From NCBI GenBank assembly GCA_029834535.1, contig JAQMWT010000313.1, positions 1-52,597 on the forward strand: a DNA stretch of 52,597 bases. The letters are read 5' to 3'. A program made the position numbers and the translations under genes. Numbering within the stretch: position 1 is the first letter of the stretch; each line of letters starts with the position of its first letter. Positions 1 through 52,597 of the stretch are shown in pieces. The notes beneath the pieces are model-generated. The model was not told the origin of the DNA. It saw only the letters and a list, made by a program, of their open reading frames with translations, and searched no databases. Source of the DNA: Chrysophaeum taylorii. Its lineage: Eukaryota; Sar; Pelagophyceae; Pelagomonadales; Pelagomonadaceae.

Positions 1-623
1 CAGCAAAAAAAACCGGCAACATGCCGTTGTTCCTACCTGGCCCTATTGATGTCGGCACCGTGCGCCAACAACAGGGACACGATGTCAACGTAGCCAGCTC
101 CCTGTGTAGTGTGGCGAGGCGTCATCGTGAAAGAGCTGATGAAATCGGCGTCATGTTCGAGCAACACACACTCAAAACGAAGAAAGGTGGCCGCGACGAC
201 GAAAAGCAGTGAGGTAACTTGCCTTTGGGGCACTCGGGTGTCGGCAGGTTTGCAAGGACCCTGGATTTCCACTCCTGGGGCGAAAGTAACCCGCGCACTC
301 GCACTTTTTGCCTTTTCTCCCCGCCATGCAGTCTTTTTTTTCTTCAGAGAGGCCGCAACAGCTGCGTTGATTTCCTCGGCATGACTTCTTCCCCACGATT
401 GAACCACGTCGACAAAGCTGAATGCCGGCAGCTCGTGGCTGGCGCTGTCTCTAGCATCCTTCGGAGCGGGAGCTGGAAGCGGCACGTAGTCAAGCGGGCC
501 GCCACTTTGCAGCATAGCCCCGACGAGCTCGGTATTAGCACTTCGCTTCGCTCGGGGCCTTTCTGAGGCAAGCGGGAGCTCGGGGCAGTTCGGATCGACT
601 TCGCCTGTCGCCGGCACCGACAT
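1..623 (-). CDS. Ankyrin-repeat protein, partial and frameshifted
   Basis: Reading leftward from an ATG at 623, the protein has a polar N-terminal part without a recognised domain. It then shows ankyrin-repeat sequence: LLEHDAD followed by a TPxH-like turn and GYVDIVSLLLAHGADINRAR. The frame meets a stop at about 33-35, but in the next frame the sequence continues as NNGMLPVFFA, the expected start of the next ankyrin repeat. One extra base at about 36 therefore explains the stop (mutation or assembly error), and the gene runs off the left edge. Ankyrin repeats are protein-binding scaffolds, so the partner cannot be inferred. A longer start at 782 is open but begins inside a dispersed repeat. 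The first 120 codons are less certain than the ankyrin part. Confidence 0.5.
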
Positions 624-762
624 GATCGCAAGTTTCCGTCGTCGCCAGGATGCCCGCGAAGTCCACCGAGGGCATGGCAACCCCCAGCACGCCGCACGGA
701 CGCTGGCCGTACGCCACAGGCCACCGGCTTCTGCAACTCTAGTTGTTTTTCCAAACCGTGGG

Positions 763-867
763 TGGTTTAGGAGTAAACTCAAAGGTTAAAGGGCGAAGCG
801 TGCGCTAATTGAAGCAGCTTGGATTGGCGGGGGTGAGCGCGTCGAGCGGAAAGGAGAGCGGGGGTAT
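763..867 (-). repeat. Dispersed upstream repeat, copy 1 (telo-box-like)
   Basis: Contains TTTAGGAGTAAACTC followed by AAGGTTA and then GATTGGCGGGGGTGAGCGCGTCGAG. The same order of blocks occurs at 25993-26100, and the core alone at 15236-15280. Read on the strand of the adjacent minus genes the core is GAGTTTACTCCTAAACC, which includes a plant-type telomere-like CCTAAACC. Copies lie just upstream of the starts of three minus-strand genes. Confidence 0.65.
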
Positions 868-891
868 GTGGAAGGAAGGACGTTGACGCAA
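868..891 (+). repeat. Left 24-bp inverted repeat (candidate TIR)
   Basis: GTGGAAGGAAGGACGTTGAC then GCAA; its exact reverse complement lies at 5177-5200, with the transposase remnant between them. Confidence 0.6.
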
Positions 892-1916
892 GTCGATTAT
901 AGGGGACGGCCAAGCGCCAGCCTAACCGTCCGGGCGCCGCCAGGGACTCGGCGGTCGAGAGACGTAGGGGCCGTTGGCGTTTCTGTAAGCGTCTTGGCGC
1001 TCCCGAAAGCGGGTGATTAGATCAAGTGACTTGTATTTCTGCTCATGAACCCCCCGTCCCCACACGCTCCTCCCCCCTCTTAGCAGTCGACGTTTACCCC
1101 CCGCCCCCCCCCTCTTGGCAGTCGACTTCAAAAAAAACACTACAAGTGTAGTGGTTTTCTCAGACACCCGCCCCTCTTGGCCGGGCCAGAGGCCTCAACA
1201 ACCCTATATCCCAACCCGAACCACGGGTGGAACCGCCGCGCGCTCGATCTCAGCGTAACACTCAGGCCATCACGAAAATCGGACAATCAAAATGAGGGTA
1301 ATAGCAAGAAGACAGCAAGAAAGCAATACAAATGCTGGGTACACTGGGTTCAGTGGAAGCGCAGGTGAGGGTGTCAAGATGACACCCCCCCCCATAATTG
1401 TAAGGTCAGTACCAGGGCAACAATCATGGTAAGTCAGGTGGCAGGCAAGCAAGTGGGGGGAATGGGCGTTACTGCCACACAAGTATAACCATAAACCCAA
1501 CCCAACCTGCGCCCGCCCATTTTTTTTTTTTAAAGGGGGAAATCGGTTGATTTGGACAGGAGTTTCGTTCGGGCCTCCGACGAGGTCCTCTTGGGCTTTC
1601 CGCGAAGGTACAAGTGTGCCCGTATGACTTATATACACTAGGCCTAAGGTTGGCGACCGTAAGACGAGTCCAATTTCGGCGCCCTACGTGCCACTAGCGG
1701 TCGGAAGCGACTCAAGTCGGACCGCAGAGCTGCCCCGATACGCGAGGGGACTGTTCCTTGTCTTCTCGCCACGCTTTTTGTGTGCCGAGGTCATGACGAA
1801 GGTTATCAATATAGCTAGTCAGCGACGTTATCTCCCAGAGTCACCGCGAATTGAAGTGACGCGTCGATCGCGCGATGGGAGGAGTGTTTGCGCTTGAGAC
1901 GCGCAGCCTCTCGTTG
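892..1916. other. Non-coding left part of transposon region
   Basis: No convincing gene. It holds two units of the TTAGCAGTCGAC repeat (1078-1096 and 1113-1128) within C-rich tracts, and a T11 tract near 1520. Short open frames here lack recognisable motifs. Confidence 0.5.
1078..1128 (+). repeat. TTAGCAGTCGAC repeat units (two)
   Basis: Units TCTTAGCAGTCGACGTTTA and TCTTGGCAGTCGACTT. Three more units occur at 26111-26130, 26177-26199 and 26329-26348, each preceded by a C-rich CACACGC/CCCCTC stretch. Confidence 0.6.
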
Positions 1917-4900
1917 TCACTCGATTTTGGCGTGTTCAAACTCGGCGGCGCCCCCGTCATCGGAGCGGTAGACGAGTTTGTACTCACGGGCGACGCGAGA
2001 GAACCGCATGAGCCGGAGAGGCGGAAGGTTTTTGGGGCCAATGATGTCGAAGACGCGCTCACGTTGTCGGTGCGCCATCTCACTTTCTGTTCTGGTGTTA
2101 TGTCGGCGGTAGTGCCGCTTTGACTGGCCCCAGCCATACTCAACGCCATCGCTGGCAAGTTCTGGGTGGCATTTCGGCGACGAGAGTAGGATGTGGCCAC
2201 GGTTAAGGACGAGCTGTTGGAGGAAGCTGAACTCGTTCTTGAAGTCCGGGCAATTCCCGAGGATCTCCTTGGTTGAGGTCCCCGGAACGACGTCGCCGTA
2301 CTTGTCGAGCTGGCCGCGGAGCGAGTAATACGACAGCGGCTTCTCGGGATCAAACCAACCGCGCTCGAAGATGACTTGGTCGATGCCCTTCGCTTTGCCG
2401 ACGTAGGCCTCGGGCTTCCAGTCGGGGTGCTTGAATGGCGGCGGATCATCCGGCTGGAATATCATGTGCTGGTCTTTGCCAGGCTCGAGCTTGATGTTCC
2501 ATGACTGGACCACCTTCTGCCGCTTGCCCTTGCCGCTGCCGACCTTGACTTCGACGATGGCCGGATGGGGCCCGATGCAGCCCGCACCGAGTTTCGTCGA
2601 GGTTCGGAGGAGGCGCTGCGTCTTGCCGCCGACACCGGCGGACATATTGTTGACATTGAGGCCGTCGGGTTTGAACTTGTCGTGTCTCGACGAGTGGTCA
2701 ACCTCAATTAGGAACTGGTGACGAGGGAACCAAATCTCCATGACATCGAGGACGTCTTCGACCTGAAGAAGAAAATAGTCCGTGTCCTAGATGCCTTGGT
2801 GCTGCCTGCCAATCTTGAGCGTCTGGAGAGCCGGAGACTGGAACCACTTGGCGCCGTCGCCGCTCTCAAAGAGGAAGACCTTTCCAAAGGGCTGCTTGAG
2901 TGTCGGATCGATCGTGAGGTCGACCACGTCGTCTTCCTCCTCCTCCGCTTCGTCGTAAACGCTGGGATCCGGCACGTTGGTCGATACGGAAGCTTTGTCA
3001 TGCTTGTCACCTGAGTTGCAAAGGTTCCTCACAGCACATTCCAATCAAACATTGGACGCTGGGCTACTAACGCTTCGCCTTCTTTGCTTCCGCCCGCGCA
3101 GCCTCGCGGGTGGTTGCGCACTCTGAAAGCCTGGCGCGTACGGCTCGCGCGCTCTCCTCGGAGGCGTAACAGAGTGTGCTCGAGGTTCGACATCGATTGG
3201 CATCGTCCAAAAACCCACTCGGGGATGGGGATGCCGAAGTCGAACGGCGAGCCGACGAACGCGGACACCATAAGGCCCAGACCGTCGGCCTTTGACCGAA
3301 GAGGTTGGTAGCCCTCGATGGTCCATGTGTCCGTGGGCATGCAAAATGCCTTGTACGTCGCCTCGTCCTGGCCCAAGTGGATCAACGGGAGCACGTCCTT
3401 GGGGAACCGCACGCTCAGGTTGCCACCCATGGGAAAGCCGCCGACCGTGTCCATGGCGTGGTGATTGAAGGGTGACGACGGGTCATTGATGCGCCAGGCG
3501 TCGAAGGCCTCGCAGTCGTCCACGTGGAACTCGACCATTTTGGCGCCATCGCTGGAGCGCTCATACGAGAAGCCCTCCGGAAGATGAGGGTAAGACTCGT
3601 GCAAGGCGCTGGCTTCTTCCATGAAGAGCTGGATCCACTTGTATATCCGTGCCTCTTACAAGCAGAAGAAGTCGTTGAGATACTTGGCGCGATGCTCTCG
3701 GACGTCGGGCCGCTCGTGCGCATCCACGTAATAGCACTTTCTGTAGGTAACGTACTTGCAACCGACCTTTTCGTGGACTATGAGCTTGTGGACTTGCGAG
3801 TGCGACGGGAGCTGATTGGGGATCTTGTACTTGCGTTTCTCCTCGAGGCTGATCTGCGGCAGGATTTTTTTTCGAGGCGATGTACCCCCCGCGTCGAGGA
3901 GACGGTGACGACAGTAAGGTTCTTCTTGAGCCAGGTCTTCAACTTGCGCAGCAGGTCCTCATTGTGCACCACGTAGAGAATCCACGATTCCCGTTCGTAT
4001 GAGCCGCGGTGGTCCTTAGTAGAAAGTACCCGTCGTTGCGCTGGAAGTCGCCGGACCACATTCGCAGCGTCAAGGCAGAGACTTTGGGGTAAGGCGACAT
4101 CTTCACCGCCTTATTGGCCAGGAACTTGACGTCAGCCCCGCCTTCGACGACGGAGAAGTGTTCAGTATCCACCAATTGGAGGTAACGGTACCGGAGCTGG
4201 CTTTGCATGCGGACGCGGTTGAGGTGGTGGTCGGTGAACGTGGCGTTGACCTCCTCCCGGACGCCTTCGCCGTCAACGTCGCTCGCCGAGTGCAGGATAA
4301 GCTCGATCTCCTTGTTCGCGTCGATTTTCTCGCTTAATCGACTCATCATGTCGCGCCGCCAAGCCGCTGAAGTCTCCAAGCGAAAGTCCCCTGCCTCTTG
4401 GCGGGTAGCTTCTTCCTCTTCGGTGTCGTGTTGTTGGATCTCCCGATTGTCTTGTCGGTTGCGAGAAAAGCGCAAGCGCTTGCGCCGCTTTAAGCAACTC
4501 TGAATGATGCGAGCCCACTCGTCAGCCTTCTCATACTCGGCTGTCTTCGCCAGAGCCTCCGCCTTGCGCTTTGAATTTGTAGTCGGCTGAGACAGCGAAT
4601 TGCCAAAATGCCGACCATTTGCTTTCGAACTCCGACTGGTGCGGTTCGAGGGGGTTTCCTTGGAGGCGAGGTAGCGTCGGGATCGGCATCATCGTCATCG
4701 ACATCGTCTTTAGCGTCGCCTTCTTCGGCACCCTTGCTTTCGGTGTCGGCAAAGTTGTACGATCGCGGCTCACGCGTCTCGCGAATCGTTCGAGGTTAGC
4801 GACAGCATCGCTCAGCGTCGAGAAATTACCGATTTTCAAAATCCTCTTCACCCCTTTGCCTATGTAGCTCTCCCAGACATCCAGGTGGACGTAGAACATG

Positions 4901-5028
4901 CCGCGACGCTCCTCTCGGCTCGAATCTGTTGGGTACCGACCGATTCCAGGCACGGGATCACCATGTTCAGGGGTGTAAAACCCGTGGAGCCGTGTTCGCG
5001 TGAAGCGCGCTTCGTCCTTGGAAGCCAT
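1917..5028 (-). pseudogene. DDE-type transposase, broken by several frameshifts
   Basis: Conserved blocks of one long protein occur in order on the minus strand but in changing frames. They are: an N-terminal part from 5028; a helix-turn-helix-like/RxSWxL segment (4475-3800); YYVDAHERPDV (about 3700); LGQDEATYKAF, TWTIEGYQPL, DGLGLMVSAFVGS (3380-3250); VDHSSRHDKFKPDGLN (about 2700); GIDQVIFERGWFDP (about 2370); and SPKCHPELASDGVEYGWGQSK (about 2150). These match a transposase-like family scattered through algal and fungal genomes. In that family the Asp of (F)DHSSGHD and the Glu of CHPEL..GxEY fit a DDE/D catalytic fold (inference). At least four frame changes, at about 4500, 3950, 3620 and 2750, make it non-functional as read. 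The N-terminal segment WESYIGKGVKRILKIGNFST has some resemblance to an AP2-type DNA-binding domain, which is weak evidence. Confidence 0.75.
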
Positions 5029-5176
5029 CAACAGTTACACGAGTGTCCAGCACCACTTCCAGAACATGCGCAGCTGACCTGTTATCGCGCTCGGTGGCTC
5101 TTCGACGAGCGCGAGGCGAAAATCACGAAACACAGCAAACCATAGCCCTTTGATTTTATTCCTAACCCTTCTTTTT

Positions 5177-5200
5177 TTGCGTCAACGTCCTTCCTTCCAC
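5177..5200 (-). repeat. Right 24-bp inverted repeat (candidate TIR)
   Basis: Exact reverse complement of 868-891; lies 149 bp upstream of the transposase start. Confidence 0.6.
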
Positions 5201-5374
5201 TCACCGCATACACAGGGTGAAAGTAGTATGCCCGAGGGTAAGTAATATACAACATTGTAGGGACGAGAAATTAATCGCGGTGGGGTTGCCGAGCGGCCTG
5301 TGCTCAACACCAGTGAATAGATTGACTTGGGATTTTTTCCGAGCGTCCGTGGCCAGTTTTCCAAGGTAAAGGCA
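5201..5374. other. Intergenic
   Basis: No gene supported. A minus-strand frame of 78 codons (5418-5182) has no recognisable motif. Confidence 0.4.
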
Positions 5375-6467
5375 ATGCCCTTGTCGAGGTTCCGTGGGCA
5401 GGTGATGTCATCGCTCATATGTTTCCTGCGCTACTCCGCGAGTGATTTCGGTGTTGCAGGAACGCCCGTTTCGCGCGAATGACGTGTGGCGCGGGACGCT
5501 TACGTCGTGCCATCAAAATCAGTATCACTTACGGCGGAACTACCGGTATTTTCCGGTTGATCTGTCGATCGATCACGTCGACCTGGCGACCGGGGCCATC
5601 ACGGCAACGTTTGTGACTCACCTGGACCACTCGTTCTATGAACTCAAGGGAACGTACGAAGAAGACACGCGACGCCTGTTTCTCGAGGCGGTTCGCGGGA
5701 AACTCGCAAAGTCGTGGGAGCCTTGCGACGCCGAGGCCTGGGTCTCCCCCGACTTTTCGACGCTTAGCGGCGTCTCGGTGCGTCGAGGAACGAGGTCCGG
5801 TTAACGCGCGCCGCAGCTCTGCGAGGCACACGGGAAGTGTGACGCCGGGGGCGGCGAGTTCACGTTGCGCCAGGACAAGACGCAGTTCATCGTCGAAGGC
5901 GCCGGCGATTTAAGCGTACGGAGAACCGAGAAACTGTCGTTCGTTCGCGCGTTCCTCACGCCAGCAGCGTAGGTGCACGGAATGTACGTCAGCAAAGGAA
6001 GCTTCGAGTCGGGCGACGCGGCGCGCCCCGACGCGATAAACGCCCATCGCGTGTACGACGGCGCCCCGGTCTACATGCAAAGCTGCGACCGACGCGACGA
6101 CGATTGCGAGGACAAATTCGCGATCGTCCACGTCGTAGTCGGCCAGTATGGATACTGGCATATCCAGCGCGCTTCGACGATAGACGGGCCCTCGGGGGCC
6201 GCCGACATTCGATACTCCGTATGTTCCGAGGACGTGTACCCTCCCTCTGTTGGCTGGCGCCCCATCGATCCCGCTAGCGCTCCCCCGCCGCTCGTTCGGC
6301 CCGTCGTCTCGTCCATGTACGAGCTCCAGACCTACGACCGCATCAACAGCAAGGCCGCCGACGCCGACCGTACCCTCTCCATTGGCCTCCTCCTCGCGAT
6401 CGGTAGCCTCTTGTGGCTCCTTCTGGTGCCTTTCCTCCGCCGGCGATGCCGATTACTTTTTTTGTAG
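5375..6467 (+). CDS. Surface/secretory protein with C-terminal membrane anchor
   Basis: Best model joins 5375-5401, 5460-5777, 5817-5915 and 5973-6467 (312 aa). The introns are 58, 39 and 57 nt, all GT-AG and all phase 0; removing the last two eliminates the only in-frame stops. The interior has an imperfectly repeated motif style (VWRGTL...VDLATGAITATF; VHGMYVSKGSF...GAPVYMQSC...YGYWHI...PPSVGW) like the small beta-rich repeats common in secreted algal proteins. Residues near the end (TLSIGLLLAIGSLLWLLLVPFL, then RRRCR) form one membrane span with a basic cytosolic tail. The first exon is the least certain part: no signal peptide is seen, so a further 5' exon is possible. Function unknown. 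Confidence 0.6.
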
Positions 6468-6949
6468 GCCCTCGTCTTGCGCGCGCGCGTTAAGCTCCGG
6501 CGAACGCCCGCCCAGCAGCCCCCTACCGCACTACTGGCCAATAATAACAAAGATTCGTCGGTCTAGTAGACCTCATGACGGTCACGTCTCCTCCCTTCTA
6601 CTAAGCGGCGTCGTCTATATGGTTACTCTTTACTAGGTTTTCCAGCCACCTATTGCGCACAAAGGGGAGCAAACATACGCACGAAAGTGCTGTTGATCGT
6701 GGCAAAATGAGCAATAATGTCGCGAATCCTGGTTATCGTTTGATACCACTTCTGTCCCGGGGAGGTGGCGTGCTTTGAATTTCATTACTTATTCAAAGGG
6801 TCCCGAGGTTGATGATGAGCCAATAGTACTTGACGGCGCGCCCATATGGTCATTGTCAGCAGACGGCGTCGTCGTTGCCATCATAAGTCTCGGACGTTTT
6901 CAGTGGGCGGACGTCGTAGGAGTGGCGTCAAGGGTCGCGAAGTTACTCA
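6468..6949. other. Intergenic
   Basis: No gene supported. A plus-strand frame from 6775 overlaps the 3' end of the kinase gene and has no start ATG or known motif. Confidence 0.4.
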
Positions 6950-7033
6950 TCAAAGCCGCCGCAACGGACCCCAAAAGGGGCACTCACTGCGGGAAGAAGA
7001 AAGATAGAAGCCATAGCCGAGCAGCAGCGATAA

Positions 7034-7065
<32 letters not shown>

Positions 7066-8328
7066 CCAGGGGCCACTTGAGGAAAAAAAAAGCGTTGATC
7101 CCATCGCTGAGGACCAGTATACAAGCTTCTACGTTAGAGCGAGGTTCGGCATAACGTCTATTACCAAGGGAGGTTTGATTATTTTTTGCGACCAGCTCTG
7201 GTGGGACTAATAGTGCTATTTTCACCGCCATCAGCTGAAATCTCGAAAAAGTTCCTGCGCAGCATTGATTGCTTACATGAAAAAGATGACGATTGATTAC
7301 CAAGCCTTCTCCGTCAAGCGGTTCTTCGGGTCCCGGTTCGCTGTCGGGATATCGGTCGAAGTAGCGAGTGTCGGCATCCCCTGCGAGCATCGGTCTGTGA
7401 GGCGTCTTGCACTGCTTGTTGAAGAGTGCGTCCCAATCAATTCCGTGATACCAAGCATGCGCCTTGATATCGTTCGAACCTGGGTATCGAACGTGGTCAG
7501 GCGAGGTTGCAGCGCGCGCTCACCGTTTCGACAGCCGAGTCGCTTGGTCCGGTCGATTTGCAGGAGCTTACGTAGCAGATCCTTGGTCTTGGTGTCGAGG
7601 GAGCGAGGAAGATAGAACTTGCCCAACGATATCTTCTCGTAGATGCCGAAAGGTGTTTTGTCAGAAAAGGGCGCGCGGCCGACGAGCATCTCGAAAATGA
7701 GAACACCGAGAGCCCACCAGTCGACGGACTTACCGTAGCCCATGTTAGTGAGGACTTCGGGGGCTATGTAGTCCGGCGTGCCGCAGACAGTGTATGTGCG
7801 CTCGGGAACCACTTTGGCGAACCCAAAGTCCACGAGTTTTACGTGCCCGCCTCGATTGAGCAGCACGTTCTCCGGCTTGAGGCCACGGTATAATATGTGC
7901 AAGGAGTGGAGGTGCTCGATGGCGAGAATCACCTCGCCCGAATAGTAGATCGCTTGGTTGCTTGGGAGACTCCTCCCTCTGTCGCGCAGCAACGCGTACA
8001 GTTCACCGCCCGCCACGAACTCCATAAGCAGGTACAGCCTTAGTTCGTCTTGGAAGTGAGCATGCAGCTTGACGATGAACGGATGGTGGACGAGCGAGAG
8101 TAGCCGCACCTCTCGTTTGAAATGCTCGACGAGCTCCATGTCGAGGACGTATTTCTTCTTGACGATCTTCAGCGCGTAATGCACCTTATCCTCGATGTGG
8201 TGCACGAGGCGCACGCGGCAACATGGCCCAACGCCCAGCGTTTCTTTGATTTCGAACTCGGACAGCTTGTACGTTCGTTCTTCCTTGCAATAATTCGAGA
8301 GGGGCGGCCACGATCGGTGTGCCACCAT
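6950..8328 (-). CDS. PKA-like AGC kinase lacking the catalytic Asp
   Basis: Two exons, 8328-7524 and 7479-6950, with a 44-nt GT-AG intron. The splice restores RLGCRNG-SNDIKAHAWYHGIDW, the C-lobe end typical of cAMP-dependent protein kinase, followed by the AGC tail (KTPHRP...DTRYFDRYPD). The ATP lysine (ALKIVKKK), helix C Glu (FKREV), DFG (LVDFGFAK) and APE (IAPEVL) are present. The catalytic loop reads LYRGLKPEN, so the HRD Asp is Gly (codon GGC, 7882-7884). The glycine loop is also altered (GVGPCCRV). It may be a pseudokinase or carry a point defect. After the AGC tail the frame stays open for about 90 more codons, including a poly-Ala run encoded by a CTG/CAG repeat. That tail may instead be removed by another intron. 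The start ATG is 55 bp from the divergent glycosyltransferase gene. Confidence 0.85.
7031..7064 (+). repeat. (CTG)n trinucleotide repeat
   Basis: About eleven CTG-type units; on the minus strand they read as Ala codons in the C-terminal tail of the kinase gene. Confidence 0.85.
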
Positions 8329-8383
8329 TTTCGCTCTTCACTTTTCTTCGGCAAGAAGAGCAGCAGCAGCATGTAAAAGATAT

Positions 8384-10855
8384 ATGTATCCGAACGCGCA
8401 AAGGAGGGAGGGGCCTTTTCATACAACGAGACGTCGCTTTCCTTCGTTTTCCTTTTTTTTTCTCCGTCGACGACGTTGTCGACACTACCATAGGTGGTCG
8501 CAAAAAGCGCTCTCGATGGTGGCGACCGTCGGTGTTGACGGTCGCCATCTGCTCGTTGGCGTACTGTGTCCTGTTGCTCGCGACATCGTTGAGATTCGAG
8601 CTAGCGCACGATGAAGTATTGCCCGCGGGAATATCGGGCGGCCAGGGTGCGGACAATAGGGCCGCGCTTGATGCGGCGTGTCGACGCCGTTGGGAGGTGG
8701 CGAGCGAGAGAGCTATGGCCTCGGCAGCAGCCGCGGTCTTGAGGCAAGGGACGGTGCTGGCGCTCGCAGTGCAATCAAAAAAGGGCTCCGCGTCAATTTC
8801 CGTCGCGTCGCAAATCGCCAAACTCGCGAGGCTGCTGCAAGATGCGATGGGTGGGGGTGTTGCGATTGGTGTGGAATCGATCGACCAACGGCAGCAACAA
8901 CTCCTGGAGACTGCGGGCGTTCGCATCGTATCAGCAACGCAAGACGAGGCGGGACGACGGCAGCAAAGGGGTATCGACGACGAGTGGCGTCGCGAGGCGT
9001 CGTCGCGCAATAATGTGCTGGAGGCCCTCGCTGCTGCTGCGACCAACGCGTCGTTTGCCGCCGCGCTCCTGGTTGATGCAGGCGCGTTCTGGTGCGCAGG
9101 CGACGCGCTTCGGCTCGTGTCGTTGCTCGGCACCGACGTCGACGCGGGCGTCGACTCGGCGTGCGCCGAACGCGCCGACGAGCCGGTGGTCCCGGGGGCC
9201 TTTCTGATTGTCGAGGATTTCGGCCAATCACGGCGAGTCAAGAACCCCCAGGAGGCGACCTGCGACGTCCGCGTGCGGCCGCCCGGAACGCCCGGCGCTG
9301 CCCGCGACGCGTGGACCGGCGACCTCGTTCCCAAGTCCGCGGCGAGGCGCGACGCGCTGGAGGAGTCGCCGTGGCCGCGGCGCGTGCTCACGTGCTGGAG
9401 CGAGCTCGTCGCGATTCGCGGTGCTCACCTGTTTGAGGACAGGTCTTCGCCGCCTTTGCCGCTGCGGTTCCGCATCGCCGCGCGCGGGTTCCACGAGTGC
9501 AAGGCCCCCCCCGCCGCAAACTTGGTGCTGGACCTCCATCGCCGCGTCCAGCAGGCCACGTTTGGTGCCAAGGCAGTCGTCGTCGTCGACCCGGGTGCGG
9601 CCGTGGCCCTGGAGGAGCCCGAGGTTCTCGGCGCCGCGCCGCTCGCGTTTCCGGGACGCGAACGCGTCGCGCGACGGTTCGCCGTCGACCAGCCCGCCCA
9701 GATGCCAAAATTCTGGCGGTGCTGCTCGGCCGGGAGCTGTGGCTGGAACCCGACGTACCTCGTGAGTCGTGGGGTTTGTTGTTAAGTCGACGACGTGCTC
9801 GCAGGATCGCGTGCACGGCGCGACGACCGCCGCCGCGTTGTTCGAGCGCGCGACGAACGCGACGAGCGGCTTAAGAAGAAGGAGACGACTCCTGGGAGCC
9901 AAGCCGGGGCGCGCGATGCCGCGGTCGGTGGCTCCGCGGTCGTCGCCCGATGAGCACGCCGCGACGATCATTCCTCGCGTCATTTGGCAGACATTCCAGA
10001 CGCGGCGCCTCCCGACGCGCCTCGCCGCCGCCGCCGCGTCGTGGGTCGACCAGAACCCAGAGTTTCGCGTCAATTTTTTTGACGACGACGACGTCTCGCG
10101 CTACGTCAAGGAGCACTTTGGCCCTCGCGAGAACGAGGCATTGATGGCAGCGCCTACGGGGGCGCACCGCGCTGATCTCTGGCGCTACCTCGTGATCGCG
10201 CGAGAGGGCGGCGTCTACGCCGACGTCGACGCCCGGTGCGACGCGCCCGTCTCCACCTGGCTCCTCTCGGAGGACCGCACCCTCGTCGTCTCGCTCAACG
10301 GCGCACCTCGCTTCGACGTGAGCCAGTGGACCTTCGCGGCGCCACCGGGTCACCCGATTGTCGTCGAGGCTGCGAACGTCGCCGTAGACAACCTTTTGTC
10401 GTGTAAGAAGCGCCGCGAGATTCCGTTGAACGTCGTGCTTCGCGCGGCCAACACCCGCGGCCTCCGGAGGGTTCCGGCGCCCGAGAGTCCCTCGGGCTTC
10501 GACGCCGAGCTCCGCTTCGACTGCCCGCCGGTCCGCGCGATCGGCGACGACGCGGAAAGCATCACCGGCCCGCCCGTCTTTCAAGCGGCGCTCGAGGCCG
10601 TCGCCTTGCGCCGCCTCAACGACACACCTCTCATCCACACGGTCCTCGCGGCAAATCGTCTTAGTGCCGTGCTACCCAAACCTGACGACAGAGCCAAGCT
10701 TGCGGCAACCCTCCGCGACCTCGTCTCGCTTCGCGCGCCGTATTTTGGCGGTGCGGTTAGGCCAAAGTACGCCGACGAAGCTACGTACCGCCAGGACCTT
10801 GCGGCGGTCGGCGTCACCCACTGGTCCGAGTCCAGCGCGTTCCTGGCAAACGCGA

Positions 10856-10898
<43 letters not shown>

Positions 10899-10902
10899 CT
10901 AG
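8384..10902 (+). CDS. GT69 (CAP59-like)-GT32 (OCH1-like) fusion glycosyltransferase
   Basis: Model joins 8384-8432, 8494-9761 and 9805-10902 (804 aa); the introns are 61 and 43 nt. The first joins a phase-1 exon across a pyrimidine-rich tract, and no ATG lies in the main frame before 8715. A short basic N-terminus (GRKKRSRWW) precedes a signal anchor (VLTVAICSLAYCVLLLATSL), giving a type II Golgi topology. Residues about 80-430 resemble the CAP59/CMT1 alpha-1,3-mannosyltransferase family: FWCAGDALRLV, DSACAERAD, VLTCWSELVAI, LRFR and a C-x-n-DLHRR segment. The rest is a GT32 DXD domain: PRVIWQTF, PEFRVNFFDDDDV, HRADLWRYLVIAREGGVYADVD. It ends in a CGC-repeat-encoded poly-Arg tail. Substrates are not shown by the sequence; mannan-type N- or O-glycan elongation is the inference. 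Confidence 0.8.
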
Positions 10903-11248
10903 GTGGCAGGATGTGGGTCCCCCACTGACACTTAGCTGCCGTCGTCGTCGCATTTAGCAGGTCGGTCGATCATCGGAAGTTGTCGCGCGCCTCTCTCCAC
11001 ATCTACTACGCCCGCCCCCATTCATCTCCGATAATACCTGAGCCAGCGGCTGGGGGGAGAAGTCAGTCCATGCTGGGGAAGGAAGTGGGTGACGACGAGA
11101 ACCCAGGCAGGGTCTGGTGGTACCAGGCAGGGGCTGGGACTGCCTCCCAACTCGGCGGTACATATACACCAGAGATCATCAAACATAATAATAAGATCTT
11201 CTTGCCCCACCCCAACAAAAAAAGGCTTCGACGACGACGACGACGACA
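10903..11248. other. Intergenic
   Basis: Spacer between two plus-strand genes. No gene or RNA recognised. Confidence 0.4.
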
Positions 11249-12297
11249 ATGGCCTCGATCGAGACCTTGGTCGCGTTCGCGCGGAACGGGTTGTGCGTGT
11301 GTGTCGACACCCTGCCGAGTACGCACTTCCTGAAACTGCCTTTAAAGGCAATCATGTTCGATCTTGCGACGACGCCGTCGTCGTTGCCGGCGTGGGTCGC
11401 ATCGTGGACGAGCATGGTGACCATCGAGGAGCTGAGCGTGCTGAACGTTTGTATTGCGTCCCTCCAGGGCTGTGCGGTGGTGTTCAACATGTCGGGGGCT
11501 CTCGGGCTGCCCGCAGCGATCTCTGAGTATCGACGGCTGCGAGTCATCGAGTCGCGCCTGGCGCTCAAGTCGCGATCTCGCGTCGCCGAGGTTGGCGCGT
11601 CGCTCGCCGTGCGACGAGCCTCCTCGAGCATGGCGTTTGCGCTGGTCCGGCTGCTCCTCGGACCGTCGTTCGGCGTTCTCGCGCTCTACACGCTACGGCT
11701 CGCGTCGCAGCGACTTCTAGAGTGGGCGCTGCTTTTGATGCAGATCGCGCTCGCGATCGCGCTCTACGCCATGTGGCGCGAGCTCGGGTGGCGTCGACAG
11801 AAGGCGGCCAACGCAACCATCCTCACCACCAACCCAACGACCGACGACCCGTCAGTCCTCGCGACGCTCGACGAGCTACCTCCTCCGAATTCGGACGGTC
11901 TCGTTGCGCTCGTCTCCAAGGCCGACGACGCCGAAAAGGTCCGCGAGCGGTGTGATTCGTGGGTCAAGATCGTCCGCAAAGTAGCGAGCGAGAACCAGGC
12001 CGAGCTCCGGACCCTCGCGCTGCGCGAACGCGAGGGTATCCGATTGGACGCGCGCGTCTTCTGGCTCAACGTCGTCGCGTTCTTTGGATATCTCGTGTTC
12101 CCCGCAACCTACTTCGGCCCCTTCCTCCGCGACCCTCACATGGAGTGGCTCGGCAACTTCGCAGGCGATCTTGCCTGGACGGTTCGTCTCTTTTCTCTCG
12201 TCAATCCGTTGACGTCTTCCGTTCGCAGCTCGAACCCGCACTTATCATCGCCACGACCTTCCGCCAGCGCTCCGCAACCAAGACCAAAGCCGATTGA
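11249..12297 (+). CDS. Multi-pass membrane protein, unknown function
   Basis: Starts at an ATG after a CGA repeat. Hydrophobic stretches at about residues 45-90, 130-170 (FALVRLLLGPSFGVLAL; ALLLMQIALAIALYAMW) and 275-300 (VFWLNVVAFFGYLVFPATYF) indicate three or more membrane spans, with a polar loop of about 90 residues between the second and third groups. A likely 47-nt intron (12182-12228) changes the C-terminus to LEPALIIATTFRQRS and stops at 12297. Without splicing the frame ends at 12301 with a Ser/Pro-rich tail. I do not recognise the family. Confidence 0.65.
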
Positions 12298-13636
12298 CTA
12301 GTAGAGGACGCCTTTATCACCAGCCCCCCGCTTTCCCCACGAGGCTTTTGACGATTTCACCACAAGGGGGCGGCTCGTGCGAAGGCGTCCAACGCCGACG
12401 ACCGGAAGAAGATCGGCGTTTTTCTTTCTTTCTTCCAGACGACGACACCGGGATGGCGCTCTAGATGATGACTTGCTGACGCGCATGATCTTCTCTTTTA
12501 TTGCTGACGCCTTCGCGGTTTTCTTATGATTGGCAAGGAAAAGACGCTCCTTCGCAACTCTCGCTCAGGTTTCCTCTTTCTTGGTGCGCGAAAGCCCGAC
12601 GCCTCGCTGCTGCACCGAGCAGCCCCTATGCTCTTTGCATTATTACCTTATCGTGTGTCCTTCCTTTCGACGGTCTTCACTGCTCCCCCCTTGTCCGCAG
12701 CATTCACGCCGCCACTTCTCTCCCAGAGCCATTTATTATAAACCCAGAATCTCGTTGTATCATCGGGCTTCTTATATTTCTTTGGTGAACGCGCCGAGTG
12801 TCGGCCTTTTCTACGTCCGTATTCGCGCCACTTCGCTCGCTCCCATAGCCTTTTTCACAGTCACGTCGAAAATTTGTTATCCGTTCTATCATTCATTGTA
12901 AGCACCTCCTAGGCTCAAAGACCGGAAATTAGCTGCTGAGCGCAGAGGACATATTTTTGGGCACATTCATTCTTGATTCTTGACACCTCACTCATACCGG
13001 CAGTGTGCTCGTGCTCTCCTCTGGCGGAATGAGTTAAGTGGTGGGGCATGCTTTCATTCGAATGATTTCACAACGTTAAACATTGAATCGGGCGTTCTTG
13101 GTAGTCAAGTTCTTTTCGCATCGAAAATTAGTGGCGATTTTGCGCATTTCACCGCCGGTTTAACCACCAGCAAAGGACCGTTGGACCGCCCCTCCAAAAA
13201 AGTGTGCATTGTTTTGGACCAGCATACAAAGGGGAATTTAGCAGAGCACGGAGTTTCGTGGGGGGTGGAGGGCGCGAGTAATACGAATTTCGAGCTCCAC
13301 CCCCCCCCAAAAAAAAAGAAAACAACACTGCTTGCCTCTGACGGATCATCACGAGAGGCGCATCGTCCTGGCTCTCGCGAAAACCAACAACTGCAACTCG
13401 CTTCTTCTTCGCGAGCCTTTCCGCGCTAGCTCACTCCTAGCTCACTCCTATCCTTCTCGGACGTTCTAAATTCCACGATGTTTGCTTCATGTGAGCGTCG
13501 AATTATTATCATTGTTATTACCCGCCTTGTCTTGAATTGGTGAAGGGCGCTACAACGTGAGTTGGGGGCAAGCGCTCTTCCCGTCGTCTACACTTGGAGC
13601 TTTGAGTGCGGTGCAGGCCCCGGCGCGGGGAGCCTC
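12298..13636. other. Long intergenic region
   Basis: About 1.3 kb with no supported gene. It contains a C8/A9 tract near 13300 and a short direct repeat (CTAGCTCACTC) near 13430. Open frames here are short and motif-free. Confidence 0.5.
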
Positions 13637-15199
13637 TCACTGGTCCGATTGAAAATGGGCTTGGAGTTGGGCGTGGAGCTTGACCTTGAGAGCCGCGTGC
13701 CCCGGCTGAGACGCGAGATTGGTCGGCTCGAAGCGCTCAAAGTCCCCGAGGTCCTCCGAAGCACCGTGGCGGTAGAGTTCCGTAGGGCAGAAGCCGTCGG
13801 CGACATGGCAGTCGCCCCAGTCGCCTTTTAAAGAAGTCCCATTGAAATAGAGCCAGACGGTGTAACGCCAGTCGAGGGTGCGCAGGGTGTACCCCATGAA
13901 TGTGATGTTTTGCTTGGCGGTCTCGCTGCACCCTCCGTGGAAAGCCGTGACGTTGTCGGAGGCCGTGAGGTTGTTGACGTCGACGGCGGTATCGCTGGGG
14001 CAGCGGTCGAACTGCGAGTAGGCCGAGAAGAAGCGACCGTATTCGGAGGGCGTGCTATCGTCAAAGTACGCCGCGAGAGACTTGCCTTGCACGGACGGTT
14101 CGGGGGCCGTGATGTTGGCGAGGTCGGCGAGGGTTTTGTAGAGATCGACGAGCTCGACGGGGTAGGGGACGCGCTTGGGTCCGGAGAGGAACGGCGCGGA
14201 CACGAGGAGCGGGACGCGGGTGGCGAGTTCGAAGTTCGTCTGCTTGCGCCAGCAAGACTTTTCGCCGAGCTGGTAGCCGTGGTCGCCATGCAACACGACG
14301 ATGGTGTCGTTGACGAGGCCGTAGTTGTCGACGGCCGTCAACACGCGACCGATTTGCGAGTCGACCCACGTGACGCTCGCGTAGTAGCCGCGCCGGAGCT
14401 CTGACGTCGTGTAGTTGTCGTAGGCCTGGTACCAGGGTCCCTGAGAGTAGACGTCGGTCCCGTTGAGCTTGGCCGAGTAGTTGCAGCACCACGCGATGTT
14501 GTGGATATCGCGCGGGAACGTAGCCTGCGCGGGCACGTCGTCGTCGCGTTCCGGATAGCTCTCGAAGACGTCGACCGGGACGATCGACTTGAGGTGCGGG
14601 CGACGCATGCCGAGGGCGAAGAAAAACGGCCGGTCGACGTACTTCCCCATCCACTCGATGCCCTTCGAGGCCATCCGATAGTCCCAGAGTGCCGACGCGT
14701 TGCTTACGGTGCATATCTCGTCGTCGCGCCCGTCGTACGGCGGCACGGGCGACACAGCCTCGTCGCACGTGTCGTCGGTAAAGTTGTAGTATGGCTCGTC
14801 CTGCGACCACGAGTACGGCTCGTCGTAGTTCGGCGGGAGGTTAGGATGAAACGTCTTGCCGCCGCCCAGCGTCACGTAGCCGTGGTTCTTGAAGTGCTCG
14901 GGAAGCGTCGTCCAGTTCGCACCGACCTCGCGGAAGTCGTCAGCGAAGTTAAACGCCTGGGTCCTGTCAGGTCGTCGCCCCGTCATGAACGAGTTTCGCG
15001 ACGGCGCGCACACCGCGAACTGCGCGTACGCGCGGTCGAACACCACCGATCGACTCACGAGCGCGTCCACATTCGGCGTTTGCATGAATGTCTGTCCATA
15101 GCTCACGAATTGCGGCCGGAGGTCATCAACGATGAACCACACCACATTCTTCTGCGCGGTGACGCCCGCAACGCATAAACTAAACAGGATCACAACCAT
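13637..15199 (-). CDS. Secreted sulfatase, iduronate-2-sulfatase-like
   Basis: Intronless, 520 aa from the ATG at 15199. A TTG three codons earlier is in frame, but the ATG gives a clean signal peptide (MVVILFSLCVAGVTAQ). The alkaline-phosphatase-fold sulfatase hallmarks are present: metal ligands in VVWFIVDDLRP, the C-x-P-S-R formylglycine motif in VCAPSRNSFMTGRRPDRT, GGGKTFHP, FFFALGMRRPH and the second metal site in VVLHGDHGYQLGEKSCWRK. The overall pattern is that of iduronate-2-sulfatase, which removes 2-O-sulfate from uronates. In an alga the substrate is more likely a cell-wall or environmental sulfated polysaccharide (inference). Many N-glycosylation sequons (for example NYT, NFT, NLT) fit secretion. 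A telo-box-like motif lies 39-53 nt upstream of the ATG. Confidence 0.92.
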   Translation of the reverse strand: MVVILFSLCVAGVTAQKNVVWFIVDDLRPQFVSYGQTFMQTPNVDALVSRSVVFDRAYAQFAVCAPSRNSFMTGRRPDRTQAFNFADDFREVGANWTTLPEHFKNHGYVTLGGGKTFHPNLPPNYDEPYSWSQDEPYYNFTDDTCDEAVSPVPPYDGRDDEICTVSNASALWDYRMASKGIEWMGKYVDRPFFFALGMRRPHLKSIVPVDVFESYPERDDDVPAQATFPRDIHNIAWCCNYSAKLNGTDVYSQGPWYQAYDNYTTSELRRGYYASVTWVDSQIGRVLTAVDNYGLVNDTIVVLHGDHGYQLGEKSCWRKQTNFELATRVPLLVSAPFLSGPKRVPYPVELVDLYKTLADLANITAPEPSVQGKSLAAYFDDSTPSEYGRFFSAYSQFDRCPSDTAVDVNNLTASDNVTAFHGGCSETAKQNITFMGYTLRTLDWRYTVWLYFNGTSLKGDWGDCHVADGFCPTELYRHGASEDLGDFERFEPTNLASQPGHAALKVKLHAQLQAHFQSDQ

Positions 15200-15235
15200 T
15201 CTGATCAATTAGGGACCGGCTCGACAGAGAATGTA

Positions 15236-15280
15236 GGGTTTAGGAGTAAACTCGAAGGTTAGGTGCTGCTGGGGTGAGTG
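15236..15280 (-). repeat. Dispersed upstream repeat, copy 2
   Basis: GGGTTTAGGAGTAAACTC, then AAGGTTA and GGGGTGAG, shared with 763-867 and 25993-26100; it sits directly upstream of the sulfatase ATG. Confidence 0.6.
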
Positions 15281-15984
15281 GGAGCTGAGCCTCATCACCC
15301 TTTTGCCGCAATGGGGAAAACAGCAAGCACTCTAGGTCGAGACCGTACCAGGGGTCGGAAGAACGGGCGTGCAAGTCGGTTGCTGCCACTCTAACTCGCC
15401 ACACTCCCTTCACCCTTTTTATAGCGCATTTTGCGGAGACAGAGCATTCTCAAGACGCAGCTACCTACACTCGGACCTCAGGAGATACTTACGACGATGC
15501 TTTACTACGTCTGTACGGGGGCTGCTTTTTTTTTGGGGGGGGGCTGCGTGCTGGTTTGGGTGATTTATTCGCTGACGATTTCTATGTATTCTCCTTTGCA
15601 TTTTAGACACTGATACTCCCCTTATTTCTTACGAGTCCTCCTTCCTTTGAGGTGGTTCTTGCCGCCCGGCGCAAGTTCGCCCCGCCCCCTTCCCCCAGCA
15701 CATGCACATTATCTGGGGTGGGTGGGTCACACTTAACTAGCTGCGAAGGCCGATGTCAAAAACGCGGAACTGTATATAACGAACAACGAGGACTCGGGGC
15801 AGACCAAACCAACGAACACTCTTGGCAAACAGCAGGACTCACACGCAGGTGAGAGGGTCAGCAAAGAAACCACAAATTAGCGGAAGGCATCCATCCATCC
15901 ATCCATCCATCAGGAAACTCCATCCTGGGAACGAGGGCGAAAAATAATCGAGGGGAACGAACGAACGTGATTCAAAAGAGCCCC
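15281..15984. other. Intergenic
   Basis: No gene supported. It includes a T8G9 tract near 15530 and an (ATCC)n microsatellite at about 15888-15912. Confidence 0.5.
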
Positions 15985-16499
15985 TTACTCCGCGCTGTCA
16001 TCTTCCTCCTGGTTGTTGTCTTCCCCCTCGTCGTCGTCGGAAAAAGTTTCCTGCTCAGTGATGGAGTCAGGTTCCGTGTCCGTATCGTAGTAGTCGATCT
16101 CGTGGAGGCTTCCCGCGAGGACAATCTCGACGTCGTTGACCGTCGAGGCGGCGGGGTACTCGGTGGGATGCCAGGAGCAAAGGAGGTTTGATCTATTTTC
16201 CTCGTCGTCGGTTCGAGAAATAAGCGCGGCGGGTTTCGAGAAGGCGAGAACGTCAGAGTTGTCCCCGTTGTCATCGTAGCGCGACGAGCAGAGCATCGCC
16301 GCGGTACAATTGAAGGTATCGTCGTCCGTACGGCTGTCCGGAAGCGCCGCCTTGTTGGAAGATGCGAGCGTCTTGGGAGGAGTGGACTTGGACCGCTTGC
16401 TTCTCCTCTTCTTATTATTGCCGTTATTCCTGTTGCCGTTAGCGCTCTTGGCCCTCTTGCTCGTCGTCGTCTTCTTCTTCTTTTTCTTAGAATTAGTAT

Positions 16500-16530
<31 letters not shown>

Positions 16531-17505
16531 CTTGGACGAGGATTTTGCGAATTTTGGGGTCACCGCGCGACGCAACCGCTTGGTCATTCCTTCTTGTTCT
16601 TCTTTATTTGGCTCCTTCGCGTCGGCTTGCTCAGGTTTCGTCGCAGCGTCAGGTTTGGTGCCGGCGGGTTTGACGTTGGCCGCCGGCTGCTCGATTATCG
16701 CCTCGTCAGGCTCGGCGTCATTCGGCGGCGGCGGCGGCGTCTCCTTCTTGTTTTGGCGGATTTGGTTATCATGGTGAGACTTTTTGCCGCGGCGCTTTGC
16801 GTTCTTTTTCTCCTCCTTGCGACTTCTCTTTTCTTCGTCGCGACGGTCGACCTCGTTTTTCATCAACCACCAGAAATCTGGCCTATAGTGACGCACGCGC
16901 TTGTCATCGAGCGCGAGTTTGACCATTTTTTTGAGGCGCTTGCTCTTGTTCTCCGTGTAGAGTTCCCAGACGTGGTAGTCCTGATCCAACAAGTACTTTG
17001 CGCAGTTGGGCGAGCGGTACGCGACGCAGTGATAAAACAGACTCTCGTTGCGGACGTTGTGCGCGCGTTCGACCCAGGTCCTCGAATTGGCCAAAATTAT
17101 CTCGTGCTTGAAGGCGTGGAGATCGTCGCGCCGGATCGCATCGAGCGCGGCGTTGTATCTGATCGCGCCGTCGAACCTCCCGTCGAGGCCGATCGATTCG
17201 CTGTTCACGTAATTAACCGTTGGAAACTCGTGGACCACGTCGTGCATCATGAATCCGTGCAAGCTCCAGGGCTTCCGCCGAAACAAAGGATGCACTTCGC
17301 CCAGATTCGAGATCCAACTAAACCGAGATTGCCGCCGCCTTCGCGCCTTCTCCTTGAAATCCACGTCCTCCTTGGGCTCCTCGGGCTCCCAATTGCTGTC
17401 GCGATTCACGTCTCTCTCCAAGTTCGGGTCATCAGAGTCCATGCTATCACGACTGGTCGCGTCGGGGTGGTGACGGAACGACGTCCTCAAAAACCCTTTC
17501 AACAT
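15985..17505 (-). CDS. Low-complexity, Lys/Thr-rich protein of unknown function
   Basis: 506 aa from the ATG at 17505 (MLKGFLRTSF); an upstream GTG in frame lacks support. Residues about 70-220 are ordinary globular sequence with a helical segment resembling a lone ankyrin-like unit (LFYHCVAYRSPNCAKYLLDQ). From about residue 235 it becomes disordered: basic stretches (EEKKNAKRRGKK), poly-Pro, poly-Thr encoded by an (AGT)n-type repeat near 16497-16530, and Lys-rich blocks that look like nuclear localisation signals. The end is strongly acidic (DDDEGEDNNQEEDDSAE). The charge pattern suggests a nuclear or chromatin-associated protein, but no domain is recognised. Confidence 0.6.
16497..16530 (+). 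repeat. (TAG)n trinucleotide repeat in coding sequence
   Basis: About ten TAG units on the plus strand; read on the minus strand they encode the poly-Thr run of the low-complexity protein. Confidence 0.8.
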
Positions 17506-17574
17506 CGTGATGTTGTTTTTTTTTAGGCGTGTGCGCTGCGAAACGTGTTCTGCCACTGAGCTAACTAACTAACT

Positions 17575-17943
17575 AACTTTAGACCTCTATACCAAGCATG
17601 GGAAGCCAGGCCGGACCGGCAGGAGCCGGTACGGGATCTCAGAGCGGAATCACGCAGTTGGGGCAGAGACGAGGGGCGAGGAGTGTTGATGGCGGACCGC
17701 CTCTGCACGCGGTCTTGTGCGAGGCCGTGCAAAAACGTCGCAGGCCGCGAACGTGTTGGTCCACGAACAATCGACCTGACCGTCGCGTTCTGCTCAACCG
17801 CGCGAACCCCATCCCAGCGCGGACTTTCCTTTCCGGGTGCTAACCGGCCAGCCCGGGAGGCGAGCAGGCACCGTCTCACTCCGGGACGGCCGGGGCCGCC
17901 GCAGGGAGCAAGCGTGTTAGGCGCCGTCCTCCATCGCAACCAG
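17575..17943 (-). repeat. SINE-like dispersed repeat, copy A
   Basis: Three blocks match, in order and spacing, the repeat at 26597-26945 in the opposite orientation: GGTTGCGATGGAGGACGG (17943-17919), CGCCTCCCGGGCTGGCCGG (17865-17832) and CGGTCCGGCCTGGCTTCCCA (around 17610). On its own strand it ends in a (GTTA)n simple repeat, a tail type seen in some SINEs. There is no coding capacity. Confidence 0.65.
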
Positions 17944-18844
17944 ACGGTTAGCGATCGCAGGGTGCCACTGAGCAAGCAAGATGGAAGAAGCAAAGATTTC
18001 GAGGAGAAAAAGTGCTAGTATTATTAAAATCTATAACGCCGTCCGTCCGTTATGTATTCAAAGATCATCGAACACCAGCAGCATCGAGTTCAATGCCAAC
18101 GCGTCGTCGTCGTCGTCGTCGTCGTCGTTGTTTCAAGGGGCGGCATGAATCAACGACGTCCTATCCGGAGCGACCACGACACTTATCGCACGATTCAGCC
18201 GTGGAATGTGCCTATATTACCGAGTGCTGCGGAAGAAGGGTCGCAGGCGCGCACCACCAAAATTTACCCTCCTCTCGAACCTCCTTCCGCAGGACGTGCG
18301 AGACGCGGGCGATCGGCAGCTGGCTCTTTCGTGACCAGGTCAGTGCAAAAAGGCCGGCCACCCAAGTAATAAGTAGTCAAAATGCCCCGGCAGGTTATTA
18401 AACTTACGTCCTAGCTGCCTCTCGTGACGAGGGGGGAGTGGGGTCGTTCGTCGTACGGGGCTGGTGGGCCGAGCGCGAGACTCGAAATCAGGCAATGAAG
18501 AGCCGCACCAAGCCGCCACAGATCAATCACGGGGCGGCAGAAAGAAAGGGGGAAACATCGTCCGCGCAGATAGAGGTGCACTGGCAGGCCAAGGGGGAAG
18601 GCGCAGGCTGCGGCACGCGGGGCGTAGAAGATCACAGAGTATGTATTCCGAACAATCCAACGACGCGGCACCCGAAGGAAGAAAAGGCCCAACAAAAGGT
18701 AAGATGCGCGAAAGTGACGTTGTTTTTGTTCGAAGAGCGAGGGAGGGAGGGAGCTCAGGTTAACGAGCGCGTCAAAGGAGGCGCGCGTCGCGCGCAGCGA
18801 GAAAGGAAGCAAGAAAGGAGGCAGCGAGGTGGACGCGAGACGTA
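17944..18844. other. Intergenic
   Basis: No supported gene. A (GTC)n repeat lies at about 18104-18130 and GGGA tandem units near 18740. The long plus-strand frame entering from 18438 is antisense to the CDPK gene. Confidence 0.5.
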
Positions 18845-21800
18845 TTATCTCTTTCTCTTGAGGGTGAGGAAGCGGCGTGGATTTGGGAGAAATCGCGCGG
18901 CGAGGGATCGGCGTTTGCGGGGGATGACGCGTTCGGCTCGGCGCTGGACTTCGGTATCCGAGGGGGGCGGCATCGCGAAGCGGGCGGCTTCCTTAGATTC
19001 CTCGCCCTTGTCTTCGACGAGGACGCCGCGCTGGGCGAGGATAAACTCGAGGTTCTTTGCCTCGCGGAACGCGGCTATCGCTTCGGGGAGCCGCTCCTCC
19101 TTGCGGAAGGCGATCGCGGCCGCGCGGCAGTCGCGCATCGCCGTCTCGGCGAGGGCGAGGTACTTGCCTTCGGCGGCCTGGCGCTCGCCGTCGTCCCTCG
19201 TGTCGCGGAGGATCGCGTCGAGCTCGGCCTCCGACTCCTTGAGTTCGCGGAGGCTCGCCGCGGCCTTCTCCTCCAATACTTCGACCGAGTTGGCCTCGAT
19301 CTCCTCGGCTTGGTCGACCACCTTGGTCATCGTGTTGAGGTGTTTTTCCGAGTCCGACCAGAAGGGTCCGTCGCTGCGCGGGGTCCAGGCCGTGCGCGGC
19401 GTCATGACCGTGATGCCCTTCTCCGAGACCCCGAGCTTGCAGAGGCGATCGCGAATATCGGACGAGTGGTTGATATGCGATTCGTTCTCGACTTCGTCCT
19501 TCACCTCCTCGTCGGCCGCGGCGGCGGCGGCGGCGGGGGTGGCTTCTTCTTCTTCTTCTTCTTCTTCGTCCTCCATCGGGACGACGTCCTTTTGCTTCAG
19601 GACCATCTCCTTCGCGGGCACGTGACCTCCTCCACCGTGGTCGTTGTAGCCCGACGACCTGTCCTTGCGAGGCACGTTCGTCTGGACCGTCACGCGGCCG
19701 AGACGCAGGAGGTTGTCGAACTCGTCCCGGTCGATCTTGCCGTTTACTTTGACTTGAGCCGCGTCGAAGATCTCGGCAATCGCGTCGTCGTCGAACCCGT
19801 GCTTCCGGAGGCTGTCGGCCGTCACGAACTGCTCGTCGGAGGTCGCGTCCAAATATTCTTTGAACAACGCGTCGACGCGGTCCTCGCGGAGGTACCGGCA
19901 CCGGTGGACCGACGCGAGGACGAACTCGTCGTACGAGACGAGGTGGTCCGCGCCGAGCTCGCACGCGTCGAAGATCGACTCGACCTCGATCTGGGACGTC
20001 GCGTGCTCGCGGCGACGCAGAGCGCTCACGAGATCGGCGCAAGAGACGTATCCGTCGTCGTCGTGGTCGAGAGCCTCGAACTCGGCGCGGAGAACGCGGA
20101 GTTCGCGCGTCGTGAGGGTCTCGGCGAGCGTCGTGTAGAGCCGTTTGTGGAAGAAGGTCGTGCGCGCGAACCGCGCGAGCGCCTCGAGCGCCGTCGCGCC
20201 GAGCGGTTCCGGGTCCGACCTCGCGCACTCCTCGACGCACACGAAGTCGTGCCGGAGCGCCTCTTGGGAAGTCAGCCGGAGTTTAGCGTCGACACGCAAC
20301 AGACCGCACACGAGCTCGCACGCTTCCGTCGAGCACCGGAGCCACGACCCAAAATCCAACGCAAAATCCCCCGCGAGGATTCGCCGCTTAAGCTCCTCGA
20401 CGCTCGCTCGCTTGCGCTTGCGGACCACGCCCTCCACGAACGGCTGGTCGTCCGACGCGAACGGCGGTCGCCCGCACAACAGGAGGTAGAAAATAACGCC
20501 CAGCGACCACAAGTCGCACGCCGACGTGTATCCCGAGTGGTTGTCCGACAACACCTCGGGCGCGATGAAGTAGGGCGTCCCTGAAACGAAAAGAAGACAA
20601 AAGTGTTGTCACACTTCTAGCAGCAAAACAAACGAGACTTTTCGCGCGCGCGATTTTTTTCTTTTGCTGGCTGCGCCGCAGAAAACAACACACAAAACAG
20701 AATTTGTTGGTCTCGAGTCGGCCGCGGCGCCCTCAGAAATCACGAAAAGAAGATGATCGGTGCACTAGAGACCAGAGCGAAAGCGCACGAGCGCGAAGGG
20801 AAAGTTGCGTCATGATAAAGGCAAAGCCGAGAGCCGACGAGTCTCGACGTGACTCAACCTTCCATCGAGGAAAGAAGCCTTCGCCGGTCTTTAAGGATGA
20901 GGCCGCGTCCCCCAAGGAACTAAATCGGGCGCGTTCTCGTCGCGAAGCCCGAAATAAGTAAACCTTCGGCGACCTCCCTCGCGAGTTGACTTTCGACCTC
21001 GCTCCTCGCTCGTCAACTTCGACAACGAAAGGATTGAGGATGTTGATTTTGTCGTCTGGAGAACACCCACACTAAACTTTTCTGACGTCGTTGCGAGATT
21101 CGTGCTCGCGGGTATCTCGCCGGTGCAGTATATGTCGACTCGACAACAGAGCCAGCAGAAGTATACAGAGCCGGGACCACCACCATGGTGGCGGTTGAGT
21201 CGTCGTCGTCGTCGTCGTACAGCGAAAATGTCAAAGGACTCTTCACGGAGATTTCGTCGTCGCGATGGCCGACCTTCGTAGCCACGGCCGAGCAGCCAGC
21301 GACGACCGGCGCGGCGCAGGTTGCGAACGGGTTGACCCGTGGGTGAAGCGAGTGGCGCGACAGCGTCAGCCATACCCGCAGGAAGCGTCAGTCAGAAGGG
21401 GGGGAGGCGAAGAGCGTCGAGCGTAAGGCGGAATGTCAACCCGACAGTGCCAATCTGGGAGCGAGCGACGTAGTCGGGGGAGTCGTGCGCGGAGATAATC
21501 AATCGTACGGAATAAAACGTCGCGAACCACATCGTCACGACACACAGCTCGAGGCTCGTCCCATCGCAGGAGCCCGACAAGCCATACTATAAATCAGGGC
21601 GAAGATCCCAAAGACGCGAGAATGAAATTGCCAAGGCGCTCGACGCCCCATCCAAATAAAGAATTGCTGTCGCGAACCGAGTCTCGTCGAGGTTTTTGGT
21701 CGCATCGTTTGACCACGCACTCCGCCACGCGTCAAGCCAGACCATCGCCACACAAGAACACACGTCTTGCATAAACGGATCTCGGGTAAAAAATAAACGA

Positions 21801-22571
21801 CAAAGCAACACCACCAAACACAATAACAAGAAGAAAGACGTACGTACCGACGACTCGGTGGAGCTCGTGCTCGCCGTCGTAGATGCAAGACAATCCAAAG
21901 TCGATGACCTTGATGACGACGTCGTCATCCGACTGAGCTTTGGTGACGAGCATCACGTTTTCAGGCTTCAAATCGCGGTGCACGACCCCCACTTTATGGC
22001 ACGCATCGACGGCGTTAAACAACTGCTTCATGATGATTCGGGCGGCGGTCTCGCTCAACGCGCCGCCTCGACGCATTAGGTGGTGCAACAGATCGCCGCC
22101 CTCGCAGAGCTCTGTGACGATCCACGCGTCGTCAGGGGTCTCGTAAACTTCGATGATCCGCAAGATGTTCGGGTGCTCGAGCCGCCGCATAATAGATACC
22201 TCGCGGCACACGTTCTGCTGGTCGCGAATCTGTTTCTTGTCGAGCTGCTTGCACGCGTACAGCCGCCCGTCGATTCGACGCATACACTCGTAAACCCGAC
22301 CAAAGTGGCCCGCGCCGATCTCGGCATGCAACACGTAATCCTCGTTCACGTCCATGTGTTTCGCCCCGTCGCTAAACATGACCATCTCGCCCGCGAGGAG
22401 GTCGGCGTTCGGGTTGGACCGGTACCCGTCGTCGCGACTACCCTCGTCGCTCGCGAGAAAGTCGTCGTCGTCGATGAGAAACGAGTCGCCGCACGCATCG
22501 AAGTCGCACGTCGTCATCAACAGCCCGCAATCGATCGAACCCAGCGACGTTTGCATCTTTGTGCTCATCAT
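18845..22571 (-). CDS. Calcium-dependent protein kinase (CDPK) with long C-terminal extension
   Basis: Exons 22571-21848 and 20580-18845 (819 aa). The splice joins HELHRVVG to TPYFIAPEVL and so rebuilds the kinase activation segment. The kinase is complete: GAGHFGRVYE loop, YACKQLDKK lysine, VVHRDLKPENVML, KVIDFGLS, TPYFIAPEVL, DLWSLGVIFYLLLCG. It is followed by an autoinhibitory-type helix and four EF-hand positions. Only the first is canonical (DHDDDGYVSCAD); the second to fourth are degenerate, with altered ligand positions. A further 300 residues carry poly-Glu and poly-Ala runs, a coiled-coil-like stretch and a helical LPEAIAAFREAKNLE element resembling DM14/MIT-type helices, ending in a basic tail. 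CDPKs couple calcium signals to Ser/Thr phosphorylation. Confidence 0.88.
20581..21847 (-). other. 1267-nt intron of the CDPK gene
   Basis: Bounded by GTACGTACG and TTCGTTTCAG. It is about 25 times longer than the other introns in this window. It contains short minus-strand frames (for example around 21580-21392 and 21373-20891) that look partly protein-like but show no known domain. An inserted element or nested gene is possible. Confidence 0.75.
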
Positions 22572-22996
22572 CTCGGTGGTATTCTTCTTCGGGAAGTTGA
22601 ATCTTCCCCGACGTCACAGAAAGTCACCAACGGGGATCAAAACCTCCGAACTCTTTACGAACGAACCGCCCTGGGTTGCCCCTTCGTTTGAAAGGTTTAT
22701 TTTACTCGAAGCGCCGCGATCAGCCCCTGCGCGTCGCCCACCCTCCTCAAGCCCTTCTCGTCCCACCACGCTCCTCCACTTGCGTTCCCCCAAGCCCCCG
22801 ATGTCTTGTGTTGTGTCGTGTTGTATTTCGAATGTATTGTATTCTGCGCAACTAACTACGGGTTTTTGGGACTTTCTTTCTCTCTTTCTTTCTTGTATTA
22901 GCTCGTTCCTATGTACGTTTCTGTACCTCTTAGATACTACTATGTATACAAGAAAGAAAGAAAGCGGGTCCCTTTTTCCGGTAACACCTTGTCTCA
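22572..22996. other. Intergenic
   Basis: Spacer between the CDPK start and the GH2 stop. CTTT/GAAA microsatellites near 22870 and 22950; no gene. Confidence 0.5.
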
Positions 22997-25918
22997 TCAG
23001 ACGACGAGACACGACGTCTCCTCAAGTATTATTATTGGGACGACAACGCTCCTCCTCAAGTTGACAGCGTCGAGTTGGAGCCACCATCTGTCACCACCAC
23101 GAGCTGTCGCCCGCGCGTGGGCCCTGAGTACGGTGAGAGTACGCACCGACGTCGACCCGGGGAGCACCACGACCGCGGCGTCGCCACCTGGCACGGCGGC
23201 CAGAGGGACCAACGACACGGACGAGTTTCGACGACGTAGCTTAAGCTCGGGGTAGAAGAGGAGTTCGGGCGAGGTCAGCGGTACGCGGATTTCCGCGAGC
23301 ACCACGACGGAGGCGTCCGGCTCGCGGGTACACCTCGCCACGCGGAGCGAGGCGATCGCGACGCTTCTGTCGCGCATGTCGCCAATCACCGAGTAGTCCG
23401 GGAGGGACGCTTGGAGAGAGCGCCAATACACAGTGACGGCGGCGATACCTGTGGTGGTGAGGCGAACAAAGCAGACCGAGCCGCAGGCCGGAGGCTGCGG
23501 CGCCGCGGTCCCGACTCGTCGCGCCGACAAGGGTGGTATTGTCATCCCCGCGACGGCGAGATCGTCGGCGGCGACGACGGTGCCGCTGACGTCGAGCCAT
23601 TCATACCGCACATCTCCCGCAACATGCCACGGCGTGCTGGCGCGGTTGACGACGCGCACGTCGAGAGTTTTTATGTCGAGCTGCGCCTTTCGAAGGGGAA
23701 GCGCGGCGGAGCGGGCGCCGTACCACGCGCCGTTCGGCCTCAGCCCGTACCAGTCGTAGAGGAAGCCGCGGAGAGCGGGCCACGGGCTCTGCGACTTCCA
23801 CATGAAGAGGCCGGTGTACCACTCGTAGACCCGCGACAAGAACGATTCGAAGAGGAGCTGGTACTGCTGGTACTGCGCGAGCTTGGCAAAGGCGAGCCAA
23901 TCGTCGACGTCGAACGCTGCGCGACGCGAGGGCGCGTACGCGTACGCGAAGTCGTACGTCGCGTTGCCAACATCGGCCGTGAATTCCTCGAACTGATGGA
24001 ACGTCCACGCGGAGCCCACGTCGGCGACGCCATTCTCCGACGACGACGACGACGACGACGAAGAAGAAGAAGGCGGCGGAGGGAACCCCGTCTCGGCATC
24101 TCGGCTCGACATGAACGTTAATAGCGCGTCGCGATCGTTCGGCGCCGAGGTCGAGCCGATCTCGGGCGAAAGTGATATGATCAAGCCCCTGTCGAGCCCC
24201 GGATTCCGTTCCGAGAATTCTTCAGGGAGCAGCATCCCGTAGGGTCCGTCCTTGGGCGCGATAGCGTAGGCGTCGTCGTGCTCCGACTCGTTGCCGCCGA
24301 GCAGGCCTCCGTCCATGCTGCTCGGGATACAGGGCTTCCAGGGATCCAAGTCGGAGAGCGCTCTTTGGATCGCTGTGACCGCAAACCGAGGTGGTGACAG
24401 GTTCGCGGGATAGAGCTCGTTGCCGCCGCCGTAGGCCATGAGCGACGGAAAGCGACGCAGCCGGGCGACCGTCGCCGAGATCGCTTCGCCGTACGCGTCC
24501 CCATCGAGCGGCCAGTCGTACGATCCAGCCCATCTACCGTTGTTGTCACCTGCCATACAATGGTCGAATATCAAGTACGATGATATCGAAGAATCACCTG
24601 TCATCCAGAATTCTTGGTAGACGACCATGCCGATCTCGTCGCAGGCTTCGTAAAATTCGTCGCGCTCGGCCACGCCACCACCCCAGACGCGGAGCGCGTT
24701 GAGGCCCGTCGCCGCGTGCAGCTCGACCTCCGCGCGGTAGCGATATTTGTCGGCCGAGAACCGCCACATGGCGTCGGGCACGATCCAGTTGCCGCCGACG
24801 ATGAACATATCGACGCCGTTGACGCCAAATTTGCGACCTCTGGTGCGCGGCTCGATCGACGTCTCGAAGACTCGCACGCCGAACCGCACTCGCCGGAGCG
24901 CGCACAGCGCATCGTCATCGGCCAACACGACTTCTACCACCGCCTCGTGCAGCTGCGGCGTCGTCTTTTCGGGAAGAAGGACCCCCCGCGGCCACCACAG
25001 CGTCGCGTTCGGGAGAACGACGTCGACCTCGATGTCTCGAACGACGCCGCTGCCAAGAAAGAAACTCCGCGCCCGAGCGACGATACCACCGGGCAGGCGC
25101 GCGACCGCCACGTACCTGAGCGCCGCATCGCCGCCGCCGATTCGAGCCACGACGCGCACGGTCGCGTCCGTCACGGACCCACATCCGGTCGTCGCGCAAG
25201 CGAGCGACCTCGTGAGGACGGCCGCGTCTCGGATGACCACGCCGTTCGTGTCGAGCGTCGTGAGCTCGACGTGACCGAAAAAGCCCGTCGACCGGTCAGG
25301 AATAGCGCGCATCCAGTCCCACCCCAGCAGAAACTGCGAGGTGACGTCCTGAGCGAGCGAGTGGTCGCCGCCCTGCCCGCACGCGCCATCGACACCCGTG
25401 CAGTTGGACGTGCCCGGATGCTCTGGCGGCTCGACGACGATCGCAAGAGTACCAGCACCCCCCGCGATCCCGTAAGTCCGACGCGCCCATAGGCCGCCGA
25501 ACGGCTCTTGCGCGAAGATTTCAACATCGTCGACGTAGACGCGCGCTCGGTAGTTGATGCCTGCGAGTTCGAGTAGCCCCGAGCACCCGGCCTCAATCTC
25601 CAACGGCCGTTCCCATCGCAGCGTGTAGAACTCGCGGCCGGTTTCGTTGATGTCGCGAATCGCTGCAAGATTCAGGGCATAGTACGGATCTACGCTCGTC
25701 TCTCCGGGCCGAAGCGCTGGAGCCGACGCGAACACCTCTTCGTTGCCGCGCGCCAACAGCGTCATCAGCGCCGTCGTGGGGAGCCGAGGCGACACCCATT
25801 TTTCCTTTTCGCACGACGCGGCGCGACACGCGACCCAGCCCTCGTGCAACGGAATCGTCGTCCTGTTACAGCCGCTCGAGATGCGGACGAGCGCCGCAAC
25901 CAACGTGAGACCATACAT
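22997..25918 (-). CDS. Secreted GH2 beta-mannosidase-type glycosidase
   Basis: Intronless, 973 aa from the ATG at 25918; upstream codons lack an ATG. Signal peptide MYGLTLVAALVRISSG. Domain order is GH2: sugar-binding jelly roll (residues about 30-200), Ig-like domain, then the TIM barrel with LRVWGGGVAERDEFYEACDE and VVYQEFWMTGD. The acid/base Glu is in GGGNELYP and the nucleophile Glu in LSPEIGST, with C-terminal beta domains after that. The LRxWGGG...AERxEFYxxCDxxG / QEFWxTGD pattern is closest to plant-type mannosylglycoprotein endo-beta-mannosidase and exo-glucosaminidase relatives, not lacZ. It probably trims beta-mannosyl linkages of glycans outside the cell or in the vacuole (inference). 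Oddity: a poly-Ser run encoded by a (GAC/GAA)n repeat near 24040-24070. Confidence 0.88.
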   Translation of the reverse strand: MYGLTLVAALVRISSGCNRTTIPLHEGWVACRAASCEKEKWVSPRLPTTALMTLLARGNEEVFASAPALRPGETSVDPYYALNLAAIRDINETGREFYTLRWERPLEIEAGCSGLLELAGINYRARVYVDDVEIFAQEPFGGLWARRTYGIAGGAGTLAIVVEPPEHPGTSNCTGVDGACGQGGDHSLAQDVTSQFLLGWDWMRAIPDRSTGFFGHVELTTLDTNGVVIRDAAVLTRSLACATTGCGSVTDATVRVVARIGGGDAALRYVAVARLPGGIVARARSFFLGSGVVRDIEVDVVLPNATLWWPRGVLLPEKTTPQLHEAVVEVVLADDDALCALRRVRFGVRVFETSIEPRTRGRKFGVNGVDMFIVGGNWIVPDAMWRFSADKYRYRAEVELHAATGLNALRVWGGGVAERDEFYEACDEIGMVVYQEFWMTGDSSISSYLIFDHCMAGDNNGRWAGSYDWPLDGDAYGEAISATVARLRRFPSLMAYGGGNELYPANLSPPRFAVTAIQRALSDLDPWKPCIPSSMDGGLLGGNESEHDDAYAIAPKDGPYGMLLPEEFSERNPGLDRGLIISLSPEIGSTSAPNDRDALLTFMSSRDAETGFPPPPSSSSSSSSSSSENGVADVGSAWTFHQFEEFTADVGNATYDFAYAYAPSRRAAFDVDDWLAFAKLAQYQQYQLLFESFLSRVYEWYTGLFMWKSQSPWPALRGFLYDWYGLRPNGAWYGARSAALPLRKAQLDIKTLDVRVVNRASTPWHVAGDVRYEWLDVSGTVVAADDLAVAGMTIPPLSARRVGTAAPQPPACGSVCFVRLTTTGIAAVTVYWRSLQASLPDYSVIGDMRDRSVAIASLRVARCTREPDASVVVLAEIRVPLTSPELLFYPELKLRRRNSSVSLVPLAAVPGGDAAVVVLPGSTSVRTLTVLRAHARATARGGDRWWLQLDAVNLRRSVVVPIIILEETSCLVV

Positions 25919-25992
25919 GACGTCGATTCCGTTGACCACCGCAGCCAAACGTCAAACCCGCGTCGCGCCTACCTGAGCCTAAACCCTGATTT

Positions 25993-26100
25993 TGGGGTTT
26001 AGGAGTAAACTCATAGGTTAGAGAGCGTACGCTGATCAGAGCATCTTAGATTGGCTGGGGTGAGAGCGTCGAGCTGAAAGGAGAAAGGGGCGAGTGAGTG
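25993..26100 (-). repeat. Dispersed upstream repeat, copy 3
   Basis: GGGGTTTAGGAGTAAACTCA, then GATTGGCTGGGGTGAGAGCGTCGAG, aligned along about 100 bp with 763-867. It begins about 75 bp upstream of the GH2 ATG. Confidence 0.65.
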
Positions 26101-26110
26101 TAAGCCCGGG

Positions 26111-26393
26111 GGTTAGCAGTCGACCTTTTAACGACAGACAACCCAAACCTTCGAGCACCCACACGCACACCCCCTTCTCTTAGCAGTCGACCTTTTAAAG
26201 ACAGACGAACCCGCGGCACGGCGATGACCCCGACTAGGCCCCGCATACCTATCTGCGCCCTTCAGGCAAATCCTTCATACCCCACACAACACACCAAAAC
26301 CTTCACGCACCCACACGCACCCCTCCTCTCTTAGCAGTCGACGTTTAAGACAGACAGACAAACAAACAGACAAACAAACAAACAAACAAACGT
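26111..26393 (+). repeat. TTAGCAGTCGAC repeat units (three) and (ACAA)n tract
   Basis: Units at 26111-26130, 26177-26199 and 26329-26348, each with the CACACGC...CTCTTAGCAGTCGAC context, followed by a CAGACAAACAAA microsatellite (26352-26393). The first copy of the array is at 1078-1128. Confidence 0.7.
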
Positions 26394-26596
26394 TTCCTAT
26401 TTAGAAGTTAGGTAAACAAATCGGGTCGCTGTTTGTCGAACCTGGGCTGTCCTAGTGCCTAGCCGCCACGAGGGATGGTGGTTGCGAATGTGGTGGGATT
26501 TTGATGGTGTATGTTTGGCGCGCGGGATTTTTATAAAGCCGCTGCAATAAGCGCCCCATCATGTGTTATAGTTGTCGACCCTGATCGCCGACCGCA

Positions 26597-26945
26597 TGGT
26601 TGCGATGGAGGGCGGTGCCTCATGAATCCTGAGTCTTGCGAGGGCATCCGCCCTCCCGGCGTAGGTTGGTACATGTTCGCCTCCCGGGCGGGTCGGTTGG
26701 CAGCCGGAACGTTCGCAGTGGGACGGGGTATTGCCGGGGGGCGCAGACGGAACGTTATCGACGAGTTGGTTGTCAGTCACATCGCGGTCTCCGCGTCGCA
26801 TGGCGATAAGCCTGATGATCACGCTCAGCCGACCCGCCTTTCGGCGCCCCTCATCCACAGACCCCCGTGATTCTGGACTGGCTCCTGTCGGTCCGGCCTG
26901 CCTCCCATGCTCGGGAAGGGTCTGAAGTTAGTTAATAGTTAGTAG
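26597..26945 (+). repeat. SINE-like dispersed repeat, copy B
   Basis: Inverted, diverged copy of 17575-17943: TGGTTGCGATGGAGGGCGG, CGCCTCCCGGGCGGGTCGG and CTCCTGTCGGTCCGGCCTGC occur in the same order with nearly equal spacing. It ends in GTTAGTTAATAGTTAG. No ORF is conserved between the copies. Confidence 0.65.
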
Positions 26946-27049
26946 TTTAGTTAGTTTTCGAAGCTCGGTTGAGAAACGAGAATCGAGAAACTCAGTTGGT
27001 GTTGAAGGCGCTTTCAAATCACATTTCAACTGATTCACATACCCACGGT

Positions 27050-29565
27050 CTAGCCATCATCACCGTCGTGTTCTTCAGGTATTCCGTCATCTTCTTCATG
27101 GTAGGGGTCCTCGTCTGTGACTGGCACATCGCGTTTCTCTTCCAGGTCGTGTTCTTCAGGTATTCCGGCATCTTTTTCATGGTGGTGGGGGTTCTCGACT
27201 GTCACTGGCACATCGCGCTCCTCTTCCAGGTCGTGTTCTTCAGGTATTCTGGCATCTTTTTCATGGTGGGGGTTCTCGTCTGTCACTGGCACATCCCGCT
27301 CTTCTTCCAAGTTTCCAGCGCGCGTCTTCGCGACAACCTTAGAGGCGGTGAGGACGAGGGTGATGAACGGGACAAACGCCGCCACAAAAAGAATCAAGGT
27401 AACCAGTATTTTATGAGACGATCGGTCCGACGGGTCGAGCTCCTTGGTCACCAAGAGGAGATTGATGAAGAGGGTGCATATGATAGCGATGCCACTGCTT
27501 TCGGCGATGCGGTCATCGTCTTCGTACAAGAAGCTGCGCGAGGGGTCTGGGATATCGATGGAGAGACGCCGGGATTTTACGGTTCGTATTTCGAGAATAT
27601 GCTCATGTAGAAGATGGCAACCAAGAGTGCGACCGCAATCTGGAGCCCCGAGTCGTCGACGACGCCGACTAACGCCGTGTAAAACAGCCGGACGACCAGC
27701 TCGACGACATCCCAGTAATAGCACCGCGGTTCGTAGGAGGACCTAGGAGTAAAAACATGAGACGGTCGACGCGAAAACATCCCGGACCACAGGAAAGAGA
27801 ATCCCAAAACGTAAGCGAAGTCTGGATTTTCGTCAATCGTCTTCTCGCGGTATTCGACGAGGGCAGTCTGGAGACGCAAGTCGCGAGCCTGGGGGTCCAA
27901 GGTTGGTGGCGAGAAGATTCGGAACTGCGAATAAGGGACTCCGTTTCAATGGACGTTCATTTTGTGAACCTGCACGGGCCGTCGTTGCCCGTCGCGCCCC
28001 GCCTGCCCAACAGGGTACGGCGGGGACTCTGCGATCGGAATTTGTTTGGGGTTGAGGATGTGTCGCGCTCGAAACAGGGTCAAGCCGTAGGCTAAGGGAA
28101 ATCCAATCGGGTATATAATGGTCGCGAAGATGCCGTAGGGTAGAATAAACGCCTTGTAGAGCTTGGAATTGACGTCGACGTCCAAGGCGGCACGAAGGTA
28201 CTCGCGGTCTTCGTACGACTCGTAGATGAGCGTCCCGACCGCGGCATTTGCGCAGAAGGGAAGTAGCATGTGCATGATGAGGAGCATGAGCTGGTAGTAC
28301 GCGAGCGGATCTTGGAGCCTTCCTAAACCGTAGCGAATAGTGACGTAAGTCAGCGCGTGTATCGAAACGAGAAAGAGAGGGAGGAGCGTTACAGCGACGA
28401 GCGTGCGAATGTAGTAACTTTCGTTCGAGATGCTATTAGCCAGACACCTTGTCGGCAACGGCGACGGTCACGATCGAGTAGCACACGCCCGAAAACCGCA
28501 AATACGAACTGGGCACGTGTCGCCGGAAGGTCGCGGAAAAGACGGAGGGAAACGCAGAAAGCGCCTGGAGAAAACTCGCGATTACCTTGAACTTTGTCAG
28601 ACCTCTTTGCGCGCGTTCCTCGCTTCCTTCTTCTGGGGCTCTCTGTTCATCGCGGACTCTCAGTCCTTCCTCTTCATCCTCTTTTTCTCGAGGCTGATCC
28701 GTCGTCGTCCACCCATCCCTTTCTTGCGCAGGGGTTTGGCGCGAAGGCGAATGTTGTTGATGTAGAGCGTGGTGCATCTTGTCTGAATCTGTGCTTTGGT
28801 GTAGCCATTTAACGAGGTCGCTCCCGCCCGCTTCGACTTGTGATTCGGCGATCCTCATGAAGATCTTGCTGCCCGAGCGCGTAAACAAAAACCAGATTAT
28901 AAGGGCCAGGATGGCAATAAAGAGGAATCCGTAAACGACGCTCGTGCCAATGCCGGTCTGGCTTCGGCACTTTCGGCACGAAAGCCGGCCGCTCCCGACG
29001 GCCACGCCGTAGTATCCAGGACCTAGCATATAAGCGTACTTACTTCAAAGAGGCAAGACAACCACCACAAACGCCGGAATCGGGACGGCATGAGCCGCAG
29101 ACGACAGCCTTGAATCTCGACGTACAAATGGCGTCGCCGACGTCGGTGCCGCCCGGGCACGCGGCGGCGCCGCCCGGGCAACGGAACGCTTTCGTCGAAG
29201 TCCGCGTTCGCCGGTAGTACTTTGGCTTGAGCTTGAGATCCACGAGGGTGGCGCCCTGGCCTCGCTCCTCAAAACCCGTGCAATCCATCGCGTTAGTGCA
29301 CTCGACCTGAACGAGCTCTAATTTTTAGTGCGGGTATTAAAGACCGCACGCAAGATCCCGAAGCATCGGCGTAGTAGCCATCGCAGCAGCTGCACGCGTC
29401 GGAGCGCGCCGTCGAGCACAAATTGCTTCCGAATACAACGCATTCGGTCACGCTGGTTCGGTCTTGGTCGGGTATCGAGCCGGCGGGGCTCGGGTCGCAG
29501 GATTCTTGGCCCTCGTTTGGCGCGAACGTGCCCGGTCCGCACCTACACCCAAGGTCGGTCTGTCG

Positions 29566-29645
<80 letters not shown>

Positions 29646-32600
29646 GACTGTCTGACTGTCTGACTGTCTGTCTGTCTGTCTGACTGTCTGACTGTCTGTC
29701 GCGCGGGACTCACTCACGAGACGCATTTCGAGTCGCCGCGGGTCTTGGCTTTGCCTGCGGGGCACGACGAGCAGGCACCGCCGTCCCACTCACTTCCGGG
29801 CAAGCAGAGCGAACACTCGTCATCGACGCGTTTCAGCTCGTGGTTTCGAAACGTCGTGTTGAAAGCAACAAACTCCGGTGGCTCGAGGACGCAGTAGAGC
29901 GTAACTCTCGTGTCGAGAGCGACGAAAAAATGTTGCGAGGGACCCGAAAAGATCGTGCTATAAAACTCGGCATCTGCGTACCGCAGTCCGACGCCCGAGG
30001 AGACGCCCCCTGCGAGGTTGTCGGCGTCGATCGCGGCGTCGCGGACGACGGTCGTGCCGCCGTTGATCTTAGCAAAGCCGCCGCCTGACTTTTCGTCGTC
30101 GCGTGTCGACACCAAGTTCGCCAACGCCCGGATCATTGACAGCACGAGGACGCCGCTAAAGGTGAAGGTTTGCGAAGTCGAGCACATGGCGATCGCGCCG
30201 CCGGCGTCGGTCGCTTCGTTCGAGACGAATTCGGAATCGCTGATCTCGACGCTCGTCACCGACGCATACACGTATATGCTGCAGACGCTTTGGTTACGCG
30301 ATCACACAAAATGCTTACGCGCCGCCCTCCATCGCCGAGTTGGCAACGAATCTAGGCCTCGAAATCAACGCGTTACTGTTGAGCCAGAGCGCCGCCCCCT
30401 GGTACGAGGGGGCGGACTGCTCGCGAAAAACCGAGCCGTCGACTCTGAGAGTTGTGCTCGGAGCTTCCTTGATGAGGAGGCCGACGCCGTTGTCGTCGGC
30501 CGCGTTGGAATCGAAGGTCGAGTTGGAGATTTGGAAGGTGCCCTTGTAGAGCTGGAAGACTCGGAGCACCTGGGCGCCGTCGTTGCTTACAAAGGTGCAC
30601 TTCACGACGAAGACGTCGACGACAAAGTAGATTTTGGCGACATTGTCGACCGCGCCGGCGGCGATATTTCTGAAGGTGCAGTTTTCTAAACTGACTCTCG
30701 AGAGGCTCTTAAGTATCACGGCGCTGTCGCCGTCCGTCGTCCTGGAAAGGTCCACGTCCTTGAAGACGCATCCCCGGAAAGCGACGCTCGAAGAGTTCGA
30801 GCCGTCGCCAGTCGCGTCGACGTACACGTAGTCGGCGCCCGTCGCGTAGCCTCCAACAAACACCGAGTTCGACACAATGAGCTCCGAGGCCACACTCGCC
30901 AGGCACCGGCGGCACCCGCGGAAAACAAAGTCCGAAACGGCGACCGGCGCCGTGGCCGCCAACGCGCCTCCTTCGCACTCGTCGAAAGTCGTCGAGACGA
31001 CGGTCGCTCCAGACGAGACGCGCAGCGCGGCCACCTCGCGGCACCGCACGAACGAGCAGCGCTCGACGACCGCTGCACCCGCCTCCACAACAACGCACCC
31101 GACCGTGTTGTAGCGGCCATCAAAGGTGAGGCCGCTCAGCGTCGCGTCGGCGAGGACCCGGGCGAGCGGCTCTCCGAAGTTCTCGCTCGCGAGCGTACCA
31201 CCCTCTAGCACCACGGCACGTTCAAGGATGAGGGGTCGAGTGAGCGTGATGTTATGGACGCGGATCGTCGAGGCAGCACTCGCGGAGGCAGCTGCCATCA
31301 GTTCCGATTCGGTCGTGACGACGGCGACGCCGTCGACGACCTCGATCGGCGGCGCTGCCATCGGACGCGTTGTCGGACGCGTTGTCGGCTGCATTGTCGG
31401 ATGCGTTGTCGTCGGCCTCGCCGTCATTGTTGGCATCGGCATCGAGGGTTCGAAGGTAGGCCCGGGGGTCGGCTTTTCGACGGTCGGGGCGCTGCTCGGC
31501 GGCGGCGCGGGAATCTCGTACGCGTGGATCCGGTAGCCGTCGTATTCGGCGACGACGATCACGTCCTCGAGGCGAGCGAGCCCAGTCGGGCCGCCTGGCT
31601 TTTCGTCGCACCCCGCAGTCGTCGGATCGATGGCCAACGCTTCGTGCTGCCAACCCGGCTCGCTCGTGCGCGCGGAAATCAAGGAAGTTACGCGCGACGG
31701 CACGGGGCCCGCCTCGAGCGACGGAACTGCGAACAACCTGTTGTAGAAGATGCCGACGGCCGCCGCGTTCTTCGCCGCTACGACGACGTCCGGCCGGGTG
31801 TCCGAGTCGACGTCGCTCACCATGACGTGCTCCGCCGCCGTAAACCCTTCGCTCACGACATACGTGGACCAGTTCCGTCCCTGAGAGTGCCAGAGGACGA
31901 GGTCGAGCGACCGCACGACCGAGACGACGTCGAGCGACGAGTCGCCGTCGAGGTCACCCACGCCGATTGACGACGCCTTCTTCGAGCCCGCGACGGACGA
32001 GTCGTTGGCGATGGGCCGCACGCCCCATCCTGGATTCTCTAGCCATACGAGCTGGAGATTCGAGCGATGCGCGACGATGGCGTCGACGTCCGAGTCGCCA
32101 TCAACGTCGACGAGCTTCAATAGCCCGACGTCGTCGAGTCCCGGCGCGACGCTCTCGTTCGTCCACGATGCGGGATCTCGACACGACGCGGCGCACGCGT
32201 ACAGCCAGGCCTCGTCGGAGCACCCGATCGCCACGCGCACCACGGACCCGTCGACCGCGCCCGCGAGACCCTTGGGTGCCTCGCAAGCCGGCAGCCGCGT
32301 CACGTTCCACTCACCCCATGGCAAGCGCGACCCGAAGAAGATCAACACCGACCGCTCCGCGCTCACGACAACGTCGTCTACACCGTCGTCGTCGACGTCC
32401 ACCGCCACGACGTCGTCGAAATCATCGTAGAACTCGGCGACAGCGGTCGACCACGCGGTCGACCATCCACCCGCCACTTGCGTGTGCAAAAACACGTTCG
32501 CTTTCGCGCTGCTGACGACGTCGTCCACCGAGTCCCCGTCAAAGTCGCCGACCGCGATGTGCGCAGGCCTCACGGTCAGCTCGGACACGATTGAGAACGG

Positions 32601-32657
32601 GTTTGCGGTGCTGCAAAACAACCACGTCCACCTCTTCATGATTTTCAGCACGAACAC
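27050..32657 (-). CDS. Giant surface protein: FG-GAP, beta-helix, Cys-rich and multi-TM (channel-like) parts
   Basis: Spliced minus-strand gene. Exons that restore frame: 32657-30319, 30278-29718, 29542-29350, 29306 to about 29066, about 29026-28459, then to 27970, 27924-27788, 27742-27581 and 27533-27050. Most introns are 40-47 nt; one of 175 nt contains a TCTG microsatellite. Order of parts: FG-GAP/VCBS repeats (VGDFDGDSVDDVV, VDVDGDSDVDAIV, VGDLDGDSSLDVV); a Thr/Pro linker; a parallel beta-helix of short repeats (CTFRNIAAG, STFDSNAADD); Cys-rich GCC2/GCC3-like modules (CSLCLPGSEWDGGACSSCPAGK); then several membrane spans (VVYGFLFIAILALIIWFLF; YIRTLVAVTLLPLFLVSI; LVVRLFYTALVGVV; ILVTLILFVAAFVPF) resembling the TRP-like C-terminus of such algal proteins. 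It ends in three 28-residue acidic repeats. The 5' end and the joins near 29050 and 28455 are unresolved; the second may be a frameshift. Confidence 0.75.
27058..27325 (-). repeat. Three tandem repeats of about 84-87 bp in coding sequence
   Basis: Encodes three copies of an acidic unit of the form EERDVPVTDENPHHEKDARI plus PEEHDL at the C-terminus of the surface protein. Copies differ by a few substitutions and one codon. Confidence 0.9.
29561..29700 (+). repeat. (TCTG)n microsatellite, about 140 bp
   Basis: Near-uninterrupted TCTG with a few GACTG variants near the right end. It lies entirely within the 29543-29717 intron of the surface-protein gene. Confidence 0.95.
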
Positions 32658-32999
32658 GACGTACAGTGGCAGGCATCTGGTCAGGCCCTGGACGTATTGT
32701 CAAACGGTCACACCTTCAACCTGCCTGCAATCCATCATACAATGACCTGAGCCTTAATAGTAAGGGAGCACGAATAACCTTTAGGACACGTCGTGTCGCC
32801 ACTAGTAGTACCAAAAACGGTCGCGCACAGCGCTTGTGGAGATTCGATTCGGCTTGATGACAGAGAGTCCTCTTCCATACAACTTATGTCTGTACAGACG
32901 CGGAGAAAAAGATGTGAGGTACACACGACACGAATAGTGTGCCGATAGTGAGGAATGGTGGTGGTGGCGCGCAAGGGTCGTCGTCGTCTCAAAGCTTCA
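32658..32999. other. 5' region of surface-protein gene / intergenic
   Basis: May hold an unassigned 5' exon. GT and AG sites allow a short exon before GLTRCLPLYVVFVLKIM, which would give a hydrophobic leader, but several splicings are possible. Nothing else seen. Confidence 0.35.
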
Positions 33000-35031
33000 A
33001 AGGTGGGGCTGTTCAAGGCGGTGCGTGGATACAGGGGCGAGGTGATCAGGAGACGATGAGTTCACGTGCACCTCGGTGGAGGAGTGCGCGCTGGAGCAGG
33101 AGAGCCACGCGCGTCGTCGACGGTGGCGAAGGACGCGACGCGATCGTCCCCCATCTCGTTTCAGGAGGTGCTCGTGGGCGGGAGGCATGTTCTTCGAGAA
33201 CGCCTGAACTTGGACGCCCTCGCGAGCTGCGCGAGCGGGAGGAAAAGCGATCTGACGGTCGAGGCGTCGACGGAATTGATGCGGCCGAGGTCGACGACGA
33301 GGTGCCACGCGTCGCGAGATTCCGGCCCTGGACGACGACCGATTTTTTGAGGAGCGACGGCGACTCGGTCAGCGCGACGGGGGGGCGACCAGAGGACTTC
33401 TCGAAATCGCTGAAGGTGCCTCGCCGGCGCGTCGCGGGCGGTCCGACTCGCGTTTTTCCGACGGCGGAAATGCTCAGTTTCGGGGCATTCTTGATGCGGC
33501 CAAGAAAGGAGGCTGCCGTGCCCCACCAGAGCTGTCCGCGGAGTTCGACGACGACGACCTGGTCCTGGTACTTCTCCAGCACGTCGGCCTCTTCCGGCGA
33601 AACTGGCATCGTCGATACGGGGGGTTGCGCGCGTCGGAGCTGCTGGTTCTTCTCGTCGCTGCCCAAGGAGGCGGAGATCAGGAACACGAACGAGGCTGCG
33701 ACCAAACCGACCAAGAGCCCCGCGTCTAAGCCGACGACGACCTGGATCGCGACGAAGGTCACGAGACTAGCCGCGTACTCGAATCGCGCCGAGTACTTCT
33801 CCCGCGCTTCTCGGAGCCACTCGCGCAATAAATCGATTCCGACGAAGGCCAACGTTGCGGCGAAGAAGTAGAGAGGCAACTTGGTGAAGATGTCGGTCGG
33901 AGCGGCGACGACCGCGAGCTCGGCGAGAACAACGCACCACCCGACCGTTTTGGACCGGATGCCTCCGCGACACCAGGATGTGGGGCGGATTCACGGAATC
34001 TTACATCTTCTTTTCGATGACAATTTTCACGTTCAGAATCCACGTCGAGCGGTTTTCCGATGTTGACCTCGACGGCCGCGACGTCAAGACCTGCGATCGA
34101 TAGATCGATTGTCAAAAAACTATGGGTTGCAAGCAACACTCTGGACGAGACGCGACGAAAACGCGACGACTAGCGTTGTTGCGATCCACGAGGAGGCGAC
34201 CCCCCTCAACGCCGAGAGCCAATAGACGCGTCGCTCGACGTACAATCTCGCCGTCTCGATGATCCCGGGCGCCGCATCCGTTAGTGCCGGGCTCATCCAG
34301 CCGTCGGCGGCCCGAGCGCCGTTGAGGGTGTAGCCGGGCGTCGCCCACACCGCTGCGTAAAACAAACAACACGAGCAGCAACAGCATGGCGAGCGGCAAC
34401 GCGGCGTCGTTCGAAGACCCGTAGTGCCGACGACTCACGAGCATTAAGACGAGCCCTCCGAGAGCGCCGGGAATCGCGAGAACAAGATTCCAGGTTGGCG
34501 TCCAGAGCTGGGACCACGTCGAAGGACCCTCGATCACGTCGGCGATGCACGTTCCCAGCCCGGCTTCTACGCAGAAGAACCCGATGAACGCGAAATACCC
34601 GCCTAGAACGGGCAACGGCAAATACGACACGACGTACGTCCGCCGCGCTCGCCCGAACGCGACGAGCGCGAGACCGAGCGTCGCCGTAAGCCACCAACGT
34701 CGTCGAAACGATGTCTGCCTCGGATCCGCCGCGCTTGCTAACTCCGCGCGCGACCGTCGACGATATTTTAGACAAAAATATCAACCCGGCGTCCTGGACC
34801 TGCCCGATGGCGAACGGGAGCCCGCTCCAGATGCAGAAACACGCCTGGCGCACCGCGCTCGACAGCACGACGAGCTTCGCAGGCCGAGCCGCAAATGGGG
34901 CAAACGCCGCCGCCGCCGAGAATATCACGCTCGCATACCCGTAAAATCACGTTGACTACCCCAAACACGATCGCTGTCCCGTGTTCTTGCGCGAGCCTCC
35001 GCATGCCCCAGAGGACCACCATGATTCTCAC
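33000..35031 (-). pseudogene. SulP anion transporter with STAS domain, frameshifted
   Basis: Conserved SulP blocks run in order on the minus strand: EHGTAIVFGVVNVI, ASVIFSAAAAFAPFAARP, LPFAIGQVQDAGLIFLSKI, STTLVAY, LGLALVAFGRARR, SYLPLPVLGGYFAFIGFF, LDVAAVEVNIGKPLDV, TVGWCVVLAELAVVAAP, YFFAATLAFVGIDLLREWL. The STAS domain follows (WHLVVDLGRINSVDASTV, GVQVQAFSKNMPPAHEHLL). Some breaks are introns: a 61-nt one at 34091-34151 rebuilds VVAFSSR-LDVAAVEV. Others are 1-2 nt frameshifts inside contiguous conserved sequence: about 34950 (after VNVI), 34680 (after LVAY), 33220 (in the STAS) and 33150. The segment that normally carries GSYIFSQT is missing. SulP proteins move sulfate or other anions. As read the gene is inactive, but assembly indels cannot be excluded. 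Confidence 0.7.
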
Positions 35032-35413
35032 TTTACATGGAAGATGCTACCCACCCTGCTTTCTGAGAAACGGGAAACTTTCCACCCTTCCTGGGAAGTT
35101 GCGACGGGTACACACACGCCAGGAGTCGCGTTGAAGAGCGCGAGGCCAAACACCTCACTCTTTGTGCAAACATCACTCCCAAAGCAACCGTCGGTGTGAC
35201 CCACGACGCAACGTAGCACTGTTGAAAACCTGCGGGACGGCCCGTTGTTAGGCTAGGCGGCAGCAAGATACGTCGTCGTCGTCGTCGTCGTCGTCAGGTC
35301 GTTGTAGTCCGTGCACTGAATAAAATACGTGTGTGGAGGCAAGCAAGCTTCGTATTCCATAATTGAATGGCAAGTCGCATATCCGACACCTTCGCCGTCG
35401 CGAGCCAGCCACC
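35032..35413. other. Intergenic
   Basis: No gene supported; a (CGT)n repeat lies at 35269-35296. Confidence 0.45.
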
Positions 35414-36958
35414 TTACATATTTTGGGGCGGGGGGGTCCGCGAGGTTGCGAGCGCGTCGAGGAGCAGGTCGAGCTTGGCTTCGACGCGATCAAGGCGATG
35501 GTCGACGTAGGCGCGAAGCTCGCGTATTTGGCCGTCGTCTTGGGGTGCTTGGGTTGTTGGAGAGGTCGGCGCCGTCTCGCGCTGCTGAAAGAACCGAGGG
35601 AAAAGAGCGTCGGCGACAAATAAGGTCTCGGCGCGAGGCGTCTTCGGAGACACAAACGGCCGGGGCTGGCCGTCGTCGGCAGCAAACTAGACGAGCGGGC
35701 GAGTAAAAAATCAGAGAGCAATCTCGCACGTACCAGGGCGAGAGGTCGGGCGTCGGACACGACGAGGCCGCGTAGCCGGCAGCGGCGTCCAGCCTACTCA
35801 CAAGTTCGTCGCGCGAGGCGCCGCACCGGAACTCACGAGGTCTGGGACTTGAGCGAGGGCGCATTGCGTGATCGCAGGCGAGTCGTAGGCAGCGACCGAC
35901 GCGGAGAAGGTGCTCGCGACAAAAACGTGACTATCCCCCCCGGCAGCGACGAGGTCGACGATCGTGCCAAAGGAGGCGTCGATCGGGGTGCGGCGATCGA
36001 CGCGCCAGCCGTCGGGCGAGGCGACGACGAGCGCGAGGGTCGGCGCGGGAGGCTCGAGCGCCTCGAGAGAGGGCTTACTGAGGAGAAACGCCGCAGGAAT
36101 TTCGCCGCCGCCAAAGCCGCTGAAGGTGACTTCGCCGACCGGCCGCCGCGCCGGACGGATGATGGGGGGATTGGACTCCCTGATCGCGTCCTCCTCGCGA
36201 GGAAAGAGGCGTAGCGGCGCATCGCAGACGACGGCAAATCCCGCGGAAAGGCCCGTCGCGCAGCGCGCCCCGGCGCAGCCGTCTATCGCGGAAACGCCGC
36301 GGCGGCGGTCCCAAACGACGGCCCCGGACCCGCCGACGATGCAGAGCTGGTCCGCCGCCCACGCGCAGCCGCGCCACCCACCGCCGGGCACCGAGGCGAC
36401 AACGCGCAGCTCATCGTCAAAAATCTCGACGAGGTCTGCGGCGCAGGCGGCGAGAAGAAACGACGCGGACCAGGCGAGGGCCACCACCGAACGTTCTCGC
36501 GGGAATGAGGCCGCGGGCCCACAGCCGCGTCCCGACGGCGGCCAGGCCTCGAAGCGCCACGCGAAGATCGCGCCGCGCGTCGCGGCAGCGAGAAGAGGCT
36601 TGGCCCACGCTACGACCGTGCCCAGCTCCGAGGACTCGCACTCGAGGCGCGCGCTGTCAAGTAGAATTCGGCGGTTACGCGACTGACTCGTTGTTGTTTC
36701 TCACAGCGTTCGGCCGGTGGTGTCGACGACGTCGATCTCGCCCGTCCGCGCGACGGCGAACGCCTGGATGTCCTCGCAGAAGCCTGACCCCGCGTTGGTG
36801 CCGCCGAGCGTCGTGACCTCGCCGAGGCTCGAACAACAAGGTGGGGGCTCCTCCGGCGCTTCGGCTCGGTGCCGCACCGTTGGAGGCGCCGACGACTCGA
36901 GCCGCTCGCGCAGCGTCGCGATGTCCTCGCCCGCGGCCAACAACTCGGTCAAGTCCAT
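35414..36958 (-). CDS. Beta-propeller-like protein with C-terminal coiled coil
   Basis: Start ATG at 36958 (MDLTELLAAGEDIATLRERL). A 51-nt intron (36654-36704) joins DTTGRTL to ARLECESSELGTVVAWAKPL. Exon 2 (36653-35837) ends at GTGAGT. A phase-compatible acceptor at 35666 leads to a last exon (35665-35414) ending in a predicted coiled coil (RELRAYVDHRLDRVEAKLDLL). Recurring short beta-strand patterns (VVALAWSASFLLAACAADLVEIFD; LCIVGGSGAVVWDRRRG; SHVFVASTFSASVAAYD) resemble WD40-type blades, though no full WD signature is present. The 171-nt second intron is the weak point. Likely a scaffold; the partner is unknown. It is divergent from UBC12, with 108 bp between the start codons. Confidence 0.55.
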
Positions 36959-37066
36959 TTTCGTTCTCGGCACTCGGACTTCAACGGACAGAAAAAGGTT
37001 GTCCTCAACGGAAGCGGTCGACTACTCGTTCGCGACCACCATCAACGTAGCAGCGGCGGTCTCGAC

Positions 37067-37768
37067 ATGATCCGGTTGAAGAAGAAGGAGGCGCCGAAAG
37101 CCGAACCGGCCTCGGTCGACGAGGGAAAGGCACCCGTCGCCGACGGCGGCCCGGAGAAAGTTAGCATCCTCGGCATCGGGGGCAAGAAGGTCAACAAGGG
37201 CGCCGCGGGCAAGAAGCGCAAGACGCCGGGCGAGATCCGTGCGTGCCGAATCTGCACCCTACGTTCGATCGACCTTTACGCGCCGCAGGCATTCAAAAAG
37301 ACATCGCCGAGCTCGACGGAGGCGACGTGCGTTGGTTTGTTTGCTCGTTTGCCCAAAATTGATGCCTCTTTCGATTCCTTCCTTTCGCAGGTCGCGACAA
37401 TCAACTTCCCCAACGCAAACGACCTCACCAAGTTCAACGTGGTGGTGACGCCCGACACGGGGTTCTGGAAGGGCGCGACCTACCGATTCACCTTCACCAT
37501 CCCGCCTATGTACCCGCACGAGCCGCCCAAGGTACACTGCGATACGCGCATCTTCCACCCCAACATCAACCTCGAGGGCAATGTCTGCCTTAACATCCTC
37601 CGCCAGGACTGGAAACCGGTCCTCGACATCAACGCTGTGATCTACGGCTTGATCTACCTTTTTTACGAACCGAACCCCGACGATCCGCTCAACAAGGAGG
37701 CTGCCCAGCTCTACCGCGACGACATTAAAATGTTCGAACGCCACGTCCAACGAACGCTCCCAAGATAA
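37067..37768 (+). CDS. UBC12: NEDD8-conjugating enzyme E2 (UBC12/UBE2M)
   Basis: Exons 37067-37238, 37289-37326 and 37391-37768 (195 aa); introns of 50 and 64 nt. Splicing yields TPGEIRIQKDIAELDGGD then VATINFPNANDLTKFNVVV, colinear with UBC12. The E2 core shows PPMYPHEPPKVHCDTRIFHP, with HPN and the catalytic Cys in NVCLNILRQDWKPVLDINAV, then YEPNPDDPLNKEAA. The N-terminus begins MIRLKKKE, the type of extension that docks the NEDD8 E1 (UBA3). It transfers NEDD8 to cullins, activating SCF-type ubiquitin ligases. Length is typical. The ATG is chosen because it starts the conserved extension; upstream codons in frame belong to the 5' region shared with the divergent gene. Confidence 0.95.
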   Translation: MIRLKKKEAPKAEPASVDEGKAPVADGGPEKVSILGIGGKKVNKGAAGKKRKTPGEIRACRICTLRSIDLYAPQAFKKTSPSSTEATCVGLFARLPKIDASFDSFLSQVATINFPNANDLTKFNVVVTPDTGFWKGATYRFTFTIPPMYPHEPPKVHCDTRIFHPNINLEGNVCLNILRQDWKPVLDINAVIYGLIYLFYEPNPDDPLNKEAAQLYRDDIKMFERHVQRTLPR

Positions 37769-37949
37769 ACGTCCATCAACGAGCTACGCTGGGCGAAAGC
37801 ACCCGTGATGACGATACACCCCCATCCCCCCTTGCGTTGCGCCCGCCTGCCACCGCGACCCGCCTCTCGTCCGTTTGTCGGTCGGCTTGCGCCACCTTGA
37901 TGCCACCGCGCGTCAAAACAGGATTCCGCTGAACAACAACTTCCCCTTT

Positions 37950-37984
<35 letters not shown>

Positions 37985-38235
37985 GGTGAGGCCTTCTCGC
38001 AACCTCACTCGCTTAATTGGCGCGGAGCCTGCCGGTCGTCTTGTCCGTCGGAATTATATATCCGTTTTCGTGCGCGCGGGGTACCGTTCTTCACTCGTCC
38101 ACCTTATTCTCTTCGCATCGCCGATGATGCTTGTTTTTCCCTTTCTCGAGGACTGTAAGAGGGAGCAGCAACTAATAATCTCGAAGGGACAACCACAATC
38201 ATCATGTACGGCGGCGTGTTGCTCTGCGTCATAAA
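37769..38235. other. Intergenic
   Basis: Between convergent gene ends; a (GTC)n repeat lies at 37949-37983. No gene. Confidence 0.5.
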
Positions 38236-39360
38236 TTAAGTCGTGGGCCTGATGCGACGCGCGAGGGAGGAGATGGTGCGGTTTGCTTCCGCGAGCGCGC
38301 CGCCGAGGTAGATGTTGTCGATGTCGCGTATGATGTCGACGCGATCCGCGCGGCCGCCACACGCCGAGGTAACGTGGACCTGGCTCGTGCAGGCGTCGGC
38401 CCCAGTCGCGCGGGACGCGAGGCTCTGGCGGCGCTTGGGTTTGGGCCGAGTGTCGGGGTCGCACTGGGCGACAAAGTCGCGCTTGAGCGCGTCGCCGCCG
38501 CGGAGGCCGAGGGCCGGGGCGAAGAGCGAGTCGAAGGCTACGTCGTAGCCCGCGAGCTTGATGTCGTCGAGGAGCACCGAGACGCAGGAGACGTTGGGGC
38601 TCGATCGGGTGTTGGTCGCGGCGCAATCCCGAGCACTGGAAACGACGTACGGCACGTCGCGGTGCAGCGCCCGGAGGGTCTCGAGGAGGAGGCCGCGCCT
38701 CGTCGGGAGGCGAGCGATCGCGTCGCCGTAGGTCTCGTTTGGCCAGGGTACCGACGCGGAAAGGCTGTCGGCACAACGGCCGTCGTCGAGGAGGGCCCGA
38801 AGACTCACGTAGGCTGCCGCGGCGGCCTGGCAGTTTTCGTCGATGCGTCCTTTAGTCGTCGTCGCCGAGGTTGCCGGAAGGAGGTTGCGACGCTTTGACG
38901 AGGCCATCGCGTCCCGAATGACGAGGTAGTGCGGAACCAGGTCCTCGAAAGGAATCTGCAGCCACTTCTCCGACTTGCGGCCGTGGTACAGGTAGCCGCT
39001 GTCGACGATGGCGAAAGGATCGCGGACCATGTTAACCTGGAGAGCGTGGGCCGAGAAGCCGCCGCTCGCGTGGATGCTCGCCACGCTCGACCGGACCCCG
39101 TGTTTGGAAAGGACCCGAGCCAGGCACATCCCCAAAAAGCTCCCCGTCTTGTGGTTGGCGGTCACGAGGCGCGGCTTGACTTCCATCATCCGCAGTTTGG
39201 CGTCGGCGAGGTGGAGTTTTCCGAGCATCGTCGCGACCGACGGCTCGCGCACGACGCTGCAGTTTCCCAGCAGACGCCCCTGTTCTGTGGGGTGGTACCG
39301 AAGCTGCGCCCTGGCCACCGCGACCCATGATGATGCCCACCACCACCACCACCATGTCAT
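38236..39360 (-). CDS. P-loop sulfotransferase-like protein, secretory pathway
   Basis: Intronless, 374 aa. The N-terminus (MT, six Trp, ASSWVAVARAQ) is a hydrophobic leader whose Trp run comes from a (CCA)n repeat, so it acts as signal peptide or anchor. VTANHKTGSFLGMCL fits the 5'-phosphosulfate-binding loop (HKTGT type) of PAPS-dependent sulfotransferases. VNMVRDPFAIVDSGYLYH fits the 3'-phosphate-binding RDP...SGY block. The C-terminal half (LPTRRGLLLETLRAL, GGDALKRDFVAQCDP) is lineage-specific. Probable role: O-sulfation of a glycan or secreted protein in the Golgi, complementary to the sulfatase at 13.6-15.2 kb. The acceptor is unknown. Only 62 bp separate its ATG from the divergent monooxygenase. 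Confidence 0.78.
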   Translation of the reverse strand: MTWWWWWWASSWVAVARAQLRYHPTEQGRLLGNCSVVREPSVATMLGKLHLADAKLRMMEVKPRLVTANHKTGSFLGMCLARVLSKHGVRSSVASIHASGGFSAHALQVNMVRDPFAIVDSGYLYHGRKSEKWLQIPFEDLVPHYLVIRDAMASSKRRNLLPATSATTTKGRIDENCQAAAAAYVSLRALLDDGRCADSLSASVPWPNETYGDAIARLPTRRGLLLETLRALHRDVPYVVSSARDCAATNTRSSPNVSCVSVLLDDIKLAGYDVAFDSLFAPALGLRGGDALKRDFVAQCDPDTRPKPKRRQSLASRATGADACTSQVHVTSACGGRADRVDIIRDIDNIYLGGALAEANRTISSLARRIRPTT

Positions 39361-39422
39361 GACGACGATTATGCACCGACTTGTGGAATTAGTCGTTAAA
39401 GTGACTAAGAGACGACGACGAT
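39361..39422. promoter_or_regulatory. 62-bp divergent promoter region
   Basis: The whole interval between the ATG of the sulfotransferase (minus) and that of the monooxygenase (plus); both promoters must lie here or inside the neighbouring coding sequence. No specific element recognised. Confidence 0.5.
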
Positions 39423-41303
39423 ATGCTGCGTCGATGGCTCTCCTCCCAAGACGTGGTCGTGTGCGGGGGCGGGCCTGCGGGGCTGACGGTCGCGGCGCTC
39501 CTCGGGCGGTGGGGCGTCAAGTGCACGGTGGTCGAGCCGCTCGTCGCGCCGAGCGCACACCCGCGCGCGCACGTTTTGGGGGCGCGGACGATGGAGATCC
39601 TGCGCGAGGTCGGGGTCGAGGCGTCGATCCTCAAGGAGGCCCCGGAACTAGATTTGTGGCGGCGGTTCCGGTACTGCGACGCCGTCGACGGCGAAGACCT
39701 CGGCGTCGCGGACCACGGAACGAGCTCGGGGTTGCGAAATCTTCGAGAGACGAGCGCGAGCGGCGTCGCGCACGTCTCGCAGCCAAAGGTCGAGGCTGCT
39801 CTCAGGGACAGGATCGCGTCGTACCCCTCGGTCACAGCGCTCTACGGGCGGCGCGCGACGCGCGTCCGCGAAGACGGCGCCGTCGAGCTCGACGACGGCT
39901 CGGAACTCTCCGGTCGATTCGTCGTCGGGGCCGACGGGCCGCGCGGCGTCGTGCGCGGCGTCGTGGCGCGCGACGACGTCGCCGACGCGGACCTCGAGGA
40001 CACCCTGGGCGTGTCGCTGCGGGCCTCGGCGCCGCCGCTCCAACACTTTGTGTCGATTCACTTCGAGAGCCCCGAGCTTGGCGCGCGGCTCGCCGCGCGA
40101 CCGGCGATGCTGTACTTTGTCTTCAACCCGCACACGGCCAGCGTCGTCGTAGCCCACGACCTCGTTCGGGGGGTGTTTAACCTCCAGGCCCCCGTATTCC
40201 CCCCCCTCGACGCGCCCCTCGGCGACCTCCTCGCGCCCTCGTCCGTCGACGCCGCCGTCCGCGTTTGCCTCCGCCGACTGCCCTCCGACCTCCGCGTGCA
40301 CGCGCCCAAACTCTGGGGCATGCGGGCGCGCCTCGAGCCAACCTTTTCGCGCGGCAACAAGGTGTTCCTCGTGGGCGACGCCGCCCACGAGCTCCCGCCG
40401 TCGGGCGGCTTTGGCCTCAACTGCGCCATCCAGGACGCGCACAACCTCTCCTGGAAGCTCCGGCGCGAAGACTGGCTCGAGACCTACGATGTCGAACGAC
40501 GACCCGCGACGGCCGCGGCCCTCGCGGTCGCCGTCGACAACTGGCGCCGCGGCCTCCTCGCGCCGCAGGCGCTCGGCGCGCCGCCAGCAGCTCTCGACGT
40601 CGCGCGAAATACCGTCGCGATCGCCTCGCTCTTCGGGGAACGCGCCCGGAAAACCACCCGCGCCGCCGTGCGCGCGGCCACCGGGCTCGGCTTTCGAGCC
40701 GCTTTTTCCAGCCCCCGAACCTCCTCCCTACGCGATCTCCTCCGCGCCAGGCGCGACCTCCCGCTCTTCTTCCCGCGCGTCGACCTTGGCACTCGCTACG
40801 ACGGCGCCTCGCCCCTCCGAGCGGCGCGCGACGCCCTCCGCAACGCGAGGCACCACCTCGGCGCCGAGCCTTACGCCCCCGTCTTCCACCCCGGCCATCG
40901 CCTCCCCCACTTTTGGCTCCGTCGCGATCCTCCAACCGCGTCCCTCGACGCCGTCGCGGACGTCGCGAAACAAAGACCAAACTTTTCCCTCCTCGTCCTC
41001 GGTGACGCCGACTCGGACTCTTTGCTCGACATCTTCGCCGATGCGGCAGCTCGCCTCCGCCCCCAAGCCGTCGACGTCCTCGACGCGCGCCCCGCTGACC
41101 CCGCCGCGCTCAAAGATTCCCTTCATGGGGTCACACCCCCGGTCGCCGTCCTCGTACGACCCGACGGCATAGTCGCCCACGTCTGGGATGTGCCGCCACC
41201 ATCATCCATGGGAATCGACCTCCGCTCCACGATCTCGCCCGCGCGACCACCACCTCGCACCTCAGGACGAGAGTCGATGAAAATCAATCAATCCATGATT
41301 TGA
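39423..41303 (+). CDS. Class A FAD-dependent aromatic monooxygenase
   Basis: Intronless, 626 aa. MLRRWLSSQ could be a mitochondrial or plastid-type presequence, or part of the first strand. The dinucleotide fold VVVCGGGPAGLTVAALLGRWG binds FAD. GADGPRGVVR is the DG motif that contacts FAD and NAD(P)H. VFLVGDAAHELPPSGGFGLN is the GD motif, with an extended helix CAIQDAHNLSWKL. The C-terminal part (about residues 480-610; LLVLGDADSDS, PVAVLVRPDGIVAHVW) has the thioredoxin-like shape of phenol-hydroxylase-type enzymes. Members hydroxylate phenols, 3-HPP-like acids or polyketide rings using NAD(P)H and O2; the substrate cannot be told. It is the last GC-rich host gene before the transposon-rich right end. 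Confidence 0.9.
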   Translation: MLRRWLSSQDVVVCGGGPAGLTVAALLGRWGVKCTVVEPLVAPSAHPRAHVLGARTMEILREVGVEASILKEAPELDLWRRFRYCDAVDGEDLGVADHGTSSGLRNLRETSASGVAHVSQPKVEAALRDRIASYPSVTALYGRRATRVREDGAVELDDGSELSGRFVVGADGPRGVVRGVVARDDVADADLEDTLGVSLRASAPPLQHFVSIHFESPELGARLAARPAMLYFVFNPHTASVVVAHDLVRGVFNLQAPVFPPLDAPLGDLLAPSSVDAAVRVCLRRLPSDLRVHAPKLWGMRARLEPTFSRGNKVFLVGDAAHELPPSGGFGLNCAIQDAHNLSWKLRREDWLETYDVERRPATAAALAVAVDNWRRGLLAPQALGAPPAALDVARNTVAIASLFGERARKTTRAAVRAATGLGFRAAFSSPRTSSLRDLLRARRDLPLFFPRVDLGTRYDGASPLRAARDALRNARHHLGAEPYAPVFHPGHRLPHFWLRRDPPTASLDAVADVAKQRPNFSLLVLGDADSDSLLDIFADAAARLRPQAVDVLDARPADPAALKDSLHGVTPPVAVLVRPDGIVAHVWDVPPPSSMGIDLRSTISPARPPPRTSGRESMKINQSMI

Positions 41304-41765
41304 GCAAGTCAATCCATGATTTGAGCAAAAGTAATAATTGTGTCTGCGAAAGGGAAACGGTTGTTACTGCGCATTCGCGCGAAGAAAGGGCGCGAAAATC
41401 TTTTTCCTTTTTCATTTTATTGTATCTTTTTCCAAAGTTCGTACCAACGGACCGCAATATAGGAAATGGGATACCTACAACCGTTTTGAATAGACCAAGC
41501 CTGAAACGACGGAAAGCGTAGGGCGTCAGCACGGACACATTAGCGCTCGCTCGCCGTAAAGAGATGCTAGACTTGGGCGTCGACTGCGTCGATAAGTTGG
41601 TCAACGAGGTCAGGTCGCTTCGAATAAAAAGTGGCGTGAAAATATTCACAGGTCGCTTCGAACGAACTGTGGCGCGAACATATTCGTAAGGAGGACCAGA
41701 TCAACGGAAATCCAAAGAATGTGGCCACCTTCAGATTAAGTGCCAGACGCATAGTAAAAAGCATC
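41304..41765. other. Composition boundary, non-coding
   Basis: Base composition turns AT-rich here. A 21-bp tandem duplication around TCAATCCATGATTTGAGCAA (41287-41328) overlaps the monooxygenase stop, and AGGTCGCTTCGAA is repeated at about 41608 and 41650. No gene supported. Confidence 0.5.
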
Positions 41766-42059
41766 ATGTCCACAAAGCCAACTGCGCACGACGACAATGC
41801 TACGATCGCTGAAATGGAGGCACTGAAGAAAATGATGACCCACTTCGAACAGGTCACGAGACCCGCAGAGCCAGTCACGGGCGTGCCCAACACGGCCAGC
41901 GCCGAGATCGGGTGGATGCTGCTGACGGCAAGAAAAAGAACTCCCGGGTTTCGTCAATGGTGTAAGAGAGATCGCAAGTATTGTGATGTGACGCGCTATG
42001 CTGACGAATCGTGGCGCTTCGGCCGCAATCCATTTGCTGCAAAGCACGCGCTCGCTTGA
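41766..42059 (+). CDS. Small hypothetical protein
   Basis: 97 aa from an ATG at 41766 (MSTKPTAHDDNATIAEMEAL), helical N-terminal half, basic Trp-containing C-terminal half (GFRQWCKRDRKYC). No family recognised. The opposite strand is open over the same stretch, so coding status is doubtful. It could be a fragment of a mobile element. Confidence 0.25.
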   Translation: MSTKPTAHDDNATIAEMEALKKMMTHFEQVTRPAEPVTGVPNTASAEIGWMLLTARKRTPGFRQWCKRDRKYCDVTRYADESWRFGRNPFAAKHALA

Positions 42060-43033
42060 AGCTGGGTGATATGATCTATTCCACCGCATACATAAGACCA
42101 ACGACTTTTCTTCCTACTGTAGAATAATCTGAGACCTAGAATGGCGCTTTCTATGTCTTTACGGTGTGGCATCAAGAGGTAATTCGTGCGTGCTTTGTGC
42201 AGAGAAATCTGCTGCCTCTTACCCTTATCTGTCCGTTGAGAAAGTGATCTCTTCCTTACCCTTCTTCTTCCTTTCTACGCAGTCAATTAGTCCTCTGATT
42301 TGTGCTCAAGCTCATCATCATGGTCTAGCGCGTCCCGAGGTATGTAGCACTATATACTTAACCTTTCTCGTGTAGTTCTAGATACCGCCTGTCGTGTTCT
42401 GAGGATATAGAGAACCTACCTTTCATTCCCCGAATTAAAAACTTCCAGACGCTCATGATGAGACGGGATGGTTTCCCAGGTGACTTACCACTGCAAGCTA
42501 AATGCTCTGCAGGTTATGGGCCCAAGCGGGTCCCTGAGAAACCATGTGTAACGCGCGCACGTAACCTATGGGTTTTGGACTGTTGCCGCGCCAGTCCAGC
42601 CTCGCCACGCAAACACGCTTGTTTATACAACGCCATTACCATTGGGCTGTATATAGCATATTTTGCACACGCGATCGTGTAACCTTGTGTGCACCTGTTC
42701 ATAGTATCGTGCTGTCATGTTAATGTTGATGTGAGTGTAAGTTGGCTAACCTGTACTCTTGCACACATGTTGTGGAATATTTTTTGGGTACGTCCACTCG
42801 TACATTCCATGACAATGCACTTACCAAGCTCCTTGAGAGCACCAAAATAACCAGCTGCCATGACCCACTACGCTTAGCGGCACTACTCTGGACTCACAGC
42901 TTGCACAGTTGTCAAATAGACATTTTCCATCGATAACGTATGAGTGTACATAGACACCGATACACAGACCCCCTTAGAATGTCTAGACAGTGTCAACTGC
43001 GTGACTGAACCCACTCGTTCCCCGTCAACTGCT
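42060..43033. other. Leader / possible left LTR of the outer retroelement
   Basis: No gene. TATA-like TGTATATAGCATAT at about 42648 and CTATATACTT at about 42350 could belong to a promoter or LTR of the element whose gag starts at 43034. The right-hand LTR would lie beyond this window, so the boundary cannot be set. Confidence 0.35.
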
Positions 43034-43629
43034 ATGGCAGAACACGCAGCACGAGCCGCACCCAAGGCGATCACAGGTGCGGACATACTGAAGCTCGAAG
43101 CTCCTGTAGTTGAGTTTCTCAACGAAGGAAATCGATTTCAGCTTCAAACCCGCAAGGTATCCTTGCACATCGAACATATCAAACAATTATTACGGTCCAG
43201 TCACGCCGATGCCTTCCTCGAGTACGACTCGCACGAAGCATACACACTCGGTCATGCAAGGACTACGAGATCCTCCGGAATCAAATTCTCGATCGCGTTT
43301 TCGTGGAATGGAAGACCGATAGGGCTACTGATCTCCATTTAGCTGTTGATGAATTGCCCCCTGAGTATGAGGAATGGCACTTCACCAATGAAGCTTTCCC
43401 CAACTTAACTGACGCAGAAGTAGCTCAGCTAGCTACTTTCTGTTATAACAATGAAGTCAAGGCATTACGCCCTGAAATCAATGTTCGTTTCTTAGAAGAG
43501 GAACGAATCTTAAATCGCGCGCACCCGAAAGCATTAGCTTTTGACACCCGCGTTCGTGCCCCTGTTACCATGTTCTCGCTAACTGCTGCTGATTGGCACA
43601 CTTATCAGAACACGTATGCTACATTCTTG

Positions 43630-43723
43630 TGACGAATGGTATGAGGCGTTAGACTAGCGATAAGAGAAAGACGTAAGGATACTGGATACGTGGTGCAGGG
43701 GTAAGTGTCATAGCTTCTTCACA
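43630..43723 (-). repeat. 3' LTR of nested element (94 bp)
   Basis: TGACGAATGGTATGAGGCGT at the left end, CTTCTTCACA at the right end. A 4-nt ATAG insertion and two single-base indels distinguish it from the other LTR. Confidence 0.9.
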
Positions 43724-43806
43724 CAGGTGCTGGAAAAGAAGGAAAAGGAAAAAGTGGTAATTGAGGTCCTCACACAGGTGCTGGGAAAGAAGGAAAAAGA
43801 AGTAAG
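43724..43806 (+). repeat. Internal duplication next to 3' LTR
   Basis: CACAGGTGCTGGAAAAGAAG (43722 on) and CACAGGTGCTGGGAAAGAAG (about 43774 on) are near-identical purine-rich copies. On the element's coding strand this is pyrimidine-rich, so it is not a polypurine tract. Confidence 0.6.
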
Positions 43807-43911
43807 TGAGACGCTCACAGAGGAGAAGCTTTGAGGAAGACGTCACATTTGAGGAAGACGTCACAGAGGCATTGTGGCAAGAAAAAGAGACAACAGAGAT
43901 CAGGGCGAAGA

Positions 43912-45272
43912 TCACGAAGTGAGGTAACGAGCACGAAGCCGGAGGAAGGAAGGAGTTTCCGTACTGCGGGTGAAAATGTCGCTAAGATTGTTAAGGCGGG
44001 GTATGTGCTTGAGATCGATGATGTGGTTGCGATGGTACTCGGCGGTACTGTAAAAGCGAATGTCAATATGGCGGGTGCGCCGTGTGAGACATTGGAGACG
44101 AACTTGGGTGACGGTGGTGCTATTATCAACATATATTGGGACCGTGTGACGAGGGAGATCAAAGTCATCAAAAAGTTTGAGAAGCCAAGAGAGCTCAGCA
44201 GTAGCAGCGTAAAGAGCAAGCAATTCAGCTTCGAAAGAAGAACGAGCAAGTAAGTACTGCGAGCGGGAGCAGTAGGCGATCATAGAGCCAGCAGAGAAAA
44301 CAAAGAAACAGTTGTGGAGTGGTGGTCATCAGGGTCGTCGGCCCAGCTGGAGTCGGAATAACCACAGAGACGAAGGGTAGAATCGCGACCAAGAACAAGG
44401 GCAAGATCGTGAGAGCCATTGAGATAACGCAGAGTGTGGGATAAAGCGTGCCAAGCGTGCCAGTGGGGTTTACCAGGATTGTGGGGAAAACGCGCACACT
44501 GATTGACGGACCAAGTGATATCAGGGCGAGTCATGATGGAGATGAAGAGGACACAGCCAACAATACGGCGAAAGGGGACACGCGTAATGCGAAGACCAAC
44601 GTAAGAGGTGAGATCGAGTTCATTGACGTCAGTGAAAGCGCGGAAACGGAGGAAAAAGGCTTGGTAATGGCCAATGCAATGACGAGGGTGCGCCACAAGA
44701 AGATCATCAACGACTAAAACAAGACGGAGGACCACGGTAGAATTGAGGACGAGCTTGTAATGGCAAGTGTCACCAGATCCGCGGACGAAGCCACAATCAT
44801 TGAGAAGGAAGCGTTCCAAATAAAGCCACCAATTGCGACAAGCTTGTTTGCAACCATACCAAGAGCGACGGAGCTTGTAAACGATTTTGGAACCATCGGT
44901 GGGTTGGCGAGGAGCATAGCCTTCGGGTGGCCAGACATAGATGTCTTCGTCAATGGGAGCTTGAATAAAAGCGGAGCTGACATCCAACTTGTGCAAATCC
45001 CAGTCATGAACAGCGACAAAGGTCAGAAAGAAACGGATCGTGACGATGTTGGCAACCGGTGAGTAGGTGTCATGATAATCAATGCCGTGAACCTGGGTGT
45101 AACCGCGGACGACAAGGCGAGCCTTGTACGATTTGAAGCAGCCAGAGTCATACTTCTTGCGGAGGATCCACTTGAGGGTACAAATGTTGCCAGAAAACGT
45201 CGAAGGAAGGCGCATAACATCCCAGCAACCAAGCTGACCAAGAGAGCTGTATTCTTTAGCGATGGCTTGCAA
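43912..45272 (-). pseudogene. Copia reverse transcriptase and RNase H
   Basis: Starts on the minus strand near 45272. The copia RT blocks are clear: TLKWILRKKY, KARLVVRGYTQVHGIDYHDT, YSPVANIVTIRFFL, LHKLDVSSAFIQAPIDEDIY, SWYGCKQACRNWW. The active site is VLVVDDLLV, where YVDD would be usual. TRPDITWSVNQ and GYSDSSWADDPDDHHSTT lead into RNase H. A frameshift at about 44283 moves the rest into the next frame: SRSQYLLARSSFEAELLALY, VDNSTTV and TRHIDIRFYS, ending at 43912. RT copies the element RNA and RNase H degrades the template. The frameshift makes this copy defective. Confidence 0.88.
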
Positions 45273-45470
45273 CCAGCCAGGACGCTTAGGATTGGTCGGA
45301 TAGTCGTTTCGTCAAGGTCTGATACTGAGACATTTCTTCGGAAGCAGAGTAATAAACGTGTGCATGAGGATCAACAAGGGTGTTAGCTAAACAAAGGGGA
45401 AGGAAGACCTAATGAACTAACAAACGAAAGCTAACAGAAGAGACATACAAGGAGTTACAGGGGGAAAGAA
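45273..45470 (-). other. Upstream pol remnant of nested element
   Basis: Region between the RT and the tandem repeats. No continuous frame or integrase motif could be recognised. Confidence 0.4.
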
Positions 45471-45596
45471 GGCCCGTATCGACATCAGAATGGCCCGTAT
45501 CAACATCAGAATGGCCCGTATCAACATCAGAATGGCCCGTATCAACATCAGAATGGCCCGTATCAACATCAGAATGGCCCGTATCAACATTGTGAC
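45471..45596 (+). repeat. 21-bp tandem repeat, six units
   Basis: Unit GGCCCGTATCAACATCAGAA plus T, repeated about six times with one or two changes at the ends. On the minus strand it reads GHSDVDT repeats. It lies inside the nested copia element. Confidence 0.92.
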
Positions 45597-47714
45597 AGGA
45601 TGAAACAGAATGGCCCGTAAAAAAAGTTTGTTGGTTGGTCGACTTTGCGCGGTCGGCTCCGTTTGGCGCGACTTTGTTTTGCACTTTCTGTTGTTTTCTC
45701 TCTTTGGTGCTCTTTTGTACGTTTCTCTCGAGCTCGTAGAATGGTCGGTTCACGTGATGGGGTGATCAGTCCCAGTGAAACCGGCGCATTCTCATCAAAC
45801 ACAGGGGGCAAGGGGGCAACAGCGGAAGAACAGCGGACATTGGGGGAACAATAGACGAGAGCTTGGAAGCGTGATTCGAGAAAGTCAGAACAACGTTGAA
45901 GTTCCTTCGGTGGTTGACATTGCAGGAAATCGGGTAAGTGAAACTGTCAGCAAAATCGAGGTCTGAAGAACAATAGCGACAAAAGTGCCTGGGATGACGT
46001 GCGTTAGACGATTGTCGCAGCGGGGCAAAGATAGCGGGAACACAGGCTGGTATATATGATGGCAGTGTACCAGACGTCTGATGAGAACGTTGCCTTTGGG
46101 CAGATAGGCTGCATGGTGCATGGTGACCAGGTTATGACGATGGTTGGAGTCGACAGAAGCAAAAACAGGCGTAAGCAGGTTTGATACGAACGTGGGTGTT
46201 TGGTTGTTGTGGTGCGAGCAAGTTGCCATGGGCACGACCGCGTCCTGTACGCGAAAATGGAAGACCTCGGACGCGCCTGCGGTGTAAGGAACGAACACAG
46301 GTAGACCAGGCTGCTGTATGCCAGCCTGCTGTGACACATAAGAAAGTGGCCCGTTTTCGCATTCGGAAGAACGAAGTTGCCATATGGGCCAACGTTGGAG
46401 GACCAAGCGGCGAGCTTCGCTCGTCATACTCGAATAGGCTGCGGTAGAAGTTGGCGACAGTGGCAAAACAGTTGTGGCACGTAAGAACGTTGCAGATAGC
46501 TTGCAGATAGCGTCGCAGTGACACGTAAGAACATTGCAGATAGCGTCGCGGGTGCTGAGCACGGAATTCACGTCGATAGCAAAACCGAATTTTAAAGGTC
46601 AGAAAAGCGGTGAAAAAGCGATAGTGGGTGAAGGAGAACCACAAATCACACAGCAAAGAAGCGTTTGTCCAGGATCCCGAAGATAAGCGATCCAAGCACA
46701 TAGGAAGCACGAAAACTGCGCACGCGAAAAATTGACAGGCACAGCTTAGTTGTGGCAGGTGAAATGAGCGATGGAACGTGATTCGCTGGTTTTACCAAAA
46801 CCGACAAGCACAACGAGGAGTGGATCGACGAATAGCTGAAAATGTACAACGGGGAGTGGAGCAACGAATAGGCGAAATACAGAACGAGGAGGGGAGCAAC
46901 GACGAGGGGAAAAAGACAGAACGAGGAGAGGAGCAACGACGAGGGGGAAAAACAGAACGAGGGGTGGAGCAACGAATAGCGGAAAATAGAGAACGAGGCG
47001 CCTGTGCAATGGGAGCTAAAAACAAAAACGAGGGCTTCCGTGGGATGGGGCTGTTGATGTGCTTGCATCAGACATTCGGCGGTACACACGCTGACTTGGA
47101 ATTATCTCGAAAGTGCTGCGCTGTTGAGAAGAACGGCGATGGTGGGTAGGGCGTTGTCGTGGAATAGCTAAGAACTTTGAAACTTGCGGCAGTCCCCCTT
47201 AAAGTGATCCTTGCAGCCGCCAAAAGGACATCGGGTAGTGCGTCGGAATCGAGTAGAGCCAGGTTGTTGGGAAAGGGGAGCGTCTAGGGTAGGTCAGTTG
47301 GAAGAGTCTGAAGTCGTGGCTGACGACGCGGCGGATAGCGCGGCGGAAGTGGTTGTGCATGCCATCGAAATTGGTTGTTGTTGAACTTCTCTCGGGTAGA
47401 ACCACATTCATCGGTACGAAACGCAAGACGATAAAACAAAGCCAGTAAGGCTTGAAGCACGATGCACGTAGTCAAATGCGAGGACACACTCGAGGGTGCG
47501 TCGGATCAGGTACAATGCCGAGCAACTTGAACTCCGGTGATAGGTAAAATGCCGAGCAACTTGAACGCCGGTGATAGGTACAATGCTGAGCAACTTGTAT
47601 ACTCCGATGATGAACTTGCTGAGGAAGTTCACTACGCAATCCCCACGGCCCATGTAGACATCGGTAATGCGCTTGTAAAGTCGCGTGAAGTTCAAGTCGC
47701 GGTTGTCATGGATA
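45597..47714 (-). other. Degenerate interior of nested element
   Basis: Expected place of protease and integrase, but only broken frames are seen. One (about 46571-45885) has a weakly copia-protease-like stretch (HHAAYLPKGNVLIRRLVH). It includes the 46796-47005 repeat array. Confidence 0.4.
46796..47005 (+). repeat. Imperfect tandem array of 30-40 bp units
   Basis: Repeated ACGAGGAG/GGGAGTGGAGCAACGA with AATAGC/GGGGAAAA spacers, about six units; purine-rich on the plus strand. Confidence 0.7.
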
Positions 47715-47924
47715 TCAACGTTGTTGCTTGACGCGAAAGTCTTCTTCAGAGCAGCCAGAAGCGGAAATGCTAGTCCAAGTGTCAGTGGTCAAGATAATGC
47801 GATCACCGGTGGAAATGATCATGTTTTCCAGGCGCCGGGTCCATTGGTGAAAAAGATGTCGCTCACCACTGAAAGCATCGAGTTTTTGCGAAATCTTGGT
47901 ATCCTTAATTTCGATCGAGGACAT
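47715..47924 (-). pseudogene. Copia gag N-terminus
   Basis: From an ATG at 47924 the frame reads KLDAFSGERHLFHQWTRRLENMI, the pattern with which copia gag proteins commonly begin (K-x-F-G...W...LE). It is lost at 47715. It lies about 120 bp inside the 5' LTR, as expected. Confidence 0.5.
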
Positions 47925-48029
47925 GATAAACGATAACGAACCGAACACGTTGCAATGAACTGAAGCCGAGGAGGAGTCGCTGTTGTCCGTGAAGTCAAGC
48001 TCAGGGCGTTCGACCTGGACACCTGGAAC

Positions 48030-48042
48030 ACCTGGTACCATG
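48030..48042 (-). other. Primer-binding site of nested element
   Basis: On the minus strand, 2 nt after the 5' LTR: TGGTACCAGGTG. It begins with TGG, the complement of the CCA end of a tRNA; which tRNA is not determined. Confidence 0.65.
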
Positions 48043-48134
48043 TGACGAATGGTATGAGGCGTTAGACTAGCGATAAGAGAAAAGACGTAAGGATACTGGA
48101 TACGTGGTGCAGGGGTAAGGTGTCCTTCTTCACA
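48043..48134 (-). repeat. 5' LTR of nested element (92 bp)
   Basis: Matches 43630-43723 without base substitutions; flanked on the right by the ATTCTTG target duplication. Confidence 0.9.
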
Positions 48135-49113
48135 ATTCTTGTATACTTACTTCAATCTTGAAAGTGTTGGAAACCAGCACTTGCGGCCTGGCCGCCATCA
48201 ATGAGGTGTATAACAAAAGTTATTTACCCAACAAGGCTCGAGCCATTATGCTCCTTGCCTTTAGTCACTACGAGTCTGTTACGACTACTGATGTGTCCTA
48301 CCTGAAACAGCAGTTTTACTCTGTTGTTTATAACCTAACTGGTATGTCCATGTGTTTATTGAAGCTGTCCTAGCATTTAGGCAAATCTCTTACCAACTTA
48401 ACCAGGAAGAGACTGACCTTCAATTCGACTTCGGTACTCTTTCTAGAAAATTTTATGAAGAGATACATCGGCATTATGCCGATAATACCAGCAACAATCG
48501 TTACGATCGTGGTGGGGTAGATTGGTGTTATACTTATGAAAACCGATCTTCATCCCGGCCTGTGCCAGAGCTGAACGATTGTGTCACCCTACCAACCCTA
48601 GCTATATCTTAGAATACGCATTAGACTTATATATGTGGTATCAAATGGGTCGAACAAAAGACGCTTAGAACGCCCTGTCTCTTGGCAACCTGACGTTGAA
48701 GGATTGACACCACAACCAAAACCAAAATTACTACTGACAAACACGCTGGATCTATCAGACAAAAGTCTGACTCAAACTGCAAACGCACTTTGCGTCCATT
48801 ACTTCTTCTCAACCTGGAACATCCCCGCGTTTAATGCTAGACGCTTGCGTAACTCTAACGATGCACGCCAGCCTTTCTCTCGCAGCGACTTATCGTATTA
48901 TCGTTCTGGTGATTCTTATGTCACCAAGAAAACTGCTGGACAGTCCCATCACCGTCCAATTTACCCTCGCACTTTCGACAGGTCCTCTCGATCTAATATG
49001 AAATTATTGGACCGAACTAAGCACACCATAAACACACTGCAAGAGCAGTGTAGTGAACTTACGAAGCATGTGACAGATAATGATATCACGGCTCAGCTAC
49101 AACAGACATCACC

Positions 49114-50334
49114 ATGTTATTTGAGACTCTGTTGCAATCCGCCGATATCCTATCAGCCACATCTACTGAGGACAATGCTGACTTATTTCGTCTAAACGAA
49201 CAACTCATGTTCGCAGAAGACTTCATTTACGATGTAGACGTCCATCTATCCTCGACCGAAAAGTCGTTAAACTACGTGGAGCCACAACATCATACTGTTG
49301 CTACTGCTCCCACCCCAAAGGCAACTCCTCCTACTACAGATACCAAGAATGCCTCCTACACACAGGGTAACCCCTCTGATATAGTGCCTAACTTCTTTAC
49401 TGCTTCCGCCATCTCGGCGTTACCACCAGCGTTACTGTCCTCGTTATCTTCACAGGTCCAATCAGCCATAAACCAACCACAACAAGCCGAAACCACAAGG
49501 GATGTCGATAAGACCTCGCTATCATCATTTGATGAGAAGTACGGCATGGCTGATGAGGCTGACGAACCATCACCACCTGTTCAACCGGTTATCATTCCAA
49601 CTAATCTATTATTTCTGGATAACTTCTTCACTGCTAGTCTCTCCACTACTTGCACGCATTCGGAAAATGCACTTCTAACGAAATACATGAAGGTAAACAG
49701 TGACCCCCAACATTGTTCCTTTTTATATTTTGACTCTTGTGCTACCATATCGTTAATGTCCAGCTACGATTATGCGATTCCAAACCATATCCTTCCACTG
49801 GATCCCAAATACGCGCCGATCATTATACAAACTGCCACTGGACAACAACGTGCCTCCCATATGATGTTAACACGTAGCATAGTTGTCCCACTACCAGATC
49901 ATCCACAAATCGGTTACGTGAAGATTGACTTCGCTCTATGTCTAAAGCCAGTGCATAACCGACATCTCGCCATATTGAGCATGCTCGAGTGGAACCAGAC
50001 GAACTTGACCACTGTGTTCAGTGATCGATCTGAGCCAAAGCTCAGCGCTGTCACGAGCCGCATAGACAAAGATGTTCGTATTCCCATACATTACGTAACA
50101 TATAATTTGCCTGCTCTCCCCTGTCTCACCTACAACATCGCTCGCGACAAGCAACTTGAACTGCGCTCCCTCGCATTTCCGCTCAAGCGATACCACGAAA
50201 ACAGGGATCTACTGGCATATTATAACTATCTCCTCAAGAGAGTTTTACCAGATCGCCCGTGGATTCGCCCTTTGGTTCTTAATCTTCGGAAACAGAACAA
50301 GTTCGTCCAGCAAAACACTCCACCATTAACATGA
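49114..50334 (+). CDS. Retropepsin-like region of outer retroelement
   Basis: 406 codons in one frame, entered by a frame change from the gag at about 49110 and ending in TGA directly before the methyltransferase ATG. After a Pro/Thr-rich linker and a Ser/Gln-rich stretch comes CSFLYFDSCATISLMSSYDY, whose D-S-x-A-T (Asp at codon 207) resembles the catalytic D-(S/T)-G-A of retroviral-type aspartic proteases. It is followed by a beta-rich segment (APIIIQTATGQQ; RHLAILSMLEWNQ) with the flap/ILSM pattern of retroelement proteases. Gly is Cys in the motif, which may reduce activity. The last 100 residues are unassigned. Assignment rests on position plus the motif. Confidence 0.5.
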   Translation: MLFETLLQSADILSATSTEDNADLFRLNEQLMFAEDFIYDVDVHLSSTEKSLNYVEPQHHTVATAPTPKATPPTTDTKNASYTQGNPSDIVPNFFTASAISALPPALLSSLSSQVQSAINQPQQAETTRDVDKTSLSSFDEKYGMADEADEPSPPVQPVIIPTNLLFLDNFFTASLSTTCTHSENALLTKYMKVNSDPQHCSFLYFDSCATISLMSSYDYAIPNHILPLDPKYAPIIIQTATGQQRASHMMLTRSIVVPLPDHPQIGYVKIDFALCLKPVHNRHLAILSMLEWNQTNLTTVFSDRSEPKLSAVTSRIDKDVRIPIHYVTYNLPALPCLTYNIARDKQLELRSLAFPLKRYHENRDLLAYYNYLLKRVLPDRPWIRPLVLNLRKQNKFVQQNTPPLT

Positions 50335-52457
50335 ATGCTTTCTCGCCCAGTGTTTCTCTCACAAGAGCCCAATCTTCGCAAACCCCCTGTCATGTTACTT
50401 TGTTCTGGTTTGTCAACCCCAGCGTTCCTGTCTCAAGCCACTAATGACCTAGGCTTAAATATCAATGTAAAAGTTGTTGTTGAGTCTGATGATACGCTTG
50501 TGCGCATGTTACGCCACCGTTTTCCTACAGTATTATTATTTGAATCTTTGCCCGCCTTTATTAACCACCTTCACCTAATCTCACCAGAGGAAAGGCGCAA
50601 ATTTTATAGCGATATTATTGAGATAACTCCTCCTTGCACTAACAGGAATCTACTAAAGCAGCATAAGACCGAAGACTTACACCGCCTGCTCGACGACTCT
50701 CTGTTCGACAGTATGCTGTCTGTCATCAAACTTCTCCAACCCTTGGTACTACTGGCTGAGATGACACCACCCCACAAGTACTGTCATCAAGACCACATAA
50801 CTGTGGCCAATCTCATCCATGCCACACTCGATTACTGTGTTGATGTTGTAGACAGGTTCCCGACCTACCTATGTGGTGACTACCAATCTAGGGAAAGATG
50901 GATCTGCATCGCACGCAGGTATTCTACTGGGCCCATCAACATACTTTCATGGCCTATCCACCACCCACGCGCCTTCTTTAAGATCGTGGATGACATACAA
51001 GCCATTCCTAAACGACTTTGGCTATCCAAAGATATCGCCAAAAATTGGATCCGGGTGTTCCCCGATCCTCCATATGTCCCCGTTCCTAAAACTTTTGCAC
51101 CTTACTCTCGCACAGGTTCTGTTCAGCTTACTATGACTGACCTTGTAACACTCAATTTGTTATTTCTTCGCCTTCACTCACAACAGGCTCACGAGCAACG
51201 CACGCACTCAGTTCAATCCGAGTGTACTTATCATCAGCTGTGTTTCAAACGCTCCTCCATGGATCCACTGCCTCATGCAACTAATCCATTGCGTGTCAAG
51301 GCCTTTACTATCCTCTATAACGTGTTTGCCAGATTGCACACTAACTCACCCACTCCTGTGTCCTATTACATAACAGTTTTCGAAACTGACCAAACGTCAC
51401 ATAGGTTACTACTTACAACCTCATCAACATCACACAACACCTACTTCCTAACCGGCGGCCACCACACTGACGGCAACCTCACCATAGAAAACGCCGCCAC
51501 CAAATATCATGCTGCCATTGACGCGTTTGGAAGCACGTATACGTTTACTGCCTCCAACGTCCCCCGCGACAGAGACAGGTCTATGTGCTTGGAGCCGTTT
51601 GTGGGTTACTTGTGGATCATCCAAGCCCTTCCTCAAGTTGGCTCCGCTGCCGCCTATGGCACTGCCATACGAAAGCTCTTCTCCAGATGCTCTCTTGTGA
51701 TGCCTGGCTGCCTTACCTACAAGGCCACCGACAATTCTTTCGACTACAAGGATTCCCATTTTGCTCTGGAAGGTCACCACTTATCCCATAGTCGCTATAT
51801 AGGGTATCTTCGTGGAAGTGACCGCAAACTCGGCTCTAAAATCCACTCCATGCGTGCTCCACTGCCCACCGTCCGAGGATATGCAAACATTATCTTACTC
51901 GACCCTCGCAACGGGAAACTACGCTATCCCACTCGACCGGAGTTGATTCGTGCTAACAACCACACCAAACAACAGGAATCTTTCCTCTTGTCTCTTCGCC
52001 ACGACCTTTTTGCTGCGACATGCTCAGCAATGCTCTGCCTGCCGGTACGTACAGCACACAGGCAAGCACCTTTCGTCTGTTCGTTGATATGTTAAATCTT
52101 TATGTTGATCCTACCTTCCAACATCCTGCTGCCGTGATGAAGTCCTATGTATCCACCTTCATGACCTTTGATCCGGCATCCACCACGTGCAGCACAGATA
52201 CCTTCGGCATGCGCCTCATGACTTCTATCTCCAGCAATCGCTTGACCGAAATGTCGTTAAACTATATGTCTTCGTCGTACGAAGATACTCTCGCTACTTG
52301 TGATAATGAGGATGCACCTCCAAGTGACCCTGCTGCGCACCAGGATGACGACGCACCGCCTCCTCCTGCCTTGGACACCGAGCTCAAGTTCGATGTTCGG
52401 CGCAAACGTCATATCCCCGCTCATCCCGCCTCGAACCTTCGCACACGGATCTGCTGA
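50335..52457 (+). CDS. Cytosine-C5 DNA methyltransferase within a retroelement
   Basis: Open from 50335 to 52095; a one-base frame change near 52017 then continues to 52457. Motif I/SAM loop: VMLLCSGLST (codons 19-28). Motif II-like acidic residue: VVVESDD (47-53). Motif IV: DIIEITPPCTN with the catalytic Cys at codon 101 (TGC, 50635-50637). Motif VI: LVLLAEMTP with Glu142, replacing the usual ENV. Motif VIII: GDYQSRERWICIARR (181-195), the QxRxR signature. A 300-residue target-recognition region follows. Motif IX: LRYPTRPELIRANN (about 530). Motif X: MLSNALPAGT, read in the shifted frame (52020 on). The product would methylate C5 of cytosine in DNA using SAM. It is preceded in frame by TGA-ATG, so it may be made by reinitiation. 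The tail after motif X is acidic and Pro-rich. Confidence 0.82.
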
Positions 52458-52597
52458 ATACCTCAACGCCGTTCAAACGTGCTGGATCGCTTCACTGGGT
52501 GCACCACTGCCCCGACGACGTTGCAGCCAAGGCCCCCAACGCTGGCTCGCCCTGGCTTCTCTGCCCCCGATCTACCGTATCGCGACTTATGCACCGA
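52440..52597 (+). CDS. Continuation of outer retroelement coding sequence (partial)
   Basis: The methyltransferase frame stops at 52457, but an overlapping frame (FAHGSAEYLNAVQTCWIASL and on) is open to the right edge and composition is unchanged. This suggests another frameshift or a following ORF, possibly leading to integrase or RT outside the window. Confidence 0.4.

Follow-up and report, generated by a model that had tools for sequence, protein, structure and literature searches.

Retroelements that carry DNA cytosine methyltransferases (DNMTs) of their own have already been described among LINE, DIRS and Gypsy elements, in two eukaryotic lineages according to the available part of that account (de Mendoza 2018, PMC5890265). 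KnitGypsy-Dnmt3 of Klebsormidium nitens, like the element reported here, is an LTR retrotransposon with a C5-methyltransferase inside its Pol ORF and under purifying selection. However, as far as the consulted text describes it, it is a Gypsy element of a charophyte with an enzyme of Dnmt3 type, whereas the present one is a Copia element (RVT_2) of a fucoxanthin-type alga, whose enzyme can be placed as a C5-methyltransferase only (PMC5890265). SymbioDIRS-Dnmt3 and SymbioLINE-Dnmt of Symbiodinium are similar as high-copy, retroelement-borne DNMTs but belong to DIRS and LINE elements of a dinoflagellate, not to an LTR Copia element. In the sections consulted, CG methylation is reported for the enzyme of SymbioDIRS and methylation of cDNA is proposed (PMC5890265). 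Another text, in the passage available, places DNMT3s in 'LTR Copia and DIRS', citing de Mendoza 2018, which says Gypsy; the wording is either a slip or a published Copia case (PMC12344493).

A C5-methyltransferase in a Ty1/copia element is a variant beyond the published LINE, DIRS and Gypsy cases. For stramenopiles, no report of a Copia-borne C5-methyltransferase was noticed in the literature searched, which was mostly open-access, with preprints outside its scope, and in part available as excerpts. Tca2 and pCal are two names for one element. This Ty1/copia element of Candida shares with the present one an in-frame UGA between gag and pol, and differs in that no methyltransferase is mentioned for it in the text consulted (PMC2194720). 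The CoDi Copia elements of diatoms are likewise Ty1/copia elements of an alga and are targets of DNA methylation, but the consulted text mentions no methyltransferase borne by them (PMC9998398). A paper on the transposable elements of Ectocarpus, in the part available, describes Gypsy elements with Tudor and NADAR domains and a DNA transposon with a methyltransferase of N4C/N6A type, arrangements that differ from the present one.

The window analysed here, the whole stretch of 52,597 nucleotides from Chrysophaeum taylorii, ends within a copy of a Copia family that we call family A. Its layout is as follows.

48135..52597, + strand: family A Copia copy, without LTR and gag start and cut by the contig end; 94.5% identity to positions 1576-6060 of copy L033
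49084..50331, + strand: ORF covering the gag C-terminal part, a putative retropepsin included; the stop-to-stop gag frames of L032 and L033 are 831 and 960 aa long
49720..49761, + strand: stretch with FDSCAT, read by motif as the putative active site of the retropepsin; Asp codon at 49732-49734
50332..50334, + strand: in-frame UGA separating gag from pol
50335..52095, + strand: predicted C5-cytosine methyltransferase ORF of 586 aa at the start of Pol; homology via relatives and joint profiles

A sequence-only reading had described an ORF with the landmarks of a C5-methyltransferase, and the ORF is there, with Cys101 in TPPC and Glu142 in LAEMTPP as it stated. Its claim of a full set of landmarks in one ORF holds for motifs I, IV, VI, VIII and IX but not for motif X: the span then given, 50335-52457, is made up of two frames, one at 50335-52095 and the other at 51957-52457, and motif X lies in the second, so the window copy is frame-shifted before motif X while motif IX is still in the first frame. 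The same reading put the ORF directly after a gag-retropepsin region. The gag frame does end at the in-frame TGA, but the retropepsin is a motif reading; the active site of retropepsins usually reads D-S/T-G, and here it reads D-S-C. A Pfam search of gag gave nothing credible, its one unrelated match (E 0.088) being far below the cut-off. Comparison with a single relative, L033, reveals out-of-frame indels in the window copy: 15 fall in pol, every one of them at about 52.0-52.5 kb, and 10 fall in gag. The crowding of indels over 52000-52597, at the contig end, perhaps reflects an unpolished assembly and not decay. The integrase and reverse transcriptase of this copy are absent within the window, the contig ending before them.

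The element is AT-richer than the host genes, as had been noted, with a GC fraction of 0.47 against 0.60 in positions 1-41000. Along the window, GC drops from about 0.60 (1-41000) to 0.45-0.52 (42000-52597), which looks like a block of retroelement DNA adjoining host genes; those beside the block, judged by eye, include kinases and sulfatase-like and UBC-like genes, and PT-rich repeats are present in one host ORF. Such repeats and a GC near 0.60 tentatively point to a pelagophyte-like stramenopile. Another Copia remnant lies on the minus strand at 44283-45311 (RVT_2, E 3.5e-35) and is about 32-33% identical to the reverse transcriptases of families A and B. Regarding the host itself, light-harvesting proteins have 84 matches in the genome, and the nearest matches to the one tested were fucoxanthin chlorophyll a/c proteins (best E 7.8e-80), the top-matching entries presumably being diatom proteins. 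Silicon transporters are a mark of diatoms, and a search of the genome for them gave no match. On contigs C88 and C539 of the assembly (G000), light-harvesting genes that score equally stand in tandem rows.

Taken by itself, the window ORF matched nothing in Pfam, PF00145 included; its sole PDB match at E <= 1 was unrelated (E 0.62), and the PHROG annotation 'DNA methyltransferase' was reached at E 0.012. A search of 5.8 billion proteins supplied one homologue, the transcriptome protein P0001 (40% identity over 357 aa), and a search with profile A1 added P0002; no other outside relatives were found in the protein database. Both match the PHROG DNA methyltransferase (3e-8 for P0001, 4.6e-7 for P0002), and P0001 matches PF00145 at E 4.4e-4. 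A second family of the same genome, family B, for which the protein database held nothing at E <= 0.1, matches NCBIfam dcm at E 9.9e-9 (35.3 bits, under that model's cut-off of 100.65). The PF00145 check proposed in the sequence-only reading was thus negative for the window ORF and positive for family B, at 32.1 bits and above the cut-off of 22, with P0001 just under it at 20.2 bits. Families A and B align over 205 columns in hhalign with probability 94 and an E-value of 1.4e-7, which refers to a single comparison.

Joint profiles point the same way. Profile A1, whose 13 sequences come from the two families plus P0001, found 12 PDB sequences at E <= 1, every one a C5-methyltransferase (best 1.9e-6), and six of its 13 members match PF00145 at E <= 10. 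Profile A5, made of six full-length domains, matched 16 PDB entries, again all C5-methyltransferases and including DNMT2, at E 0.00019 to 0.49, most of them above 0.01. A profile of family A with P0001 and P0002 retrieved a single chain, again a C5-methyltransferase and no better than E 0.39. An AlphaFold model built from the window, P0001 and P0002 sequences is too poor to decide the fold (pLDDT 46, pTM 0.38), although it has alternating strands and helices; its fold neighbours mix DNMT2, DNMT1, DNMT3 and DNMT5 with dehydrogenases that rank above or level with them. Among viral contigs, 33 stretches fitted the motif pattern and none was a relative. The METHYLTRANSFERASE question for the window ORF is settled by its relatives, the window sequence alone being at the edge, and ORF 50335-52095 is best read as a divergent C5-cytosine methyltransferase whose membership rests on relatives and motifs. 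Because Pfam fails to recognise so divergent a sequence, surveys that rely on PF00145 alone would overlook the window enzyme.

The motifs in the window copy are placed as follows.

50395..50418, + strand: motif I, LLCSGLST, aligned with family B and P0001
50476..50493, + strand: motif II, VVESDD (Glu50), from the alignment with family B and P0001
50629..50640, + strand: motif IV, PPCT, with the predicted catalytic Cys101 (codon 50635-50637); Cys in 21 of 21 copies and in family B
50752..50772, + strand: motif VI, LAEMTPP, with Glu142 (codon 50758-50760) in 21 of 21 copies; ENV in family B
50884..50901, + strand: motif VIII, QSRERW, from the alignment and kept among copies
50938..51900, + strand: large region that alignment A5 places between motifs VIII and IX (about residues 202-522), putatively for target recognition
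51922..51945, + strand: putative motif IX, RYPTRPEL, also in L031 and L033; aligns with RYATLNEI of family B
52023..52046, + strand: putative motif X, LSNALPAG, in the second frame, also in L031 and L033; aligns with LANAVPHH of family B

The domain comprises about 560 residues: motifs I to VIII occupy the first 200, about 330 residues follow that probably form a large target-recognition region, and motifs IX and X close it, at residues 530 and 563 in L031 and L033. In these two copies motifs VIII, IX and X stand in canonical order (QSRER, RYPTRPEL, LSNALP) in alignment with family B, which has the same motif order with PCQ, ENV and LANAVP. Alignment and reading by eye suggest the assignments of motifs IX and X, since none of the PDB matches of profiles A1 and A5 reaches this part of either family. 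P100, C101 and E142 are invariant across the 13 aligned sequences. Motif IV usually reads PCQ; here it reads PCT or PCL, with PCQ in P0002 and family B.

The history of the domain was followed in 21 copies, namely the window and 20 of the 29 loci L002-L030, picked without a preset rule and compared without gaps; those left out are L007, L008, L010, L011, L017, L024, L025, L026 and L028, several of them partial or indel-shifted. Five of the 21 have a stop within the first 345 codons. Median Nei-Gojobori dN/dS is 0.09 over residues 19-200 (210 pairs), 0.20 over 201-345 (208 pairs) and 0.30 over 346-400 (207 pairs). Between L031 and L033 it is 0.06 in the core, 0.14 over residues 201-575 and 0.04 in the integrase, at dS 0.36-0.50, and between L031 and the window 0.06 and 0.17. 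The reverse transcriptases of L031 and L033 give 0.16 at dS 0.11, a value that is not comparable with the other regions, and since this dS departs from the 0.36-0.50 found elsewhere, L033 looks mosaic. The much closer resemblance of the two copies in reverse transcriptase than in methyltransferase and integrase (dS 0.40-0.50) points to subfamilies having recombined. In comparisons inside one subfamily (L032, L034), dN/dS is 0.76 and 0.28 in the core and 0.56 and 0.25 in the integrase, as for dead copies drifting. Four uninterrupted copies of family B give 0.09-0.12 (6 pairs); four pairs with L040 (0.52-0.85) were not used because L040 is interrupted by a stop and loses register. The methyltransferase domain is under purifying selection between subfamilies.

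These data bear on whether the enzyme is active. The domain might have lost its catalytic activity and be retained in the integrase complex as a module for nucleic-acid binding or targeting; its distance from known enzymes would speak for this, as would the residues beside the catalytic ones in motifs IV and VI, which depart from PCQ and ENV. We regard this as improbable: C101, E142, Q184, R186 and R188 are kept in 21 of 21 copies, with G25 and T98 each altered in one, core dN/dS stands at 0.06-0.09, and the separate family B does have PCQ and ENV.

The genome places the domain in a retroelement, as the sequence-only reading had supposed; the Ty1/copia type of the element, the conserved UGA in front of the ORF and the two further lineages described below go beyond that reading. 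Searching the 70.8-Mb assembly with the window ORF gave at least 78 matches (75 of 1588 candidates were scored, with a few rows representing fragments of the same copy), and the integrase and reverse transcriptase that were to be sought downstream are present in copy L031, where one natural frame of 1691 aa runs from methyltransferase through integrase (rve, SH3) to RVT_2. The integrase domains are under their cut-offs (rve 784-866, E 0.0076; SH3 968-1007, E 0.00056), and the HHCC and D,D..E motif patterns match; RVT_2 lies at 1431-1651 (E 7.7e-42) in the methyltransferase frame, and a frame that appears RNase H-like by eye follows it. In the C42 copy the LTRs are about 316 bp long and begin at 56710 and 45170; they have the form TGCAG...CTGCA and agree at 92.7% across 317 columns. 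The flanks of this copy, GATAA and GATAG, form an imperfect 5-bp target duplication, and the element is about 11.9 kb long. For the C127 copy, no matching 3' LTR was seen in the stretch examined. A repeat in L032 considered as the LTRs was rejected, the LTR being about 316 bp. On these sequence features the element is a Ty1/copia LTR retrotransposon, and its predicted domains are shown in the order gag(-putative protease), UGA, methyltransferase, integrase, reverse transcriptase. There is next to no probability that the ORF is instead a DNA methyltransferase gene of the host that happens to adjoin debris of retroelements. In the window itself no integrase or reverse transcriptase follows, owing to the contig end, but the uninterrupted methyltransferase-integrase-reverse transcriptase frame of L031 and the many genome matches led us to reject a host gene, and the window copy aligns with L033 from gag through methyltransferase.

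Family A is accompanied by further methyltransferase-bearing elements, the examples of which lie on the following contigs of the same assembly (G000).

L046 (C582), L051 (C96), L052 (C681) and L057 (C96): second Copia lineage, family B, with a predicted C5-methyltransferase of PCQ/ENV type
L055 (C235) and L056 (C38): Gypsy-like elements with a third predicted type of C5-methyltransferase; RVT_1 in L055, L056 assigned by eye from its downstream frame

In L057, a Pol frame of 1952 aa holds the family B methyltransferase, rve and RVT_2, and the gag and pol frames differ and overlap. A PF00145 search of the genome returned 124 rows, 56 of them family-B-like by the range of the profile matched; all 18 of these that were examined match the family B domain. 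Apart from these and from two apparently single-copy genes taken up below, 66 PF00145 rows remain, of which 63 match the first part of the profile only; the two examples examined, L055 and L056, are the Gypsy-like elements listed above. With 121 of 654 candidates scored, protein searches gave at least 131 matches for family B, and with 111 of 934 scored at least 121 for the Gypsy type of L056; in both cases some rows are pieces, so that neither figure is a copy number. The Gypsy-lineage domain, read by eye, has FAGAGG as motif I, SPPC, RTRL, RPLTL and GSMVPP, without a plain ENV. Contigs C57 and C260 were considered as host DNMTs and rejected, as both fall in the Gypsy family. Two genes with PF00145, L035 (C634) and L036 (C621), are apparently single-copy, although intron-split genes may escape the search; L035 resembles Dnmt2 by eye, and in L036 the domain is preceded by a long acidic stretch. 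In this 70.8-Mb genome, C5-methyltransferase domains appear to be carried by at least three lineages of LTR elements, two Copia and one Gypsy. Their matches run to hundreds, compared with two DNMT candidates of the host, both apparently single-copy. A bolder proposal, which we hold tentatively and consider rather doubtful, is that element-borne methyltransferases are the main source of new cytosine methylation here, that self-marking arose repeatedly, and that the Copia enzymes with a large recognition domain form a distinct class.

How Pol would be expressed depends on the gag-pol junction, where the codon in 29 other copies is TGA in 25 and TGG in two, with one gap and one unreadable. The codon after TGA is CTA in 12 of the 25 copies, ATG in nine, ATA in two, and CTG and CCA in one each. 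According to the text available, a CUA codon following UGA sufficed to make readthrough efficient in a reporter assay, and termination at UGA CUA (G) is described there as weak (PMC4207609). RNA structure 3' of the UGA, computed for three copies, in no case beats shuffled sequences (z -0.31, 0.22 and -0.04). For the copies of CTA type, this context makes UGA readthrough likely. Pol might instead be reached by re-initiation at the ATG after the UGA, or by some other bypass, which would suit the nine copies with ATG directly after UGA, and in the part of the Tca2 report consulted the flanks of the UGA between gag and pol gave no readthrough in S. cerevisiae (PMC2194720). This route seems the less probable one, although by no means a far-fetched one, as 16 of the 25 copies have no ATG at that place.

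Readthrough fits into a joint reading that we consider probable: a Ty1/copia element carries a methyltransferase in Pol, expresses it by UGA readthrough, packages it in the particle and methylates its cDNA, so that copies are born marked. Ribosomes would read through the UGA at a low rate, and the methyltransferase would be made in Pol amounts; it would enter the particle along with reverse transcriptase and integrase, and cytosines of the new cDNA could then be methylated before or at integration. The most likely benefit would be that the cDNA is not treated as foreign by the host, or that fast dampening of new copies lessens their harm to the host. We infer methylation of the element's cDNA, and the decay of existing copies was examined for traces of methylation. 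CpG observed/expected is 0.92-0.93 in three stretches of family A, against 1.26-1.46 in seven host stretches. C/T differences over 88 pairs are 0.066 in CpG, 0.066 in CCH, 0.070 in CTH, 0.048 in CHG and 0.047 in CAH; because the CpG rate is no higher than that of CCH or CTH, heavy CpG methylation of the copies is not supported.

An active C5-methyltransferase could also be directed at RNA, either the genomic RNA of the element or its primer, and not at cDNA. DNMT2 chains (4h0n, 1g55, 9hgm) are among the matches of profile A5, and DNMT2 ranks third to fourth in Foldseek, where the model searched was the poor one. For LINE elements, de Mendoza 2018 propose RNA methylation, and the LINE enzyme tested left yeast DNA unmethylated, as the consulted sections state (PMC5890265). 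We nevertheless think an RNA target unlikely, given that the best profile matches are entries named cytosine-specific or modification methylases and that the very large recognition region would be more typical of DNA target choice.

A methyltransferase marking its own element's cDNA remains the preferred reading. The Copia case, accompanied in the same genome by another Copia lineage and one of Gypsy type, suggests that the capture or retention of these enzymes is recurrent and useful to the elements, which may themselves write chemical marks onto DNA. The finding makes a question testable: do such elements methylate their own cDNA, and does the mark serve as a shield or as a brake?
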